Assembly: GCA_029975475.1 (NCBI GenBank)
Contig: JARKPB010000009.1
Location: 1 to 64,000, forward strand
Origin: Anaerolineaceae bacterium
GTDB taxonomy: Bacteria > Chloroflexota > Anaerolineae > Anaerolineales > Anaerolineaceae
DNA: 64,000 bases
Direction: 5' to 3'
Shown: positions 1 through 64,000 of the stretch, piece by piece
Position numbering within the stretch: position 1 is the first letter of the stretch
Layout of the letters: the number at the start of each line of letters is the position of its first letter
The notes under the pieces: generated by a model
Seen by the model: the letters and a program-made list of their open reading frames with translations, nothing else
Told to the model about the DNA's origin: nothing
Databases searched by the model: none
Position numbers and translations under genes: made by a program

Positions 1-1024
1 TGAAACGATCTAGAATTTCTTTCCAGGTACCAAACCCTGAACGGTGACACTCATCGATAATGATGAGATCAAAAAAATCTTCAGGAAATTGTTCAAAGAG
101 GCGCTTGCCCTTGTTATCTTCGTTCCAGAGAGTTTGATAGATGGCAAAATAAAGATCGCGGTTGAGGCTTAGCCTTCTTTGTCCGTCGATCAGAAAGCGG
201 GGGTCATTTTGGCTGCTCGAAAATGCGCTAAACGCATTGTATGCCTGGTCCCGCAGCACAACCCGGTCAGCCAGGAACAAAACCCGAGCGGGTTGCCCAC
301 TGCGATGATGCAGCCAACCTGATTTAACCAGTTTCCATACAATTTGAAAAGCCACAAAAGTCTTTCCGGTGCCCGTGGCCATCGTCAGCAGGATACGCTT
401 CTGGTTGCGCATCATTCTCAGAATGCTTTCCCGAATCGCAGACTCCTGAAAATAGCGCGGCTCCTTGCCGCGTGTCAGGTCGGTTGGCGCGTAAGCGTGT
501 AATAAAGGATTGCGCCTACGGGCTGCCGAGATTGCTGCATTATACGTAGCTCTCAGTTCACCGGTATGTCTCTGGTCCGTGGGGCTAGCAGGAAGGGTAA
601 GCTTTGTGTTTAGTTGCCAACGGCTCCACAACTCTTCTGGGCTGGGGAAACGATCGATTTCCCGAGTTGTGTTGGAGAATGCGTCCCATTCGATAATGTC
701 ATGCCCATTTGTAGTGTAAGCAAAAGCTATTCCCAGGTCACGCGCATAGCTTTTTGCCTGAACCAGTCCGGAAATCGCCGGTTTTCCCTCTTCTTTTGCC
801 TCCACAACTGCAATTGGAAAACTGTCGGTATACCGAAGAATATAATCCACGCGTTTCGGCGGCATTCTTTCCGCTTTTCCGGCTCGCAAAATAATCCGGC
901 CTGCCGTGTACTCCCAATCGGGGCGATAAAAGTGCTCCCGCGTGACCTGGGTACGTGTCCAGCCAGCGATATTGAGTTTTGGATCAATGAGTTGTGCACG
1001 TGTATCGGCTTCGTTTAGTGGCAT
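1..1024 (-). CDS. hsdR: Type I restriction enzyme R subunit (HsdR-like), N-terminal part, cut by window edge
   Basis: Translating the minus strand from the ATG at 1024 gives 341 uninterrupted codons that run off the left edge. Residues 1-140 look like the HsdR N-terminal nuclease domain, with a PD-(D/E)XK pattern (D60, then E75-A-K77). A superfamily 2 helicase follows: Walker A ATGTGKT at 216-222 and a DEAH-like box DECH at 324-327. In the family this subunit cleaves and translocates DNA together with HsdM and HsdS, which must lie outside the window if present. No clear Shine-Dalgarno precedes the start, and no other canonical in-frame start is seen upstream. It could also be a related stand-alone DEAD/DEAH restriction helicase; the missing C-terminus would decide. 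Confidence 0.85.
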   Translation of the reverse strand, partial: MPLNEADTRAQLIDPKLNIAGWTRTQVTREHFYRPDWEYTAGRIILRAGKAERMPPKRVDYILRYTDSFPIAVVEAKEEGKPAISGLVQAKSYARDLGIAFAYTTNGHDIIEWDAFSNTTREIDRFPSPEELWSRWQLNTKLTLPASPTDQRHTGELRATYNAAISAARRRNPLLHAYAPTDLTRGKEPRYFQESAIRESILRMMRNQKRILLTMATGTGKTFVAFQIVWKLVKSGWLHHRSGQPARVLFLADRVVLRDQAYNAFSAFSSSQNDPRFLIDGQRRLSLNRDLYFAIYQTLWNEDNKGKRLFEQFPEDFFDLIIIDECHRSGFGTWKEILDRF

Positions 1025-1095
1025 TCTACTAACTTTCCATTCAACACGATTTGAAATCTTTTTCCCTCTCTTGAGCCAAGCCACCCTTAATTATA

Positions 1096-1121
1096 GGCCA
1101 GCCTGAAAAACCAGGCTGGCC
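1096..1121 (-). terminator. Hairpin downstream of galE
   Basis: A perfect 10-bp inverted repeat (GGCCAGCCTG / CAGGCTGGCC, 6-nt loop) lies 27 bases past the galE stop. On the minus strand it is followed only by an AT-rich tract, not a clean U run, so it is a terminator-like hairpin of moderate strength. It would separate galE from hsdR. Confidence 0.55.
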
Positions 1122-1147
1122 GATCGACTTTACAACCGCATAACCGT

Positions 1148-2161
1148 CTACTCGTACCCCAACACTTCCTTGCGCTTCTTGCCCCAGCGCAGCGCGTCGC
1201 GGATGCCTTCTTCGATCGGCAGCTCGGCTTTCCAGCCGATCAGGCGCAGGGCGGTATCCGCGTTGGCGTAAGACCCGGCGGTGTCGCCCGGGCGGGGCGG
1301 CTTTTCCACTTTCTTTAACTCCTGTCCGTAAACCTTTTCAAAGGCGGCGACCAGCTCGCGCACAGTCACGCCGCGCCCGGTGCCCAGGTTGATCACCAGG
1401 TAGTTGTCCGGCGGGTTTCCGGCGCGTTCAAAGGCGCGGTCAAAGCCCTCCACCGCCAGGACATGCGCTCGGGCCAGATCCCAGACATGGATGTAATCGC
1501 GCAGGCCGGTGCCGTCGCGGGTGGGCCAGTTTACCCCGGTGATCTCCAGCTCGGGCAGTTTACCCACGGCCACATCCACCAGCTTGCCGAGGATGTGGGT
1601 GGGGTAGCGCGCGTGGATGCCTGAGCGCAGCTGGGGGTCGGCCCCGATCGGGTTGAAGTATCGCAGGGCGATGCCCTTCATGCCGTAAGCGGCGCTGAAG
1701 TCGCGCAGGATCATTTCCATCATGTACTTGGTGCGCGCGTAGGGGCTGAGCGGCTGGAGGGGCGATTCTTCGGTAACCATAAAATTATCCGCGTTGCCGT
1801 AAATCGAAGCCGAAGAGGAGAACACCAGGCGTTTACAGCCCAGGCTGTTGAGGATGCGGAACAATTCGACCGATTTGCAGACGTTATCCAGGTAGTACTC
1901 GTAAGGCCGGGTGACCGATTCGGGCACCACAATCAGCGCGGCGCAGTGGATCACGGCGAAGATATCGGGATGCTCGCTGAAGATGCGCCGCAAGGCGGCT
2001 TCATCCGCGATATCTTCCTTGTAAAATATGCGCCCGCGGATGAACTCGGGACGGCCAGTGATGAGCGAATCGAGGATGACCGGGGTGTGGCCGGAATCTT
2101 CCAGGGCAGAAGCGATCGTGCTGCCGATATAGCCGGCGCCGCCGGTGATCAGAACTTTCAT
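1148..2161 (-). CDS. galE: UDP-glucose 4-epimerase
   Basis: This 337-residue protein interconverts UDP-glucose and UDP-galactose, supplying galactose for surface glycans. It has the N-terminal Rossmann glycine motif GGAGYIGS (7-14), the catalytic Ser region FSSSASIYG (114-122) and the YxxxK pair Y141/K145 of extended short-chain dehydrogenases. Length is typical of GalE. The start has a good GGAGGT ribosome site. The gene follows the membrane glycosyltransferase-like gene with a 19-bp gap, so the two are probably one transcript serving cell-surface sugar assembly. Assignment as GalE rather than another NDP-sugar epimerase rests on overall resemblance. Confidence 0.92.
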   Translation of the reverse strand: MKVLITGGAGYIGSTIASALEDSGHTPVILDSLITGRPEFIRGRIFYKEDIADEAALRRIFSEHPDIFAVIHCAALIVVPESVTRPYEYYLDNVCKSVELFRILNSLGCKRLVFSSSASIYGNADNFMVTEESPLQPLSPYARTKYMMEMILRDFSAAYGMKGIALRYFNPIGADPQLRSGIHARYPTHILGKLVDVAVGKLPELEITGVNWPTRDGTGLRDYIHVWDLARAHVLAVEGFDRAFERAGNPPDNYLVINLGTGRGVTVRELVAAFEKVYGQELKKVEKPPRPGDTAGSYANADTALRLIGWKAELPIEEGIRDALRWGKKRKEVLGYE

Positions 2162-2180
2162 GCGCTACCTCCAGGGTTGT

Positions 2181-4214
2181 TTACGGGCAGGTCAGCCCAG
2201 GGATGATCTCGTTCAGCGCCACGGCCCGGTCAGGGGTATCCGGTGTTTGGCGTTGGATGCGCTGCCAGAGCACGCACAGCGGGGCGTTGGTGTATTCGTT
2301 TTGCGCCAGAGCAGCGCGGGTCAAAGCGATTGCCTGGTCCCAGCGGCCAAGATGGGCATACGCCTCGACCAGGACAAAATATTCGTAAGCATCTTCAGGA
2401 TGCAGCCCCTCGGCCAGAGCCTGGTCGCCGGCTTCCGCGGCGCGCTGCCAGTCGCCGCGCTGGCGGGCCAGATCGGCGTGCTCAAAATAATAGCACCAGC
2501 GGCGCGGCGGCTCCCCACCGTACAGGGCGGGCAGCGGCCGGGCTGGAGGCGCATCCAGTTGGATCAGGTCTAAACGGGAAAGCGGCAGAGCCTGCCTGAG
2601 CCGATCGGGGATAATGCCGGCATATCGGTCAATTTCAGGATCCAGCACGCGCAGACAGGCTGGCGGGTTGTAGAGCACGACCAGCAGCTGATCGGTGCTG
2701 CCGTCAAACACGGCGGCGCGGTAATCAACCTGGATGGGTAAACCGGGCGAAAGGGCGGGGATTTCGACCCCCAGGCGCATGGTGGGCCAGGCCAGCCAGT
2801 ATTTCATCTGCCGCGAGGTCGAGTCGGGATCATACAGCCAGTTGAGCGGCGCGGTCAACGAGTTGTCGGTGTAATGCGGCATGTCCGATTCGTTGATCAG
2901 CAGGGTGGTGCCTTCCCGCAGGGCGGGGATGCGCCAGCTCATCTGCCAGAATAAATTCTGCTGAAAAACCCAGTCGCGGCGGTACTCCTGGGCATTGACG
3001 AACTGCATGCCAACCGCCAAACCGAGCAGCAAGCCATAGCTCAGCCCGCGTCCCAGCTTCCCGAAGGGCAGCAGGCCGATCAAAACGGCCAGGAGCAGCC
3101 CGGCGCCAAACATAAAAGGCATGGTAAAGCGGTCGGCAGCAAAGACGACCATGATGGGTAAATCGACCGCCCAGAACGAGCCGCCGGCCAGCGCCAGGCT
3201 GACCAGGGCGATCGCCAGCGGCTGCCAGGCGGCGCGCAGGGCGGGCTTTTCCGGGCGGGCGAAGCGCCAGAAGAAAAGCGCTGACAGGCCCGCGGCGAGC
3301 AGCCCGAGGGCGATAAAGCCGAGTCGGGTGGCGCGCTCCTGGCCGGCCAGGGTGAGCAGGGTGAGCAGCGCGCGCTGCCAGGCGCCGCCGGTGGTGATCC
3401 ACAGGTCGCGGACGGCGCGGGCGAGCAGCTCCGGCAGGGCGGCGCCCGGGGCGCTGAGCAGCTGTTCGGCCAGGGTCGGCTCGTAGCGCAGGAAGCCCTG
3501 GATAAAGACACGCCAGTAAAGCGCGGCACCAAAGAGCAGCAGGTAAGGCAGCCAGGCGAGGATGGTTTTGCCTAAACGCCGGCGCCAGGGCAGCCCGCCA
3601 GCCATAGCGAACCAGAGCAGCAGCGGGCGCAGCAGATCGGGAAAGAAGAAGTATTCCGTGGTAAAGAGATTGAGCGCTGAGGCGGCCAGCGCGGCCAGGG
3701 TCCAGGCCAGACGGCGGCGCTGCGATTGCACCGCGCGCAGCATCAGGTAGAGGGAGAGCAGGTAAGCGCCCAGCACCAGGTAGTAGTGGCTGAAGACCAG
3801 GGCAACATACTGCTGGCTAAACCCGGGATAGACCAGATGAAACGCGGCTGCCGCAGCTGCCAGCTGTTCGCGGCCGGGCCACAGACGGCGCAGCAGCATC
3901 CAGACCAGCAGCGCGCATCCCCAGCGCAAGACCAGCGCAAAAATGTGCCAGGCCAGGGCGTGCGTTCCAAAGATTGGGGTGGTGAGCTGGTAAAGCACAC
4001 CCCACAGGGGACGGTCATACGAAAAGAAATCCGCCAGCCCCTGCGCGCCAAAGCGCTGGCTGATCCACAGCTTGGGGAAGTCATCCCAGTAGAAGCCGAG
4101 GTCAGCCAGGCGGGGGGCATAAGCCAGCAGCGCCAGTAGAAACAGGAATAACGGAACGGCGGCAGGTGAGACGAAAAACTGGAGAAGGCGGTTCAACCGG
4201 TTAGGCAGGCGCAT
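2181..4214 (-). CDS. Polytopic membrane protein, GT-C glycosyltransferase-like, with C-terminal TPR-like segment
   Basis: This 677-residue protein has about ten to twelve hydrophobic segments in its first 420 residues. Its first periplasmic loop carries an acidic pair (FYWDDF, D44/D45), as in GT-C lipid-linked glycosyltransferases of the PMT/ArnT type. The last 150 residues are soluble and contain helix pairs resembling TPR repeats (H-E-DAYEYFVLVEAYAHLG and following). The specific donor and acceptor cannot be told. It sits upstream of galE in an apparent operon, consistent with surface glycan assembly. The start codon has no Shine-Dalgarno, but a TATAAT box ends 7 bases upstream, which suggests a leaderless mRNA. 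Confidence 0.6.
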   Translation of the reverse strand: MRLPNRLNRLLQFFVSPAAVPLFLFLLALLAYAPRLADLGFYWDDFPKLWISQRFGAQGLADFFSYDRPLWGVLYQLTTPIFGTHALAWHIFALVLRWGCALLVWMLLRRLWPGREQLAAAAAAFHLVYPGFSQQYVALVFSHYYLVLGAYLLSLYLMLRAVQSQRRRLAWTLAALAASALNLFTTEYFFFPDLLRPLLLWFAMAGGLPWRRRLGKTILAWLPYLLLFGAALYWRVFIQGFLRYEPTLAEQLLSAPGAALPELLARAVRDLWITTGGAWQRALLTLLTLAGQERATRLGFIALGLLAAGLSALFFWRFARPEKPALRAAWQPLAIALVSLALAGGSFWAVDLPIMVVFAADRFTMPFMFGAGLLLAVLIGLLPFGKLGRGLSYGLLLGLAVGMQFVNAQEYRRDWVFQQNLFWQMSWRIPALREGTTLLINESDMPHYTDNSLTAPLNWLYDPDSTSRQMKYWLAWPTMRLGVEIPALSPGLPIQVDYRAAVFDGSTDQLLVVLYNPPACLRVLDPEIDRYAGIIPDRLRQALPLSRLDLIQLDAPPARPLPALYGGEPPRRWCYYFEHADLARQRGDWQRAAEAGDQALAEGLHPEDAYEYFVLVEAYAHLGRWDQAIALTRAALAQNEYTNAPLCVLWQRIQRQTPDTPDRAVALNEIIPGLTCP

Positions 4215-4221
4215 CGTGGTT

Positions 4222-4227
4222 ATTATA
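4222..4227 (-). promoter_or_regulatory. TATAAT -10 box for the membrane protein-galE operon
   Basis: A perfect TATAAT on the minus strand ends 7 bases before the ATG at 4214. Transcription would then begin at or next to the start codon, giving a leaderless message. No convincing -35 hexamer is seen at the usual distance. Confidence 0.5.
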
Positions 4228-4285
4228 ACAAAGGGTCTGCCTGCCGGAGAAAGAAAATATGCATAAAGATATGACCGCGCCGCTC

Positions 4286-4314
4286 TTCATTATTCTGAAG
4301 CCTTCCAGTATAAA
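4286..4314 (+). promoter_or_regulatory. Sigma-70-type promoter for degV
   Basis: TTCATT, a 17-bp spacer and TATAAA lie 44 bases upstream of the chosen degV start. The position argues against upstream starts such as the ATG at 4259, which would precede the promoter. Confidence 0.5.
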
Positions 4315-4357
4315 AAAAATAGAAAACACGAATTCTGGAGCGGAGGAGAAAAACCCC

Positions 4358-5221
4358 ATGCAAATTGTTACGGACCGCGGCGCGGATATCAGCCCGGAAC
4401 TGGCGCAGGAGCTGAAGATCCACTTTGCCCCGCTGCACATCACCCTGAACGGGCGGACCTATGTCAGCGGGGTTGACCTGCAGGGTGAGGAATTTTACGA
4501 GATGCTCTCTCAGACCGATAGTTTTCCGACGACCTCGACCCCATCGCAGGGAGACTTTGTCGAGATTTACAAACAACTGGCCAAACAGGGCGAAGAAATT
4601 CTTTCCGTGCATATTTCGTCCGGGTTAAGCGGCACCCTTTCCGCGGCGCGCACGGCAGCGGAGCTGGTTCCAGAGGCGAAGGTTACCTTTTTTGATTCCA
4701 AAACGCTCTCTTGTCCGCTGGGCTGGATGGTAGAAGCCGCCGGGCGGGCAGCGCGCGCCGGCTGGGATACGCCGCGAACCCTGCAGCTGCTGGAAAAATT
4801 GCGCGAAAAGACCCAGGGTCTGTTCACCCTGGACAGTTTGAATTATCTGATCCACGGCGGGCGCATCAGCCATTTAAAAGGCTTGCTGGGATCTCTGCTG
4901 AAGATTAAACCGATTATCGGGGTGGATAAAGACAGCGGAAAGTACATCACCCTGCGCCAGGACCGAACATTCGGGCGCGCGCTGCAGGGCATTGTCCAGG
5001 TAATTGAAAAATGGTATGGACCGGGCAGCGCCCTGCGCATTCAACTGCTGCACGGCAAAAACCCGGAGGCTGTAGCCGCCTTGAAAGAATCCCTGAGCGC
5101 GGTCTTTCAGGTTACCTGGCTGCCGACCCTGCCAATCGCGCCAGTGCTGGGCGCGCACACCGGTCCCAGCCTGGTTGGCCTGGCAGTAGCACCGATCGAT
5201 GTTTTTACGGATATTGCGTAG
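4358..5221 (+). CDS. degV: DegV family fatty-acid-binding protein
   Basis: This 287-residue cytosolic protein has the DegV fold, known to bind a fatty acid; family members (FakB) present fatty acids to the FakA kinase. Visible family features are the N-terminal MQIVTDRGADISPE strand, the TSTPSQGDF segment, the SSGLSGTLSAAR helix and the GGRIS..KG..GSLLKIKPI region. The start at 4358 was chosen because a strong GGAGGAG site lies about 9 bases upstream; the open frame extends further but lacks DegV-like residues. No fakA-like gene is nearby. It is divergent from the membrane protein-galE operon and ends at a hairpin terminator. Confidence 0.88.
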   Translation: MQIVTDRGADISPELAQELKIHFAPLHITLNGRTYVSGVDLQGEEFYEMLSQTDSFPTTSTPSQGDFVEIYKQLAKQGEEILSVHISSGLSGTLSAARTAAELVPEAKVTFFDSKTLSCPLGWMVEAAGRAARAGWDTPRTLQLLEKLREKTQGLFTLDSLNYLIHGGRISHLKGLLGSLLKIKPIIGVDKDSGKYITLRQDRTFGRALQGIVQVIEKWYGPGSALRIQLLHGKNPEAVAALKESLSAVFQVTWLPTLPIAPVLGAHTGPSLVGLAVAPIDVFTDIA

Positions 5222-5244
5222 CGCTTGATCGCAAACCGTCAACG

Positions 5245-5271
5245 CCGCCCGGTTCAATTCCGGGCGGTTTT
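5245..5271 (+). terminator. Rho-independent terminator after degV
   Basis: An 8-bp GC stem (CCGCCCGG / CCGGGCGG) with a 7-nt loop is followed by TTTT on the plus strand, 24 bases past the degV stop. It touches the 3' end of the convergent DUF1232 gene. Confidence 0.75.
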
Positions 5272-5680
5272 ACTTTATGTTCAGCAGTCCCCACAGCCCG
5301 CGCGCCAGAAGATAGAGCAACCCGCCCCAAATCAAAAGCACCAGAAGGGCATAAGCCCAGCGAACCTGTTTTTTCTCGGCTTCCATTTTTTCCGCCGCCA
5401 GGCGAGCATCAGCCATCACTTCCGGCGGAATCAGGCGAACCGCCAGGCGGATGTAAAGCGGAGTAAGGATGAGATCATCCAGGTAGCCCAGAACGGGAAT
5501 AAAATCCGGGATCAAATCAATCGGGCTGAAAGTGCGCGCAACCACAAAGGCGGCAAAGGCGCGAGCGTACCAGGGCGTGCGCGGGTCGCGGTAAGCCAGC
5601 AGCAAGGCGTAAGCATCGCGCTTGATCCGCCGGGCGGCGGCTTTGAGCGTATCCATTGTTGGCATGGGATTTTTCTCCAT
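5270..5680 (-). CDS. DUF1232 (YkvA-type) small membrane protein
   Basis: This 136-residue protein has the DUF1232 signature: a helix ending in ARTFSPIDLIPDFIPVLGYLDDL (in two parts, residues about 49-71), rich in Pro and Asp, then a hydrophobic helix. A second transmembrane segment (LLVLLIWGGLLYLLA) lies near the C-terminus. The family is widespread and its function is unknown; a membrane location is inferred. A second ATG six codons downstream could also be the start. It is convergent with degV. Confidence 0.82.
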   Translation of the reverse strand: MEKNPMPTMDTLKAAARRIKRDAYALLLAYRDPRTPWYARAFAAFVVARTFSPIDLIPDFIPVLGYLDDLILTPLYIRLAVRLIPPEVMADARLAAEKMEAEKKQVRWAYALLVLLIWGGLLYLLARGLWGLLNIK

Positions 5681-5716
5681 AAAAACAGCCCGTATTGTAA
5701 AGCATACTGTCAGGAA

Positions 5717-8047
5717 TCAGGGGATATTCTGCGAAGGGAGTTTGAAAAGCGCCCCGCCGCTGCTTAAGAACTGTCTCCCTTCTTTGCCAATCGTCTGCCA
5801 GCAGTCAAAGTCATTGATCGCCCGCGGCGGGCTGCCCTCGCCGACCCACAGGACGCAGCCGGGTTGATACGCCAGCCAGTCTGCCGGGCTGTCAGCAGAC
5901 CAGTTTTCATCGTCCAGTACCAGGAAAGCCGGCTGGCGTAAATCCACCTTTGTCTGCTGAGATAACGGGTAAGCCTGCCAGCAGCCCGGCAGCAGCAAAC
6001 GGAAATTCCCGTACGTGAGCAGGTAGGCGGGACATTCGGCTTTCGCAGCGGCCAGGGTAAGCCGCAGCGGCGGATCGCCCGAGGTTGACAGAGACTGGCC
6101 GGTTTCGATCCATTGCGGCGCAGCCTCCTGAACTTTGAGCTCCTCATAAACACTTGCTGCGGTGCGCGAGTTGCGCATCGGCCAGGGCCAGTACACACCC
6201 CGCGGCCGAAAGCGCCCAATCAGGTCCGGCAGGTCTGCAATCCCATCTGGCGCGGATGTAGCCAAAGCCAGCGCGCTGATGCGCGGATCTACAAACGCCA
6301 CTTCACGGCTGGCCAGCGGGACAAGGTCGCGCGCTGGCAGACCCGATTGAATCAACAAAGTTTCCCCGCCGGGCAGCCGCACCAGCAAAGCGGATCGGCC
6401 GCCCTGCGCCCAGAGGGTTAGCCTCAGCCGCCCATCCAGACGCGGATAAAGCCCTGACCAGACGATCCCGGCTGCAGCAGCGACCAGCAGCGCAACAAGG
6501 GCCGGCCGAGTCCAGGGCTGCTTCTGCCAGTACACGCGCGTAAACCATGCCAGAAGGAATATGAAATAGATCCCGAGCGCAATCCAACCGGGCAAATCCG
6601 CCAGATTGAGGGAAGCCGTGGGAACCCGGGCAAGGCCGCGGGCGGCCGCATTGGTCAGCAGGGCCGGCAGCCAGGCCAGCGGGCTGAAAAGGCGCGCCAG
6701 GGGCAGCCAGACAAATGCCAGCAGCAAGACCAGGCCTCCAGCGACCATCAGCATCGGTTGAAGCGGCAGAACCAGCGGATTGGCCAGCAAAGCGATTAAA
6801 GAAAAACGATGAAAATGATAGGCGGTCACCGGCAGGGTGGCCAGCTGGGCCGCCAGGGTGACCAGAAAATATTCACTGAGCGGTCCGCGCAAGCGCTTCG
6901 CCCAGCCCCCGGGCAGGACCCGCAGCACCCAGCGGTCGGCCAGCGCCTGCATCCCGTCCACCAGCGTGATCATGCCCAGCGTGGCGGTAAACGAAAGTTG
7001 AAAACTGACATCTCCAATCAGGTCGGGGTCAACCGCGGCCATCACCGCGGCGGTAAAAGCGAGCGCATTCATCCCTGAGTGGCGGCGGCCAATCTGACGG
7101 CCGATCATCGCCATTCCGCCCATGATCGCCGCGCGCACCACGGGAGGCTCCGCGCCAACCAGCAGGGTGTAAACCCCAATGAGCAGCAGCGCGGTCAGAG
7201 CTGACCACCAGCGGGTCAGTAATTTTTCAAACAGGCGAAAGATCAACCCGACCAGCAGTGAAATATTGAACCCGGAGATGGCAATAATGTGCGCCAGGCC
7301 GGTCAGGCGGTAGGCTTCCGCCAGATCCGGCGGCAGGCCGGCATCCAGCCCAAGCAGAATGCCCGACTGCAGCTCGGCCTCATCGCGCGGGTAGAGCACC
7401 ATCAGCAGGCGGCGGGCCTGACCGCGCAGACGGTAAAGGGCGGAATAGAACGGACTGCCCTGAGCGGCGGCAATCCGGCGGATTTGAGGATAATAAAGCA
7501 CCGTACGGATTCCCTGACGCGCCAGGTATTCACGATAACCGTAAGACCGGGTAACGGACGGCGCCCGGGGAATACCCCAAACCTCTACGCGGTCGCCATA
7601 AGCCCAGGTGGCTCTAGACGGTGTCCAGACCAGCGCGTCGCCCCTGACCGGCATGCTGGTGGAATTATCATCTAAATTGAGTCTGTCCACGCGCAGGCGG
7701 AAGGAAAGGCGCCCGTTCTTTTCTTCAGGCATGCTGATTATCTCGCCCTGCAGCCGCAGCCGGCCCCAGTTGTTATACCAGGCCAGGTCGCCCAGCGTCA
7801 CCGCCGGCCGGGCCAACCCGGCGCGCAGACCGCCCAGAGCGATAAAAGCGATCAACAACCCTGCCGGCAGGGGACAGCGACGGCGAAAAACCGCGTAACC
7901 GGCCAGGCGGGGGTTCCACCGGCTTTCCAGCCATGCCAGCAGCCCAAACAGCAAGACCGCCGCCAGCCAGTCATACCAGGGAAGGGACAAACCGCTGCCC
8001 AGCCCCAAGCCGAGTAAAAAAGCCCCGGAAAGCCAAAGCAGCGGCAA
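5717..8047 (-). CDS. comEC: ComEC/Rec2-type competence membrane protein with degenerate metallo-beta-lactamase domain
   Basis: This 776-residue protein resembles ComEC, the channel that moves transforming DNA across the inner membrane. Hydrophobic N-terminal segments are followed by a soluble OB-like region (DUF4131-like), then the Competence domain with the hallmark GLAHIIAISGFNISLLVG (about 250-267) and eight or so membrane helices. The C-terminal 200 residues align in layout with the beta-lactamase-like domain, but the metal motif is gone: where family members have a THxDxDH-type signature this one reads ATSAPDGIADL. The start is a TTG with a GAGG site 5-6 bases upstream. Whether it supports DNA uptake is uncertain; no comEA or pilus genes are in view. 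Confidence 0.85.
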   Translation of the reverse strand: MPLLWLSGAFLLGLGLGSGLSLPWYDWLAAVLLFGLLAWLESRWNPRLAGYAVFRRRCPLPAGLLIAFIALGGLRAGLARPAVTLGDLAWYNNWGRLRLQGEIISMPEEKNGRLSFRLRVDRLNLDDNSTSMPVRGDALVWTPSRATWAYGDRVEVWGIPRAPSVTRSYGYREYLARQGIRTVLYYPQIRRIAAAQGSPFYSALYRLRGQARRLLMVLYPRDEAELQSGILLGLDAGLPPDLAEAYRLTGLAHIIAISGFNISLLVGLIFRLFEKLLTRWWSALTALLLIGVYTLLVGAEPPVVRAAIMGGMAMIGRQIGRRHSGMNALAFTAAVMAAVDPDLIGDVSFQLSFTATLGMITLVDGMQALADRWVLRVLPGGWAKRLRGPLSEYFLVTLAAQLATLPVTAYHFHRFSLIALLANPLVLPLQPMLMVAGGLVLLLAFVWLPLARLFSPLAWLPALLTNAAARGLARVPTASLNLADLPGWIALGIYFIFLLAWFTRVYWQKQPWTRPALVALLVAAAAGIVWSGLYPRLDGRLRLTLWAQGGRSALLVRLPGGETLLIQSGLPARDLVPLASREVAFVDPRISALALATSAPDGIADLPDLIGRFRPRGVYWPWPMRNSRTAASVYEELKVQEAAPQWIETGQSLSTSGDPPLRLTLAAAKAECPAYLLTYGNFRLLLPGCWQAYPLSQQTKVDLRQPAFLVLDDENWSADSPADWLAYQPGCVLWVGEGSPPRAINDFDCWQTIGKEGRQFLSSGGALFKLPSQNIP

Positions 8048-8062
8048 GCGGTCCTCAACTTC

Positions 8063-8674
8063 TCATTTAAATTTCAAGAAAGGAATTATCATCGGCGTGC
8101 GCCGGGCATATTCCGAGTAAGCCGGGCCAAATTCAGCGCGCAGTTTGCGCTCTTCAAACCAGGCGCCAATGAAGAGGTAGGCGCTAAAACCGAGGTTCAG
8201 CGCCAGCAGGTTGCCGCTCATCACCGGCATCAGCCAGATGAACAGCAGGCTGCCGGTGTAGATCGGGTGGCGCACCCAGCGGTACAGTCCCGCGGTCACC
8301 AGGCGCGGCGGGCGGGCGGCATCCGCCTGCGAGGTTCCCAACGCCTGAGACCAGCCCAAAAACTCGCCCGCGCCGGTCTGCTGGACGGCAGCCAGCACCA
8401 TCACTCCGCCAGCCGCCTGACCAAGCAAACTTAGCACGCGCCAGGGCATGGGAATGATATACAGCAGCCGATCCGGCAGCAGCCAGGCCAGCAGCAGCAG
8501 CGGAATTAAAAGCAGCCCGCCCTGCAGGCTGAAAAATAACCGGTACCAGCGGTGAACCGATGGGCCAAACCAGCGTTCAGCCAGGCGTTTGGCTGTGTGA
8601 GACGCCAGCAGCGAATGCACCGCTCCGTAAAGCCCGCAAGCCAGCAGCAGAAGCGTAAAGCTTAGACCGTTCAT
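8063..8674 (-). CDS. Membrane methyltransferase-like protein (isoprenylcysteine methyltransferase / NnrU family)
   Basis: This 203-residue protein has about five hydrophobic segments and the ICMT/PEMT-type signature near its C-terminus: GLYRWVRHPIYTG (residues about 130-142) followed by EERKL..EFG..Y..Y (about 172-188). Family enzymes use S-adenosylmethionine to methylate small or lipid substrates in the membrane; the substrate here is unknown. It lies 15 bp upstream of comEC on the same strand and is divergent from the redoxin gene. Confidence 0.75.
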   Translation of the reverse strand: MNGLSFTLLLLACGLYGAVHSLLASHTAKRLAERWFGPSVHRWYRLFFSLQGGLLLIPLLLLAWLLPDRLLYIIPMPWRVLSLLGQAAGGVMVLAAVQQTGAGEFLGWSQALGTSQADAARPPRLVTAGLYRWVRHPIYTGSLLFIWLMPVMSGNLLALNLGFSAYLFIGAWFEERKLRAEFGPAYSEYARRTPMIIPFLKFK

Positions 8675-8750
8675 GTTTTCCTCACCGCTAATCTTTTATA
8701 ATCAATTTAACTATTCTAGTGTGATTTTTGAAATTGAGGCAAATACCCTG

Positions 8751-9257
8751 ATGAAAAGCGGCGAAACGATTTCCAATCTTTCTTTCACAGACCTGGACGG
8801 GAAGACCTTCCGGCTGGAAGACCTGCGCGGCCGATGGGTGATTCTAAATTTCTGGTCCGCTGAATGTCCGTGGGCCGAGCGGGTTGAAGCGGATTTGAAA
8901 AACCTGGCCAAGGCGTACGGATGCGCCTTGCTGACCGTGGCTGCCAATGCCAATGAAAGCGATGAACAGATTAAAGAAGCCGCATTTCAACGCGGACTTT
9001 TTCCGGTGCTGCTGGATCGCGGCCAGCAGGCCGCAGATATTTTGGGCGCTGAGACCACTCCCCAAATCTTCCTGATTGACGAGGAAGGTGTGCTCCGTTA
9101 TCAAGGCGCGGTGGATGACGTAAGCTTCCGCCAGCGAACCCCGACGCGGTCTTACCTGAAAGACGCTCTGGAAGCGCTTAAAGCCGGGCTAGACCCCGAT
9201 CCGGCTGATACGCCGGCTTACGGCTGCACCATTGTGCGCTTCCATGAAGGCGGTTGA
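8751..9257 (+). CDS. Redoxin / thioredoxin-like protein
   Basis: This 168-residue protein has the thioredoxin fold of the AhpC/TSA-redoxin group. The N-terminus (ISNLSFTDLDGKTFRLEDLRG) precedes the strand VILNFWSAECPWAER, where only one cysteine of a CxxC pair is present. The cis-Pro segment ETTPQIFLIDEEG follows at about residues 101-113. A second cysteine occurs near the C-terminus (YGCTIVR). It may act as a peroxidase or thiol reductase, probably cytosolic since no signal peptide is seen. The ATG at 8751 was chosen because upstream in-frame residues are not redoxin-like; an upstream in-frame start at 8673 would overlap the divergent gene. Confidence 0.78.
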   Translation: MKSGETISNLSFTDLDGKTFRLEDLRGRWVILNFWSAECPWAERVEADLKNLAKAYGCALLTVAANANESDEQIKEAAFQRGLFPVLLDRGQQAADILGAETTPQIFLIDEEGVLRYQGAVDDVSFRQRTPTRSYLKDALEALKAGLDPDPADTPAYGCTIVRFHEGG

Positions 9258-9527
9258 TCGCGAAGGCTCTCACGGATTGAGGGGCGGTAATCACGGCCAA
9301 GCGCCAGAGAAAGGTGCACGGCTTCTTCCGCCAGGCTGGCTAACCGCGCGCAAAGTGCGCGCATCTCCGCGCGAAATTCATCCGCCCCAGGGGAGGATAT
9401 TTTTCAACAGGCTGCTGCTGTCAAAAACATCCACCCCGAAATGCTTCAGGCGGGTTTCAAGCGCGATGACTTCTTCGGTTTGCATGTGGATGGGCATGCG
9501 GTCACCTGGCTCAATGGACCGCTGCAA
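9218..9527 (-). pseudogene. Possible frameshifted small gene between redoxin and plsC
   Basis: Downstream of plsC the minus strand reads as protein-like in two frames. From the TTG at 9527 (or ATG at 9497) it encodes a segment containing EEVIALETRLKHFGVDVF and stops at 9378. Near 9385 a one-base shift opens a second frame, ADEFRAEMRALCARLASL and onward, which ends at 9218 inside the redoxin gene. The codon choice resembles neighbouring genes. I do not recognise a family. It could be a broken gene, a sequencing error, or chance. Confidence 0.3.
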
Positions 9528-9548
9528 TGCTGATGAACAGCGCGGTGC

Positions 9549-10247
9549 TTAAAGTTTTCGGCTGCTGATTACCCGTACGTCCCCGCCCTGCTCAGCGAGG
9601 ATCTCCTGTAAACGCGGGTGGTCGGCATACACACCGCGGTACGCTGGCGGCAGGCAGGCCGCGATCCGGCACATCACCTCATCGGTGGCGCGCTGCAAAT
9701 CTTCTTCCCGGGTGTCTTTCCCGATTGGAGGGATTTCAAAAGGCGGACCAAAGGTAGCGGTCATTTTCGGGCGGCCGAGGCGCAGCAGGATAGCCGAGGC
9801 ATTTTCGGTGCCGGTCAGTCCGACCGGGACGATCGGCGCTCCCGTACGCAGCGCCAGCAGGACTGTGCCGGGCTTTCCGGGCAGCAGCCCGCCGGTATTA
9901 CTGCGGGTTCCTTCTGGAGAGATGCCCATGGCGCGGCCTTTTTTTAATTCAGCGGCCGCCGACCGAAAAGCGCCAAAATCCGCCGTGTCCCGGTCGAGCC
10001 AGATGGCCTCGGCTGTGTCTGAAAACCAGCGGATAAGCGGATATGATTTGTATTTGGTGGTTACCAGGGCGGTTACATCATTGCGCGTTGGGGTAACAAA
10101 CAGGAGGGGGATATCCATGCGGCTGAGGTGATTGGTGGCAATAATCACCGGGCCGCTGGAGGGCAAATACTCCAGGTTGCGGTACTCGGTATCCGTCAGC
10201 ACGCGCATCAGGAAACGAATGATTGAATGCAGGGTGGGGCGTTTCAT
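9549..10247 (-). CDS. plsC: 1-acyl-sn-glycerol-3-phosphate acyltransferase
   Basis: This 232-residue enzyme would add the second acyl chain in phosphatidic acid synthesis. It shows the acyltransferase block I NHLSRMD (39-45; His and Asp catalytic), block III EGTRS (112-116) and the block IV-like PIVPVGL segment. Length fits soluble or peripheral PlsC proteins. An AGAAGG site precedes the ATG. Head-group specificity cannot be told, so it could also be a paralogue acting on other lyso-lipids. Confidence 0.88.
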   Translation of the reverse strand: MKRPTLHSIIRFLMRVLTDTEYRNLEYLPSSGPVIIATNHLSRMDIPLLFVTPTRNDVTALVTTKYKSYPLIRWFSDTAEAIWLDRDTADFGAFRSAAAELKKGRAMGISPEGTRSNTGGLLPGKPGTVLLALRTGAPIVPVGLTGTENASAILLRLGRPKMTATFGPPFEIPPIGKDTREEDLQRATDEVMCRIAACLPPAYRGVYADHPRLQEILAEQGGDVRVISSRKL

Positions 10248-10458
10248 TCCGTATGCCTTCTTGTTATTTTTTGCATGGTCTTTGACCTGCGCTGATAATC
10301 TTTCGCAGGTTAAAAAAACAAGACAGCCACCACGGAAAAAAAGGGAAGAAAATGATGATCAAATAAGTCCAGGCGCCGGGCGGCTTTGCTGGGTATATTT
10401 TACTGCAAGGTGCTCAATAAGAGAAACTGGTTTTTGAGACGCTGGCAGGAACACACCG

Positions 10459-11655
10459 TCACGAACCAGGCTCAACGCGCTGAACAGCCAGCCGCCGATT
10501 GAGGATCAGCAAGACAGCGAACATCAACGCCATGAGCGCAAGGAGGGAAATCACCTGAGCCGCGGCCAGGTTTAATCCCCAGATCGGTTCGCCGGAAAAA
10601 CCGGGCAGTTTACCGAGACCGGCGGTGTTCCAGGCGGCGTGCAGTCCCACCGCAGAGAGAAACGATAAAGCCAGCGCCAGGTAACGCTGACGGCTCCAGG
10701 CGGAAGCCAGACCCCAGCCGACCAGGCCGGTGGTCACGATATGCAGCAGACCTGTGCCGACGCGCTGAACCGCCAGCACCTGCCAGGCTTCTGCGGGGCT
10801 GCTGGTAAGCGCGGTGAGGGTTTCCAGCAGGGCAAACCCAGCCCCGCAGGTCAACCCGGCCACAAAACCTTCTGCCGGGCGCAGCCGCCAGCGCGCCAGT
10901 CCCCAGAGAGCGAGGGGTTTGATCAATTCTTCAACCAGCGGCACAATCCCCGCCATGCTGATCAGCAGCCCTCCGCGCAGCCAGGGCTGGTTTTGGAACG
11001 GCAGCAGGGCGCGTTCCAGCACCTGAGGGTCCGGCCCGTAGAGCTGCAGCTGCTGAACCAGATCGCGCAGCTGGCGCGCCAGGTCCGGGCGGCCGAGCAG
11101 ATAGATCGATACCATCGCCAGTAAAAAGCCAAAGATCAGGATTTCCACCAGCAGGGTCAGCGGCACGCTTACCGCCACGGTCACCCCCAGCAGACTCCAT
11201 GTGCGCTGCTGGCTGCCGGCATGAATGCCGCGGCGCCCCACCTCCACCAGCCACCAGAGCGGCAGGACAACCACCAGGACCTGCAGCGGCGGCAGCGCCA
11301 GCCAGGCGAAAGGCTGACCCGCCACCCAGGAACCGGCGGCAAGCGCCAAAACCCAGATGATTAAACCAAACGAAGCCAGCTTGAGGCCGCTGGCAGGCCA
11401 GGCGGGGATGGGACGCTGATTCAAGCGGCGGGACGCAAAAACCAGCACCGGAAGCTGGATCGCCAGCGTGACCAGCGCCGTCCAACCAAGACCGGTTAAC
11501 TCTTGAGGATACGCGGAATATTCAGCGGGGTTGAGGATGGACGCGATGCCCAGCCCGAAGAAAAGCAACCCGCCAGCCAGGCTAAGCTGAACCCCCAGAC
11601 CGGCTGCGATTAGCAGAATAATGGACGGCGTTCGCAGCCGGTCTGGCTGATCCAT
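10459..11655 (-). CDS. PrsW family intramembrane metalloprotease
   Basis: This 398-residue polytopic protein has about nine hydrophobic segments. It carries the PrsW signature: VEELIKPLAL (E242, E243, K246), the GAGFALLETL helix (E278), a GLLH helix and a final GLHAAWN helix, which together supply the conserved glutamates and histidines. In Bacillus PrsW cleaves an anti-sigma factor; the substrate here is unknown. It follows the DsbA-cyclophilin gene region with a 5-bp gap to that gene's stop, so the two are probably co-transcribed with PrsW first. Confidence 0.85.
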   Translation of the reverse strand: MDQPDRLRTPSIILLIAAGLGVQLSLAGGLLFFGLGIASILNPAEYSAYPQELTGLGWTALVTLAIQLPVLVFASRRLNQRPIPAWPASGLKLASFGLIIWVLALAAGSWVAGQPFAWLALPPLQVLVVVLPLWWLVEVGRRGIHAGSQQRTWSLLGVTVAVSVPLTLLVEILIFGFLLAMVSIYLLGRPDLARQLRDLVQQLQLYGPDPQVLERALLPFQNQPWLRGGLLISMAGIVPLVEELIKPLALWGLARWRLRPAEGFVAGLTCGAGFALLETLTALTSSPAEAWQVLAVQRVGTGLLHIVTTGLVGWGLASAWSRQRYLALALSFLSAVGLHAAWNTAGLGKLPGFSGEPIWGLNLAAAQVISLLALMALMFAVLLILNRRLAVQRVEPGS

Positions 11656-11660
11656 CGATT

Positions 11661-12959
11661 TTATTTCTCCTCGATGGTTACTTTCAAAATGCGGTCGCCG
11701 GGCAGCAGCACAGCATCACTGGCCGGGTTGCGGGGGCGCAGATTATTGACCACGTCCATGCCCTTGATCACCTGGCCAAACACGGTGTACTTACCATCCA
11801 GGTCGGGCAGCGGCGCGTAAGCGATAAAGAACTGGCTGCCGTTGGTATCCGGCCCGCTGTTTGCCATGCCAACACGCCCGGCCTGATCAAAGCGCAGTTC
11901 CGGGGTGACTTCGTTGGAAAATTCGTAGCCGGGGCCTAAAACGCCTGTGCCGCTTGGGTCGCCCGTCTGAGCCACGAAGCCCGGCAGGACGCGGTGGAAA
12001 GGAACTCCATCAAACCAACCGTTTTTAGCCAGGAAGATAAAGCTGTTGACCGCCATCGGCGCCTGCCTGGCGAATAATTCCATGACAATATCGCCGCGCT
12101 CGGTGGTGATGGTGGCTGTATAGCTTTTCTCCGGATTTACCGTCATCGGCGGACATTCGTAGGCTTTGGGGTTTTTGCTCCATTTATACAGCTCCAGAAC
12201 CGCCTGTAAATCAGCGTACATGCGGATCTGATCTTGTGGGAGAAAATACAGCTTGCCGTCGAGCAGGATAAAGAGAGAGGGAGTGCTGTTTAACCCGGCT
12301 GCGACCGCCGCGTCGGTGGCGGCCGGAACCCGGCTCTTGATTTCCGGGCTGGACAGATCAGCGATAAATTGCTGCCGGTCTAAACCCAGCGAGGGCGCCT
12401 GTTCAACGATCCAGGTTTCAAAATCGGCCGGAGTTTTTCCAATCCAGGATTGCCAGGTGGCCGGGTCAAAAAGGAAATCGTGCATTTCCCAGAATTTGCC
12501 CTGTTTGCCGGCGGCTTCACCCGCGCGGGTGGCGATATCGGATTTATCATGGCCGAGGGGGAAATGGCGGTATACCAGACGCGCATCCGCGGGATAATCG
12601 TTCAGGAACTGGCGAATACCGGGGTCAACCGAGGCGCAGGCCGGGCAGGTGAAATCGCTGTATTCGACGATGGTCAGAGTGGCGGTTTCGGGTCCTCGGA
12701 TCCAGTCCTTGTCGGTGATGGGCGCAAAAGGCACCGGGCCGCTGACCGGAGCGGGGAAGGTGAAGGGGCTGGCGTCCACCTTGCAGACCGCCGGGCCGGA
12801 AGCCTGAAAATCAACCGTAGGTTGAACGCCCGGGGTGGCGGTTGCCCCGCTGGAACCCTGAGAGGTGCTGCCGGATGGGGTAGCGGTGGGGGAAGCCTGG
12901 CCGCAGGCGGAAAGCAGCAGGGCCAGCACAAAGGTCAAAGAGAAAAGGGTTTTTCGCAT
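11661..12959 (-). CDS. Exported lipoprotein: DsbA-like thioredoxin domain fused to a cyclophilin-type peptidyl-prolyl isomerase
   Basis: This 432-residue protein starts with a lipoprotein signal peptide (lipobox LLSAC, Cys19) and a Ser/Thr/Pro-rich linker. Residues about 85-255 are a DsbA/thioredoxin-4 domain with the redox motif CPAC at 105-108 and the DsbA-type EAAGKQGKFWEMHD helix. Residues about 285-430 are a cyclophilin domain with F-H-R-V-L-P-G-F, GSQFFI and GKYTVFG motifs. The protein would sit on the outer face of the membrane and combine disulfide chemistry with proline isomerisation in folding exported proteins. A cis-proline motif (NSTPSLF) supports the thioredoxin fold. This domain pairing is discussed as a finding. 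Confidence 0.88.
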   Translation of the reverse strand: MRKTLFSLTFVLALLLSACGQASPTATPSGSTSQGSSGATATPGVQPTVDFQASGPAVCKVDASPFTFPAPVSGPVPFAPITDKDWIRGPETATLTIVEYSDFTCPACASVDPGIRQFLNDYPADARLVYRHFPLGHDKSDIATRAGEAAGKQGKFWEMHDFLFDPATWQSWIGKTPADFETWIVEQAPSLGLDRQQFIADLSSPEIKSRVPAATDAAVAAGLNSTPSLFILLDGKLYFLPQDQIRMYADLQAVLELYKWSKNPKAYECPPMTVNPEKSYTATITTERGDIVMELFARQAPMAVNSFIFLAKNGWFDGVPFHRVLPGFVAQTGDPSGTGVLGPGYEFSNEVTPELRFDQAGRVGMANSGPDTNGSQFFIAYAPLPDLDGKYTVFGQVIKGMDVVNNLRPRNPASDAVLLPGDRILKVTIEEK

Positions 12960-12992
12960 TGGTTCTCCATTTACACCAGATAAAAAAACTGC

Positions 12993-13610
12993 TCAGCGCG
13001 CAGATAAGCTCTCCAGCGCAGCGCGCAGTAAGGTGGATTGTACCACTTCAAAAGGCTGGCCGGCATCAATAATCCGCCAGCGGCGGGGGTCAGCCGACGC
13101 CATCTCAAGGTAACCAGCGCGGACGCGCTCGTGAAAGGCGCGCTCGTAATCATCCATGCGGTTCCACTCGCCCTCGCTTTGTTTGCGCATCAGGCCGGTG
13201 CTGACCTCCACATCCAGGAGCAGCGTCAAATCCGGCTTCAAGCCGCCGGTGGCAAAATCCAGCAGGGTGCGCAGGAAGGCGAGGTCAAGGCCGTGGCCGT
13301 AGCCCTGGTACGCGAGGGTGGAGTCAGCATACCGGTCGCAAAGCACAACTTCGCCGCGCGCCAGGCGCGGGCGAATATATTCGTCGACCAGCTGCGCCCG
13401 CGCGGCGCAAAAGAGCAGCAGCTCGGTGCGCGGGTTCATGTTCTTGTTCCGCATATCCATCAGCACCTGGCGGATCTGGGCGCTAATTTCTGTGCCGCCC
13501 GGCTCGCGGGTGGCGTGCACGGTGTAACCGCGCGCGCGCAGCGCCTCAGCCAGCAAAGGCATCTGAGTGGTTTTTCCGCTGCCTTCCGGGCCTTCAAGGG
13601 TGATGAACAT
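12993..13610 (-). CDS. tmk: Thymidylate kinase
   Basis: This 205-residue kinase phosphorylates dTMP to dTDP, essential for dTTP synthesis. It has the P-loop GPEGSGKTT (7-15), the DRYADSTLAYQG motif (DR-Y/S region, about 97-108) and a LID region with basic residues. Length is typical. It lies 25 bp downstream of the R3H-AAA ATPase gene on the same strand, so co-transcription is likely. Together with dnaN, ssb and two deoxynucleoside kinases it adds to a DNA-precursor and replication theme in this part of the window. Confidence 0.95.
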   Translation of the reverse strand: MFITLEGPEGSGKTTQMPLLAEALRARGYTVHATREPGGTEISAQIRQVLMDMRNKNMNPRTELLLFCAARAQLVDEYIRPRLARGEVVLCDRYADSTLAYQGYGHGLDLAFLRTLLDFATGGLKPDLTLLLDVEVSTGLMRKQSEGEWNRMDDYERAFHERVRAGYLEMASADPRRWRIIDAGQPFEVVQSTLLRAALESLSAR

Positions 13611-13635
13611 AGCGAGGTTCCTTTACGCGACAGCG

Positions 13636-15303
13636 TCAGTCGCGGAAGATGCGCACGTGCCGGTTGGGTTCTTTGCCGTAAGAGTGAGAAACCAGCTGAG
13701 ACTGACGCGCCAGCTCGTGCTGCATGCGGCGGATGGCAGCCGACGCGGGAGGCATATCCGCGAAGCGCTGTCCGTTCAAAACCGCGTCAATTGCGGTCTG
13801 GGTAATGCTTGCCACAGCTTCCCATTCCGCCTGACTGGCCGGATCCTGGGTAAGGTTGAACAGATCAGCCAGAGTCTGCTCAATCTGGTTCACCGTGTTG
13901 GCGCGCAGGACATAAATCGGCAGCCCGCGTTCATCGGCTTCAATCACCATTTGCTGACGGCTGCGGTAATAGGGCCGCAGGGTCATCATCAGGTCAGATT
14001 CGCTGATATCTTTCACCACCAGGGCGGGCACACCCAGCCGCCTGGCTGCCTGCATCAGTCGGTTGCGCGCCACGCCGTACGGATAAACGCGCAGCGTCTT
14101 CAGCGGCGCGCCAGCCGGGGCGGAAAAATTTTCTTCGCGTTCTTCCACCGTGCGCGCGTTTTCGCGGCGGTGCAGCGGTGCAGGGCTGCCGTTCTGGGGG
14201 GAATAGGGCGCGCGCGTTTGCGGCGAAGATTCACCGTTGCCGAAGATGCGGCGGGTGCCCGCCTGACCCAAACCAGGCGCGCGCGGCGCCGGCGCGCTGG
14301 GCGCGGGCTTTTGAATTTTTATCTCACCATTCTCATCGCGGTAGCGCACTTCGGGCGGTTGAGGATAACCGCGCACGAGCATATCCACCGCCTCGCTGAC
14401 ATCCGGGTGAACCGAGAGCCGGTCGCGTTCTTGAATTTCGATCAATACGTCAAATGTGGGCGGCGAACGGCGTTCCAGCACGGTTTTTTGCGTCCCGCGC
14501 CGGCGGGCCTCTTCATCGGAAAGGGTAACCGATTCAATCCCTCCCACCAGGTCTGAGAGGGTGGGGTTAAGCAGCAAATTTTCCAGCGTGCGGCCATGCG
14601 CGGTCGCGACCAGTTGAACGCCGCGTTCCGCGATGGTGCGGGCCGCCAGGGCTTCCAGTTCGCGGCCGATTTCATCAATCACGATCACCTCTGGATTGTG
14701 ATTTTCAACCGCCTCGATCATCACCTCGTGCTGCTGGGACGGCGCGGCGACCTGCATGCGCCTGGCCCGGCCAACCGCAGGGTGCGGCACATCCCCGTCC
14801 CCACCGATTTCATTCGAAGTGTCGACAATAATGACGCGTTTGCTCTCCGCCAGGATGCGGGCAGCCTCGCGCAGCATGGTGGTCTTGCCAATTCCGGGCT
14901 TACCAAGCAATAGAATGCTCTTGCCGGATTCCACCAAATCTTGAATGATGTCAATTGTGCCGTAGACCGCGCGGCCAACGCGGCAGGTTAACCCGACGAT
15001 ATGACCGCGGCGGTTGCGGATCCCGGAGATGCGGTGGAGGGTCCGTTCCAACCCGGCGCGGTTATCAGCGTCAAAGTCGCCAATGCGCTCGACGACGTAA
15101 TCCAGATCTTCTCTGCTTATCTCTTCATTTAAGAGATTTTTATCACCGGAAACAAAGCGCGCCATAGGGGGGCGCCCCAGGTCCATGACCACTTCCAGTA
15201 AGTTATCGCTGTCATTGGCGCGAACAACCGCCTGGGCGATTCGCGGCGGCAATACTGCCAGCAGCGCCTGCAGATCGTCCGTGATTCTTTTCTGAGTCAT
15301 CAA
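13636..15303 (-). CDS. R3H-domain AAA ATPase (Ycf45/SpoIIIAA-like)
   Basis: This 555-residue protein has an N-terminal helical segment, then a RecA/AAA-like ATPase related to SpoIIIAA and plastid Ycf45: Walker A GKPGIGKT (134-141) and Walker B VIVIDE (206-211). A basic, Pro-rich linker (about 330-390) and a further alpha/beta segment follow. A C-terminal R3H nucleic-acid-binding domain lies at about 485-553, with the R..H.....L.S.S.G pattern in HELARQSQLVSHSYGKEPNRHV. It probably binds single-stranded nucleic acid and hydrolyses ATP; its physiological role is unknown. It is immediately upstream of tmk. Confidence 0.88.
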   Translation of the reverse strand: MMTQKRITDDLQALLAVLPPRIAQAVVRANDSDNLLEVVMDLGRPPMARFVSGDKNLLNEEISREDLDYVVERIGDFDADNRAGLERTLHRISGIRNRRGHIVGLTCRVGRAVYGTIDIIQDLVESGKSILLLGKPGIGKTTMLREAARILAESKRVIIVDTSNEIGGDGDVPHPAVGRARRMQVAAPSQQHEVMIEAVENHNPEVIVIDEIGRELEALAARTIAERGVQLVATAHGRTLENLLLNPTLSDLVGGIESVTLSDEEARRRGTQKTVLERRSPPTFDVLIEIQERDRLSVHPDVSEAVDMLVRGYPQPPEVRYRDENGEIKIQKPAPSAPAPRAPGLGQAGTRRIFGNGESSPQTRAPYSPQNGSPAPLHRRENARTVEEREENFSAPAGAPLKTLRVYPYGVARNRLMQAARRLGVPALVVKDISESDLMMTLRPYYRSRQQMVIEADERGLPIYVLRANTVNQIEQTLADLFNLTQDPASQAEWEAVASITQTAIDAVLNGQRFADMPPASAAIRRMQHELARQSQLVSHSYGKEPNRHVRIFRD

Positions 15304-15348
15304 TTCTTTCAGCCTCTCGGTTAATTGTACGCAGAATTTTATTCGCTG

Positions 15349-16281
15349 TCATATACCGGTAACAGGTTTGCCGTCTTCAGGAACGGCGCTGGACTGGATG
15401 ATCGAAGTAGTTGGTTCCGCCTGGCGCCTTTCGAGCACATTCAGGCGCGAGACCGCGTTGCGCTGGGACATGACCAGATGTTTGACCAGCAACGCCTGCC
15501 GCGGAGCAGCAGCCGCGCCCATCTGACTCAGCGCAACCTCCAGCCAGGACTGGTAAGACCGCACGGCCAGATAAAGCGGGCGTCCCATTCCTGGAAAAAC
15601 GTGAATCAGGTCCGCCAGCAAGGCGGAGACATCCTGAACTTCCGGGTGAATCAGCGGCACAATAAAAATACCGCGCAGGCCGCTGAGCGCTTCAACAAAA
15701 CCGAGAACCTCTCCGCCCTGGCGATAGACCAGGCCGGACGGATCGCGGCTGAGGAACGGCTCAGCGCCTTGAACCAGCGGCGGAACCAGAGACTGATACA
15801 GGCTGCGGATGCTGGGTTCATCAGAGGCTTGCGAAGGCTGCCAGAGGCTCTCCGCCGGCCGGGATACTTTCCCGGAATCGGGCAGTCGAAAAACCTGCTG
15901 CCAGGAATAGACCGAGAAGCCCGAGCGCCGCAATGATTCCAGCGCCGGGTGGGTATCTTCAATTTCTGCCAGCAGGTTAAAGGCGCCGTGCTCACCGGCG
16001 TGAATCGCCAGGTACTCCACCAGGCGGCTAAACAGCGGGGAATCACAGGCGCTTTCCGGGGTCACGAAGGAGAGATGCGCCGATCGTTCGCCGGTAAAAT
16101 AGACCATTTGTCCTACCAACGGGGCGGTCTGGCCGTCTTCCGAAGCGACCACCAGGTGGCTGCCGCGAACCGGCTGCAGCAGCGGCAGCCAGGAAGACAG
16201 CCCCACCGGAGTGCCGCGGGTCAGAGCCCGGGCGCTGTCCAGGCTGAGGACCTGATTGCGGTAGCGGGCCAGTTTAATCAC
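15349..16281 (-). CDS. GNAT-like acetyltransferase of unknown substrate
   Basis: The protein is 310 residues from the GTG at 16281. Two halves resemble tandem GNAT folds: residues about 40-125 (LVGQMVYFTGE, then HPALESLRRSGFSVYSWQQVF) and about 150-280. The reading frame stays open upstream and contains a protein-like stretch, VKPFTWLDVIKLARYRNQV, part of which precedes the GTG. This suggests that translation starts earlier, near 16311-16314, from a non-canonical ATC codon behind a GGAG. That start would overlap the pdxT stop by about 13 bases. The gene follows pdxT directly and is likely co-transcribed with it. Confidence 0.6.
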   Translation of the reverse strand: MIKLARYRNQVLSLDSARALTRGTPVGLSSWLPLLQPVRGSHLVVASEDGQTAPLVGQMVYFTGERSAHLSFVTPESACDSPLFSRLVEYLAIHAGEHGAFNLLAEIEDTHPALESLRRSGFSVYSWQQVFRLPDSGKVSRPAESLWQPSQASDEPSIRSLYQSLVPPLVQGAEPFLSRDPSGLVYRQGGEVLGFVEALSGLRGIFIVPLIHPEVQDVSALLADLIHVFPGMGRPLYLAVRSYQSWLEVALSQMGAAAAPRQALLVKHLVMSQRNAVSRLNVLERRQAEPTTSIIQSSAVPEDGKPVTGI

Positions 16282-16301
16282 ATCCAGCCAGGTAAAAGGT
16301 T

Positions 16302-16886
16302 TTACTTCGATGATGCCATCTCCATAAAATAGCGGTGAAAACGGTCATCCCCGGTAAGCTCCGGGTGGAAAGAAGTCGCCAGGAGTTTGCCCTGGCGGGC
16401 TGCCACAATCCGACCATCCGGCAGGGTCACCAGCGCCTGACAGTCTCCCCAGACCGTTTCGATCAGCGGGGCGCGGATAAAGACAGCATGAAACGGAATT
16501 TCCTTTCCGTCTTTGAGCGGCAGCCCCGGAACAGTCAGGTCGGTTTCAAAACTTTCCACCTGGCGGCCAAACGCGTTGCGGATCACGCGCATCTGCATCA
16601 ATCCCAGAAGCGGTTGATCGCGGCGGGCATCCTGAGAGAGGAAAATCGCTCCGGCGCAGGTGCCCCACACGGCGCGATCCGCCGCAAAGCGGCGCAGCGG
16701 TTCCATCAGGTGATACGCCACAGCCAGTTTTCCAATCGTGGTTGATTCTCCACCGGGGATTATCAAACCGTCCAGCCCATCCAGGTCGGCCGGCAGGCGC
16801 ACTTCAGCCGTATCCGCGCCGGCCTGACGCAGCATGAGCAGATGTTCGTGAAAATCACCCTGCAGGGCTAAAACGCCAATGCGCAT
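16302..16886 (-). CDS. pdxT: Pyridoxal 5'-phosphate synthase, glutaminase subunit
   Basis: This 194-residue class I glutaminase releases ammonia from glutamine and passes it to PdxS in vitamin B6 synthesis. It shows PGGEST (45-50), the nucleophile Cys77 in WGTCAGA, and the His174/Glu176 pair of FHPE, the complete catalytic triad. It starts 5 bp after pdxS ends, a classic pdxST operon in the order pdxS-pdxT on the minus strand. Confidence 0.96.
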   Translation of the reverse strand: MRIGVLALQGDFHEHLLMLRQAGADTAEVRLPADLDGLDGLIIPGGESTTIGKLAVAYHLMEPLRRFAADRAVWGTCAGAIFLSQDARRDQPLLGLMQMRVIRNAFGRQVESFETDLTVPGLPLKDGKEIPFHAVFIRAPLIETVWGDCQALVTLPDGRIVAARQGKLLATSFHPELTGDDRFHRYFMEMASSK

Positions 16887-16891
16887 ACCGG

Positions 16892-17779
16892 TTACCAGCC
16901 GCGTCCAGCGATCAGGTCTTGATCGGGAATGGAAGAGATCTGGCGTCCAACCATCGGCTCGCCCAGGTTACGGCTGACCTCCGCCAGGATCGACGCGTCC
17001 TTGTAATGGGTGGTGGCTTTGACAATGGCAGCCGCGCGGCGGGCCGGGTCGCCGGACTTGAAAATACCGGAGCCGACAAAGACGCCGTCCACCCCCAGCT
17101 GCATCATCAGCGCCGCATCCGCCGGCGTGGCGATACCGCCGGCCGCAAAATTGACCACCGGCAGGCGGCCGAGGCGGCGGGTTTCAAGCACAAGCTCGTA
17201 GGGGGCGCCAATTTCTTTGGAAAAAGCCATTACCTCTTCTTCGGGCAGGTTTTGCAACCGGCGGATATCTCCCAGCACCTGGCGGGCATGCCGGACGGCT
17301 TCGACCACGTCCCCGGTGCCAGCCTCGCCCTTGGTGCGGATCATCGCCGCGCCTTCGCCTACCCGGCGCAGGGCTTCTCCCAGATTGCGCGCGCCGCAAA
17401 CAAACGGCACCTTGAAGTCGTGCTTGGCGATGTGATGCTGTTCATCCGCCGGGGTCAGCACTTCCGATTCGTCAATGTAATCCACACCCAGGGCTTCGAG
17501 GATCTGCGCTTCCACAAAGTGGCCGATGCGCACTTTTGCCATTACCGGGATGCTGACCGCATCCATAATTTTGAGGATTAATTCGGGATCGCTCATACGC
17601 GCCACGCCCCCGCTGGCGCGAATATCCGCCGGGACGCGCTCCAGCGCCATCACCGCCACCGCGCCGGCTTCTTCCGCGATGCGGGCGTGCTCCGGGGTAA
17701 CCACATCCATGATCACGCCGCCTTTCAGCATTTGAGCCAGTCCCTTCTTGACCGCAAACGTACCCACCTGCTGTTCCAT
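16892..17779 (-). CDS. pdxS: Pyridoxal 5'-phosphate synthase, lyase subunit
   Basis: This 295-residue TIM-barrel protein builds PLP from ribose 5-phosphate, glyceraldehyde 3-phosphate and ammonia. Conserved residues visible include Asp25 (GGVIMDVV), Lys82 ([10 protein letters not shown]) and the phosphate-binding [16 protein letters not shown] and [10 protein letters not shown] segments. Length matches the family. An AGGAG site lies 7 bases before the ATG, and a TAGAAT -10-like box lies at 17813-17818 on the minus strand. It works as a 12+12 complex with PdxT, encoded just downstream. Confidence 0.97.
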
Positions 17780-17866
17780 AGTATCTCCTGAACAAGGTTT
17801 ACAAGCGCATAGATTCTACCACGCGAATCTTAGCATTGGATGAAAGGAAAAACGCCCGGCCAGGTT

Positions 17867-17897
17867 AAAAAAAAGCCCCTCGCAGACCGCGAGAGGC
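17867..17897 (-). terminator. Rho-independent terminator after rubrerythrin
   Basis: On the minus strand a 9-bp stem (GCCTCTCGC / GCGAGGGGC, one G-U pair, 5-nt loop) is followed by eight U residues, 24 bases past the rubrerythrin stop. Confidence 0.9.
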
Positions 17898-17920
17898 CAG
17901 AGCATGCGCCTGACGGCATT

Positions 17921-18424
17921 TCAGACAATGCGTTCAAAACGTTCGCCCGGGACACCGCAAACCGGGCATTTTTCCGGGGCGCTCTTTTTGTGAACATAGC
18001 CGCAGACCGGGCAGACATAATAATCGAATTCTTCGCCTGGTTTTCCGCCTTCCAGCAAAGCCAGCATCTCGCGGTATAACTCCTCGTGCACCTTTTCCAC
18101 CTCCCAGGCCAGCTCAAAGCTGCGCTGGGCGCGCTTATCGCCTTCGGCTTTGGCCGCTTCAATGAACGGCGGATACATCGAGTTGACCTCGTAGTTCTCG
18201 CCGCCGATCGCCTCTTTGAGATTCTCGGCGGTGGATTTTACCCCATCCATGGCGCGGAAGTGCGCCAGGGCATGGACCGTTTCGGCATGCGCGGCTGCGC
18301 GGAAAAGGCGCGCGATCTGCGGGTAACCGTCTTCTTCCGCCTTGCGCGCAAACGCCAGGTAGCGGCGGTTCGCCTGCGATTCTCCAGCGAAGGCGTGCTG
18401 TAAATTTTCCAGAGTTTTGGACAT
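17921..18424 (-). CDS. rbr: Rubrerythrin
   Basis: This 167-residue non-heme iron protein reduces hydrogen peroxide in anaerobes and microaerophiles. The N-terminal four-helix ferritin-like domain carries the di-iron ligand helices (GESQANRRYLAFA, AAAHAETVHALAH, ELAWEVEKVHEELY). The C-terminal rubredoxin-like domain has CPVC and CPVC pairs. The ATG at 18424 was chosen because an AGGAGGGG ribosome site sits just upstream and the family's usual N-terminus starts here. It has its own promoter and terminator, so it is a single-gene unit. Confidence 0.95.
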   Translation of the reverse strand: MSKTLENLQHAFAGESQANRRYLAFARKAEEDGYPQIARLFRAAAHAETVHALAHFRAMDGVKSTAENLKEAIGGENYEVNSMYPPFIEAAKAEGDKRAQRSFELAWEVEKVHEELYREMLALLEGGKPGEEFDYYVCPVCGYVHKKSAPEKCPVCGVPGERFERIV

Positions 18425-18467
18425 CCTGCCCCTCCTTATGTGAACTTTCGAACAATCCAGATATCTT

Positions 18468-18496
18468 AGGGTATCCCAGAACCGCCTGCTTGTCAA
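18468..18496 (-). promoter_or_regulatory. Promoter of rubrerythrin
   Basis: TTGACA (18496-18491) and TACCCT (18473-18468) are separated by 17 bp on the minus strand, 44 bases upstream of the start codon. Confidence 0.75.
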
Positions 18497-18515
18497 TCCA
18501 TCCCCGGGTTAAAAG

Positions 18516-18531
18516 TGTTTCATGTGAAACA
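18516..18531. other. parS-like site 1
   Basis: TGTTTCATGTGAAACA matches the widely conserved ParB-binding parS sequence (TGTTTCACGTGAAACA) at 15 of 16 positions. It lies in the intergenic region between rubrerythrin and the YhfC-like gene, about 7 kb from the candidate origin. Confidence 0.65.
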
Positions 18532-18593
18532 ATGCCCACCGCCTTTCTGGATCTCGCTTCACCTGGAGCTCTGTCTGTCGGCTTTACGGATAT

Positions 18594-18609
18594 GGTTTCA
18601 TGTGAAACA
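18594..18609. other. parS-like site 2
   Basis: GGTTTCATGTGAAACA matches the parS consensus at 14 of 16 positions and shares the TTTCATGTGAAAC core with site 1, 78 bp away. It lies just upstream of the extended -10 box of the YhfC-like gene, so ParB binding might also affect that promoter. Confidence 0.55.
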
Positions 18610-18625
18610 CTGGCGAACGCTGTCG

Positions 18626-18634
18626 TGCTATACT
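18626..18634 (+). promoter_or_regulatory. Extended -10 promoter of the YhfC-like gene
   Basis: TGC followed by TATACT forms an extended -10 element 28 bases upstream of the ATG at 18663. No good -35 hexamer is present; the second parS-like site overlaps the -35 position. Confidence 0.5.
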
Positions 18635-18662
18635 TGGTTTATTCCATCCCGCGAGTTACCCG

Positions 18663-19466
18663 ATGAGTTTTCATTTTTCCCCGCTGTATCTCACCACACC
18701 CCTGGCGCTGATTGCCCAGCTGGTTCTGCCGGTCAGTCTGGCGTTTTTCTTTATCCGCCGCTACCGCAGCAGCTGGAAAATGTTTTTTGTGGGCGTCCTG
18801 TGCTACCTGGGCGCGCAGCTGCTGCGTTTACCGCTGGTGATGCTGATCCGCTCGCTGGCTGGCGGGGGAGGAGATTTGCCCCTCTGGCTGCAGTTATCCA
18901 TCTCCGCGGTGGTTCTGGCGCTCGTCACTGCTCTGGCAGAGACCGCCGCGCGTTTCTTTGGAATCTCCGCGCTGCGCGCGGAAAACCGCAGCTGGGGCGG
19001 GGTGATGACTCTGGCGGTGGGGATGGGCGGGATGGACGCGCTCGTCAACGGCGTGGTTTCGGTGTATAACTTTGTCTTCCTCTTCAATTTGCGGGAAAAT
19101 GGACTGGGGCAAACCACGCTTCAGCCAGAGGAGGTGACCCGGATTCTGGCGCAGATTGAGCAGTACTGGTCAGCGCCATGGTATTCCCCGCTGGCCACCG
19201 CGCTGATCTACGCCCTTTTTCTGTTCCTGTCGCTTGTAGTATCTGCCGCGGTCTGGGTAGCCATCGAACGCGGCAGCCGCTCCTGGCTGCTGGGGGCGGG
19301 CGTCTGGCAGGCGGTATTCTTTTCCATCCTGCTCCTCGGCGGCGCCCTGGAACTCGCCCCTTTGCTGATTGTGTTCCTGCTGCTGGTCCTCAGCGCGGCC
19401 AACTATCTGGTTATCAAACGCCTTTTTGCCCTGCCGGTGGTTCAGCAATCCATTGAATCCCTGTGA
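18663..19466 (+). CDS. YhfC-like polytopic membrane protein (possible intramembrane protease relative)
   Basis: This 267-residue protein has about seven hydrophobic segments and the general layout of YhfC/CPBP-type intramembrane proteases. The helix ALVTALAETAARFFG (about 82-96) sits where relatives have an EExxR motif, but only one Glu is present. The GMGGMDALVNG helix (about 119-129) stands where a glycine-histidine motif would be. The active-site residues may therefore be incomplete. No Shine-Dalgarno is evident. Function unknown; membrane location is clear. Confidence 0.5.
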   Translation: MSFHFSPLYLTTPLALIAQLVLPVSLAFFFIRRYRSSWKMFFVGVLCYLGAQLLRLPLVMLIRSLAGGGGDLPLWLQLSISAVVLALVTALAETAARFFGISALRAENRSWGGVMTLAVGMGGMDALVNGVVSVYNFVFLFNLRENGLGQTTLQPEEVTRILAQIEQYWSAPWYSPLATALIYALFLFLSLVVSAAVWVAIERGSRSWLLGAGVWQAVFFSILLLGGALELAPLLIVFLLLVLSAANYLVIKRLFALPVVQQSIESL

Positions 19467-19531
19467 ACCTCGGCGCAGACTCTGGCTGTCAGCAACCCAG
19501 GTTTTTAGAATATTTGTTCTTTCCGCTGTGC

Positions 19532-21859
19532 TTATTTCGGTTCAAAGAAGGCGAGCGCCAGACTTTTTTCGTCGCTCATCACCAGCCGTAAGCGCGCATC
19601 GGGGCGGAAATCGCTGACCCGGATCAAGCGCAGCGCATCTTTGATGCGCGGATCGGTTTCGCAAAATTCTTCTTTACAATCTGGCGCGCGGTCAAAAAAT
19701 TCGCGCTGAAACACGCTGCGGTGATCATCCAGCAGAATCGCCAGGGGAAAAATCTGCGATTCAAGCAGATCCTGAAAGAAGTGCGTCCCCAGGGAAGGTT
19801 CCGGCGCAGGGCCAATGCCCTGGCCGGAAAGTTCGACCAGCGCGCGGGAGCGGTAGATGTCGCCATAGGCGATCGGCACACCCAGATCGGAATTGCTGCT
19901 GCCCCAGCGTCCGGGACCCACGCAGATAAAGGTCTCGCCCTGCAGGGCGGCGTTTAAGCGGCCAATAGCGCGCGCCAGCAGCAGCCGGTCGGAAAGTTCG
20001 CGCAGTTGATAATACCCTTCGGGCGGCACATACAGGACATAGCCGATATCCTCGATTTCTCCCTGGGGGACCATAAAAGCGGTGGAAAAGACCACATCCT
20101 CTTTTTCCAGCGTAACCGGCATGCTGACCCGGCGGGTTTCCATTAATTGACTGAGCGGGCGGCACTGCAGGATGGTTAAACACAGCCCGGCCTGTCCCCC
20201 GGCGCTCTGGTTGATCTGCAGGGTGAATTCCAGATCCACCGGCGACCCGTAGCCCTTCTCCAGGATTGCCAGGGTATCGCGCATCCGCTCGCCAAAGGTT
20301 GAACGGCGCAGCAATTCATCAAAAGTCAGCACCAGGCGGTTTAGATTGCCTTCAACCACGTTGGAACGCAGGGTTGTAAAATACCCTTCGTCTTCGAGCT
20401 GGGCGATGTAGCGCAGCGGACCGTACTGGGAATTTAACACCTCGTGAATCGGCAGGGTGACAAACGCGTTGGCTTCCAGGTCAATTAAATCCACATACTG
20501 CTGCGAGTAACGCCGGATGGCTTTCGGCTCAGTAGAGGGGCGCAGCAGCGGGTGGCTGAGGGCAATCAGGCGCGGGTAATCGTTGCCCACGCGGTCAACC
20601 GCGCGGGTGCCCAGACCCCAGACCAGGCGCACAAAACCATCCTCGCGCCGAATTTGCGGCGCCCAGCGGTACAGATTGCGGCTAAAAGCCACCCCGGCGG
20701 CATGCGGCAAATAGTAGCGTCCAAAACGTTCTCCCTGCACCACCTGGATTAAAATCGCCATCCGTTCGTCGTAATCCAGCAGTCCCTTGGCGCGGCGGTA
20801 AAGCAAGGCATTGGGATTTAACGTGGAAGCGTAGATGCGCGCAATCGCCAGACGCAAGGCTTCTAAATTTTCTTCCGGGGAGCCCTGGTTGGGCAGGAAA
20901 ATACTGTCATACTTTCCGGCGAAGGAAGTTCCAAAGTTATCTTCGAGCAGGCTGGACGAGCGCACAATCAATGGTTGTTTGCCCACCGTGGCCAGGAGCG
21001 ATTGAAGGCGCTCTTGAATATCCGGCGCAAATGCGCCCTGTTCAAAATCGCTGACAATATGGGGATAGTCAGCGCGCATTTCTTCTTCGTCCTTATACTT
21101 CTGGTCATTCCAGTGAACCAGATGATTCATCGCCATGAAGGTATACAGCTCATCCGAACCGATGTAATACGATTCGGGGACCTTCAGGCAGGTTAATAAC
21201 GGCGCTGGCGCGATGTTCTGCAGGATCCGGTAGGCAAGCAGCATGCCGGCGGCTTTGCCGCCGATGCGCCCGCGCCCAATCTTGTGGATGCGGATATTTG
21301 CCAGATCGCTGATGGTGAAATGTTCGCGCGCGATGTTGATGTACCGCAGCTGGTCGCTGATCATGCTGCGAATCAAGACCACCTTGGCCTCCTGCAGGCG
21401 GGCTTCGTAAGGAGCGCGTTCCGCCTGGCTCAGCCGCTCGAGCGCAATTCCGTGTTCAAAGACCAGCTCGGGTGGAGCGAGTTCCAGATTCATCGTGCGC
21501 ATGGCGTCCTGCAGATCCAGCCCCTGCTCGTCCAGCACCTGATTGACAATTTCCTTGAAAATGTCGAATGAGAGATGCTGACTGAAGAGCTGATCGGTTA
21601 ACAGATCGCGGGTCCGTTCCAGGCGCAAATCCCAGATTTCGGCGCTCTCGCTGACAAATGGATCCTGAAGACCTTCAATTTTCTGGGACTGGATGGCGCG
21701 CTCGCGCACGCTGGCTTCAAAGTTTTTCGGGTCAATAATGCCGCGGGAGAATAACTCTTTGCGCATCCGAGAACGGATGCGCGCAGACAGAATCGGATAC
21801 TGGCCCAGGGAGAGATAGATATTCATCAGTGTATCGGCAGAAGTGGAAGGGAAGGTCAT
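19532..21859 (-). CDS. PEP/pyruvate-binding (PPDK N-terminal) domain protein
   Basis: This 775-residue protein carries the nucleotide-binding domain of PEP synthase and pyruvate phosphate dikinase: GRIGGKAAGMLLAYRIL (about 196-212), VRSSSLLEDNFGTSFAGKYDSIF (in two parts, about 300-322) and the RRAKGLLDYDERMAILIQ region. The swivelling phosphohistidine domain (T-G-G-x-x-S-H type motif) and the PEP-utilising TIM barrel are not found. It therefore cannot be a complete PEP synthase. A conserved FICVGPGRWGSSNSDLG motif occurs near residue 665. A good AGGAG site precedes the ATG. Its reaction is unknown. Confidence 0.72.
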   Translation of the reverse strand: MTFPSTSADTLMNIYLSLGQYPILSARIRSRMRKELFSRGIIDPKNFEASVRERAIQSQKIEGLQDPFVSESAEIWDLRLERTRDLLTDQLFSQHLSFDIFKEIVNQVLDEQGLDLQDAMRTMNLELAPPELVFEHGIALERLSQAERAPYEARLQEAKVVLIRSMISDQLRYINIAREHFTISDLANIRIHKIGRGRIGGKAAGMLLAYRILQNIAPAPLLTCLKVPESYYIGSDELYTFMAMNHLVHWNDQKYKDEEEMRADYPHIVSDFEQGAFAPDIQERLQSLLATVGKQPLIVRSSSLLEDNFGTSFAGKYDSIFLPNQGSPEENLEALRLAIARIYASTLNPNALLYRRAKGLLDYDERMAILIQVVQGERFGRYYLPHAAGVAFSRNLYRWAPQIRREDGFVRLVWGLGTRAVDRVGNDYPRLIALSHPLLRPSTEPKAIRRYSQQYVDLIDLEANAFVTLPIHEVLNSQYGPLRYIAQLEDEGYFTTLRSNVVEGNLNRLVLTFDELLRRSTFGERMRDTLAILEKGYGSPVDLEFTLQINQSAGGQAGLCLTILQCRPLSQLMETRRVSMPVTLEKEDVVFSTAFMVPQGEIEDIGYVLYVPPEGYYQLRELSDRLLLARAIGRLNAALQGETFICVGPGRWGSSNSDLGVPIAYGDIYRSRALVELSGQGIGPAPEPSLGTHFFQDLLESQIFPLAILLDDHRSVFQREFFDRAPDCKEEFCETDPRIKDALRLIRVSDFRPDARLRLVMSDEKSLALAFFEPK

Positions 21860-21974
21860 CGCCTGGCTCCTGGTCTGATTCGGATCAAGTTAAGCGCGGC
21901 GGGCGGACGCACAGGTCCGCCCGGAAAATCACATCACTGTTCGATTCGCCTGGCCGCCGGCCAGGTCGGGCGGG

Positions 21975-23102
21975 TTATCCCATGTGCATGGGCATGATCA
22001 CATGGACGTAGCTGTCATCGCCGAGCGGACGAATCACGCCCGGGGTGTTGTTCATATTCGTTTCGAGGGAAATGTTGGGTGACTTGATCACCTCTAATAC
22101 TTCCCGCAGGAAACGCACATTGAAGGCAATCGCCAGACCAGGTCCGTCCACGGTGGCATCCACTTTGTTTTCATTGGTGCCGGTTTCTTCCGACTGGGCG
22201 CTGACTTCGACCGTTCCGATTTGATCCGAATTGCTGAGAATATTTAAACGGACGATATTGTTGCTTTCGCGGGCAATAATTTCCGCCTGTTTGCAGGCTT
22301 TTAGCAAACCGGCCGCCGAGGTCACGGTGCGGGTTTTGAAAGTCCGCGGGACAATGACTTTATAATCCGGGAAATTACCGTCAATAATTTGCGATACCAG
22401 TTCAATATCCTTGGTGTGGAAAATCACCTGGCCGCGGTCGCGCGGAATATGCATGGTAATCATCTGGCCGCCGTCCGCAACAATTCGGCTGAGCTCGGTC
22501 AGGGCGCGGGCGGGGATGATCACATTCAACGACTTGCCGGCAGAGCTGGACAGGACGGATTTTTTAATTGAGATGCGGAACCCATCGGTGGCCGCCATGA
22601 CCAGCTCGCTTCCGGCCAGGCTGAGCAGGACACCCTGAAGCACCGGGCGCGCCTCATCCACCGAAGCGGAGAAAGCCACCTGCTGGATCATTTCCTTAAA
22701 GTCAGCCACATTTAATTCGACCCCGTCCTCCAGGTCGACCGGCGGCATGGGCGGAAATTCTTGCGGGTCAATGCCTTTAATATCCGTAACCGACTGACCG
22801 GAGCGCACATTCAGGGTCATGCTGCGCTCGTCGAGGGTCAGCACGACTTTATCGTTTGGCAGGGTAGCCACCAGGTCAGAGATGGTGCGGGCCGGGACGG
22901 TGATCGCGCCTTCTTCGCTGATTTCCGCCGGTACCCAGCAGGAGATACCCATCTCCAGATTGGTGGCGGAGAGGCGCAGCCGCCCCTCATCCGTTGCGAT
23001 CAGAACATTGGCAAGCACCGGCAGGGTGCTGCGTGGGGCAACCGCGCGCGATACAATCCCCAGACCGTGCGCCAGGTGTTGTTGGCTGACGGATACTTTC
23101 AT
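21975..23102 (-). CDS. dnaN: DNA polymerase III beta subunit (sliding clamp)
   Basis: This 375-residue protein forms the dimeric ring that tethers DNA polymerase to DNA. Three tandem clamp domains are visible, with the typical N-terminus MKVSVSQQHLAHGLGIVSRAV, the VPARTISDLV and FSASVDEARPVLQGVL segments, and the C-terminal VIRPLGDDSYVHVIMPM. Length matches the family. The gene lies about 2.5 kb from the candidate oriC, a common position, although dnaA and recF are not adjacent. It has a promoter of its own and is preceded by ssb on the same strand. Confidence 0.97.
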   Translation of the reverse strand: MKVSVSQQHLAHGLGIVSRAVAPRSTLPVLANVLIATDEGRLRLSATNLEMGISCWVPAEISEEGAITVPARTISDLVATLPNDKVVLTLDERSMTLNVRSGQSVTDIKGIDPQEFPPMPPVDLEDGVELNVADFKEMIQQVAFSASVDEARPVLQGVLLSLAGSELVMAATDGFRISIKKSVLSSSAGKSLNVIIPARALTELSRIVADGGQMITMHIPRDRGQVIFHTKDIELVSQIIDGNFPDYKVIVPRTFKTRTVTSAAGLLKACKQAEIIARESNNIVRLNILSNSDQIGTVEVSAQSEETGTNENKVDATVDGPGLAIAFNVRFLREVLEVIKSPNISLETNMNNTPGVIRPLGDDSYVHVIMPMHMG

Positions 23103-23137
23103 GGCGTTTTCCCTCGCGTTCGCAGAAATATTAAATA

Positions 23138-23167
23138 AGTATACAACGAGTATGGAAATTTTTCCAA
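23138..23167 (-). promoter_or_regulatory. Candidate promoter of dnaN
   Basis: TTGGAA (23167-23162), an 18-bp spacer and TATACT (23143-23138) lie on the minus strand, 36 bases upstream of the dnaN ATG. Confidence 0.5.
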
Positions 23168-23206
23168 ACTTCGTCGGTGCAGAGGCCGGAAAACCGGTTC
23201 ATTTTC

Positions 23207-23584
23207 CTATTCTTCCGGCAGTTCCTCACCGGGCGGCAGCGCCGGTTCGTCTTCTTCGCGCCATTCCAGAATCTGCATTTGTGAAGCGATCACTCTGGTA
23301 AAGTACCGGGTCTCGCCTTCGTGTTCGTAGCGGTCCGTCTTCAAGCGTCCTTCAATAAATACCAGCTGTCCTTTATGCAGGTACTGCTGGCAGATTTCGC
23401 CCAGTTTGCCCCATACTTCCACCTGAAACCAGTCGGTGGACTTTTTTTGTTCCCCTTTGGTATCCTTCCAGCGGCGGTCAACAGCCAGAGAAAACGAAGC
23501 TACCTTGCTGCCTCTGGGCGTAATGCGCGTTTCCGGGTCCTTTCCCAGCCTGCCAATCAACTGCACCCGATTTAATGCCGGCAT
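23207..23584 (-). CDS. ssb: Single-stranded DNA-binding protein
   Basis: This 125-residue OB-fold protein coats single-stranded DNA. The N-terminus (LNRVQLIGRLGKDPETRITPRGSKVASFSLAVDR, residues 4-37, in the usual order) and the WFQVEVWGKLGEICQQYLHKGQLVFIEGRL block are classic SSB. The C-terminus is short and acidic (GEELPEE) but lacks the usual terminal D-D-D-I-P-F-like tip. It is transcribed from its own promoter, toward dnaN. Confidence 0.95.
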   Translation of the reverse strand: MPALNRVQLIGRLGKDPETRITPRGSKVASFSLAVDRRWKDTKGEQKKSTDWFQVEVWGKLGEICQQYLHKGQLVFIEGRLKTDRYEHEGETRYFTRVIASQMQILEWREEDEPALPPGEELPEE

Positions 23585-23617
23585 TTTCTACCTCCTTCGG
23601 TATCCTGCGCTGATTCT

Positions 23618-23645
23618 AGTGTAGAGGAAACTGGACGGGTGTCAA
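23618..23645 (-). promoter_or_regulatory. Promoter of ssb
   Basis: TTGACA (23645-23640), a 16-bp spacer and TACACT (23623-23618) on the minus strand. A GGAGG ribosome site follows just before the ATG. An overlapping TAGAATC contains a GANTC site (23612-23616). Confidence 0.7.
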
Positions 23646-23672
23646 GTTAGCCCGGGGGCGGGTTTTCGCGCT

Positions 23673-23701
23673 TTGCGAAATCAAATCAGATAAGGTATAC
23701 T
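23673..23701 (+). promoter_or_regulatory. Promoter of the first deoxynucleoside kinase
   Basis: TTGCGA (23673-23678), a 17-bp spacer and TATACT (23696-23701) lie 56 bases upstream of the ATG at 23758, divergent from the ssb promoter. Confidence 0.65.
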
Positions 23702-23757
23702 CTCCAAAAGGGCGCAGAAAGCCAACAGCCTGAACATTCTTCCAAGGGTGAATTTTT

Positions 23758-24399
23758 ATGTATCTGGCGATCGAAGGTGTCATCGGAGTAGGGAAGACCA
23801 CGCTTGCGCGCATGCTGCAGGAACGGCTGGACGCCAATCTGGTGCTGGAAGTGTTTGAGGAAAATCCATTTCTGAGCAGTTTTTATTCCGACCGCGCGCG
23901 GTATGCTTTTCAAACCCAGATTTTCTTTCTGCTCAGCCGTTACCATCAACAGCGCCGAAACGTGCTGGATCTGCTGCAGACTGGCAAACACCTGATCAGC
24001 GACTACACCTTTGATAAGGATGCGCTCTTTGCGGGCATCAACCTGAGCGGTGACGAACTGGATACCTATCACCGCGTTCACGAAGCCCTGGCAGAGCGAA
24101 TTCCCGCACCTGACTTAATCGTGTATTTGCGCGCCAGCACGGATGTGTTAATGCGGCGAATTGCCCTGCGCGACCGCCCTTATGAACGCCAGATGGAGCG
24201 CGATTACATCCATCAACTGAACGAGGCGTACGATGAATTTTTCATCAACCGTCCCGGCAAGCGCTCTGTTCTGGTAATTGACAGCAACCAGCTGGATTAC
24301 GTCCAGTACCATGAAGATTTAAATTGGATTGAAAATCGTATTCGCCAGGCGCTTCAATTAAGTCCCTTCCAGCCTGAGCTGCCCATCCCAATTCATTAA
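23758..24399 (+). CDS. Deoxynucleoside kinase (dGK/dAK-like), copy 1
   Basis: This 213-residue kinase of the deoxyguanosine/deoxyadenosine/deoxycytidine kinase family salvages deoxynucleosides to monophosphates. It has the P-loop GVIGVGKTTL (7-16), the FEENPFL motif at 38-44, QTQIFFLLSRY, and IALRDRPYERQMERDYIHQLNEAYD (in two parts) as LID and following helix. In place of the DRS motif found in copy 2 it reads SDYTFDKD. It is upstream of a nucleotidyltransferase gene, 48 bp away, and may share its transcript. Substrate base preference cannot be set from sequence. Confidence 0.88.
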   Translation: MYLAIEGVIGVGKTTLARMLQERLDANLVLEVFEENPFLSSFYSDRARYAFQTQIFFLLSRYHQQRRNVLDLLQTGKHLISDYTFDKDALFAGINLSGDELDTYHRVHEALAERIPAPDLIVYLRASTDVLMRRIALRDRPYERQMERDYIHQLNEAYDEFFINRPGKRSVLVIDSNQLDYVQYHEDLNWIENRIRQALQLSPFQPELPIPIH

Positions 24400-24447
24400 C
24401 GCGAATGACCTTCATCTGCTCATTCGTGCCTGGAAAAAGGGGAGACC

Positions 24448-25443
24448 ATGCGCATCACGCGTGACACGCTAATGAAGATTGCTCGCGACACGGCCGCTCA
24501 GCGCGCCCGTCAGGACCGCTCCTTGATCTGCATCTACCTGACCGGTTCGCTGGTCTTGGAAGATGATATCTTGCTGGGCGGGACAACCGATATTGACCTG
24601 GTGATGATTCACGACCATGAGCCCGCGCAGGAGCGCGAATTAGTCCGCTTGAGCGATGAAGTTCACCTGGATATCGCCCACTACAGCCAGACGCGTTACG
24701 CCCGCGCGCGCGCCTTGCGGCTGGATCCGTGGATTGGGTCTTACCTGCGCGAAGACCCAATCTGCCTGTATGACCTCCAGCACTGGTTCGAATTTACCCA
24801 GGCGAATGTATCCGCCCAGTTTAATCTTCCGGAAACGGTCCTGGCCCGCTGCCGTCCGCTGGCAGAGCGCGCACGCCAGGCCTGGCTGGATCTTTCCCAG
24901 CAGCAAAGCGCGCCGGACCCGCAGACCCTGCTGGTATACTTCCGCGCGCTGGCAGACGCGGCCAATGCGATTGCCTGTCTGGACGGTCCCCCCCTGACCG
25001 AGCGCCGAATGCTGCTTAACCTGCCGGCGCGGGCAGAAGCCCTGGGAAGGCCGGGACTGGCCGCTGGACTGGTGGATCTTTGCAGCCGTCAGGAGCTCGA
25101 TCAAGATACCTGGCAATCCTTCGCCGCGGACTGGACGGCCAGCCTCAACGAAGTCAGCCAGCTCAACAGCCGGCCGCAGCGTCTGGCTGCCTGCCGTGTT
25201 CCGTATTACACGCGCGCAGCTCTGGCGGTCCCCGCGGTCATGCCGTGGGTGATGCTGCGCACCTGGACAGCGGCGGAAGCCGCCCTGGGCAAAAACAGCC
25301 CGACCCGCAACCGCTGGTTGGAGTTAACCCATCTGACCGGCCTGGATCGGGAGCAATTCCCATCCCAGATTGAAGCGCTGGACGCCTATCTGGACAGCGT
25401 GGAAGAGACCCTGGACCTGTGGGCGCAAAAATTCGGCATTTGA
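24448..25443 (+). CDS. Nucleotidyltransferase-domain protein
   Basis: The protein is 331 residues. The N-terminal 110 residues carry a polymerase-beta-type nucleotidyltransferase motif: TGS (32-34), then TDIDLVM with D48 and D50, and a third acidic strand EVHLDIAHY. The remaining 220 residues are helical, resembling substrate-binding helices of kanamycin-type or MNT-type transferases, with no further match I can name. An AAGGGGAG ribosome site precedes the ATG. The gene ends at the edge of the candidate origin. The nucleotide acceptor is unknown; no HEPN partner is adjacent, so an MNT toxin-antitoxin role is not supported. Confidence 0.7.
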   Translation: MRITRDTLMKIARDTAAQRARQDRSLICIYLTGSLVLEDDILLGGTTDIDLVMIHDHEPAQERELVRLSDEVHLDIAHYSQTRYARARALRLDPWIGSYLREDPICLYDLQHWFEFTQANVSAQFNLPETVLARCRPLAERARQAWLDLSQQQSAPDPQTLLVYFRALADAANAIACLDGPPLTERRMLLNLPARAEALGRPGLAAGLVDLCSRQELDQDTWQSFAADWTASLNEVSQLNSRPQRLAACRVPYYTRAALAVPAVMPWVMLRTWTAAEAALGKNSPTRNRWLELTHLTGLDREQFPSQIEALDAYLDSVEETLDLWAQKFGI

Positions 25444-25830
25444 TCTATTCGCATAACCTGTGGATAACCTGGCGATAACTGTGGATAACCCTGCCAGAAT
25501 GTGGAAAAACAGGGACAATTGTTCCGATTGGCTGTGGGATATCTCATGCTTTTTCCACAGGCTGCCCGTCTTTTGACCGCTGACCGGCGAACTGGTTCCA
25601 AACAAGTTGTTTTTCCACAATTCATCCCCAAATGCGCCTGGGAGAAAAACGCGCGCCAGACACGGCACAGATAGGGGCAAAGACCCGCTGAATACCGTTC
25701 TTTTCGGGATTCGAACAGCCGCTGCCCCTTTTTCCACAATCTCCACAGATCCTACTACGAATACGATTAATACATACAAATTTAAAGATATTGATTAAAC
25801 GTTTGTCCCACCTTTCGTTTTAAGACGTCC
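25444..25830. other. oriC: Candidate chromosomal replication origin (oriC)
   Basis: This gene-free stretch holds perfect DnaA boxes TGTGGATAA at 25459-25467 and 25480-25488. Further boxes of type TTTTCCACA lie at 25500-25508 (inverted), 25551-25559, 25611-25619 and 25730-25738. Weaker matches are at 25533 and 25739. The first three are spaced about 20-21 bp apart on one face. An AT-rich segment with two GATTAA repeats follows (about 25758-25800), a plausible unwinding element. dnaN, ssb and two parS-like sites lie within 7 kb. dnaA is not in the window. Strand bias of genes to the left fits an origin here. Confidence 0.75.
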
Positions 25831-25851
25831 AGACAAGCCGCTTAAACCTTC

Positions 25852-25880
25852 TTGAATCTGACCTGTAAATACTGTACAAT
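25852..25880 (+). promoter_or_regulatory. Promoter of spoVS
   Basis: TTGAAT (25852-25857), a 17-bp spacer and TACAAT (25875-25880) lie 84 bases upstream of spoVS. A GANTC site (25854-25858) overlaps the -35 hexamer. Confidence 0.7.
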
Positions 25881-25964
25881 TTGCACAGAGATAGTGGTTT
25901 TTCAATTTGCCCCTGGCTTGCCGATTGAATACATTGTTGTTCACTACCTGAAGGGAGAGTCGTG

Positions 25965-26225
25965 ATGGACGTCATCAAGGTCAAAGCCAATTCTCGAACC
26001 GCTGCCGTGGCGGGGGCAATTGCCGGAGTAATCCGCGAGCACAAGCACGCCGACGTTCAGGCGATCGGAGCCGGCGCGGTCAACCAGGCGATTAAAGCGC
26101 TGGTGCTGGCGAAAGGCTACCTGGCAGAAGACGGGATCTCTGTCGTTTTCATTCCCGAATTTGTGGATGTGGAAATTGACGGCAAGGTCCGCACTGCGAT
26201 CAAACTGGTGATCGAACCGCGTTAG
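25965..26225 (+). CDS. spoVS: SpoVS family protein
   Basis: This 86-residue protein matches SpoVS from end to end (MDVIKVKANSRTAAVAGAIAG..., the central GAGAVNQAIKALVLAKG segment, and IDGKVRTAIKLVIEPR at the end). SpoVS is an Alba-like putative nucleic-acid-binding protein needed for Bacillus spore development but also found in many non-spore-formers. The ATG at 25965 was preferred to the GTG at 25962; an AAGGGAGAG site is upstream. Its place directly beside the candidate oriC suggests a nucleoid role, which is inference. Confidence 0.93.
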   Translation: MDVIKVKANSRTAAVAGAIAGVIREHKHADVQAIGAGAVNQAIKALVLAKGYLAEDGISVVFIPEFVDVEIDGKVRTAIKLVIEPR

Positions 26226-26257
26226 AACCGATTTCCCAAAAGCAGTGGCGAAATCCC

Positions 26258-26908
26258 TTAAGAATATTCTTCGGGGGCGAAGATAACTTCGTCTTTTCCG
26301 GTTAATTTCTGCTGGACCTTCTGCACAATCAGCGTCAAATGGCGCGGGTGAGCCACGTAATCCAGGTCGTCTGCAGGAACGGTGAGCACCGGACAAAGCG
26401 TAAAATTGCGAATCCACTCTTCGTACAACCGATTAAGCTGTTCGAGGTAAGCAGGGGTGATCGAGCGTTCGTAGTCGCGGTCGCGGCGAAGGATCCGTTT
26501 TTGCAGGGTTTCAACAGACGCGCGCAGATAGATGACCAGATCGGGCGGAGGCAGAAATTCGGTCAGAGTCTGATAAAGGGTGTGGTAGGTGCGGTAATCC
26601 CGTTCAGAGAACTCGCCCAGAACAGCCAGGTTGCGGGCAAATACTTCGGCATCTTCATAGATGCTTCGGTCTTGCACAACTGAGCCGGGGTATTTCAACA
26701 GTTGCAGATGAATTTGCAGCCGGTGAGATAAAAAGAAGATCTGGGATTGAAAGCTCCAGGCTTTCATGTCTTTGTAAAAGTCCGCCAGATACGGATTTTC
26801 TGTGACCGGTTCGTAAAACGGCTGCCAGCCAAGCTCTTCGCAAAGCAAGCGTACCAGGGTGGATTTACCCACGCCAATATTTCCGGCGATGGCAATGAAT
26901 TTTTTCAT
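26258..26908 (-). CDS. Deoxynucleoside kinase (dGK/dAK-like), copy 2
   Basis: This 216-residue relative of copy 1 has the P-loop GNIGVGKST (9-17), the E-P-V-T-E-N-P-Y-L segment, QSQIFFLSHRLQ and the family motif VVQDRSIYEDAEVFA (DRS). The LID RILRRDRDYE follows. It phosphorylates deoxyribonucleosides in the salvage pathway. It is convergent with spoVS. The two kinases flank the candidate origin and differ in the DRS motif, so they probably have different substrates, as the paired dGK and dAK of Firmicutes do. Confidence 0.9.
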   Translation of the reverse strand: MKKFIAIAGNIGVGKSTLVRLLCEELGWQPFYEPVTENPYLADFYKDMKAWSFQSQIFFLSHRLQIHLQLLKYPGSVVQDRSIYEDAEVFARNLAVLGEFSERDYRTYHTLYQTLTEFLPPPDLVIYLRASVETLQKRILRRDRDYERSITPAYLEQLNRLYEEWIRNFTLCPVLTVPADDLDYVAHPRHLTLIVQKVQQKLTGKDEVIFAPEEYS

Positions 26909-26978
26909 GGAGACCTCAAACGGCCGGGGTATACCAGAAAATTATAACATGCCGGTCGTCCGGCGGTTTTTAAAAACG

Positions 26979-27012
26979 AAAAAATCGGCGAACGAACCGC
27001 TGCCGATTTTTT
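26979..27012 (-). terminator. Terminator after the ferredoxin gene
   Basis: An 11-bp inverted repeat (AAAAAATCGGC / GCCGATTTTTT, 12-nt loop) gives a GC stem flanked by A and T runs, so it can work in both directions. It ends the ferredoxin transcript 21 bases past its stop. Confidence 0.85.
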
Positions 27013-27032
27013 CAGAACCTGAATATTTGAGG

Positions 27033-27215
27033 TTAGATCTTTTTGGGCGCGCCGACCGGGCAAACATCCGCGCAGGCGCCGCAGTCCTGGCACTTGGCAG
27101 CGTCAATCACATAGACGCCGTTGGATTCAGAAATGGCGCCCTCGGGGCATTCTGCTTCACAAGCGCCGCAAGCAATGCATTCATCGGCAGTGATGGTGTA
27201 GGTCATCTTCGTCAT
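27033..27215 (-). CDS. 2[4Fe-4S] ferredoxin
   Basis: This 60-residue electron carrier has two classic CxxCxxCxxxCP motifs, Cys13/16/19/23 and Cys42/45/48/52, each supplying ligands for a [4Fe-4S] cluster. It is the clostridial type without extra loops. It is a single-gene unit with its own terminator, and no oxidoreductase partner is adjacent. A second Met at residue 4 is an alternative start; an AGAAAGGAA site fits the first. Confidence 0.95.
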   Translation of the reverse strand: MTKMTYTITADECIACGACEAECPEGAISESNGVYVIDAAKCQDCGACADVCPVGAPKKI

Positions 27216-27321
27216 TCCTTTCTAAAAATAATTTCTCAGCCAACAGGATAGCATGCCCGGCTTCGCGCGTCAATCATGCATTCGTCACCAAATCGCACAG
27301 TAAATGTCATGTTTATCTTTC

Positions 27322-27350
27322 TGGACGATTCCTGACGGATGTGATAGAAT
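27322..27350 (+). promoter_or_regulatory. Promoter of rpsB
   Basis: TGGACG (27322-27327), a 17-bp spacer and TAGAAT (27345-27350), giving a leader of about 120 nt before rpsB. GANTC sites lie in the spacer (27327-27331) and over the -10 box (27347-27351). Confidence 0.6.
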
Positions 27351-27390
27351 CGCTGCGCTGTCCAATCAAACAGCGAACCTACTACTCACG

Positions 27391-27447
27391 CTTCCCGACT
27401 GACCAGTGCGTGCTGCCAGCGGCAGTGACTGGCCGGTAAGACGGAAG
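27391..27447 (+). promoter_or_regulatory. Structured 5' leader of rpsB-tsf
   Basis: The leader can fold into nested stems: outer CTTCC (27391-27395) with GGAAG (27443-27447), middle CCAGT (27403-27407) with ACTGG (27428-27432), and inner CTGCC (27413-27417) with GGCAG (27421-27425) around a 3-nt loop. Ribosomal protein S2 represses its own leader in other bacteria, so this may be an S2-responsive element; that link is inference. Confidence 0.5.
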
Positions 27448-27478
27448 CGGCGGAAAAACGCAAAGGAGAAAACTGAAA

Positions 27479-28351
27479 ATGTCTACTGTGATTTCCATGA
27501 AAGCCCTGTTGGAAAGCGGCGTTCACTTTGGCCACCGCACCAACAAATGGAATCCGCGCATGCGCCCGTATATTTTCACGGAGCGCAATGGTATCCACAT
27601 CATTGATTTACAACAGACGGTTAAACTGCTCAACACTGCGTACAACGTGGTGCGCGATACGGTCGCCAACGGCGGCACGGTGATGTTCGTCGGCACCAAG
27701 CGGCAGGCTCAGGAAACCATCCGCGATGAAGCCGTGCGCTGCGGTATGCCTTACGTTACCGAACGCTGGTTGGGCGGTATGATCACCAACTGGTCCACCA
27801 TTTTCCAGCGAATTCAAGAACTGGAACGGCTGGAAAAGATGCGCGACTCGGGAGAGATTACCCGCCTGACCAAGAAAGAAGGCCTTTTGATCAGCCGCGA
27901 AATTGTCCGCCTGGAAACGCGCTTAAGCGGCGTGCGCATGCTCAAGCGCACCCCGGACCTGCTGTTTGTGGTGGATGTTACCCGCGAGGCCACGGCGGTG
28001 AAAGAAGCCAATATTCGCAATATTCCCGTGATCGCGCTGGTGGATACCAACTGCGATCCTTCGGGGGTTGATTATGTCATTCCTTCCAATGACGACGCTA
28101 TCCGCGCCATCAAGCTGCTGGTTGCGAAGATTGCGGACGCGGCTCTGGAAGGCAAAGCCATGCGCAAAGAAGAAGATTTCGGTGAAGAAACCGGCGCAGG
28201 CGAAAGTGCCCCGCGCACCATTTCCCGCCCGCGCATGGATGAAGATACCGAGCTGGATGATAAAGACTTGCTGGGCGAGTCTACCCTGGCAAAAATGGCC
28301 CCGCAGGTTGATCTGGAAGAAAGCCTGGATGTTGAAGAAGACGAAGCATAA
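27479..28351 (+). CDS. rpsB: 30S ribosomal protein S2
   Basis: This 290-residue protein is recognisable from [23 protein letters not shown] at the N-terminus (two parts), the FVGTKRQAQ strand, the [17 protein letters not shown] block and the [20 protein letters not shown] segment. It is about 40-50 residues longer than the E. coli protein because of a highly acidic C-terminal tail rich in Glu and Asp. It is the first gene of the conserved rpsB-tsf-pyrH order. An AAAGGAG ribosome site precedes the ATG. Confidence 0.98.
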
Positions 28352-28396
28352 CCCGGCAGTCTGTAATCGGGATTACACATAGAACGAGGAGCAATT

Positions 28397-29780
<1,384 letters not shown>

Positions 29781-29781
<1 letters not shown>

Positions 29782-29810
29782 AAAAATTGGGCGGCCGCAA
29801 GGCCGCCCAA
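29781..29810 (-). terminator. Terminator after surE
   Basis: TTGGGCGGCC and GGCCGCCCAA form a 10-bp stem with a 4-nt loop. On the minus strand it is followed by TTTTTT, so it terminates surE; it may also slow pyrH transcription on the plus strand. Confidence 0.85.
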
Positions 29811-29815
29811 AACGT

Positions 29816-30631
29816 TTATGAAAATCTGGCCCGCAGGGCTTTTAAGTCCACAGGCGCGGTCATGTCGAGGGTCATGGGGGTCACCGATACGCGGCGTTCA
29901 AAGATTAACTGGTAAGTGTCGGAATCTGGTTCCAGCGTTTCGCGAACGGGCGCAACGCGCGCGTTGATGTACGCGCCGGCGTCCGGGCTGGTACGCGGCT
30001 CGATGTAGGGGTTGAAATAACGCTGGCGCGAAAGGCGTGTGAAGGTCCATTGCGTTTGCGGGGTGGCGTCGTGGGGGATGTTGATGTTGAGAAAATCCAC
30101 ACCTTCCGGCAGGCTGTGCTGCAGCAGCATTTCCGCGAAAATACGTGTGAAATGCGCGGCTGCTGGAAAGTTGAAGTGGCTGGAATACGAAGTGAAGTCC
30201 TCGGTAACATTGGGCAGGTGCAGCGAGACCGCCATGGAGGGGACGCCCAGTGCCGCGCCTTCCATGGCGGCGCCAACTGTGCCGCTGGAGGTGATATCGC
30301 AGCTAACATTCTCGCCGTAGTTAATGCCAGACACAATCAGGTCGGGTTTTTGCGGCATCACTTCCAGCACGGCGTGGATGACCACCTGTGTGGGCGTGCC
30401 GCCAATCGCGTAAACCGGCCATTCCTGACCGTTGATACTCAACGTTCGTTTCTCAATTTTGCCGTCAGAGGAGAGAGGAATGCTGCGCCCGGCGCCTGAA
30501 GATTGCTCGCGCGGGGCAGCCACGGTAACGTACCCCAGAGCGGATAATGCTTCGGCGGCCGCCCACAGACCGGGCGATTGAATCCCGTCGTCGTTGGTCA
30601 GCAGGATCTGGTATCGTTGAGGTGTATTCAT
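29816..30631 (-). CDS. surE: 5'-nucleotidase SurE
   Basis: This 271-residue phosphatase hydrolyses nucleoside 5'- and 3'-monophosphates. It has the metal-binding LLTNDDG motif (D14, D15), the SGAGRSI segment, SGINYGENVSCDITSSGTVGAAMEGA (in two parts) and NINIP. Length is normal for the family. It is a stand-alone gene convergent with pyrH; the usual pcm or nlpD partners are absent. Confidence 0.95.
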   Translation of the reverse strand: MNTPQRYQILLTNDDGIQSPGLWAAAEALSALGYVTVAAPREQSSGAGRSIPLSSDGKIEKRTLSINGQEWPVYAIGGTPTQVVIHAVLEVMPQKPDLIVSGINYGENVSCDITSSGTVGAAMEGAALGVPSMAVSLHLPNVTEDFTSYSSHFNFPAAAHFTRIFAEMLLQHSLPEGVDFLNINIPHDATPQTQWTFTRLSRQRYFNPYIEPRTSPDAGAYINARVAPVRETLEPDSDTYQLIFERRVSVTPMTLDMTAPVDLKALRARFS

Positions 30632-30869
30632 AGGAAAAAAACCACAGATTGATTTGATCGGCCAAATGATAACACATTCTGGGGGAATGGCGGCGCAGCC
30701 GCGGGTTTGACATCCAGGGATTATCGCGACCAGGTTCGCCGCCGGAGGGGCACGGGGCTGGCTACATCAAATCTTAATCAAAAATTCACCCGGTATACGC
30801 ATCCGTCCAATAACATGGGGCAGTTGAACCATATTATTTACAGATCCGCGGTATGGAGAGGAGCCCAAG

Positions 30870-31715
30870 ATGGTGAAAAGTTGGTTACAAAAATTTACCC
30901 GGCGTAAGATCTGGATCCGCAGGCTGATTCAGGCGTTTTTCTTTGTGCTGATTGCCCTGATCGCGGTGAACCACACCCTGGCTGAGTCAGGCGGCGGACT
31001 TCCCCTGCTGTCAAGCGCCTCGCTGCACGCGCTGTGCCCCTTTGGCGGGGTGGTGACCATATATCAATACGCCACAACCGGAACCTTTGTGCAGAAGATC
31101 CACGAATCATCCTTTATCCTGATGATCCTGGGGTTGCTGCTGGCGGTGCTGTTTGGGCCGGTGTTCTGCGGCTGGGTGTGTCCCTTCGGCACTTTTCAGG
31201 AATGGCTGGCAGGGATCGGCCGCAAGCTGTTCGGCAAACGGCGCTTTAATCGTTTGATCCCGGAGAAAGTTGACCGCGTCCTGCGTTATGCGCGTTACCT
31301 GGTGCTGGCCTGGGTGCTGTACATGACCGCGGCTTCAGCCACCTTGATTTTCGCCGAATATGACCCGTACTTTGCCCTGTTCAATTTCTGGTCGGATGAA
31401 GTCGCCGTGGGCGGTTTGATCGTTCTGGGAGTGGTCATCGCCGCGTCCCTGGTCATCGAGCGTCCGTGGTGTAAGTACGCCTGCCCGTACGGCGCGGTGC
31501 TGGGTATTACCAACCTGTTCCGGGTGTTCCAGCTGCGCCGGCGCGAAGCCACCTGCAAATTAGACGGCGCCTGCGACATCCACTGCCCGATGAACATCAA
31601 AGTCAGCGAAAAGAAAGTGATCCGCGATCACCAGTGCATCAGCTGTATGGAATGCACCTCGGAAGCGCGCTGCCCGGCAGCCGCGACCGTCGAATTTGTA
31701 GCCGGAGGGCGATAG
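30870..31715 (+). CDS. NapH-like 4Fe-4S membrane protein
   Basis: This 281-residue protein has about five transmembrane helices with two cytoplasmic-type CxxxCP motifs between them (Cys100/Cys104 in CGWVCPFG, Cys201/Cys205 in CKYACPYG). A C-terminal soluble tail holds iron-sulfur cysteines: Cys229, 235, 239 and Cys256, 259, 262, 268. Relatives are NapH, NosR and MauN, which carry electrons from quinol or ferredoxin across the membrane. The spacing of the C-terminal clusters is irregular (three cysteines, then a CxxCxxCx5CP), so only one may be a full cluster. It is translationally close to the next gene (2-bp gap). Confidence 0.82.
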   Translation: MVKSWLQKFTRRKIWIRRLIQAFFFVLIALIAVNHTLAESGGGLPLLSSASLHALCPFGGVVTIYQYATTGTFVQKIHESSFILMILGLLLAVLFGPVFCGWVCPFGTFQEWLAGIGRKLFGKRRFNRLIPEKVDRVLRYARYLVLAWVLYMTAASATLIFAEYDPYFALFNFWSDEVAVGGLIVLGVVIAASLVIERPWCKYACPYGAVLGITNLFRVFQLRRREATCKLDGACDIHCPMNIKVSEKKVIRDHQCISCMECTSEARCPAAATVEFVAGGR

Positions 31716-31717
31716 AC

Positions 31718-32482
31718 ATGAAAATGACATCCAAATCCATGGCGGCTGTCATCCTGGTCATCCTGTTTGGCGGTATCGCCGTCACCACCGCTCTGGGCTG
31801 GTGGGCGACCGAAACGACCAAAGAACCGGCCAGGTTCAGCGAGGGCGAGGCAGCCGGCGAATACAACCCGCTGGACATCCGCGGCTCATATACTTTTGGC
31901 GATATCAGCCGCCTGTTTGAAATTCCCATCGAAGACCTGGCTCAGGCTTTTCAGGTGCCGCAGGGGGTTGATCCGGCCAGTTTCCAGGTGAAAAATCTGG
32001 AGGATCAATTTGCAGCCTACGCTGGCGATCTGGGCACCAGTTCGGTGCGCCTGTTTACCGCGTTTTACACCGGCCTGCCCTATGATCTGACGCTTGAGGA
32101 AGTTTACCTGCCGGACAGCGCGGCGGCGGTTCTGCTGGCAAAAGCGCCGCTCAATGAGGAACAGAAAGCCTACCTGGCTGCCCACACCGTCATAACCAGC
32201 GAAGTCAGCACTCCGCCAGCAGCTGAAACCGTTGCAGCAAGCACCCCCGCGCCCGCAGCCACTGAAACTCACACTGTGGAAGAAGGCAAAGTGGCAGGAA
32301 AGACCACCTTCCAGGACCTGTTGGACTGGGGAGTGCCGAAAGAGGTGATCGAGCAGATCATGGGCGGCATGCCGCCCACGACCTCCACGCTGGTAAAAGA
32401 TTACTGCACGCTCAAGGGGCTTTCATTTTCGGAGATCAAATTGCTCTTGCAGGCTGAAGTGGACAAGGCGCTAAAGAAATAG
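31718..32482 (+). CDS. Membrane-anchored protein with duplicated helical module, partner of the NapH-like protein
   Basis: This 254-residue protein has one N-terminal membrane anchor (10-29) and an extracytoplasmic remainder. Two related modules are visible: SYTFGDISRLFEIPIEDLAQAF (58-79) and KTTFQDLLDWGVPKEVIEQIM (195-215), separated by a linker rich in Ala, Thr and Pro (165-190). Each begins T-F-x-D and has an I-P-x-E or V-P-x-E helix. The start at 31718 was chosen because a GGAGGG site lies upstream; earlier in-frame codons overlap the previous gene. Function unknown; the tight spacing suggests that it works with the Fe-S protein. Confidence 0.7.
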   Translation: MKMTSKSMAAVILVILFGGIAVTTALGWWATETTKEPARFSEGEAAGEYNPLDIRGSYTFGDISRLFEIPIEDLAQAFQVPQGVDPASFQVKNLEDQFAAYAGDLGTSSVRLFTAFYTGLPYDLTLEEVYLPDSAAAVLLAKAPLNEEQKAYLAAHTVITSEVSTPPAAETVAASTPAPAATETHTVEEGKVAGKTTFQDLLDWGVPKEVIEQIMGGMPPTTSTLVKDYCTLKGLSFSEIKLLLQAEVDKALKK

Positions 32483-32504
32483 GCACTCGCAGGCACTCGA
32501 GCGG

Positions 32505-32543
32505 ATGGTTCCAGAAACCGCAGTTTCTGGAACCATTTTTTTA
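32505..32543 (+). terminator. Rho-independent terminator of the Fe-S membrane protein operon
   Basis: A perfect 14-bp stem (ATGGTTCCAGAAAC and its complement, CGCA loop) is followed by seven U residues. Confidence 0.95.
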
Positions 32544-32662
32544 ACCACTAAAGGCGGCAGCGGGGCTTATACCGCGCAGAAAATGCTGCAGAATGAAACG
32601 CGGTATCCGCTGCGCGCGGGCGAAAATCAACCGCGTCTCCCGGTGGGAACCGCTGGTCTTAA

Positions 32663-32691
32663 TAAAAAAACAACCCGGTGATGCGGGTTGT
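32663..32691 (-). terminator. Terminator of tRNA-Arg
   Basis: On the minus strand CAACCCG and CGGGTTG pair around a 6-nt loop and are followed by seven U residues, immediately after the CCA end of the tRNA. Confidence 0.9.
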
Positions 32692-32695
32692 TTCG

Positions 32696-32772
32696 TGGTG
32701 CCCTCGGCAGAATTCGAATCTGCAACCTTTTGCTCCGCAAGCAAACGCTCTGTCCAATTGCGCTACGAGGGC
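32696..32772 (-). tRNA. tRNA-Arg (anticodon GCG)
   Basis: A 77-nt cloverleaf on the minus strand has acceptor GCCCTCG/CGAGGGC, D arm GCGC...GAGC (one mismatch), anticodon stem TTTGC/GCAAA with loop TTGCGGA, T arm GCAGA/TCTGC with TTCGAAT, discriminator A and encoded CCA. The anticodon GCG reads CGC (Arg). Most bacteria use an ACG anticodon edited to inosine for this box, so GCG is unusual. It has its own promoter and terminator. Confidence 0.92.
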
Positions 32773-32787
32773 CTGTTAAGCGATCTA

Positions 32788-32816
32788 TTTATACCGCGAG
32801 CCGGGCGAATCGTCAA
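32788..32816 (-). promoter_or_regulatory. Promoter of tRNA-Arg
   Basis: TTGACG (32816-32811), a 17-bp spacer and TATAAA (32793-32788) on the minus strand, 15 bases before the mature 5' end. Confidence 0.85.
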
Positions 32817-32854
32817 GGACTCACCCGGCCTGTTCAACAGGAAGATTGGAAAAC

Positions 32855-34162
32855 TTACGGCAAAATCGGGTAAGTGCTGCCGCCGTAGGGGAAGTACAGC
32901 ACCGAGGCATCCTTTGGCATCCGCGCTGCCGCCCGCTGCAGCCCTGCCTGAGGTGAATCAACAAAGGTGACGAAGGGCAGGCGCGGGTGGATCTCGGCGG
33001 GAATGGTCGGGGCGTAGAGCAGCAGGTCCGCGGTGCGCATGGCCTGCAGGGCAAAATACAGGAAGAACTTGTCCTCCTCGCCCATGCCCTTCAGCTTGAG
33101 TCTGGCGATGTTGGGCAGTAAAAGCGGCGCGAGCAGGCGCAGCCCGGTTCGGCCGACCGGCAGCTTTTTATTGGCAAGGCCAAAGACGCCCACACCTTCC
33201 TCAGCGCGGATCAAAGTCAGGATCGTGCCGCCGGGGCGCACCGCGCGGGTAATGTTCGCCAGGGCTTTGACCCCCTGGCGCAGGTCCTGGTCCATCGGGT
33301 GGGAAGCGGTGATGACCACATCAGCCTGGCGCGGCACCCTGACGCCGAAGATAGAGGCGCTGATTTCCACCCCGGCGCGGTGAGCCTGGATTGGGTCGCC
33401 GCTGACGATGCGCACAATCTGAGCGCTGCTGTTGAGCACGGCGTTGATGATGAAGACCTTGCCGCGCAGCATACTGCCGGCCTCTTCCAGGTCAAGGCGC
33501 ATCGGGTTGCGGTCAATGGGCTGCCCGACCATGTTGAAGGTATCCGGCTGGCAGTTCAGGCCGTGGTTGTGAGCGATGGTGGCGCGCCCGGCCACGCCGG
33601 GGAAGAGATTTTTATACCCGCCGCCAAACGAAGCGATGATATGCGGTTCGATGCAGCCGATGGAAATGATCAGATCCGCCTCGGCCACCGTGCGGTTGAC
33701 CCACACCGGGGTGCCGCGGGTGGTTGTGCCCAGGAAGGACATCTTTTGCGGGTCGTCGCAGTCAGGGTTTTCCCACTTCATGCCGGCCAGGGCAGCGCCA
33801 GCGCGCTGGCGCACCTCGTCCTCTGGCATGGGGCGGTGCACTCCCAGGGCGGTCACCAGGGTGATTTGGGCAGTCTTTGCCCCGCCGCGCTCCAGCTCTT
33901 CGAGCACAGCCGGCAGGATCTGGCTGACCGGGGTGGGCCGGCTGCCGTCGTCGATGATCAGGGCAATTTTACTCTCCGGTCGAACCAGCTGAGAAAGGCG
34001 GGCGCAGCTCACCGGCGACTGCAGGCTGCGGGCAGCCTCGGCGGCTGGACTTTCCACGCCGGGCAAAGGAGATGGCTCCATACTGCCCAGGTAGTTCCAG
34101 GACGGCGGCAGGCTCAATTCGATCACTTGATCCCCCCAGGGAATGGTCAGGGCGGCGGACAT
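32855..34162 (-). CDS. LarA-like (DUF2088) nickel-pincer racemase family protein
   Basis: This 435-residue protein resembles lactate racemase LarA. It has the IIDDGSRPTP motif (about 89-98), the TALGVHRPM histidine loop (about 124-132), and a second conserved histidine region HNHGL after SFGGGYKNLFPGVAG. LarA uses a nickel-pincer nucleotide made by LarB, LarC and LarE; none is in the window, and many homologues act on other 2-hydroxy acids. The start has a GGAGGAAA site. The gene has a candidate promoter and a 5'-terminal hairpin in its leader. Confidence 0.82.
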   Translation of the reverse strand: MSAALTIPWGDQVIELSLPPSWNYLGSMEPSPLPGVESPAAEAARSLQSPVSCARLSQLVRPESKIALIIDDGSRPTPVSQILPAVLEELERGGAKTAQITLVTALGVHRPMPEDEVRQRAGAALAGMKWENPDCDDPQKMSFLGTTTRGTPVWVNRTVAEADLIISIGCIEPHIIASFGGGYKNLFPGVAGRATIAHNHGLNCQPDTFNMVGQPIDRNPMRLDLEEAGSMLRGKVFIINAVLNSSAQIVRIVSGDPIQAHRAGVEISASIFGVRVPRQADVVITASHPMDQDLRQGVKALANITRAVRPGGTILTLIRAEEGVGVFGLANKKLPVGRTGLRLLAPLLLPNIARLKLKGMGEEDKFFLYFALQAMRTADLLLYAPTIPAEIHPRLPFVTFVDSPQAGLQRAAARMPKDASVLYFPYGGSTYPILP

Positions 34163-34723
34163 GGCGGCAGTTTCCTCCGGAAAAAAGAATGACTGCCATT
34201 CATGTTAATCAGATTGGCAAAAAATACAACCGGAAAACGGGGGGATTTAAAGGGCGAATGCCTGGGTGAGGGGGGCACCCAAGCATTCGACCTTATTATA
34301 ATACAAGGCCAGATTAAATGGCAAATTAAATTTCAATAAAATTAGATTAGAGTTTGTTAATTGTAATATTGAACCGGCTCGTATTTAAAAAGCCGTTCGA
34401 TCTATAAACATGCGCGATTCTTTTATGAATATCCCGGAAAATCCTGTCTCACGGTTCGCAGTTTTACCGGAATTTCCGTAACGGGCGCTGAACCCGCCGG
34501 CGGCAGATATTTGTAATTAATAAGCTTTCTGCCGCTCTGGTTCACCGAGAGTTTTCCTGGCAGAATGTCAGTGAGTTCAGCATCAATTTCTAACCGCGAT
34601 CGGACCGGGAAATGCTAAAATTCAGCAGGCACTCCGATTTGTGTCTGCCAAAGCGCTTCCCCCTCTTTCACACCAGACAGCGATGAAGCGCATTGCTTCG
34701 ATCATTTGGTAAAGGCGGTTTTC
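34163..34723. other. Gene-free intergenic region between larA-like and membrane protein genes
   Basis: No convincing coding frame is seen on either strand. The left part carries the larA-like promoter and leader. The centre (about 34310-34420) is AT-rich and shows no repeat or tRNA. No clear promoter is recognised for the plus-strand gene at 34724. Confidence 0.5.
34256..34324 (-). promoter_or_regulatory. Promoter and 5'-terminal leader hairpin of the larA-like gene
   Basis: TTGCCA (34324-34319), an 18-bp spacer and TATAAT (34300-34295) predict a start near 34288. The transcript would begin exactly with a 13-bp stem (GAATGCTTGGGTG, one G-U pair, 7-nt loop) spanning 34288-34256, about 93 nt before the coding region. 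Confidence 0.5.
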
Positions 34724-35596
34724 ATGGAAAAGCGCGCGTTTCAATTTGGTGTTCTGGGGGGCATCCTCGGAGTGGCGGCCGGGGCTGTCGAGTTGAGTAT
34801 TGGGACAAGGATCCTGCCGTGGATCGGCAATAAAGAAAGCCCAGTTGTGCTGGGACTGGTTACCATGGTTCTGAGCGGTGTTGCTTTGGTCTCAATCATT
34901 TCGGTCAGAAAGAAATCGTCCTTATCCAACGACCGCAGGCTGGCGATATTTCTGGGCGTGCTATTGCCGGCGGTTATTTGTTTTACAACCGTAGGGCGCC
35001 TCTGGTACCTGCCAGGGCCGCTCCTGCTGGCCGCATCAATCCTGCTGGCAGATGCCTTCTGGATTCGCCCTTCCAGAGAAAATCCCCGACCGCAGGTGTC
35101 AAGAAATCTTCAAATTCAATCATATATTGGCATAGTTGGCAGTCTGCTGATCCTCTTTACAGTCGGCCTGGCTTTTTTTCTCAGCGCTTTTGGATTATTC
35201 CTAGGAAATGTTTTTATGGGCGCAAATCGTTATCAAATTCTGGTATTGCCAATGGATATCGTTCGCCTGGCCAACCTGTCTGCGGATGCGAGTTTGATAG
35301 GGGAATTCGAGGTAAGCGTCGTCATGTATGTTTATGTCTGTCTGCTGGCAGGCGCCTCGATCACTTTCATCTCGAGCCTGGCTGGCTCTCGCATCTTCAG
35401 GATCACCGGCGGTCTGATCGTCCTGGCAGGGTTGATTTTCTTCCTGGTCGCAGTGCCCGGAGAATTCACCCGGATAGGCCTGCCGGCTCGAAATATCCTG
35501 GATATGATCGGGTCGCTGGGGATGGGCTGGTTTATCCCCCTGTCTGGCGCGGTTTTCATCCTGCTCGCGGATTTGTTTAAAACTCGTCCCCGGTAG
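34724..35596 (+). CDS. Polytopic membrane protein of unknown function
   Basis: This 290-residue protein has about eight hydrophobic segments of 18-22 residues, short loops and no recognisable catalytic motif. The N-terminus (FGVLGGILGVAAGAVELSIG) is glycine-rich. The ATG at 34724 has an AAAGGCGG-like site upstream; a TTG six codons earlier is the alternative. No neighbour gives a functional clue. Base use is less GC-rich than flanking genes, which might indicate weaker expression or transfer, but this is an impression, not a measurement. Confidence 0.6.
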   Translation: MEKRAFQFGVLGGILGVAAGAVELSIGTRILPWIGNKESPVVLGLVTMVLSGVALVSIISVRKKSSLSNDRRLAIFLGVLLPAVICFTTVGRLWYLPGPLLLAASILLADAFWIRPSRENPRPQVSRNLQIQSYIGIVGSLLILFTVGLAFFLSAFGLFLGNVFMGANRYQILVLPMDIVRLANLSADASLIGEFEVSVVMYVYVCLLAGASITFISSLAGSRIFRITGGLIVLAGLIFFLVAVPGEFTRIGLPARNILDMIGSLGMGWFIPLSGAVFILLADLFKTRPR

Positions 35597-35788
35597 GAAA
35601 AACTGGAGAGCGTAAAAATTGAGACACTTTTCTCACAACAAGAGGAATCACCTCTTCCGCATCCATCGGTGAAAATCAGCGCCGGGAAAAGCCTGGAAAT
35701 TTATCATTTCTAAATAAGTATTTGTTATCCTATCTTTATCACGGCGGAGGATAAGAAGGTTTCCCCGCTGTAGACATGGAGGTAACAG

Positions 35789-36277
35789 ATGAATAAAACA
35801 ACCAAAATTGTTCTGATTATTGGTGCGGTTATCCTGGCTGCGCTGGCAGGCGCGGGCGTGGCGCTGGCGCAGACCGAAAAACCGGTACAGCCCGGCTTTG
35901 GGCGCGGGATGAACGGCCCGCTGCAGTCTCACATGGAAGCCGCCATCGCGGCTGAACTGGGCATCAGCGTGGATGACCTGAGTGCCGCCCACGACGCCGG
36001 AAAAACCGCCTGGGACCTGGCTCAGGAAAAAGGCATGTCCTTTGAGCAGTTCACAGAAGCGATGACCCGCGCGCGCAAGGCCGCACTGGCTGCGGCGGTG
36101 AAAGCCGGCGATATCACCCAGGAACAGGCGGATTTTCTCGCCCAGCGCTGGGAACAGCGCGAGCAAATGCGCCAGAACGGCGCCAACTGTCAGCCGGGCA
36201 GCATGATGGGCCCGCGCGGTGATTTCGCTGGACGCGGCGGGCGCGGCATGCGCTGGCAGAACAGCCCCAATCCGTAA
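35789..36277 (+). CDS. Small secreted DUF2680-like protein
   Basis: This 162-residue protein has an N-terminal signal peptide (hydrophobic 7-24, then ALAQ). The mature part contains two helical units of the DUF2680 kind (ELGISVDDLSAAHDAGKT and AVKAGDITQEQADFLAQR). The tail is rich in Gly, Arg and Met (GPRGDFAGRGGRGMRW). Related proteins are found in Gram-positive and Chloroflexota genomes; the function is unknown. A GGAGG site precedes the ATG, and a hairpin terminator follows. Confidence 0.7.
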   Translation: MNKTTKIVLIIGAVILAALAGAGVALAQTEKPVQPGFGRGMNGPLQSHMEAAIAAELGISVDDLSAAHDAGKTAWDLAQEKGMSFEQFTEAMTRARKAALAAAVKAGDITQEQADFLAQRWEQREQMRQNGANCQPGSMMGPRGDFAGRGGRGMRWQNSPNP

Positions 36278-36294
36278 CCTTTGACAGTTCGATC

Positions 36295-36327
36295 ATGAAG
36301 CCCCGGCTCACGGGGCTTCATTCGTTT
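36295..36327. terminator. Bidirectional hairpin terminator
   Basis: ATGAAGCCCCG and CGGGGCTTCAT form an 11-bp stem with a 5-nt loop between the convergent DUF2680-like and GNAT genes; TCGTTT follows on the plus strand. Confidence 0.75.
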
Positions 36328-36330
36328 AAT

Positions 36331-36786
36331 TTAAGAGGCGCCGCCTGTCTGGAAGCGCATGATCTGTTCGCCCTCCAGCATCTCGCCAGTTTTCTGAAAA
36401 CCGTAACCTTCATAAATATGAATGGCCGCCTGGTTTTCCGGGTGAACGCTCAGGCGCAGCTCGCTGCAGCCGTAGGCGCTGAGCAGCGAATCGGCCACCA
36501 GCCGAAAAGCAGCCTTGCCGAACCCTTTGCCCTGTTCGCGCCGGTCAATCATGAAACGGCTGATCCAGTGGCGCGCAGGCACGGTCTCGCGGTCGACGCT
36601 GGTCATGCTGAAGCCGACCATGCGGTCACCGGCATAGATACCCCACAGGGCGTGATCGGGTTCATAGGCCGCCTGTGCCAGGGAATAGGGGTTGCTGGCG
36701 ACGTAATCGCGCTGATCGGGGTTCACTTCCAGCCTGGCGCATTCCTTCCAGTTTTCTTTGTTAATCGGGCGCAGGGTCAGGTTCAT
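36331..36786 (-). CDS. GNAT family N-acetyltransferase
   Basis: This 151-residue enzyme has the GNAT core: VGFSMTSVD strand, then the acetyl-CoA pyrophosphate loop RREQGKGFGKAAFRLV (Q/R-x-x-G-x-G/A, about 90-105), and the C-terminal NQAAIHIYEGYGFQKTGEM signature. The acceptor is unknown; resemblance to spermidine or ribosomal-protein acetyltransferases is only general. Its start overlaps the stop of the AONS-like gene by four bases (ATGA), so it is the last gene of that operon. Confidence 0.88.
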   Translation of the reverse strand: MNLTLRPINKENWKECARLEVNPDQRDYVASNPYSLAQAAYEPDHALWGIYAGDRMVGFSMTSVDRETVPARHWISRFMIDRREQGKGFGKAAFRLVADSLLSAYGCSELRLSVHPENQAAIHIYEGYGFQKTGEMLEGEQIMRFQTGGAS

Positions 36787-37898
36787 CGTTTTGCTCCGGG
36801 AGCGAGAATGTCTTGAACGGCGGCAAGCAGGCGGTCAATCTGATCCGCGCTGTGGGTGGCGAAAACCGCCACGCGCAGCGCCCCGCCCGGCGGGGTGCTG
36901 GAGTAGGTGGTCACATGCGCGGTGGCGATGCCGCGCTCAAAGAGGGCGTCTTTCAGCCTGCCCAGTTCAATCCCGGGCCGGGCGCGCAGACAGGTGATTG
37001 GCGCAGGGATGTCATCCAGTTCCCAGCCCAGGGAGCGAAAACCAGCGCGCAGCCGGGCAATATTCTCCCTCAGGCGCAGGCGCAGTTCCGGTTCGGTGCG
37101 CGCCAGCCGCAGCGCCGCGGCCGCTGCCGCCGCGGTAACCAGCGGCGGCGGGCTTGCGGCGATGTACACGCGCGAGCGGCGGTTGAGCAGATCGATCATC
37201 TCGGCGCTGGCTGTGATCACCCCGCCGTACCCGCCCAGGGCTTTGCTGAGGGTGTGGCTGGCCAGGCAGCGCGGGCTGTCTATGCCGTAATAATCCAGCG
37301 TGCCGCGCCCGCCGGGACCCAGAACACCCGAAGCGTGGGCATCATCCAGCACCACCAGCCCGTCATAGCGTTCGGCCAGTTCCAGGTAAGCCGGGGCGGG
37401 GGCCAGTTCGGCAGAAATGGGAAAAAGTCCGTCGCTCATAATCAGCGGGCGCTGGCCCGGAGTAAGGGTGTCCCTGATCTTTTTTGCCAGGTCGTCCACG
37501 GAACGGTGCTCAAAGGTTACCACCGGCATGCCGCTGGCGCGCGCCCCGTCCCAGATGCTAAAGTGGCTCCAGGCATCCACGAAAATCACCTCATACCGGC
37601 CGCTCAATCCCTGCGAGAGGATGGTGTTGCCCAGGTAGCCGCTGGCAAAGTAAAGGCAGGCTTCTGCATCAAAAAAAGCGCGGATTTCGGCTTCCAACCG
37701 GTCGTAGACCGGGCTTTCGCCGTAGCCGCCGCGCGAAGTTCCGGTGGCCAAACCGTATGTTTGCAGGCATTCTCCAGCAGCAGCCAGCACTTCCGGGCGG
37801 CTTTGCAGCCCCAGGTAGCTGGTGCCGGAAAAATAATCCATCTCGCGCCCGTTAAAGATCACGCGCGGGCCGACCGGGCTTTCCATGCGCAGGCTCAT
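36783..37898 (-). CDS. PLP-dependent alpha-oxoamine synthase-like enzyme (BioF/KBL family)
   Basis: This 371-residue fold-type I PLP enzyme has the family landmarks: N-terminal NGREMDYFSGTSYLGL, VVLDDAHASGVLGPGGRG (PLP pyridine Asp) and SHTLSKALGGYGG with the Schiff-base lysine. Members condense an acyl-CoA with an amino acid (8-amino-7-oxononanoate synthase, 2-amino-3-ketobutyrate ligase). No other biotin gene is in the window, and its neighbours degrade murein peptides, so a role other than biotin synthesis is possible. It lies 6 bp from the NlpC/P60 gene. Confidence 0.82.
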   Translation of the reverse strand: MSLRMESPVGPRVIFNGREMDYFSGTSYLGLQSRPEVLAAAGECLQTYGLATGTSRGGYGESPVYDRLEAEIRAFFDAEACLYFASGYLGNTILSQGLSGRYEVIFVDAWSHFSIWDGARASGMPVVTFEHRSVDDLAKKIRDTLTPGQRPLIMSDGLFPISAELAPAPAYLELAERYDGLVVLDDAHASGVLGPGGRGTLDYYGIDSPRCLASHTLSKALGGYGGVITASAEMIDLLNRRSRVYIAASPPPLVTAAAAAAALRLARTEPELRLRLRENIARLRAGFRSLGWELDDIPAPITCLRARPGIELGRLKDALFERGIATAHVTTYSSTPPGGALRVAVFATHSADQIDRLLAAVQDILAPGAKR

Positions 37899-37904
37899 GC
37901 GGAC

Positions 37905-38912
37905 CTAATCCTCAATAAAGGTGCAGCCGCCCTGCCAGCTTTCTTTCAGGTGCGCCACAGTCTGGATGTCATCCACATACACGCCGTTGCGGCTGCGCGA
38001 GGAATGGATGATCTGCCATCCGCCCAGACTGATGGCCACATGGGTGATCACGCGGCGTTCGCCGCTTTCGCCAAAGAAGACCAGATCGCCGGGGCGGTAC
38101 GGGGGTTCAACCGGGCGGCCGGCATCCATTTGCAGATCCGCATCGCGCGGCAGGATATAGCCAGACAGACGGTGCACGGCCTGCGCCAGGCCGGAACAGT
38201 CAATCCCGTGGCCGGTACAGCCTCCCCACAGGTATTGAACGCCGATCATGCGGTAGGCGTCTGCCAGGATCTGACGGCGGGCGGTTTCGCTGCGCAGCGG
38301 CAGGCCGGCCAGCGCGCGCAGTCCATCCAACCGCGCCCAGCCGCGCACATGCGCCTGCACTTCAGCCCATTCACCCCGCACCTGCAGCACGCGCACCCCG
38401 GTAGCGAACAGCAGGCGCGAGACCAGAGGCGCGTCGGGTTCGGGCGCGCTGAAAAGCGGCAAAACCGGTGCGCAGACCAGGTGCGTGGGCGTTTCGGGAG
38501 GAGTGCCCAGATACAAGCGGTAGGTCCAGCCCAGGTAGCCGTCTGCCTGGCGCACGTACACCCAGCTGCCTTCCTCAAAGAGAACTTCCACCTGGGCGCC
38601 AAATACCATCTGGCTGAGCTGTTCAGAAAGCCACGACGGACCGGCATGCAGCCCGGTCAGGTTGGTGGCGACAGCGAGGCGCGGGTTCGCGGCGGCGCGC
38701 AGTACCTGAACCCCGGCGGAATCCACCTTTAGCGCGGGAAAAGCGGCTGAAAGTCCGCCGGCGACCGCGCTGAGGATGTCTGAATCCAGCACACGGCCCT
38801 TTAGGACGAGCGTGCCGCCCTGCAGAGCGGGTTCAATTTCCACCAGATGAAAGCGGGTGTCGCTGTAAGCGGACAGCAGCGATTTCAATTCTTCTTGGAT
38901 CTTTTCAATCAT
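37905..38912 (-). CDS. NlpC/P60 family murein peptidase with SH3-like domains
   Basis: The protein is 335 residues. The N-terminal 70 residues are unassigned; two SH3-like segments follow (about 75-130 and 140-195). The C-terminal 120 residues are an NlpC/P60 cysteine peptidase with the YLWGGCTGHGIDCSGLAQ active-site region (catalytic Cys in DCSGL) and the TH-VAIS histidine. Such enzymes (YkfC type) cleave gamma-D-Glu-diaminopimelate bonds in murein peptides. No signal peptide is evident, which favours cytosolic peptide recycling. The next gene upstream is a dipeptide epimerase, the expected partner. Confidence 0.9.
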   Translation of the reverse strand: MIEKIQEELKSLLSAYSDTRFHLVEIEPALQGGTLVLKGRVLDSDILSAVAGGLSAAFPALKVDSAGVQVLRAAANPRLAVATNLTGLHAGPSWLSEQLSQMVFGAQVEVLFEEGSWVYVRQADGYLGWTYRLYLGTPPETPTHLVCAPVLPLFSAPEPDAPLVSRLLFATGVRVLQVRGEWAEVQAHVRGWARLDGLRALAGLPLRSETARRQILADAYRMIGVQYLWGGCTGHGIDCSGLAQAVHRLSGYILPRDADLQMDAGRPVEPPYRPGDLVFFGESGERRVITHVAISLGGWQIIHSSRSRNGVYVDDIQTVAHLKESWQGGCTFIED

Positions 38913-38928
38913 CAGGTCTCTCCTCAGT

Positions 38929-39948
38929 TCAGGCAGCGGGTTCGGCGCCGATACCGGGCCGCTCGGGAAGGGTGATCACAGCGTGATGGTCGTACTGTAA
39001 GCCCGTAAACGGGTCGTTGGTAATCAACATTGGTGCATCCAGGTCGAGCCACTCGGCCAGCCCGCCCAGGTGCGCCATGGCGGTGGTACCGAGGGAGGTT
39101 TCGACCATGCAGCCGAGCATGACGCGCAGGCCGAGCGCCTGGGCGCGGCGCAGAATGCGCAGCCCGGCAGAAAGCCCGCCGACTTTCATTAATTTAAGGT
39201 TGATCCCCTGCACGCCGGCCCGCGCCAGGCTTTCAACATCTTCCAGTGTCTGCACGCTTTCATCCGCCACAATCGGCAGGCGGGTCTGCTTTTGCAGCAG
39301 GCCCATACCTTCATGGTCGCGCTTTTCCAGCGGTTGTTCAATCAGTTCCAGATCAAAGGCTTCCAGCGGGCGCAGGAGATCGAGGGCGTCTTCGCGGCTC
39401 CAGCCGGCGTTGGCATCCACGCGCAGGCGCACATCCGGCCGGGCGGCGCGGATCGCGGCCAGGCGGGCGCGGTCATCCTGGCTGCCCAGTTTTACTTTGA
39501 TGATCGGGTAACTGGCGATCTGAAGAGCCATCTGCGCCATTTCTTGCGGTTCGGCGATGGCGATGGTGAAAGAAGTTGGACGCGGCTGCGGTTTGGGAAG
39601 GCCGAGCAGCTGATAAAGCGGCATGCCGCGCTGGCGGGCAATCCGGTCATGCAGAGCCAGATCAAGAGCGCAGCGCGCCGGGGCCGGGCCGTCTTTGCCC
39701 ACCCAGGTTTCGATTTCGGCGGGGTCTTCCGGAAACGGATCGCTGCGCGCGGCAGCTCTGGCCCAGCAGGCGGTCATCTCCTCTTCAGATACGCCGTAAT
39801 AGGGCGGAATGGTGCCTTCACCGAAGCCGCTGCCGTCCTCCAGCCGCAAGATAAACGCCTGGCGGGTTTCACTGACCCCGTAAGACAGGCGGAACGGGTT
39901 GCGCAGTTTTAGTTCATAGCGCTCCCAGGTAATGCGTGCCTTGCTCAT
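38929..39948 (-). CDS. Dipeptide epimerase (L-Ala-D/L-Glu epimerase type, enolase superfamily)
   Basis: This 339-residue enzyme has the muconate-lactonising subgroup motifs: KVKLGS (K-x-K base), RVDANAGWS and IEQPLEKRD (metal ligands), VADESVQ, and the second catalytic lysine in INLKLMKVGG. These match the L-Ala-D/L-Glu epimerases, which convert murein-derived L-Ala-D-Glu to an ordinary dipeptide. The adjacent NlpC/P60 peptidase would release this substrate. The order resembles the Bacillus ykf cluster. Exact dipeptide specificity is unproven. Confidence 0.88.
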   Translation of the reverse strand: MSKARITWERYELKLRNPFRLSYGVSETRQAFILRLEDGSGFGEGTIPPYYGVSEEEMTACWARAAARSDPFPEDPAEIETWVGKDGPAPARCALDLALHDRIARQRGMPLYQLLGLPKPQPRPTSFTIAIAEPQEMAQMALQIASYPIIKVKLGSQDDRARLAAIRAARPDVRLRVDANAGWSREDALDLLRPLEAFDLELIEQPLEKRDHEGMGLLQKQTRLPIVADESVQTLEDVESLARAGVQGINLKLMKVGGLSAGLRILRRAQALGLRVMLGCMVETSLGTTAMAHLGGLAEWLDLDAPMLITNDPFTGLQYDHHAVITLPERPGIGAEPAA

Positions 39949-39970
39949 CCTGCTCCTCCCCGAAAAAAAA

Positions 39971-40918
39971 TCAGCCTTTCAGGCTCTCGATAATATTGTC
40001 CAGGTCCTCATCATCCCCGTAACGCAGGCGCAGATACGAGATGTACCGCTCCGGGTGGACCGCGCCTGAGCGCACGGCGGCCCGCACTGCGCAGCCCGGC
40101 TCGCGGCGGTGGGTGCAGTCGTTGAACTGACAGTCAGCCACCAGCGGCCGTATCTCTGGAAAATACCCGTCCAGTTCTTCAGGCTGGGTATCCCAGAGCG
40201 CCACGGCGCGCAGCCCGGGCAGGTCCGCCACCCAACCGCCGGCATCCAGCGGAAAGAGTTCGCGCACAACCGTGGTGTGGCGGCCTTTCGTGTTTGCCAG
40301 GCTGACATCCCGCACAGCCAGACCCAGCTCTGGTTGAATTGCGTTCAGCAGGCTGGACTTTCCGACGCCGGAAGGACCCGCCAGACCGGTGAGCCTGCCG
40401 GCCAGCGCGGCGCGCAGGGCATCAATTCCGATCTGTTGAGCCGCGGAAGTGAACAGCACCGGATACCCCAGCGGCGGGTACATGCCGAAGAGGCGCCGGG
40501 CGGCTTCCAGGCCGATTAAATCCACTTTATTGGCGACAATCAGCGCCGGAATGCCCTGTTTCTCGGCGATGACCAGAAAACGGTCGAGCATGCGCAGATG
40601 CGGATCGGGATTGGCGCAGGCAAAAACAAAGACCACCTGGTCAATATTGGCCAGCAGGATCTGTTGATAGTCGCCTTTTGGGGTCGGGTCGCTGCGCACC
40701 AGGGCGGAACGGCGCGGTAAAATCTCTTCGATTGCCCCCCCGCCCTGAACCAGCGAGATGCGCACTTCGTCTCCCACGGCAATCACATCCCCCTGGAAGG
40801 AACGCCGTTTCAATCGGCCGCGCAGCGAGCAAATTACCCGGCCCTGCGCGGTCTGGACGGTGTAAAACCCAGATTGAAGGCGGAGAACCCGCCCCGGGAT
40901 GAGCGCTTTTTCAACCAT
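39971..40918 (-). CDS. rsgA: Ribosome small subunit-dependent GTPase A
   Basis: This 315-residue circularly permuted GTPase acts late in 30S assembly. An N-terminal OB fold is followed by the permuted motif order: NKVDL (G4), then GPSGVGKSSLLNAI (G1), then DLPGL (G3). A C-terminal zinc site follows (C...C-x-H...C in CQFNDCTHRREPGC). Its ATG overlaps the TAA of the upstream penicillin-binding protein gene by one base, so the two are translationally coupled. Confidence 0.96.
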   Translation of the reverse strand: MVEKALIPGRVLRLQSGFYTVQTAQGRVICSLRGRLKRRSFQGDVIAVGDEVRISLVQGGGAIEEILPRRSALVRSDPTPKGDYQQILLANIDQVVFVFACANPDPHLRMLDRFLVIAEKQGIPALIVANKVDLIGLEAARRLFGMYPPLGYPVLFTSAAQQIGIDALRAALAGRLTGLAGPSGVGKSSLLNAIQPELGLAVRDVSLANTKGRHTTVVRELFPLDAGGWVADLPGLRAVALWDTQPEELDGYFPEIRPLVADCQFNDCTHRREPGCAVRAAVRSGAVHPERYISYLRLRYGDDEDLDNIIESLKG

Positions 40919-43113
40919 TACGGCGCGGGGGTGCTTTCCTGTTGGCTGCCTTCAGGGGTCGCGGTGACGGCTGAAGTTGGCGTTCGGGTTACATAGAAAG
41001 TCGATTCCCAGGGGAAGAGCGTGTTTGCCTCACCGAAGAAATATAACTCCACCATGCGGCGGAAAATCGGCGCGGCGATTTCAGAGCCTTCTCCGGCATT
41101 TTCAGCAAAGACCACGATGGCGATATCCGGCCGGTCGGGGTTTTGGGCAGCGGTGTAACCGCCAAACCAGGCGTGCGGGTTGCCGGCCGGGTTCTGGGCC
41201 GTGCCGGTCTTGCCGTAGACCGGGATGGTCAGGCCGAGAAAGGCGCGCCGGGCGGTGCCGCGGCGGTCAGCGACGACCATGCGCATGGCTTCCTGAATAT
41301 CGGTCAGGGTTTCCGGTTTGAGCGGCAGTTTTCCGCGGATTTCAGGGGTGAAGGTGATGGTGGGTTCGCTGCTCGTGCCGCCGATTTTCTCAATGATCTG
41401 CGGGCGGTAGAGCGTTCCGCCGTTGCCGATCGCGGCGTAATAGTTGACCACCTGCAGCGGGGTGACCAGCATGGCTCCCTGACCGATCGCCAGTTGAACG
41501 GCGTCGTTATCGCTGGTTGGATCGGGGATCGAGCCAGGATCTTCCGCCACAGCGCCGATGCCCGTGGCGGTGCCGAGTCCAAAGGCGCGCGCCATGTTGC
41601 TGACATCTTTGGGTCGGTTCTGCCGGAACAGATCCAGGCCAATATGGTAGAACCAGGGATTGCAGGAACGCATCAAGCCCTGCTGTAAGGTCAGCTTGCC
41701 GGAAGGCGGTAATTCTTTGGCGTAGGTCCAGTCGTAAAGCGGCTCGCCGGGCAATTCAGTAAACGCGTGCTGGCAGTCATACACGCTGTCTTTGGTGTAA
41801 AGGCCGCTTTCCAGGGCGGCGGCCATTGGGATGACCTTAAAGACCGAGCCAGGCGGATAAGACGACTGCGCGGCGCGGTTCAAGAGGGGGTTGTTCGGAT
41901 CGTTGAGCGGTGATTTGGTCAGGTAGCTGACGTTGACATTGTTCGGGTCAAGGATATTGGGGTCAAAATCAGGAGAAGAGGCCATGGCCAGAATGCGGCC
42001 CGTGTTGAGTTCCATCACCACGATTGCGCCGTTAAAACCGGCGATTGATTTTTCCGCGCCAAGTTGTAAATCTTTATCCAGGGTGGTGGTGATGTTCTCG
42101 GAAGGGATGGCGGGGGCCGAGGCGATGCGGGTGATGATGCTGCCGTCCGGCGCTACCAGATACAGGTCGCCGCCAATCTTACCGGTGAGATAGGCGTCGC
42201 CCCATTTTTCAATTCCCGAAGCGCCGATGCGTTCATCGCCGCGGTACCCTTTGCGTTTGTAGGCTTCAAGTTCGTCTTTGGTGATAAACAGGGTGTAGCC
42301 GATCGTTTGCGCGGCGATCCCGCCTTCATAATACAGGCGGGTGGTGTAGGGACTGAGGCGAATCCCGCCGGCGCTTTTGAGCGCATCCAGACGGGCATTG
42401 ACCTGATCCGCGGAGGCTTCGCCGACCGGGATGTACCAGTCGGGACCGGCGTCTTCATACAGCGATTTGATCTCTGCCTGGGTGCGGCCGGTGAGGGCGG
42501 AAAGTTCCCGCAGCAGGGTCGTGTTGCTTTTTATCTCACCCGGGACGATGCCGATGGCGTACGCCTGGGTTTGTCCGGCGATGATCTGGCCGTTGCGGTC
42601 GTAGATATCGCCGCGGGCGGGGACCTGGGAATCAAGGCGCAGGCGGTTACCGCCCTTCATTTCATAGAAAATAATGCTGTCATCCCAGACGATCTTCCAG
42701 GTGTTGTCCTCCAGGGTCAGGTTCATTTCAGTGGAGGTCTTGATGTCTGTAAACAGGTTGGTGTGGTACTGAATCGTGTATGCCGCTTTGGCGCTGCTGA
42801 TGTCGGTGACCACGGATTGAATGGTGTAATCCAGGTTTTTCAGGGTCAGACTGATAGCCGTGTCTTTGAAGAGTTTGGTGAAATCTTCCAGGCTGATGGC
42901 ATCCCGGCTGACCCGACTGAGGCGCTCGTACATCGCGGCATAATCTTCAGCCTTCCATAATTCAAGAAATTCGGAGACGGCCGGTTGAGGATCAGGTGCG
43001 CGGGTCGTGTTCACCACCGGCGGCGGCAGGGTCGCCTGAGATGCCGGCGCGCCGCTGCCGTTGCAGGCGGTTAGCAGAAAAACCATGAGCAGCAGAAGAT
43101 ACAACCGTTTCAT
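40918..43113 (-). CDS. Penicillin-binding transpeptidase lipoprotein with MecA-like NTF2 domain
   Basis: This 731-residue protein has a lipobox (LLTAC, Cys17), then an NTF2-like MecA N-terminal domain (about 40-155), a PBP dimerisation region (DSQVPARGDIYDRNG onward) and a transpeptidase domain. Active-site motifs are present: S-x-x-K in PGSVFKV (about 427-430), S-C-N in MRSCNPW and K-T-G-T in YGKTGTAQNP. It cross-links peptidoglycan outside the membrane. A lipid anchor in place of the usual transmembrane helix is notable. A Thr/Pro/Ser tail ends the protein. An AGGAGG site precedes the ATG. Confidence 0.92.
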   Translation of the reverse strand: MKRLYLLLLMVFLLTACNGSGAPASQATLPPPVVNTTRAPDPQPAVSEFLELWKAEDYAAMYERLSRVSRDAISLEDFTKLFKDTAISLTLKNLDYTIQSVVTDISSAKAAYTIQYHTNLFTDIKTSTEMNLTLEDNTWKIVWDDSIIFYEMKGGNRLRLDSQVPARGDIYDRNGQIIAGQTQAYAIGIVPGEIKSNTTLLRELSALTGRTQAEIKSLYEDAGPDWYIPVGEASADQVNARLDALKSAGGIRLSPYTTRLYYEGGIAAQTIGYTLFITKDELEAYKRKGYRGDERIGASGIEKWGDAYLTGKIGGDLYLVAPDGSIITRIASAPAIPSENITTTLDKDLQLGAEKSIAGFNGAIVVMELNTGRILAMASSPDFDPNILDPNNVNVSYLTKSPLNDPNNPLLNRAAQSSYPPGSVFKVIPMAAALESGLYTKDSVYDCQHAFTELPGEPLYDWTYAKELPPSGKLTLQQGLMRSCNPWFYHIGLDLFRQNRPKDVSNMARAFGLGTATGIGAVAEDPGSIPDPTSDNDAVQLAIGQGAMLVTPLQVVNYYAAIGNGGTLYRPQIIEKIGGTSSEPTITFTPEIRGKLPLKPETLTDIQEAMRMVVADRRGTARRAFLGLTIPVYGKTGTAQNPAGNPHAWFGGYTAAQNPDRPDIAIVVFAENAGEGSEIAAPIFRRMVELYFFGEANTLFPWESTFYVTRTPTSAVTATPEGSQQESTPAP

Positions 43114-43143
43114 AAACCAAACCTCCTGGCGTTGAGCCAGTCA

Positions 43144-43812
43144 TTATCCAGTATTCTCGCCAGCAAGCACTTTTTGGCTGATGGGACAATCATACCGCAA
43201 ATTTTGCTGGCATACAGCCGGGATATCCACCGGGGGCGTCAGGCCGAGCTTTGCCATACTGCGCGCCAGATGGCAGAGCGGCAGGCCCATGACGCTGGCG
43301 AAGCAGCCGCGAAAGTTTTCTACCGGGTGAAACCCGGCGTGCTGAATGGCGTAGGCGCCGGCTTTATCCAGCGGGTCGCCGCTGGCGACGTAGGCTTCCA
43401 TCTCGGCATCGCTGTAAGCGCGCATGGGTACCTGTGAAACGCACAGGTCAGAAACACGGCGGCGTTTTCCGGGTTGCGAAACGGTGATCGCGGTAAAGAC
43501 CCGGTGGCTGCGCCCGCGCAGCCGGCGAAGCATTTCCAGCGCCTCGTCGGGGGTGGCGGGTTTGCCCAGCAGCCCGAAGTCGTCGGCGACGGTGGTATCC
43601 GCCGCCAGCACCACCTGGGCAATCACTCCAAACGGCTCCACCGCGCGGGCTTTGCTTTCCGCCAGGCGAGAAACATACGCCGCCGGAGCTTCGCCGGGCA
43701 GCAGGCTTTCATCCACATCTGCCGGTTGGACTTCGAAAGTCCAGCCGGTCCAGGCAAGCATTTGCTGGCGGCGGGGCGAAGCGGAGGCTAATAAAATCAA
43801 CGGGGTCAACAT
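43144..43812 (-). CDS. maf: Maf-like nucleoside triphosphate pyrophosphatase
   Basis: This 222-residue enzyme hydrolyses non-canonical or excess nucleoside triphosphates (dTTP, UTP, CTP). It has LLASASPRRQQML near the N-terminus, the VVLAADTTVADD strand with catalytic Asp residues, RRLRGRSHRVFTAI, and DKAGAYAIQ. The ATG at 43812 was chosen because the Maf N-terminal motif begins two to five residues later; the longer open frame upstream runs through the xpt promoter. The C-terminal 25 residues extend beyond the usual family end. Confidence 0.93.
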   Translation of the reverse strand: MLTPLILLASASPRRQQMLAWTGWTFEVQPADVDESLLPGEAPAAYVSRLAESKARAVEPFGVIAQVVLAADTTVADDFGLLGKPATPDEALEMLRRLRGRSHRVFTAITVSQPGKRRRVSDLCVSQVPMRAYSDAEMEAYVASGDPLDKAGAYAIQHAGFHPVENFRGCFASVMGLPLCHLARSMAKLGLTPPVDIPAVCQQNLRYDCPISQKVLAGENTG

Positions 43813-43871
43813 TTGCAGCGATTCTAACACACTTGCCTGCGCGTCATTTATTGCCAATCTCTGCGCAAGCC

Positions 43872-43899
43872 TTGCGCTGTGGACAGGCTGATGTAAAAT
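43872..43899 (+). promoter_or_regulatory. Promoter of xpt-guaA
   Basis: TTGCGC (43872-43877), a 16-bp spacer and TAAAAT (43894-43899). The 18 bases 43882-43899 are identical to the sequence ahead of the FHA-domain gene at 46085-46102. Confidence 0.6.
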
Positions 43900-43929
43900 G
43901 TCCATACAACCCATTTCCGGAGGAAACTT

Positions 43930-44526
43930 ATGCAGGCGTTGAAGGACCGTATCTGTTCGGAAGGCGCGGTACTGAATGGGGGGATTCTCAAGGTTGACAG
44001 CTTTATCAACCACCAGGTTGACCCGCTGTTGATGGATCAATGCGGGCAGGAACTGGCGCGGCGCTTCGCCGCGGTGCGCCCCACCCGCGTGTTAACCGCA
44101 GAGATCTCCGGGATCGCTCCGGCGCTGACCACCGCTTTTCACCTGGGTGTGCCGGTCGTGTACGCCCGCAAGATAAAGCCAATCACCATGCCGGATACCG
44201 TGTACCTGACCGTGGCGCCTTCGCATACCAAAGGACGTCTGGTGGATCTGATTGTTTCTCCAGAATATCTTGCCCCGGGCGAACGGGTGTTGATTATTGA
44301 TGATTTCCTGGCTTCCGGCGCGACCATCCTGGGGCTGGTGCGTTTGGCCAAGACCGCTGGCAGCACGCTGGTCGGAATTGGCGCTTTAATTGAAAAATCG
44401 TTTGAAGGCGGGCGCCAGGCGCTTGAATCTCTGGGGGTGCAGGTTGAGTCGCTGGTTTGCATCACGCAGCTGGGCGAAAAAATCGTCTTCGCGGACGACG
44501 AACAGGGAGAAACCAGCGCTTCATGA
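43930..44526 (+). CDS. xpt: Xanthine phosphoribosyltransferase
   Basis: This 198-residue enzyme converts xanthine and PRPP to XMP. It has the family N-terminus ([29 protein letters not shown] in two parts) and the PRPP motif [13 protein letters not shown] (D124, D125). A GGAGGAAA site precedes the ATG. Its stop overlaps the guaA start (ATGA), so XMP made by salvage is handed to GMP synthase encoded next. No purine riboswitch-like fold is seen in the 30-nt leader, unlike Bacillus xpt. Confidence 0.95.
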
Positions 44527-46076
44527 AGAACGGCATCGTTGTATTGGATTTTGGCTCGCAGTACAGTCAAATCATTGTTCGCAAGGTTCGCGAAGCGCAG
44601 GTGTACTGCGAGTTGTTTCCCTGGGATGCTCCTGAGTCTGATGTGAAGGCGCTGGAACCAGCCGGTTATATCCTTTCTGGCGGGCCGGAATCTGTTTACG
44701 CGCCGGGAGCTCCGTTCATACCTGAGTATGTTCTTCAGAGCGGGCGGCCGGTGCTGGGTATCTGTTACGGGATGCAGGCGCTGACCCATGCCCTGGGCGG
44801 CCGGGTGGCTGCCGGTCAGCAGCGGGAGTTTGGGCCGGCGGAAATCGTGGTCAGCGAGAACAGCCAGCTGATGCCGCCGGGAACCCACCCGGTGTGGATG
44901 TCGCACGGCGATCGGATTGAGCGCTTGCCGGAAGGCTTTTTCACCTCGGCTTCGAGCGCCAACAGTCCGGTAGCGGCGATGGAGGACCCCCGGCGGCGCT
45001 ACTACGGGGTGCAGTTCCACCCGGAAGTTCATCACACCCCCGGCGGTAAAGAGATGCTGCGCCGTTTTGTGATCCAGATCTGCGGCTGCCAGCCGGACTG
45101 GACGCCGGCGTCCATCATCGCCCGCGCGGTAGAAGAAATTCGCGCCCGCACAGGCGGCGAACGGGTTCTGGCGGGGCTTTCCGGCGGGGTGGATTCAAGC
45201 GTTGCCACCGCCCTGGTTCACCGCGCCGTTGGAGAGCGCCTGACAGCGGTTTTTGTGGACAATGGGTTGCTGCGAAAAGGGGAACGCGAGCAGGTGGAAG
45301 CGGCTTTTAGCGGGCTGGCCCACGGCTTCGTAATTTCAGATGCGCGCCAGACCTTTTTATCCGCCCTGGCAGGTGTGACGGACCCGGAACAAAAACGCCG
45401 GGTGATTGGCGAGACCTTTATCCGCGTATTTGAAGCGGAAGCCAGAAAAGCGGACTCGCCGCGGTTCCTGGTGCAGGGGACGATCTACCCGGATGTCATT
45501 GAATCGCGCGCCCCGGAGCGCTCCAGCGCGCACAAAATCAAATCGCACCATAATGTCGGGGGATTGCCTGAAGATCTGTCCTTTGAACTGATCGAACCGC
45601 TGCGCTATTTATTCAAAGACGAAGTGCGCGCGGTCGGTGAAGCGCTCGGGCTGCCCGAAGAACTGGTCTGGCGCCAGCCTTTTCCCGGACCGGGGCTGGC
45701 CGTGCGCTGCCTGGGCGAAGTAACGGCCGGGCGGCTGGATATTTTGCGCGGTGCGGACGCGATTTTCACCGAAGAATTAACCCGCGCCGGGCTGCTGGGC
45801 AAACGTGCTGGCGGCGGAGGTGCGCGCGTGGCGCAGGCTTTCGCGGTGCTGCTGCCGGTCAGCACGGTCGGGGTGATGGGCGACCAGCGCACCTACCAGC
45901 AGGTCGCTGCGCTGCGCGCGGTGGTGAGCGACGATTTTATGACCGCCGATTGGGCGCGTTTACCGGATGAGCTGTTGGCGCGGGTAGCCAACCGGATTGT
46001 TAATGAGGTCCGCGGGATTAACCGCGTCGTCTATGACATCACCAGCAAACCCCCCGCCACCATTGAATGGGAGTAG
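44523..46076 (+). CDS. guaA: GMP synthase (glutamine-hydrolysing)
   Basis: This 517-residue enzyme aminates XMP to GMP. The N-terminal class I glutaminase has Cys81 in LGICYGMQ and the FHPEVHHT histidine-glutamate pair. The PP-loop ATPase follows (LSGGVDSS, about 220-227). The C-terminal dimerisation domain ends with [18 protein letters not shown], the usual GuaA terminus. The ATG at 44523 begins the conserved [12 protein letters not shown] motif; a longer in-frame extension into xpt is not GuaA-like. Confidence 0.98.
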
Positions 46077-46084
46077 GATAAACC

Positions 46085-46102
46085 GACAGGCTGATGTAAA
46101 AT
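46085..46102 (+). promoter_or_regulatory. Promoter-like box ahead of the FHA-domain gene
   Basis: GACAGGCTGATGTAAAAT repeats the xpt promoter exactly for 18 bases. Its TAAAAT ends 6 bases before the GTG at 46109, so the message could be leaderless. No -35 hexamer is clear. Confidence 0.45.
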
Positions 46103-46108
46103 AATTCT

Positions 46109-48031
46109 GTGGGCCACCCGCTTCTAAAGTGTAAATTTGCTTATCTGGTTCTGGCAGCGGCTGTTCTGGCGGCCGCTGTCTTTCAGCCTGCCCGGGCGCA
46201 GAGCGCCGCGCGCATGACCGTCAGCGCGCCGGACACCCATTCGTACCCCGATCTTTATGTTAACCTCGAGCTGTATGATGCTTCGGGCAGATTTATCCGC
46301 GATGCCAAAGCGGATGAACTGGAACTGTATGAAAACGGCGAATTTCGCCTGGTCGAAGACCTGGAATTGATCGAACCGGGCGTGCAGATCCTTGTCGCCC
46401 TCAACCCCGGGCCAGAAATGGCAAACCGCTACGCCGGCCAAACCCGCCTTGAAGCCCTGCGCAGGGTGTTTACCGAGTGGGCCGCGGGTCAAACCAGCAC
46501 CAGCAAGCACGCTTATAATTTTGTGACCACTTCTGGTGTGCAGGCAGCCAACCTGAGCGATCCGGCGGAGTGGTCTCAGGCGCTTCAGGCTTACCAGCCT
46601 GACATTTTGCGCATGCAGCCCGCGCTGACCGCGCTGACCCAGGCGGTGGATGCCGCGGTGAGCCCGCCCTCACGCGATATGAAACGGGTGATCTATTACC
46701 TGACGGTTCTGCCGCTGGAACCGCAGCTGCAGGCGATCCAGGCTTTAACCGAGCGGGCCGCCAGTTTAAATATTCGCGTCAATGTCTGGCTGGTGGCGAC
46801 GCCTGGCAGCCTGACCACCCCTGCGGGCAAGGCGATGCAAACCCTGGCCAGCGCCACGGGAGGCGAATTTTTCCTCTTCACCGGGCCAGAAACTCCGCCG
46901 TCGATTGAAGCGGGTTTAGACCCGCTGCGGCAAATTTACCGCGCGCGGTACCGCTCGAAGATTACTGGCGGCGGCCTGCATACCCTGGAGGTTAAATTCA
47001 AGCGCGGCGATTTTCAACTGGCTGCCCCGCCGGTGGAGTTTGAATTGAACATTCTGCCGCCGAACCCGATCTTTGTTCAGCCGCCTTCATCCGTCGAACT
47101 GACCTGGCAGGAAGTGGACAGTGAAGAAGAAGCCGTTTTGCAGCCGGCTGCCATTCCGCTGCAGTTGATGCTGGAATTCCCGGACGGCCGACCGCGCGCC
47201 TTAAAAAGGCTCACCCTCTTCCTGGACGGTCAGGCGGTGGTCGAATTTGATACCCCCCCCTTTGACCTGCTTGCCCTGCCAACCCGCGAACTAAACACTT
47301 CCGGTCAGCACCTGATTCGGGTTGAAGTGGAAGATATCGCCGGTCTGAGCGGTTCGACCCTTGAGCTGCCGGTCGCCTTTAATTTCCCGCCCAAACCGCG
47401 CAATTTGCTGCGCGCCATCCTGCGCGAAATCACCTGGCAGCGCGTTCTGGTCGTCCTGGCGGTTCTGGCAGCCGGGGCGCTCCTGGCCGGATTCTTAATC
47501 CGGTCCGGGAAGCGCGGCGTGTGGACCAGACCCGATTCGAAAGCCCGGCGGGCCGCGCAGGACCCGCTGACCCAGCCCATCGCAATCACGCGCGAGGCGC
47601 CGCGCGCTTATATTCCGGCCGGGCAGGAACGGCCAAGCTGGCCGCTGGCTGCCGGGCAGCCCGCCCCGGCGCGCCTGGTGCGGATCAGCGAGCCGGAATT
47701 GCAGGCTATACCAGGCGAAGCCTTTGCTATAATTCAAAAGGAAGTTACGATCGGCAGCAATCCCCGGCAGGCCCAGATGGTCGTGGATGATTCAACCGTT
47801 CAGGGCCTGCACGCCCGGATTTTCCAGAGCGCTGACGGCGCTTATGTTCTGGCTGATGCGGGCTCCACGGCGGGCAGCTGGTTGAACTACGCGCCGGTAT
47901 CCTCGCAGGGAGCAGCCCTGGAGCACGGCGACATCATCCATTTTGGCCGGGCGGCCTTTCGTTTTGAACTGGCCCGGCCGCCGCTGCGACAGTTGATTGT
48001 CAAAAAGGTGGATGAGCATGAAACGGATTGA
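46109..48031 (+). CDS. Exported VWA-like protein with transmembrane segment and C-terminal FHA domain
   Basis: The protein is 640 residues. It has a signal peptide (FAYLVLAAAVLAAAVF, ending about residue 31), a VWFA-like domain (about 85-290), a second beta-rich region (about 330-430), a transmembrane helix (about 448-468), then a basic linker and an FHA domain (about 540-635; IGSNPRQAQMVV, STVQGLHARIF, GSWLNY). FHA domains bind phosphothreonine, so the cytosolic end may dock on a phosphorylated partner. The VWA metal site is degenerate (LNPGPEM where D-x-S-x-S is usual). The gene overlaps the PP2C gene. The GTG start has no Shine-Dalgarno. Confidence 0.78.
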   Translation: MGHPLLKCKFAYLVLAAAVLAAAVFQPARAQSAARMTVSAPDTHSYPDLYVNLELYDASGRFIRDAKADELELYENGEFRLVEDLELIEPGVQILVALNPGPEMANRYAGQTRLEALRRVFTEWAAGQTSTSKHAYNFVTTSGVQAANLSDPAEWSQALQAYQPDILRMQPALTALTQAVDAAVSPPSRDMKRVIYYLTVLPLEPQLQAIQALTERAASLNIRVNVWLVATPGSLTTPAGKAMQTLASATGGEFFLFTGPETPPSIEAGLDPLRQIYRARYRSKITGGGLHTLEVKFKRGDFQLAAPPVEFELNILPPNPIFVQPPSSVELTWQEVDSEEEAVLQPAAIPLQLMLEFPDGRPRALKRLTLFLDGQAVVEFDTPPFDLLALPTRELNTSGQHLIRVEVEDIAGLSGSTLELPVAFNFPPKPRNLLRAILREITWQRVLVVLAVLAAGALLAGFLIRSGKRGVWTRPDSKARRAAQDPLTQPIAITREAPRAYIPAGQERPSWPLAAGQPAPARLVRISEPELQAIPGEAFAIIQKEVTIGSNPRQAQMVVDDSTVQGLHARIFQSADGAYVLADAGSTAGSWLNYAPVSSQGAALEHGDIIHFGRAAFRFELARPPLRQLIVKKVDEHETD

Positions 48032-49172
48032 TACCGCCCACATGCCGGTGGTGGCGCGCACACACCCGGGCATGACAGGGAAAAATAATGAAGACCGCTA
48101 CGGGGTTTCCGCTTTCGCTTACGGGCGGGCGGCTGTGCCGGTGCTCCTGGCTGTGCTGTGCGACGGCATCGGCGGGCATAAGGCCGGCGAGGTCGCGGCA
48201 GAGATGGCCGTCAACCACATCTCTCACCTGGTGGCTTCCAGCGACGGGCGTCAGCCGCGCGAGACCTTGCGGTCGGCCGTCCGGGCGGCCGGCGAAGCGA
48301 TCTTCGCCCAGTCGCAGGCCAATGGCGAGCAGCGCGGCATGGGGGCGACTCTCTCCTGCGCTTACATTGACAACCGCAACCTTTACACAACCACTGTCGG
48401 GGATTCGCGCGTTTATCTGCTGCGCGCTGGAAAGCTGCTCCAGCTTTCCACCGACCACACCTGGATCCAGGAAGCGCTGGAGACCGGCCTCCTCAAGCCA
48501 GAACAGGCCAAGGGGCACCCCAACGCGCACGTCATCCGCCGATTCCTGGGTTCGCCCGTCCCGCCGGAGCCGGATTTTCGGATCAGGCTGACCGGTGAGG
48601 AAACCAATGAAGAGGCGGAAGCCAACCAGGGGCTGCCGCTGGAAACTGGCGATGTGATCCTGTTGTGTTCAGACGGCCTGACCGATCTGGTGACCAACCC
48701 GGAAATCGAGGCAGTGCTGAACAGCATGACGATGGACGAGGCGGCCGATATTCTCATCAGTATGGCCTGTCAGCGCGGCGGACACGATAACATCACCCTG
48801 ATCTTGATCCGGGTGCCGGAAGCGCCGCCCCCGGCCAGCACGCGTAAATGGCCGCGCCTGGCGCTGTTTGGCGCCATCAGCCTGGTTATCCTGTTGATCC
48901 TGCTCGGGCTGCTCTTTGCCCTCACGGGCTGGCTGGACCGCCAACCGGTGAGGGAAGGCGGCGGAACCCCCGCGCCTTTTGCCCAGACGGTTGGCCCCGG
49001 CGCGGCTACCGAAGCGGAGAGCCTCCCGCCGCTGGAATTCCCAAGCGCGACGTCTCCGGTGGTTACCGCTTCTCCTTCCGGTCCGACCATCACCCCCTGG
49101 CCGACCAACACCTTCGCGCCCAGCCCCACACCCGGCCCGACGGGCACTCAGACTCAGACCAAAGCGCCTTGA
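48018..49172 (+). CDS. PP2C-type serine/threonine phosphatase, membrane-anchored
   Basis: This 384-residue protein has a PP2C domain (about 10-260) with metal-binding motifs NEDRYGV, LCDGIGGHKAGE, LCSDGLTDLV and GGHDNITLI. A transmembrane helix (about 280-302) and an extracytoplasmic tail rich in Pro, Ser and Thr follow. It would remove phosphate from Ser/Thr proteins in the cytosol and is encoded with an FHA protein, a common pairing with Hanks-type kinases, though no kinase is in the window. The ATG at 48018 is preferred because AAAAGGTGG lies 7-8 bases upstream; ATG 48012 is the alternative. Confidence 0.9.
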   Translation: MKRIDTAHMPVVARTHPGMTGKNNEDRYGVSAFAYGRAAVPVLLAVLCDGIGGHKAGEVAAEMAVNHISHLVASSDGRQPRETLRSAVRAAGEAIFAQSQANGEQRGMGATLSCAYIDNRNLYTTTVGDSRVYLLRAGKLLQLSTDHTWIQEALETGLLKPEQAKGHPNAHVIRRFLGSPVPPEPDFRIRLTGEETNEEAEANQGLPLETGDVILLCSDGLTDLVTNPEIEAVLNSMTMDEAADILISMACQRGGHDNITLILIRVPEAPPPASTRKWPRLALFGAISLVILLILLGLLFALTGWLDRQPVREGGGTPAPFAQTVGPGAATEAESLPPLEFPSATSPVVTASPSGPTITPWPTNTFAPSPTPGPTGTQTQTKAP

Positions 49173-49792
49173 TGAACGTTTTTCCAAAATCTGCTGTACG
49201 CGAACTGCCCGCTGGCTACCGGCCTGTCGGGCGGTTTGATATTCGCGACACGCGCCGCCTGCTGCTCTTGAATGTTCTGGGACTGGGGCTGCTGGCGGCT
49301 TCGGGTTGGGCTTTCACCCGACTGCTGCTGGCGCTGCGCCCCGCGGACGGGGCGGCGGCGTTATCCGTATCCATCGACGGCTTTGGCGGATTAATCTCAT
49401 CCGTGGCCGCTCTGATCGGTTCGCTGATTGTGATGGTCGTTCTGCATGAAGGCGCGCACGGGATTTTCTTCTGGCTGTTCACTCACCAGCCCCCGGCTTT
49501 CTCTTTCAAGTGGACTCATGCCTACGCCGCCGCGCCGGGCTGGTTCTTTCCGCGCGGACAGTATTTGCTGACTGCGCTGGCCCCGGCCGTGCTGGTCAGT
49601 CTGCTGGGAGTCGGCCTGATGCTGATCTTGCCGGTTGGCTGGCTGTTCCCCCTGGTTTTGATGCTGGTATTTAACTTCAGCGGGGCGGTGGCGGACTTCT
49701 GGGTGGCAGTCTGGCTGCTGCGCCAGCCGGCGGGTGTTCTCGCGCTGGATGAGGGCGACGCGGTGATGTTGTTTCTTCCAGACGCCGGGTAA
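49172..49792 (+). CDS. DUF3267-like membrane protein with HExxH-type motif
   Basis: This 206-residue protein has about four membrane helices. The motif VVLHEGAHGIFFW (about 90-102) has the form H-E-x-x-H, as in DUF3267/YhaP-type putative metalloproteases. A late helix, VFNFSGAVADFWVAVW, carries an Asp where a third zinc ligand is often found. The start overlaps the PP2C stop (TGATG), so the three genes from 46109 form one coupled unit. Protease activity is inferred from motifs only. Confidence 0.68.
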   Translation: MNVFPKSAVRELPAGYRPVGRFDIRDTRRLLLLNVLGLGLLAASGWAFTRLLLALRPADGAAALSVSIDGFGGLISSVAALIGSLIVMVVLHEGAHGIFFWLFTHQPPAFSFKWTHAYAAAPGWFFPRGQYLLTALAPAVLVSLLGVGLMLILPVGWLFPLVLMLVFNFSGAVADFWVAVWLLRQPAGVLALDEGDAVMLFLPDAG

Positions 49793-49820
49793 ATAAAAAC
49801 CGGACGGCTCAGCCGTCCGG
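49792..49820 (-). terminator. Terminator after the first response regulator
   Basis: On the minus strand CCGGACGGC and GCCGTCCGG form a 9-bp stem with a 3-nt loop followed by TTTTTAT. Confidence 0.88.
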
Positions 49821-49834
49821 CAGGGAAAGCAGGA

Positions 49835-50215
49835 TTAGCTGGTTTGCGGCAGTTTCAAATACGCGGCGATCTGAGCGGGGAAAGCGTTGATGTCCAGCGG
49901 CTTGGTGATGTAGCCGTCGCACCCGGCTTCCATGGCGCGCTCGCGGTCGCAGGGCAGGGCGTGGGCGGTGATCGCCACCACCTTGATCCCGGCGGTCTCC
50001 GGGTTGGCTTTGATCATTCGCGCCAGGCGCCAGCCGTCCATTTCCGGCAGCGCCAGGTCAAGCAGGATGATCTCCGGCAGCTTCTGACGCGCCAGGGCCA
50101 GACCTTCTTTACCGTCGCGGGCGGTGAGAATGCGGTAGTCTTCATCTGCCAGCAGAAAGCGCACCAGATCCAGGTTGTCAATGTTGTCTTCGATGATTAA
50201 AACAGTCGCTGGCAT
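49835..50215 (-). CDS. Single-domain response regulator (CheY-like)
   Basis: This 126-residue receiver domain has acidic residues near the N-terminus (E9, D10), the phospho-acceptor Asp53 in LLDLALPEMDGW, the switch Thr/Ala region AITAHAL and Lys105 in ITKPLD. No output domain is present, so it probably acts by protein contact, as in hybrid-kinase or Spo0F-like relays. The ATG at 50215 has a GGGAGGGAGAG site. No histidine kinase is adjacent. Confidence 0.95.
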   Translation of the reverse strand: MPATVLIIEDNIDNLDLVRFLLADEDYRILTARDGKEGLALARQKLPEIILLDLALPEMDGWRLARMIKANPETAGIKVVAITAHALPCDRERAMEAGCDGYITKPLDINAFPAQIAAYLKLPQTS

Positions 50216-50352
50216 GACGGCTCTCCCTCCCACAGGATAACTATAGCCAAAACCGCGCCTGAGTCAAACACGCTGGCGGGGGAATTTCCAGCTACACCAA
50301 ATCTTTATCACCGCTTCACAAGTTCTGAGCAGCCGCCGGCTATCCTACAGGC

Positions 50353-50754
50353 ATGAACGCAAGCCCTGCCCCAGAAAACAAGTCTTTTTGGTTGAAATCT
50401 TTCCTGCCGGCGCTGTTAATCGCCGTCGGGATGGTGCTGATCCTGTTCTTTGGCCCGCGCCTGGGCCGCGCCTTTGACCGCCTGACGCACGGCGTTCCGC
50501 ACGCCGGACCGGCCGCCGCGGTGGAAAGTCTGCGCGGCTGGATGACCGTGCCCTATATCGCCCGGGAAACCCGCGTGCCGGAGCCGGTCTTGTGGCAGGC
50601 GCTCGGCCTGCCGCGCCCCGAGGGGCATGAACGCAGCCTGGATGACCTTGACCGGCTGGCCGGTCAGGCTCCCGGTTGGGCGCTGGCGCAGGTGCGCCGC
50701 GCGGTGGCGGATTTCCGCGCGGGCGAAGCCCTGGCGGCGGGGGTGCGGCCATGA
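50353..50754 (+). CDS. Small single-pass membrane protein of unknown function
   Basis: This 133-residue protein has one transmembrane helix (about 14-33) and a soluble remainder. The segment MTVPYIARETRVPEPVLWQALGLP resembles a short helix-turn-helix-like fold used by DUF4405 or CcmH neighbours, but I cannot assign a family. The stop overlaps the start of the DedA gene (ATGA), so the two are translationally coupled and perhaps work together at the membrane. Confidence 0.65.
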   Translation: MNASPAPENKSFWLKSFLPALLIAVGMVLILFFGPRLGRAFDRLTHGVPHAGPAAAVESLRGWMTVPYIARETRVPEPVLWQALGLPRPEGHERSLDDLDRLAGQAPGWALAQVRRAVADFRAGEALAAGVRP

Positions 50755-51374
50755 GCGAGACTCTGCTGGCCGCGGTGCTGTCTTTTGGCCTGCCCGCTTT
50801 CGCGCTGGCGCTGCTGCTGGGCGGTCTGGGCATCCCCCTGCCGACCTCGATGATGGTGGTGGCGGTGGGGGCGTTTAGCCGGCAGGGCTATTTCTCCCCG
50901 GCGGAGGCTTTTGGGTTCGGTCTGGCGGCGGTGGTGCTGGGCGATGCGCTCAGTTACGCGGCCGGTCGCTTTGGCGCGGGGCGCTTTACCCGCAAAATGG
51001 AAGGCAGCGGATTGTGGATCAAGGCGCGCGCCAGTTTTGATCGGCGCGGCGGTCTGGCGCTTTACCTCTCGCGCTGGGCGCTGACGTCCATCGCCCTGCC
51101 GGTCAACCTGCTGGCGGGCGGCGGGTGTTATTCCTTCCGCAGGTTTCTGCTGGTAGACGCGCTGGGCGAGATCACCTGGCTGGCGGTGTACGGCGGGCTG
51201 GGCTACTGGTTTGGCAGTCAGTGGGAATTGATCGAATCGGTGTTAAGCAACTTCAGCGGCGCGCTGTTGGGAGCGCTGCTGCTGGGGGCAGGGCTGGCGG
51301 GGCTGCGCCAGCTGCGCAGGGCGCGACCCGCCTGGTTTTCCTGGCTGAGAGCGCGCACGCAAACGCCCGCTTGA
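50751..51374 (+). CDS. DedA family membrane protein
   Basis: This 207-residue protein has the VTT/SNARE-associated domain of DedA proteins. It has about five hydrophobic segments, the re-entrant motif GLGIPLPTSMMVVAVGA near residue 26, the GDALSYAAGRFGAGRF segment (G-D-x-x-x-Y-x-x-G-R) and LSRWALTSIALPVNLLAGG (the R-x-x-P-type block). DedA proteins flip undecaprenyl phosphate or phospholipids in other bacteria; the substrate here is inferred. The ATG at 50751 overlaps the upstream stop. Confidence 0.87.
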   Translation: MSETLLAAVLSFGLPAFALALLLGGLGIPLPTSMMVVAVGAFSRQGYFSPAEAFGFGLAAVVLGDALSYAAGRFGAGRFTRKMEGSGLWIKARASFDRRGGLALYLSRWALTSIALPVNLLAGGGCYSFRRFLLVDALGEITWLAVYGGLGYWFGSQWELIESVLSNFSGALLGALLLGAGLAGLRQLRRARPAWFSWLRARTQTPA

Positions 51375-51393
51375 GCGCGGGCGTTAGATTTTT
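51362..51393 (+). terminator. Terminator after the DedA gene
   Basis: AACGCCCGC and GCGGGCGTT form a 9-bp stem with a 6-nt loop that includes the stop codon, followed by AGATTTTTC. It lies between convergent genes. Confidence 0.75.
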
Positions 51394-51402
51394 CAAAGAT
51401 AC

Positions 51403-52473
51403 TTAGATGTTGAAGCGGATGTTGAGGATGTCGCCGTCCTTGACGATGTACTCCTTGCCTTCCAGGCGCAGCTTGCCTTTGGCTTTCGCCTCGGTCAGCC
51501 CGCCCAGGGCGATCAGGTCGTCGTAAGCCACCACCTCGGCGCGAATGAAACCTTTCTGTAAATCAGTATGGATCTCGCCGGCGGCTTCCGGGGCGGTGGC
51601 GCCGCGCCGCACCGTCCAGGCGCGCACCTCGTCTTCTCCAGCGGTCAGAAAGGACATCAACCCAAGCAGGTCGTAAGAAAGGCGGATCATGCGGTTCAGA
51701 CTGGGTTCGCTGATGCCGTATTCTTCCAGGAAAACGGCGGCTTCTTCCGGCGGCAGCTGGGCGATTTCCATTTCCAGGCGAGCCTGCAGATCCACGATCT
51801 GCACGTTGCGGTGGCTGTAGTTCACGTGCGGCGCGCTCTGTCCTTCCGAGAGGTTGAGCACCACCAGCATCGGCTTGCGGCTGAGGAAGCCGAAACCGGA
51901 GAGGGTTTTTTCTTCATCACCGCTGATTTCCAGATCGCGCAGGGGAATATCCTTTTGCAGCGCTTCGTGGAAGCGGGTAAACAGTTCAATATCGCGTTCA
52001 ATCAGGGCTTTGTCGCGGCTGCCGCCCTTCTTGCGTTCTTCCGCCAGCCGTTCCAGCTTGCGTTCCACGGCAATCAGGTCATTCAGGATGAATTCGCTTT
52101 CCATAATGTCCAGATCGCGCTGCGGGTCCAGGCTGCCGTGGATGTGGGCGACGTTGTCGTTTTCAAAGCAGCGCACGACCTGAATGAAACCGTCCATCTG
52201 CGTCAGCTGGTTGAGCAGCGTGCCGGCAATCCCCGTTTTCCCGGCCGAACCGTCCAACCCGGCGATATCCGCGTAGGTGACCTTGGCATAGACCTTTTTC
52301 TTGGGTTTGAACATCTCGGTCAGGCGGTCAACGCGTTCATCCGGCACATCCACCACCGCGGTGTGCACTTCAATCTTGCCGCTGGCAGCGCCGGTTGGCT
52401 GGCTGCCGCGGGTGAGGGCGTTGAAAAGGGTGGTTTTTCCGGTTTGGGGCAGTCCGATAATTCCCAGGCGCAT
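51403..52473 (-). CDS. ychF: Redox-regulated ATPase YchF/OLA1
   Basis: This 356-residue Obg-family P-loop ATPase binds ribosomes. It has [11 protein letters not shown] (7-17), a G3-like [10 protein letters not shown] segment, a coiled coil (about 120-190), and a C-terminal TGS domain ending [18 protein letters not shown]. The start at 52473 ([13 protein letters not shown]) was chosen; the longer frame runs through the tRNA-Leu promoter. An AAGGAA site lies upstream. The protein binds ATP rather than GTP in studied members. Confidence 0.95.
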
Positions 52474-52484
52474 AGGTGATTTCC

Positions 52485-52513
52485 TTGACCCTTCCTGTGT
52501 TATTGGATATACT
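52485..52513 (+). promoter_or_regulatory. Promoter of tRNA-Leu
   Basis: TTGACC (52485-52490), a 17-bp spacer and TATACT (52508-52513), ten bases before the mature 5' end. Confidence 0.88.
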
Positions 52514-52523
52514 TTGTTGGCTG

Positions 52524-52608
52524 GCCGGAGTGGCGGAATTGGCAGACGCGCACGACTCAAAATCGTGTTCCGTAAGGAGTGTGGGTTCGATTCCCACCTT
52601 CGGCACCA
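52524..52608 (+). tRNA. tRNA-Leu (anticodon CAA)
   Basis: An 85-nt type II tRNA has acceptor GCCGGAG pairing with CTTCGGC (one G-U), a D loop with AATTGGCAGACGC, anticodon stem CACGA/TCGTG with loop CTCAAAA (anticodon CAA, codon UUG), a long variable arm, T loop TTCGATT and encoded CCA. Confidence 0.96.
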
Positions 52609-52655
52609 AAATTATAACATACGGCTGCAAGCGCAGCCGCTGCGCTTTCATCAAA

Positions 52656-52680
52656 CAGCCCCGCTGGAATGGCGGGGCTG
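52656..52680. terminator. Hairpin between tRNA-Leu and pepF
   Basis: CAGCCCCGC and GCGGGGCTG form a 9-bp stem with a 7-nt loop. The flanks are not strongly U-rich on either strand, so termination is plausible but not certain. Confidence 0.55.
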
Positions 52681-52702
52681 ATCTGTTCTGCGGTACTCTG
52701 GT

Positions 52703-54475
52703 CTAGAGTTTTTCCAATTGATCCACCAGCCCGGCAATGACATTAAAACCGCCCTGCCAGAATTCAGCCTTGCGCACATCCACCCCGGCCTGGTCAAGGA
52801 TCTCCATCGGCGCGATTGAACCGCCCGCTTCCAGCAGGCGAATGTAGCGCGGTTTGAAAGCCTCGCCTTCCTGCTTGTATTGCTGGTAGAGCGAAAGCAC
52901 CAGCAGCTGTCCAAAGGCGTAAGCGTAGACATAAAACGGCACTTCGTAAATATGGGGGATGGAAACCCATTCCCATTTGAAGGCTTCGTCTACCTCCACG
53001 GCATCACCGAACTGTTCCTGCAGATTCTGGAAATACGCAGCGCACAGCTCGTCCACAGACGCGCCGTCGTGGATCATCTCGTGGGCCTGTTTTTCAAAGA
53101 GGGCAAAGAAAATCTGACGCTGGATGGTGGCGTAGGCGTCATCCACCTGGCGGAAGAGCAGATCGCGGCGCACAGCCGGGTCGCTTTCCTCAGCCAGGAG
53201 GCGGTCAATCAGCATCATTTCGCCAAAAGTGCTGGCCGTCTCAGCCAGCGGCAGGCAGGCGTGGTGGGTGAACACGCTGTGGCCGGCAGCCAGCATCGAA
53301 TGGATGGCGTGGCCCAGCTCGTGCGCCATGGTGGCGACATCGTCCGCCTTGCCCTGGTAATTGAGCAGCACCCAGGGGGTCATGCCCGGCACAGCGGTCG
53401 CGCAAAACGCCCCGCCGCGCTTGCCCTTGCGCACTTCGGCATCCAGACGGTTTTCGGCGAAGACGCGCTCGGCCAGCTCGGCGAAACGCGGATGAAACTG
53501 GCCAAACGATTCAAGCACCAAATCAGCCGCCTGAGGGTAAGCGAAGGGTTTTTCTGACTTAGCCACCGGCGCGTATATATCGTACCGGCGCAGCCGATCC
53601 ATACCCAGCAGGCGCGCTTTGAGTTTGAAGAAACGCTGAAAGACGCCGACATTTTTTCTGGCGACTTCCATCAGGGTATCAATCACTTCGTCCGGCAGGT
53701 CGTTCATCAGGTTGCGGGCAGCGATCGGGCTCTTAAAACCGCGCATTTTAACCTGTTCGTTGCGCCAGTCGCGCACCAGCGCCTGGTACATCTGCCCGAG
53801 AATGTCGCCGTCCTCTCCGTATACGCGGTAGAGCTCGCGGTAAGCGGCGGCGCGGTAATCCGGGTTGTAGTGGCGGGCATAAGACATCAGCTCGCCGCGG
53901 GTTAATTCCTTGACCTCACCCTCAATTTCGACCTTAAACACATAGCGGTTGGTCAGAGCGCTGTACAGGTTCTGAATGGCGCTCGCGCCGGTCACGTTTT
54001 TGGTGTTGATGATCTTTTCTTCCGGCTCGCTCAGGGTGTAATCCTTAAAGTGGCGCATTTCTTCCAGCCAGTAGCGGTAATCGCCGCTGTTGGCCATCAG
54101 TCGGGCCGCCTGGGCTTCCGGTAAGGCTTTCCACCACAGGCTGAAGAACAGGGTGCGGTTGCTCATTTCAGCCATGAACTGATCCACGCGGCCGATCAAG
54201 GTCTGCGCGGTTTGATTCTGGGTATTTTCAGCGAAATACAGCCCGGCGAAGGAATAGATAATGTTCGCGTCGTAGGTCATCTGCTCGAGCCGGCGGATAA
54301 TATCGAGGAATTCGTTTTCGGGCAGGTCGTCACGCAGGCTGGCGCGCAGGGTTTCAAATTCAGAAACCTTTTCTTCCAGGCGTTTTAAAGCAGCCTCCAG
54401 TTCCGGGCCGGGGCCGCCGGGGATCAGGGGATCCAGACTCCAGCGGGTTTGCTGGTAAGGGCGGGTAAGGGTCAT
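52703..54475 (-). CDS. pepF: Oligoendopeptidase F (M3 family metallopeptidase)
   Basis: This 590-residue cytosolic zinc peptidase cleaves short peptides. The helical N-terminal domain (about 1-200) precedes the catalytic domain with the zinc motif ATMAHELGHAIHSML (H-E-x-x-H, about 384-398) and downstream Glu in the TASTFGEMMLIDRL helix. Length is typical of PepF. Its start overlaps the stop of the DNA methyltransferase gene by four bases (ATGA), so it is co-translated with it. Confidence 0.95.
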   Translation of the reverse strand: MTLTRPYQQTRWSLDPLIPGGPGPELEAALKRLEEKVSEFETLRASLRDDLPENEFLDIIRRLEQMTYDANIIYSFAGLYFAENTQNQTAQTLIGRVDQFMAEMSNRTLFFSLWWKALPEAQAARLMANSGDYRYWLEEMRHFKDYTLSEPEEKIINTKNVTGASAIQNLYSALTNRYVFKVEIEGEVKELTRGELMSYARHYNPDYRAAAYRELYRVYGEDGDILGQMYQALVRDWRNEQVKMRGFKSPIAARNLMNDLPDEVIDTLMEVARKNVGVFQRFFKLKARLLGMDRLRRYDIYAPVAKSEKPFAYPQAADLVLESFGQFHPRFAELAERVFAENRLDAEVRKGKRGGAFCATAVPGMTPWVLLNYQGKADDVATMAHELGHAIHSMLAAGHSVFTHHACLPLAETASTFGEMMLIDRLLAEESDPAVRRDLLFRQVDDAYATIQRQIFFALFEKQAHEMIHDGASVDELCAAYFQNLQEQFGDAVEVDEAFKWEWVSIPHIYEVPFYVYAYAFGQLLVLSLYQQYKQEGEAFKPRYIRLLEAGGSIAPMEILDQAGVDVRKAEFWQGGFNVIAGLVDQLEKL

Positions 54476-55593
54476 GATTTCTCCTCAGTTTGAAGGTATT
54501 TGCGCAGGCGCTGCCTGAGCCGGTCGATCGGCTGGCGCGGCCCGCCGGGGACAGCCTCGTACAGCCAGAGCTGCCAGCCATTGGCCAGCCCGTCCGCGCT
54601 GAGCAGGCGGGCAACGGCGTGGATAGAACCGCGCTGGTCATTATACTCCAGGCAACCGTCCGCCTGAATGACGGCGGATAAGCTTTGGTCGCTGCGGAAA
54701 TACAGGCGCTGACCGGGGGAAAGCAGGTTGTTTTCGAGCAGCGCGCCAAAGGGAATGCGCGGCAGGCGGCGCGGGGTATCCGGAGCCAGGGTCTGGGGAT
54801 CGGCCGGCTGGACGGCGCGGATGCGCTCGAGCGCGGCGCGGGCATAATCGGGATCCTGTTCAATCCCCAGCCAGCGGCGGCCCAGTTTTTCAGCCACCGC
54901 TCCGGTGGTGCCGGTGCCAAAAAAGGGGTCGAGCACCACCTGACCGGGAAGGGTGCAGGCGGTCAGTACGCGGTACAGCAGCGCCTCCGGTTTCTGGGTG
55001 GCATGCAGCTTGACGCCGTTGCGCCGCAGCCGCTCTTTGCCGTTGCAGAGCGGCAGGTACCAGTCCGACCGCATCTGTAAATCTTCATTCAAAGCGCGCA
55101 TGGCTTGATGGTTGAAAGTGTAGGTTTCACCCCGGGCGCGCACCGCCCAGATCAGGGTTTCATGCGCGTTGGTGAAGCGCACCCCGCGGAAGTTAGGCAT
55201 CGGGTTGGATTTGATCCAGATGATATCGTTAAGGATCCAGTAGCCAAGGTCCTGCAATATGGAACCCAGGCGGAAGATGTTGTGATAACTGCCCATGACC
55301 CAGATCGTTCCGCCGGGTTTGAGGATTCGGCGGCATTCCGCCAGCCATTCGCGCGAAAAGGCGTCGTAAGCGGTCAAATCAGGGAACTGGTCCCAGGCAT
55401 CGTCCACGCCGTCCACCAGGCTGCGGTTAGGGCGGCGCAGTTCCTGGCGCAGCTGCAGGTTGTAGGGCGGGTCAGCAAAGACAGCATCCACCGCGCCGTC
55501 CGGCAGACTTTTCAGCAGCTCGCGGCAGTCGCCCACCAGCACCTGGCCGGTGGGCAGTTCGGGGCGGATGCGGGTCATGGACTTATTTCCCAT
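54472..55593 (-). CDS. CcrM-like adenine-N6 DNA methyltransferase with C-terminal RAMA-like domain
   Basis: This 373-residue beta-class enzyme has DPPY (41-44), then the target-recognition-like RRPNRSLVDGVDDAWDQF segment, GSYHNIFRLGSILQDLGYW, and the SAM motif DPFFGTGTTG (about 218-227). The order and wording match CcrM of alphaproteobacteria, which methylates GANTC. Residues about 265-373 resemble the RAMA DNA-binding domain fused to CcrM (FGALLENNLLSPGQRLYF, the D-G-C-L segment, GSIHAVA, and the C-terminal PIDRLRQRLRKYL). No restriction enzyme is adjacent, so it is probably a solitary, regulatory methylase. The ATG at 55593 or 55578 may be the start; neither has a strong ribosome site. Confidence 0.87.
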   Translation of the reverse strand: MGNKSMTRIRPELPTGQVLVGDCRELLKSLPDGAVDAVFADPPYNLQLRQELRRPNRSLVDGVDDAWDQFPDLTAYDAFSREWLAECRRILKPGGTIWVMGSYHNIFRLGSILQDLGYWILNDIIWIKSNPMPNFRGVRFTNAHETLIWAVRARGETYTFNHQAMRALNEDLQMRSDWYLPLCNGKERLRRNGVKLHATQKPEALLYRVLTACTLPGQVVLDPFFGTGTTGAVAEKLGRRWLGIEQDPDYARAALERIRAVQPADPQTLAPDTPRRLPRIPFGALLENNLLSPGQRLYFRSDQSLSAVIQADGCLEYNDQRGSIHAVARLLSADGLANGWQLWLYEAVPGGPRQPIDRLRQRLRKYLQTEEKS

Positions 55594-56374
55594 CAGGAAC
55601 GCTGCGCAGCCCTTCCAGCATCTGCTGGTGGATATGCGGCGAGGCTGCCAGGATGGTCAGCGGCGGGGTCAGCGACAGGGGGGCTCCTTCTGCGGTGGTT
55701 ACGGTGGCGCCGGCTTCAGCGGCGATCAGCGCGCCAGCGGCCACATCGTGCGGCTGGATGCTCATTTCCCAGTAGCCGTCAAAACGCCCGGCGGCCAGGT
55801 AACACAAATCCATGGCGGCTGAACCCAGGCGGCGCACACCCTGGCTGTGCAGGGCGAAATATTCAAACAGGGGGAAGATGCGCCCCGGCTGCTGGCGGAT
55901 ATGATAGGGAAAACCGGTGATCAGCAGGCTGTGATCCAGATCGGGCGGGTTGGTGACCTGCAGAGGGGTCGAACCGTTTAACCAGGCGCCTTTGCCCGCT
56001 TCCGCGGAAAAACACTCGTCATGCGAGGGATCATAGACCACCCCCAGGCGAAGTTGTCCGGCTTCAGCGAAGGCGATGGAAACCGTGTAGAGGGGAATGC
56101 CGTGGGCGTAGTTGACGGTGCCGTCCAGCGGATCCACATACCAGATGCGCTGGCTGCTGCCGGCCACCTGGCCAATTTCTTCCGAGAAAATCGTGTCGCC
56201 GGGAAAGGCAGCGCGGATCTGCTCCAGAATGTAAGCTTCCGAAAGGCCGTCAGCTTCGGTCACCAGGTCAATCAAACTTTTATGGCGAATTTTCAGGCTG
56301 CTGCGGAAGTGCTGGCGCAAGATCTCGCCGGCCTGGCGGGCCCAGCTTTCCACCTGCTCAAGTGTGGGCTGCAT
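55583..56374 (-). CDS. Inositol monophosphatase family protein
   Basis: This 263-residue magnesium-dependent phosphatase has the family motifs: SLIDLVTEAD, FSEEIGQ (Glu ligand), WYVDPLDGTVNYAHGIP (D-P-L-D-G-T) and the C-terminal QPHDVAAGALIAAEAGATVT (W/x-D-x-A-A-G). Substrates in the family include inositol monophosphate, PAP and fructose bisphosphate. The start at 56374 was chosen because AAGGAT lies 9 bases before it. It overlaps the methyltransferase start, so the order is phosphatase, methyltransferase, pepF in one operon. Confidence 0.92.
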   Translation of the reverse strand: MQPTLEQVESWARQAGEILRQHFRSSLKIRHKSLIDLVTEADGLSEAYILEQIRAAFPGDTIFSEEIGQVAGSSQRIWYVDPLDGTVNYAHGIPLYTVSIAFAEAGQLRLGVVYDPSHDECFSAEAGKGAWLNGSTPLQVTNPPDLDHSLLITGFPYHIRQQPGRIFPLFEYFALHSQGVRRLGSAAMDLCYLAAGRFDGYWEMSIQPHDVAAGALIAAEAGATVTTAEGAPLSLTPPLTILAASPHIHQQMLEGLRSVPDGK

Positions 56375-56454
56375 CACATCTTCATCCTTTTTGGTTGGAG
56401 TCAAAAGGCGGGCATGCTCTGCCCGCCCGTTGTTGCCGGTTCGCCGGGGCGGGG

Positions 56455-57090
56455 CTAGCCTTCCCCGGGCGGATCAAACTGGTCGAGCATCTGATGAAGC
56501 TGATCCAGTTCCTTTTGGATCTCATCGCGGTCAGCGATTGCCTGCTGCAGCAGCGCCTGAAAGCCGGCCACCTGGTCGGGCGGCAGGGTTTCCAGCAGCC
56601 GCTCGGTGCGGCTGATCTGGGTATTTTTATAGCGCAGCTTGTTTTCCAGGCGGGAAAGGTAACCGGAGTAAAACTCGGCATCCGCCAGCGGGCGCGGCAG
56701 GGTTGAGATGCCCTGGGTCAGGATCTCCGCCACGGTGAGGAGGAAATCTTCTGTGTCGATTGGCTTTTCAATGAAGCGCACCGCTCCCAGATACAGCGCG
56801 AAATTCTTATCCTCCTGGGTGATATACGTGGCGGAAAGGAAGATGACCGGGATCTGACTGGTGAGGGGGTTCTTGCGCAGCGTGTGCACCAAGGCGTAGC
56901 CGTCCATGCGCGGCATGAGGATGTCCGTAATGATCAGCGCGGGGCGCTCTCTGGCGATCACCTCCAGGGCTTCCTGACCGTTGCGGGCGGTGATGACCGG
57001 ATAGCCCTTAAACCGCAGGGTGGCCTCCAGCAGTTCCAGCACGTTGGGGATGTCTTCCACCACGAGGATGGGGCCAATCGGGATGTTCAT
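56455..57090 (-). CDS. Response regulator with C-terminal coiled coil
   Basis: This 211-residue protein has a receiver domain (1-125; Glu12/Asp13, phospho-acceptor Asp56 in IITDILMPRMDGY, Lys109 in FIEKP). An 80-residue helical extension follows, with heptad-like LLETLPPDQVAGFQALLQQA and EIQKELDQLHQMLDQF. No DNA-binding domain is visible, so output is probably by protein contact. It is on the same strand as the phosphatase operon, 80 bp upstream. The kinase is not in the window. Confidence 0.9.
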   Translation of the reverse strand: MNIPIGPILVVEDIPNVLELLEATLRFKGYPVITARNGQEALEVIARERPALIITDILMPRMDGYALVHTLRKNPLTSQIPVIFLSATYITQEDKNFALYLGAVRFIEKPIDTEDFLLTVAEILTQGISTLPRPLADAEFYSGYLSRLENKLRYKNTQISRTERLLETLPPDQVAGFQALLQQAIADRDEIQKELDQLHQMLDQFDPPGEG

Positions 57091-57294
57091 GCCTTTATTG
57101 TATGTGTTTTTTAAGATTCGGCAAGATCGGGGGAAATTGGGCGGAGGGGTCCGCCAGTTGATCGGCCCGCAGCGCCGGTTCTGCCAGCAAGATGCCTCAC
57201 GCTCACCGCGCTCGGTTTAGCGGACGGTGCAGGCGCTGTATTCGGTTTGCTCCACGCAGGGGCGTTGTTTAAAGGCGCCCCGCGCGGAACACGC

Positions 57295-57930
57295 CTAGCG
57301 TTCGGCAGCCATCTCCTGCTGCAGGCGCTCAAAGAAACCGGCGATATAGTCGTGGCGTTCTTCGGCGATCTGGCGCGCGGCGGGGGTAAACAGGCGTTCG
57401 CGGATTCTGGACAACTTAAATAAAAATTCGTGGTATGCGCTGTGCGGTTCGTCTGGCTCCGGCTCACCGCTGGCCAGGAAACGGGCTGATGGCGGGGCGA
57501 AAACTGGCTGGCCAACCTTGACCGCGTAGGCGATCACCCGCGCCACGCCCACCGCGCCGATCACGTCCAGTTTATCGGCGTCAAAGATCACCCGCGCTTC
57601 AGGGGTGGCGGGCGGCTCGCGATTGTCGCGGAAGCGGTGGGCGCGGATGCAGTGCTGCACCGCGGCGATGCGGTCCGCTGCCCAGCCCTCGGCGCTGAGC
57701 ACCTCGGCGGCGAAATCTGCCGAGGCCAGGTGGTGGCCGGCGCGGGCGGAACTGCCCGCGCGGCTGCCCTCGGCATCATGCAGCAGCGCTGCCGCGCGCA
57801 CAATTTCCAGATCAGCGCCTTCCGCGGCAGCCAGCCGTTCAGCCATGGCGTAGACGCGTTGAATATGCGCGAAGTCGTGGACAGGATCAGCGTCGCTGTA
57901 CCACTGGCGGGCTTGTTCAAGGGTTGGCAT
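57295..57930 (-). CDS. HD-domain metal-dependent phosphohydrolase
   Basis: This 211-residue protein has the HD superfamily motifs: VHDFAHIQRVYAMAERLA (His in the first helix, about 18-35), AALLHDAEG (H-D, about 48-56), a third His in AGHHLASADF, and the later FDADKLDVIGAVGVAR Asp. The layout matches YedJ-type HD phosphohydrolases of unknown physiological substrate. It starts 10 bp after the hutI stop, so the two probably share a transcript. Confidence 0.9.
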   Translation of the reverse strand: MPTLEQARQWYSDADPVHDFAHIQRVYAMAERLAAAEGADLEIVRAAALLHDAEGSRAGSSARAGHHLASADFAAEVLSAEGWAADRIAAVQHCIRAHRFRDNREPPATPEARVIFDADKLDVIGAVGVARVIAYAVKVGQPVFAPPSARFLASGEPEPDEPHSAYHEFLFKLSRIRERLFTPAARQIAEERHDYIAGFFERLQQEMAAER

Positions 57931-57940
57931 GCGTGTTCCT

Positions 57941-59212
57941 TCAGGCGGGGCTGGATTCTTGCGGCCAGGTGTATACCCGGCCTTTCTTTATGACGGTCTC
58001 CACCAGGTTGCCGCCAAATCGGTAAGCCAGGTGGCGGTAGTCGCTGACCGAGAGGATCAGCAAGTCGGCCTGTTTACCCGCTTCCAGCGAGCCGATGCGG
58101 TCGGCGCGCTGCAGCGCGGCGGCGGCGTTGATCGTCGCGGCGGCCAGCGCCTGCGCCGGGGTAAGTTTAAGGTAACGGCAGGCCAGCGCGAGGACAAACT
58201 GCATTGATTCGCACCAGGCGGTGCCGGGGTTCAGGTCGCTGGCCAGCGCCAGCAGACCGCCGGCCTCCAGGATGTCTTTGGCCGGGGTGTAGGCCGGGTC
58301 GGCCAGGCCAAAGGGCGTGCAGGGCAGCGAGACCGCTGCGGTCTGGCTGGCGGCAAGGACGGCGATATCCTCGGGCGAGGTCTTGACCAGGTGGTCGGCT
58401 GAGGCCGCGCCGAGTTCAGCGGCCAGGCGGCTGCCGCCCAGGTTCTCAAACTCATCCACATGCATCTTGAGCGGGAAGCCGAGCGCTTTCGCCGCCTCGA
58501 GAATCTGGCGCGACTGCTCCAGGCTGAAAGCGCCGCGTTCGCAAAAGACATCCACAAAGGGCAGCGGGCGTCCTCCGCCGTGATTGCGCCACCAGGCCGC
58601 CAATTCGGGCAGCATCGAAGCGCTGATCTGGTCGGTATAAGCCTGCGGGTTGTCCTGAAATTCGGGAGCCACCGCGTGCGCCCCCAGCCAGGTGGGGATG
58701 ATTTCCAGCGGGCCTTCGGCGTCCAGTTCCAGCAGGGTTTGCATCTGGTTCAGCTCGCTGGCGGCATCCAGACCGTAGCCGGTTTTGGCTTCAGCGGTGG
58801 TGGTGCCGGCGCGGAAAATGGCGCGGGCGCGGGCGCGGGTCTGCGCCAGCAGCTCCTCGCGGCTGGCGGCGCGGGTGGCGCGCACGGTCGAGGCGATGCC
58901 CCCGCCGGCCGCCATGATTTCCAGGTAAGTGCGCCCTTGCAGGCGCATCTCGAACTCGGCGGCGCGGTCGCCAGCCCAGACCAGGTGGGTGTGCGGGTCA
59001 ACCAAACCGGGTAGGATAGCCCGCCCGTGCGCGTCGAGGCGCGGTTCATCCGGGTAGCGGCGCAGCAGCTCCGCGCTGGAGCCAACCTCGGCGATGGTTT
59101 CGCCGCGGATCAGCAGCGCGCCGTCTGCGATCGCGCCCAGGCGGCCGAGTTCCGCGCCGCGCTGCGGCCCGCCAGCCAGGGTGAGCAGCTGGGATGCGGA
59201 GTGAATCAGCAT
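57941..59212 (-). CDS. hutI: Imidazolonepropionase
   Basis: This 423-residue amidohydrolase opens imidazolonepropionate in histidine breakdown. It has the metal motif PGLVDPHTHLVWAG (His74, His76), the DRAAEFEMRLQGRTYLEIM region, HAVAPEF, the KMHVDEFENLGGSRLAAELGA segment in two parts, and SDLNPGT near the end. The ATG at 59212 with an AGGAG site gives the standard length; the frame remains open upstream through a DnaA-box cluster. hutH, hutU and hutG are not in the window. Confidence 0.94.
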   Translation of the reverse strand: MLIHSASQLLTLAGGPQRGAELGRLGAIADGALLIRGETIAEVGSSAELLRRYPDEPRLDAHGRAILPGLVDPHTHLVWAGDRAAEFEMRLQGRTYLEIMAAGGGIASTVRATRAASREELLAQTRARARAIFRAGTTTAEAKTGYGLDAASELNQMQTLLELDAEGPLEIIPTWLGAHAVAPEFQDNPQAYTDQISASMLPELAAWWRNHGGGRPLPFVDVFCERGAFSLEQSRQILEAAKALGFPLKMHVDEFENLGGSRLAAELGAASADHLVKTSPEDIAVLAASQTAAVSLPCTPFGLADPAYTPAKDILEAGGLLALASDLNPGTAWCESMQFVLALACRYLKLTPAQALAAATINAAAALQRADRIGSLEAGKQADLLILSVSDYRHLAYRFGGNLVETVIKKGRVYTWPQESSPA

Positions 59213-59224
59213 GGGTAAGGCTCC

Positions 59225-59288
59225 TGTGGAGAAGAGTGTGGATAAACCGCGAAAAACGGTGGATAAAGCGGTGGAAATCTGTGGATAT
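59225..59288 (+). other. Second cluster of DnaA-box-like sequences
   Basis: One perfect TGTGGATAA (59237-59245) and three near matches lie in one orientation: TGTGGAGAA at 59225, GGTGGATAA at 59258 and TGTGGATAT at 59280. The spacings are 12, 21 and 22 bp, the latter like the 20-21 bp steps in the candidate oriC. The cluster is just upstream of hutI. Confidence 0.5.
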
Positions 59289-59310
59289 TGTACCGCAAAG
59301 CGGAGGAGAG

Positions 59311-59342
59311 GGTGGGGAAAGGATGGGGAAAGGATGGGGAAA
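59311..59342 (+). repeat. G-rich tandem repeat, three copies of an 11-bp unit
   Basis: The unit GGATGGGGAAA occurs twice exactly after one 10-bp variant (GGTGGGGAAA), ending in a partial copy. It directly follows the DnaA-box cluster and could form G-rich secondary structure. Confidence 0.75.
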
Positions 59343-59345
59343 GGA

Positions 59346-59887
59346 TTATATAACTTCCCAGCTAACACACCGCTGTACCTGGTGTTCAGGATGGATTAAA
59401 CCAGTTCGTGTCTCTTCCACCCTTGGCCCGAGAGAAATTCCCATAACCCTGGAGGATAAACATTCATAAGCATCAAACAACGGAGAGAGGCTGATTTTGG
59501 CAGGATCATGTTCATAGCCGATGACAAAAACAGCTTTTCTGCGGATATGGTGCAGCGATTTCAGTTTTATCGAATCCCCGATCAGGCTCGTATTTCCCGG
59601 ATAAGGATGCAAGATGTTTACCGACCAGTTTTCAGCCTCTTTTCCATTATTCCCAAAAGGGCGCACTATTTTAAACTCGATCCCCCATTCATCATTAAAC
59701 AGCAAGTCCGGGGTTCGTTTCGTGACGGTTGCCATCCCGCTGGATGATAATTGTCTGGAAATCTCCGCTACCAGTTGGGGTTCTCCGAAGGGTCCAATTC
59801 CCGGCTTAAATTTTTATGAATTGGACCGGTAGAATCATAGCGGTACAACAGGTCAGCAACCAATGAGACGAAATCATTTAATTCCAC
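59346..59887 (-). pseudogene. Frameshifted PD-(D/E)XK nuclease-like gene
   Basis: The downstream frame (to 59346) encodes about 155 residues with a PD-(D/E)XK-type motif: T-P-D-LLFNDEWG-I-E-F-K. Protein-like sequence continues upstream in a second frame from a possible GTG at 59887 (ELNDFVSLVADLLYRYDSTG). The two join at a run of five A residues on the minus strand (59815-59811); one extra A would restore a single frame of about 180 residues. It could be a natural frameshift, a phase-variable tract or a sequence error. The family is not recognised; a restriction-endonuclease-like fold is inferred from the motif alone. It lies just downstream of an unknown gene. Confidence 0.55.
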
Positions 59888-59926
59888 AGGAGCCTTGATC
59901 AGGGAATTTCGTCACAGCGAGTATTG

Positions 59927-60970
59927 TCAGGAAACGGCCGAAGCGGTACTGCCAAATTCCCGGATTCCCAAATTGCAGTACCTGTTAAACATGTAGATAT
60001 CTTTCTCTCCCGGTCTCCAGCCCCACAGCGCTTCCACGTCGGCGGCCAGATCGCTGGACCGAATATCGAACCCGATATTAAACAACCCGTAATGGCGTTC
60101 GGCTCCTTCGCGCGGCAGCAGCGGCGCGCCGTCCAGGTACAGGTCCGCGGCGTCCTCATACGGTGTCCGGTCATTACCCGGCGGGCAGGTGACCCGCACA
60201 GTTTCGCACACGCACAGCCAGCTGTGGCTGGTTTCGATCAGCGCGGCGCTGAGCTGGCGGGCGCGTGCCATCAGCTCGGCGAAGAAGGGTTCCTCCGGCA
60301 GGTCTTCCTCGCGGTACAGCCACTCGCGCAAGGCTTTCATCTGGCTGCTGTCGCGCAGCGCGTGGGCGGCTTCCACAATGGTTTTCGGCGATGATGCGCG
60401 CTTGAGCACAGCCTCAAGCAGGAAGGGAATGGGCACAGCGTAGCGGCGCTGGCCGGTCAGGCGGGCGATCTGATCCGCGTTCAGCCCGCTCCGCTGTTGG
60501 ACAAGGGTGGTGAATTCTTTTGGCATCCAGCCCGGACTGGTCATGGCCAGGTGGGCCGCCAGGTGGCCGGGGTAAAAATAAGCGCAGGGCTGAATGTCAC
60601 ATCCCTGCAGGTAGGAATCCATGAAATAATGTTTGATCCACATCTGGATGCCCTGCTCGTTGGGAAATTCAAATCCGTCCAGTTCATTCTTCCAGGTTTG
60701 CCAGGCAGCGTTATCCACTGTGCGCCGGTCAAAGACCTGTCCGCTGACAAACGACCGCGGATACAGGCTGTCGTAAAAGAAAATCTTGCCCAGGCCAAAA
60801 ATATCGTCATCCTTGTTGAACTCGGTCCGTTCCAGGAGCGGTTCTTTGCTGAGCAGGATGGCATCCACCAGTTGTTTAAGGGAACAGAGATGTACAACGT
60901 CTGGATCGTTCCACAGGAGCATGAATTTGCTTTCCTGCGCCAGGGCGCCAGAAATGACCAGGGTATTCAT
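59927..60970 (-). CDS. Protein of unknown function
   Basis: This 347-residue soluble protein has no signal peptide or membrane helix. It contains no motif I recognise. The N-terminal part (LWNDPDVVHLCSLKQLVDAI) looks alpha/beta, the middle is rich in aromatic residues (FYDSLYP, MWIKHYFMDSYL, CAYFYPGHLAAHL), and the C-terminus has conserved-looking cysteines and tryptophans (SHSWLCVCETVRVTC, EALWGWRPGEKD). A strong GGGGGAGG site precedes the ATG. It is followed 40 bp later by the frameshifted nuclease-like gene, so the pair may be an accessory unit. Confidence 0.65.
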   Translation of the reverse strand: MNTLVISGALAQESKFMLLWNDPDVVHLCSLKQLVDAILLSKEPLLERTEFNKDDDIFGLGKIFFYDSLYPRSFVSGQVFDRRTVDNAAWQTWKNELDGFEFPNEQGIQMWIKHYFMDSYLQGCDIQPCAYFYPGHLAAHLAMTSPGWMPKEFTTLVQQRSGLNADQIARLTGQRRYAVPIPFLLEAVLKRASSPKTIVEAAHALRDSSQMKALREWLYREEDLPEEPFFAELMARARQLSAALIETSHSWLCVCETVRVTCPPGNDRTPYEDAADLYLDGAPLLPREGAERHYGLFNIGFDIRSSDLAADVEALWGWRPGEKDIYMFNRYCNLGIREFGSTASAVS

Positions 60971-61038
60971 TTTTCCTCCCCCGGGGACGCGCGTATGGAT
61001 GAATCTTAAATCGGTTGCATGTCCCCGCTTTGTTTATT

Positions 61039-61830
61039 TTACACATTTTCCGCAGACGCGTTTGCCCTCCGCAGACGGCGAGAAATTTCTACTGCGGCGA
61101 TCGCGAAAAGAAGGATCAGATAGGAAAGCTGTAGATTCAGTCCCAGCAGGGGAAAATCCATTAAACCGTGCACCAGCCCGACCAGCAGAATGTTGCCCGA
61201 GCGCAGGTAGAGCCAGGCGAAGGCCGCACCAAGCACAAAGAGGATCGCGAGACTGAGCACCAGCAGGAACGGCGAAAGATCTCCAGCGAAGAGCGCGTTA
61301 AAGCGCGCGGGCAGATGCCAGAGGGAGAAAAACAGGCTGCTTAAAAACAAGGCGGCGGTCAGAGCGCGGCGGCCCTCACCCAGCCCCAGGCGGCGCTGGA
61401 AGGCGGGTAAAAAGTAGGCACGAAAGAGCAGTTCCTCGCCCAGCCCGACGAACAGCCAGGTGCTGAGGATCTGCGCGCCGATTTTCCAGGCGGGGATCTG
61501 CGCCAGGCGGGACAGTCCGTCCTCCAGCGGCTGCAGACCGAAAAAGTGAAGGAAGAGGGCGTAGGCTGCCCAGGCGAGCAGGGCAACACCAAACGCGGCC
61601 AGCCAGCGGCGGGGGGTAAGATCCAGGCGCAGTCCTTCGGCACGCAAGCCCCAGAACGCCAGGCCAAAAAAGATTGCGTACAGCCCTAGCTGGGCGAAAT
61701 AAACCGGCAGGCCGCTGAGCCTGAAAATTGAAACCGCCGCGAAAAAAGGCACGGGCAGAATGACCGAAATCAGAGCGATCGCGAGGAAAGTGCTTCTGGC
61801 AGATTCCTGCCCGCTGTTTCCCTGCCTCAT
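61039..61830 (-). CDS. CPBP (CAAX-type) intramembrane metalloprotease
   Basis: This 263-residue polytopic protein has about seven hydrophobic segments and the complete CPBP motif set: GEELLFRAYF (E132, E133, R137), a FSLWHLPAR helix with the second-block histidine, and a GLVHGLMDF helix with the third. In bacteria such proteases process peptides or take part in bacteriocin immunity; the target is unknown. Its ATG overlaps the stop of the heme-binding protein gene by four bases. Confidence 0.9.
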   Translation of the reverse strand: MRQGNSGQESARSTFLAIALISVILPVPFFAAVSIFRLSGLPVYFAQLGLYAIFFGLAFWGLRAEGLRLDLTPRRWLAAFGVALLAWAAYALFLHFFGLQPLEDGLSRLAQIPAWKIGAQILSTWLFVGLGEELLFRAYFLPAFQRRLGLGEGRRALTAALFLSSLFFSLWHLPARFNALFAGDLSPFLLVLSLAILFVLGAAFAWLYLRSGNILLVGLVHGLMDFPLLGLNLQLSYLILLFAIAAVEISRRLRRANASAENV

Positions 61831-62252
61831 CGAAGCGAGCTTCGCAGCGCCTGGATCAGGTCGCTTTTTTGCTGGTCATTTAACCTGGAGGAAGGGTGGA
61901 ACAGCCAGTACTGGAAGGGCGGCATTTCACCCTCCTGCACCACCTCGATGATTTCATCCACTTCATTCCCGCGCCGGCCCCATTCCGAAAAATTCAGTTT
62001 TCGGCGGCCTTCCTCAACATCGCGGTAGATCAACCACGAGGCTGGAGCGACGTTGCTGTACCACGGCCATTCGACTTCATTGCTGTGGCACATGAAGCAG
62101 TGTTGTTTTACCATGGCGCGGGCTTCCGGGCTGGACCAGGCCGGCTCGGCGATCACCGGCGGGTTGGTGTGGTTGCGTCCGTAGGGCACCAGCTGGATCA
62201 ACCCGCCCAGTAGAACCAGCGCAGCCAGAGCGATAAACAGCTTCTTCTTCAT
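61827..62252 (-). CDS. Membrane-anchored heme-binding domain protein
   Basis: This 141-residue protein has an N-terminal signal anchor (5-24) and an extracytoplasmic domain with one c-type heme motif, CFMCH (52-56). The layout PPV...W.SPEAR...K..CF.CHSNE..WPWY.NVAP.SWLI matches the haem_bd family (PF14376-like). Members are small periplasmic cytochromes of unknown electron partners. The ATG at 62252 was preferred (AGGA site 5 bases upstream) to a GTG four codons earlier. It is coupled to the CPBP protease gene. Confidence 0.85.
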   Translation of the reverse strand: MKKKLFIALAALVLLGGLIQLVPYGRNHTNPPVIAEPAWSSPEARAMVKQHCFMCHSNEVEWPWYSNVAPASWLIYRDVEEGRRKLNFSEWGRRGNEVDEIIEVVQEGEMPPFQYWLFHPSSRLNDQQKSDLIQALRSSLR

Positions 62253-62381
62253 TCTTTCCTCCACGGCAAGGGCCAGATACTTTGCGATAGACGATCTATA
62301 CCAGCGCGGTCAAGTGGATTATACGCCTACCATAGAAAGATTTACCAGAGAATAGGGATTCCGGAAAATAGCTGGTCAGGG

Positions 62382-63551
62382 TTAATTATCCTGCCGGATC
62401 TTAATCCGGCTGAAGGCAAAGGCGGCCAGGAGGATCAGCGCGGCAGCGGCCAGGGTGTTGGCGCGAAAGCCGAAGCGGTAAATCCACGGGGAGAGCAGAT
62501 CGCCGAACATGCGCCCGAGCGAAAACGAGGCGACCATCGCGCCCATCACCGCGCCGCGCGCGGCCGGCAGCAGCTCGGTCATCACCGGCAGGATGCCCAT
62601 GAAGGTAAATTCAAACGAGAGGTAAAAGATGAATAAAACCGCCAGCGCGGCGATCAGGTGAAATTTCATCCAGGGGAGAATCAGCAGCATGGTGATCACC
62701 AGGCATAACCCGCTGTAAACAGCGCGGCGTTTGCCCAGGCGGTCTACCAGAGCGGCGCCGCTGCTCTCACCGCCCAGCTCTGCAGCCCCAATGACTGCTG
62801 AAGCAAAACCCAGGGCAGCCAGCTGCAGGCCGAAAGTATCTTCCATCCACAGCCCGAAGACCACAGTGACGGTCTCATTGGCCGCCACCATACACAGGCA
62901 GACCGCCAATCCGGCCAGCGCGGCTGGGGAGGCCAGCACCACCTTGAAGCTGCTGCGCTGGCGCTCTTCATCGCTGCCCGGCGGGCGGGCATTGGGCACG
63001 AAGAGGATCACCAGCGCCATCATCAGGATCGTCAGGCCAAGTAAAAATGGGAAAGGCGCGCTCCAGTGGAAGTACTGCAGCAGCGCGCCAATCACCGGCA
63101 TTCCAAAAATAAAACTGAGCGACCAGCCCATTTCGCTAATCGAGAGCGCCAGGGCGCGGCGGTCGAAGGGAGTGGTGTCGGCCACGTAAGCCTGCATGGC
63201 AGACATAAAAACAAACATACCCAGGAAACCCAGACTGAGGGCAGCCACGAATGCGGGGAAGCCGGGGAAAAGCGTCATCAGTCCAGCGCCGGCGGCGAAG
63301 GTGCCCAGGCCGAGCAGCATGGAAAGCTTGCGGCCTTTGCGGTCGGCCAGCGGGCTGATCAACGGGCTGATTGCGCCGGCCAGCGAGCGGATCGACAGGG
63401 CGGCAGACATAGCGGCCAGATCCACCCCCAGCCCGCGCTGGAAGGTGGAGAGGAACGGGTAGAACATGCGCGTGCCGGTGTTTAACACCAGGCGCGTTAC
63501 CGCGAAAATGAGGAGCTGGTAGCGAAATCGCGGAGCAGAACGGGTATTCAT
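62382..63551 (-). CDS. Major facilitator superfamily transporter
   Basis: This 389-residue protein has twelve likely membrane helices. The loop between helices 2 and 3 carries the MFS signature in the form SPLADRKGRKLSMLLG, and the equivalent second-half loop reads ALVDRLGKRRAVYSG. The substrate cannot be deduced. It overlaps by four bases (ATGA) the stop of a second MFS gene upstream, and the two are similar in the second-half region (TLPVMTE versus ILPVMTE), so they are probably tandem duplicates. Confidence 0.9.
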   Translation of the reverse strand: MNTRSAPRFRYQLLIFAVTRLVLNTGTRMFYPFLSTFQRGLGVDLAAMSAALSIRSLAGAISPLISPLADRKGRKLSMLLGLGTFAAGAGLMTLFPGFPAFVAALSLGFLGMFVFMSAMQAYVADTTPFDRRALALSISEMGWSLSFIFGMPVIGALLQYFHWSAPFPFLLGLTILMMALVILFVPNARPPGSDEERQRSSFKVVLASPAALAGLAVCLCMVAANETVTVVFGLWMEDTFGLQLAALGFASAVIGAAELGGESSGAALVDRLGKRRAVYSGLCLVITMLLILPWMKFHLIAALAVLFIFYLSFEFTFMGILPVMTELLPAARGAVMGAMVASFSLGRMFGDLLSPWIYRFGFRANTLAAAALILLAAFAFSRIKIRQDN

Positions 63552-64000
63552 GCGGGCCTGGGGGCTGCCTTCCGGCGCATCAAACGTAGGGCAAGGAGGG
63601 CGGCCAGGTTGAGGATGACCGCGCCAATCACATTGGATGCAAAACCAGCCCCGTAGATGCGCGCGGCGACCAGGCTGGCGGCTGCCCGACCGAGCGAGAC
63701 CGCGCCAATGTATGCTGAAAGCATCGTGGCGCGCTGTTCCGGCAGGACTTCCGTCATCACCGGCAGGGTGCTGACAATGATTAACTCAAAGGTCAGATAG
63801 AAAAGAAACAGCCAGACCAGGGCAGCGGCGGTGCTGGCGCTTAAGAGCGGCAGACAGGCCAGCACGGCGATGTTGATCAGAATGCCGGCGGCGATGACGC
63901 GCTCTTTTCCCAGGCGGTCGGCTGCCAGAGCGACGATGCCTTCTCCGGCCAGTTCAGCGATGCCAATCACCGCGGAGGCGCCGCTCAGCGCAGCAAGCTG
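63548..64000 (-). CDS. Second MFS transporter, C-terminal part, cut by window edge
   Basis: The frame is open to the right end of the window (151 codons) and begins beyond it. It contains the last five or six helices, including a loop ADRLGKERVIAAG that matches the second-half MFS signature, and FELIIVSTLPVMTEVLPEQRA. It aligns by eye with residues about 235-385 of the downstream MFS protein. The start codon is outside the window; the internal ATG at 63970 is not the real start. Confidence 0.88.
   Translation of the reverse strand, partial: QLAALSGASAVIGIAELAGEGIVALAADRLGKERVIAAGILINIAVLACLPLLSASTAAALVWLFLFYLTFELIIVSTLPVMTEVLPEQRATMLSAYIGAVSLGRAAASLVAARIYGAGFASNVIGAVILNLAALLALRLMRRKAAPRPA

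Follow-up and report, generated by a model that had tools for sequence, protein, structure and literature searches.

The ccrM gene and its product

The window, a stretch of 64,000 nucleotides from an Anaerolineaceae bacterium, carries on its minus strand a gene for a full-length CcrM-type methylase of 373 amino acids (positions 54472–55593). A second possible start codon (ATG) lies at 55578, and the plus-strand frame of the same interval is interrupted by stops. Directly upstream a gene of the inositol monophosphatase family (55583–56404, minus strand) is located, the 3′ end of which is overlapped by the ccrM ATG at 55593. Downstream the TGA stop codon of ccrM and the gene for an M3 family oligoendopeptidase (52703–54475, minus strand) are joined in one ATGA, and further upstream a response-regulator receiver gene (56455–57090) is read from the same strand as ccrM. 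The sequence-only reading had placed the methylase gene in an operon without an adjoining endonuclease. Both statements hold for the window, since the three genes overlap in this way and the two neighbours of ccrM encode the inositol monophosphatase and the M3 peptidase.

Pfam assigned residues 35–255 (54829–55491, minus strand) to the N6_N4_Mtase domain (E 2.8e-60) and residues 270–368 (54490–54786, minus strand) to the C-terminal RAMA domain (PF18755, E 2.7e-12, above cut-off). Both beta-class motifs are present, namely the catalytic DPPY at residues 41–44 and FFGTG (FxGxG) at residues 224–228. The best relative of solved structure is Caulobacter CcrM (6pbd), which matched residues 18–365 with 415.6 bits, far beyond chance, and is identical at 184 of 345 aligned positions (53%). 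Thus the CcrM-like motifs, the segment VDDAWDQF (residues 63–70) and the RAMA-like domain noted from the sequence were verified, and the gene product is confirmed as a CcrM-type methylase with N6_N4_Mtase and RAMA domains. Its score of 522.5 bits against the NCBIfam model NF050803 (CcrM equivalog) is below the curated cut-off of 830 bits. This cut-off is narrow, because five of five alphaproteobacterial CcrM proteins (578–637 bits) miss it too.

Alignment to Caulobacter CcrM, together with its structural description (PMC6787082), located the counterparts of Loop-2B (residues 41–71; 55381–55473, minus strand), which includes VDDAWDQF, and of Loop-45 (residues 129–143; 55165–55209, minus strand), the strand-separating loop with NPMPNF. 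Of the 47 positions compared for their contacts or their part in the structure, 40 carry identical residues. Retained from the Caulobacter enzyme (6pbd; PMC6787082) are DPPY, Arg44, which reads G1 (Arg54 of the window protein), the wedge residue Pro45 (Pro55), most of Loop-45 and, in the RAMA domain, all five phosphate-binding residues (Ser323, His325, Asn338, Trp340, Arg360). The Caulobacter positions Gly39, Gly40, Leu43, Asn47, Phe63, Lys126 and Ala328 are changed. Phe63, which touches T4, is Leu in the window protein and Phe in 15 of 19 aligned Chloroflexota rows; DPPY and the G1-reading Arg are present in all 19. The 6pbd chain has Trp where PMC6787082 writes Tyr109, and the loop start in that paper is shifted by one position relative to the chain; the window protein is identical at both places.

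Prevalence, gene neighbourhood and GANTC specificity

CcrM is present in 168 of 201 sampled Anaerolineales genomes and in 75 of 90 genera, so that ccrM is a core-like gene of the order. The reading as a solitary, CcrM-like methylase of GANTC in a bacterium that is no alphaproteobacterium is supported, but for the phylum it is not new (PMC3973325, PMC6329791): some Chloroflexi are counted in PMC3973325 among the CcrM homologues with a C-terminal domain. Our CcrM tree comprised 111 rows, with duplicates, near-copies and every second of 56 alphaproteobacterial loci left out, and its root between Chloroflexota and alphaproteobacteria is not fixed because the outgroup L147 sits on a very long branch. 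No phage record matched the window protein at 1e-40. The plasmid collection yielded 30 matching records, and the 23 of these that cover at least 80% of the query are alphaproteobacterial.

The top named relative of the window protein, with 61% identity, is encoded at locus L060 (BGOS01000024.1) of Anaerolineaceae bacterium BD1, a member of the same order. For BD1, which we equate by name alone with the genome described in PMC6329791, m6A was measured at 6,754 of 6,844 GANTC sites (98.7%), and the methylase assigned to this motif, EMGBD1_19510, is given in that source without a restriction-modification (R-M) partner. Because the closest named relative belongs to a genome methylated to this extent, we regard GANTC as the nearly certain target motif of the window enzyme, and the window genome itself is probably methylated at GANTC, judging from the measurement in BD1. 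The enzyme and GANTC methylation are already known in Chloroflexota; new is their likely role.

The neighbourhood of ccrM varies across the order. Among 70 Chloroflexota loci (of 78; the remaining eight, in which the choice of ORFs missed ccrM, were left out), many of them with 1.5 kb of flank only, ccrM directly follows an inositol monophosphatase gene in five and directly precedes an M3 peptidase gene in 16. The neighbour scan covered 131 of 166 ORFs from a slightly different set of 70 loci and considered the best 25 of 108 PADLOC families and the best 25 of 128 Pfam families, so single rare matches may be missed.

The motif of M.HinfI is GANTC. This enzyme and other GANTC methylases of R-M systems have an endonuclease partner, whereas the window gene has no adjoining one. 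A nuclease near ccrM in relatives had been named by the sequence-only reading as an argument against a solitary enzyme; this was seen in part, as L051 and L078, two of the 70 loci from Chloroflexota, have a DUF559 nuclease-like gene directly downstream of ccrM (in L078 also above the REase_MTES_1575 cut-off). One type III-like PADLOC match appeared among the 131 neighbour ORFs and was absent from 29 neighbours that were rescanned. The two DUF559 loci, the more distant L147 methylase, which adjoins a type II endonuclease, and the CcrM relatives beside endonucleases in other groups (PMC3973325) would fit a methylase without regulatory function, either left over or protecting against GANTC-cutting (HinfI-like) restriction that mobile elements or competitors bring along. 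Nevertheless we consider this unlikely, as ccrM is kept in most genomes of the order in changing neighbourhoods, which among the matches listed are mostly free of nucleases in the loci examined, and as it would leave unexplained why the GANTC cluster described below is restricted to CcrM-bearing genomes.

GANTC sites upstream of dnaA

In CcrM-bearing Anaerolineales GANTC sites are clustered 100–600 bp upstream of dnaA; CcrM-less members have no such cluster. The counts cover the 650 bp that precede dnaA, a span chosen on the discovery set, and expected numbers were derived from dinucleotide shuffles. The discovery set gave 117 observed versus 50.6 expected sites in 24 CcrM-bearing genomes and 12 versus 11.7 in six CcrM-less ones. 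The excess in CcrM-bearing genomes was repeated in two further batches: 158 versus 84.7 in 40 held-out genomes (Poisson 8e-13) and 86 versus 37.6 in the 17 of a third batch. The 17 held-out CcrM-less genomes had 36 sites versus 34.1 expected (Mann–Whitney P 0.003 between the two held-out groups); for four of these (G448, G439, G463 and G468, family f13) CcrM-less means absence among the listed matches, with 13 misses unlisted, and 34 observed versus about 28.4 expected sites remain without them. G028 and G001 were scored as CcrM-bearing from partial matches. The dnaA of the window genome entered once, as L236, without its second copy L300, and the CcrM-less G549 was left out because its upstream DNA is too short. 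In the noncoding part of the region 315 sites were observed versus 128.4 expected in CcrM-bearing genomes (84 of 88) and 29 versus 28.9 in CcrM-less ones (21 of 23).

The following values pool the discovery set with the later sets. Among 136 gapped motifs GANTC ranks first in 71 CcrM-bearing genomes (z 19.4) and 62nd in 23 CcrM-less ones. The density peaks at −500 to −400, with 1.37 sites per CcrM-bearing genome versus 0.17 in CcrM-less ones, and the spacing between sites peaks at 13 bp (16 pairs). Within the family of the window the genus means are 5.52 for CcrM-bearing (20 genera) and 2.51 for CcrM-less genera (9; P 1e-4). The counts are not unique to this region, since other sampled 650-bp windows reach the dnaA count in all five genomes inspected (0.31% of windows in the own genome, 0.39%, 1.09%, 4.34% and 13.75%).

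The cluster might alternatively be a lineage trait that has nothing to do with methylation, GANTC being by chance part of a protein-binding site which disappeared from the few clades where CcrM disappeared too. Indeed, CcrM losses in the order are few, and the tree-based pair test is underpowered, with two pairs on supported branches, a number at which significance is out of reach. The signal is also weak in several families: f7, f9 and f14 are near background (mean 2.0–2.8 sites), and the single CcrM-bearing f13 genome has no site. BD1, for which methylation was measured, has two sites only in the 650 bp before dnaA. CcrM-bearing members of other Chloroflexota classes showed no cluster: 34 sites were counted where 52.4 were expected, in 22 of 28 loci, six having been dropped for too little upstream DNA and L372 of G279 left out. 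Against a mere lineage trait stands that exactly GANTC is enriched, and none of its six one-change relatives. Moreover, the contrast holds inside the single genus that has genomes of either kind, with 2–9 sites in eight CcrM-bearing and 1, 3 and 3 sites in three CcrM-less genomes (P 0.025; one of the values was taken from the discovery-set count). The neighbouring palindrome CCCCATATATGGGG is retained in both groups (79 of 88 CcrM-bearing, 18 of 23 CcrM-less genomes), so the region near dnaA was not lost as a whole. We therefore judge a lineage trait to be improbable.

A proposed role in the replication cycle

Starting from the established identity of the enzyme, its prevalence in the order and the observed correlation of the dnaA cluster with CcrM, we propose, with a probability of roughly 60%, an orphan m6A methylase that acts on GANTC throughout the genome and has the region upstream of dnaA as its most likely regulated target, with a Dam/oriC-like logic. 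The occurrence of the cluster in CcrM-bearing members only is circumstantial evidence for such a replication-cycle role. Counting against it are the missing cluster in other Chloroflexota classes, the two sites of BD1, the families near background, the small number of CcrM losses, the comparable counts elsewhere in the genomes and the lack of a GANTC excess upstream of ftsZ. The enzyme would methylate GANTC genome-wide, also in the window genome, and the main regulated region upstream of dnaA may include the replication origin; a clear GC-skew switch at dnaA was seen in G017 only, a CcrM-less genome. In CcrM-bearing lineages replication would leave the clustered sites, often 13 bp apart, hemimethylated until CcrM restores full methylation. 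The state of the cluster could then report fresh copying of the region and serve as a gate for dnaA expression or renewed initiation. The hemimethylated form would be recognised by a putative reader, as in the Dam/oriC logic but with a different methylase.

Section 15 of PMC4752239 describes as origin-linked orphan methylases Dam (GATC) and those of Arthrobacter (TTAA), Nocardia (CTCGAG) and haloarchaea (CATG in the text, CTAG in the legend). Like the systems in that section, Anaerolineales have, within the order, a motif cluster at the initiator gene that is correlated with the presence of the methylase. Motif, enzyme family and phylum are different, and the cluster lies upstream of dnaA, whereas those described there flank the dnaA terminus or gidA. 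The Dam type has SeqA as reader, but SeqA (PF03925) was found in none of 41 genomes. A more far-reaching version, to which we give somewhat less than even odds, is that Anaerolineales possess a methylation licensing of their own, in which CcrM and a 13-bp-phased GANTC array upstream of dnaA would act as a once-per-cycle, Dam/oriC-like switch. Its hemimethylated GANTC sites would be recognised by a reader not yet described, and neither GcrA nor SeqA would take part.

If this version is true, a CcrM-type enzyme of Chloroflexota would add one more system to Dam and the three other orphan methylases, and a new reader of hemimethylated GANTC is predicted. CcrM is the textbook cell-cycle methylase of alphaproteobacteria, and here it occurs without GcrA, its sites being concentrated upstream of dnaA, which suggests that a single methylase has been tied to the replication cycle differently in two phyla. 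The cell cycle of Chloroflexota is little studied, and in Anaerolineales a link between methylation and replication control can be put to the test. Against the proposed role, CcrM methylation is reported to be dispensable for controlling replication initiation in Caulobacter (PMC3973325).

Caulobacter CcrM works with GcrA and a GANTC-bearing ccrM promoter; here GcrA is missing from the 41 genomes searched, the ccrM promoter shows no GANTC excess, and the window gene is embedded in an operon. A transplanted alphaproteobacterial system, in which GcrA reads promoter GANTC sites and ccrM is self-controlled through those of its own promoter, is very improbable in spite of the full-length enzyme of the same family, as GcrA (PF07750) is present in none of 41 genomes (Caulobacter control positive), the 150 bp upstream of ccrM show no excess in Chloroflexota (44 GANTC in 78 loci versus 24–56 for control palindromes; 123 in 55 alphaproteobacterial loci versus 12–29 for seven controls), the 300 bp upstream of the window ccrM contain no GANTC, and the intergenic/coding GANTC ratio of CcrM-bearing Chloroflexota (1.18, 0.95–1.43) is not above that of CcrM-less ones (1.65, 1.26–2.09). 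The epigenetic clock suggested by the sequence-only reading thus lacks those parts of the Caulobacter wiring that were looked for, but keeps circumstantial support from the cluster upstream of dnaA, and a replication-linked role of CcrM at this region remains our preferred reading.

Two candidate hallmarks of CcrM were abandoned. Intergenic GANTC enrichment separates the groups poorly, because the region upstream of ccrM inflates the alphaproteobacterial ratio (3.25 at first, 1.80 (1.40–2.29) without the kilobase upstream of ccrM) and CcrM-less Chloroflexota reach 1.65. GANTC is depleted in the window (140 versus 216 expected), but CcrM-less coding DNA is equally depleted (observed/expected 0.63 versus 0.66). 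Upstream of ftsZ no GANTC excess was found (25 observed, 47.1 expected), and local GANTC clusters elsewhere in the genomes followed no visible pattern. The densest of these, in G564, resembles tRNA genes by eye (GATTCGAA).

A CcrM-type methylase in the Anaerolineales

The reading frame at 54472-55593 (minus strand, 373 aa) encodes a CcrM. Its N6_N4 methylase and RAMA domains each score above their own Pfam cut-off. Among proteins of solved structure, Caulobacter CcrM (6pbd) scores highest, with 415.6 bits over query residues 18-365, and 184 of 345 aligned positions are identical. Following PMC6787082, 47 CcrM positions with a catalytic, base-reading, strand-separating, phosphate-binding or structural role were mapped; 40 are unchanged, including DPPY, the G1-reading Arg44, the Pro45 wedge and the Ser, His, Asn, Trp and Arg phosphate contacts. 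The sequence-only reading of a CcrM-like enzyme with a RAMA-like C-terminal domain is thereby borne out. Among the seven differing positions, Gly39, Gly40, Leu43, Asn47 and Ala328 are variable across 19 Chloroflexota rows, Lys126 corresponds to Arg in 17 of these, and Phe63, retained in 15, is Leu in the window protein. On its upstream side ccrM overlaps a gene for an inositol monophosphatase (IMPase), on its downstream side one for an M3 oligopeptidase, which confirms the proposed embedding in a housekeeping operon; ccrM is therefore probably expressed as part of it. Three more N6_N4_Mtase genes are present in the same genome (C18:928697-929413, C18:9255-10025 and C6:878-1876; loci L002, L003, L004), one with a product of 964 aa.

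One genome-contig search yielded 80 kept loci; by record title 18 belong to Chloroflexota and 56 to Alphaproteobacteria, and the remaining 6 belong elsewhere or are unassigned. Anaerolineaceae bacterium BD1 ranked first; its ccrM segment does not differ from the one in G038, a genome assigned to the Anaerolineales. Searches recovered ccrM from 33 of 41 close relatives, from 168 of 201 Anaerolineales genomes (75 of 90 genera) and from 82 of 400 genomes phylum-wide, where families f36, f46 and f73 hold further groups; the proposed occurrence outside the alphaproteobacteria is supported. A quick maximum-likelihood tree (111 rows) unites the 74 Chloroflexota rows and one unassigned row in a single group (SH-aLRT 99), either sister to or nested in alphaproteobacterial CcrM, two placements that this tree, with its very long outgroup branch, does not separate. 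Two f36 rows from another class are placed among Anaerolineales rows, and some transfer of ccrM within the phylum is therefore likely. For families f72, f86 and f90 (G207, G259, G272, G279, G300, G311, G314, G334) the phylum search matched frames of 316-462 aa at 53-60% identity, over about residues 14-285 only; the RAMA-like end of these proteins may thus be replaced or diverged. Genome G021 carries two equal-scoring copies in opposite orientation on one contig (C64:12866-13930 and 133561-134625), possibly an assembly duplication.

That Chloroflexota possess an orphan CcrM relative which methylates GANTC is already known from two papers. PMC6329791 reports m6A at 6,754 of 6,844 GANTC sites in BD1 (Anaerolineae), at 3,724 of 4,014 in BS3 and at 1,813 of 2,070 in Chloroflexi BS1. 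For BD1 and BS3 the paper assigns methylases that it lists without an R-M system, and it identifies none in BS1, whose genome is incomplete; BD1 additionally has TTAA and GCWGC methylases. PMC3973325 already includes some Chloroflexi among CcrM homologues with a conserved C-terminal domain. In the literature searched, no paper on the role of the Chloroflexota enzyme was found.

Gene neighbourhood and the alphaproteobacterial circuit

The direct downstream neighbour is an M3 peptidase in 16 of 70 Chloroflexota ccrM loci and the direct upstream neighbour an IMPase in 5; other neighbours vary. Among 131 scanned neighbour ORFs (of 166), M3 and M16 peptidases were the most frequent Pfam matches, and no PADLOC restriction family matched at least two neighbours. 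In 2 of the 70 loci (L051:2602-3000 and L078:7180-7542) the next gene 3' of ccrM, in the same orientation, encodes a nuclease-like DUF559 protein, which in L078 also exceeds the REase_MTES_1575 cut-off. One neighbour, not among the 29 that were rescanned, matches a type III restriction model, and rescans gave helicase-like and candidate-defence matches adjoining ccrM in L032, L038, L045, L046 and L062. The description of the methylase as solitary thus holds in the window and in most examined relatives, where no recognised nuclease adjoins it, but not in all.

GcrA was not found in any of 41 genomes examined. In alphaproteobacteria GANTC occurs within 150 bp before the aligned ccrM start in 46 of 55 loci (123 sites; seven control palindromes 12-29 each), whereas 78 Chloroflexota loci show no excess in this interval (44 sites; controls 24-56), and the 300 bp upstream of the window ccrM contain no GANTC. 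The intergenic/coding GANTC ratio in Chloroflexota is 1.18 (0.95-1.43) with CcrM versus 1.65 (1.26-2.09) without. The Chloroflexota sets examined therefore lack these elements of the alphaproteobacterial wiring. For Caulobacter itself, PMC3973325 states that initiation control does not require CcrM methylation, and PMC2217572 lists cell-cycle gene promoters, including that of dnaA, as carrying GANTC sites.

GANTC sites upstream of dnaA

A cluster of GANTC sites was first noticed in CcrM+ genomes (those with a ccrM match) during a scan of dnaA loci. In this discovery set the 650 bp upstream of dnaA contain 117 sites in 24 CcrM+ genomes, 50.6 being expected from dinucleotide shuffles (seven control palindromes 0.63-1.06), and 12 against 11.7 in six CcrM- genomes. 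The same measure in a held-out set gave 158 against 84.7 in 40 CcrM+ genomes (Poisson 8e-13; controls 0.67-1.05) and 36 against 34.1 in 17 CcrM- genomes (Mann-Whitney P 0.003), and a third batch of 17 CcrM+ genomes 86 against 37.6. Restricted to noncoding sequence, the counts are 315 against 128.4 (84 of 88 CcrM+) and 29 against 28.9 (21 of 23 CcrM-). When all 136 gapped two-plus-two motifs are compared, GANTC comes first in 71 CcrM+ genomes (289 against 125.5, z 19.4) and 62nd in 23 CcrM- genomes; six single-change relatives of GANTC are not enriched upstream of dnaA. The excess is located at -600 to -100, with a maximum at -500 to -400 (1.37 sites per genome; controls 0.26, CcrM- 0.17). Adjacent sites are most commonly spaced by 13 bp (16 pairs; all other spacings up to 40 bp at most 7), in a tally that counts related genomes separately. 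In the genome to which the window belongs, the 650 bp (contig C5) contain seven sites, a number reached by 0.31% of 7,740 windows sampled from that genome; five lie past the end of the upstream gene, at -387, -330, -202, -167 and -115 from a start codon possibly placed 24 codons too early.

CcrM losses are concentrated in a few genera. The link between enzyme and cluster is supported by genus means in family f1 (5.52 in 20 CcrM+ versus 2.51 in 9 CcrM- genera, P 1e-4) and by one genus with both states (8 CcrM+ versus 3 CcrM- genomes, P 0.025); a tree-based pair test, with just two pairs on supported branches, was underpowered. Several families are near background, BD1 has two sites upstream of dnaA, and in four other CcrM+ genomes a count at least as high as that at dnaA occurs in 0.39% to 13.75% of sampled windows. 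CcrM-bearing Chloroflexota of other classes show no cluster at dnaA (34 against 52.4), alphaproteobacteria a modest one (90 against 66.2, 29 loci), and ftsZ shows no excess (25 against 47.1). A clear skew switch at dnaA was seen only in the CcrM- genome G017, and skew did not place the replication origin.

Relation to origin-linked orphan methylases

Section 15 of PMC4752239 describes, for Dam and for three more orphan methylases, clusters of the target motif at putative origins whose occurrence correlates with that of the enzyme. The Anaerolineales, with a cluster upstream of dnaA that correlates with CcrM, fit this kind of system, here with a CcrM-type enzyme and without GcrA or SeqA, the latter likewise not found in the 41 genomes examined. 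The cluster would be methylated by CcrM and pass through a hemimethylated phase, and its state may affect dnaA or the origin. Since the dnaA-linked cluster fits the origin-linked kind and GcrA is missing, the epigenetic clock suggested by the sequence-only reading is plausible in a form other than the one it stated, and unproven.

Further elements were observed upstream of Anaerolineales dnaA. Within 350 bp, a promoter-like TNTAGAAT is present in 45 of 71 CcrM+ and 9 of 23 CcrM- genomes, and a looser pattern with TAGAATC, in which GANTC overlies a -10-like element, in 11 CcrM+ genomes and 1 CcrM- genome. Some 330 bp before dnaA, 79 of 88 CcrM+ and 18 of 23 CcrM- genomes (3 of 111 mononucleotide shuffles) carry a conserved palindrome, CCCCATATATGGGG in consensus form, for example in L241, L242, L254 and, in the window's own genome, L300; this palindrome is independent of CcrM.
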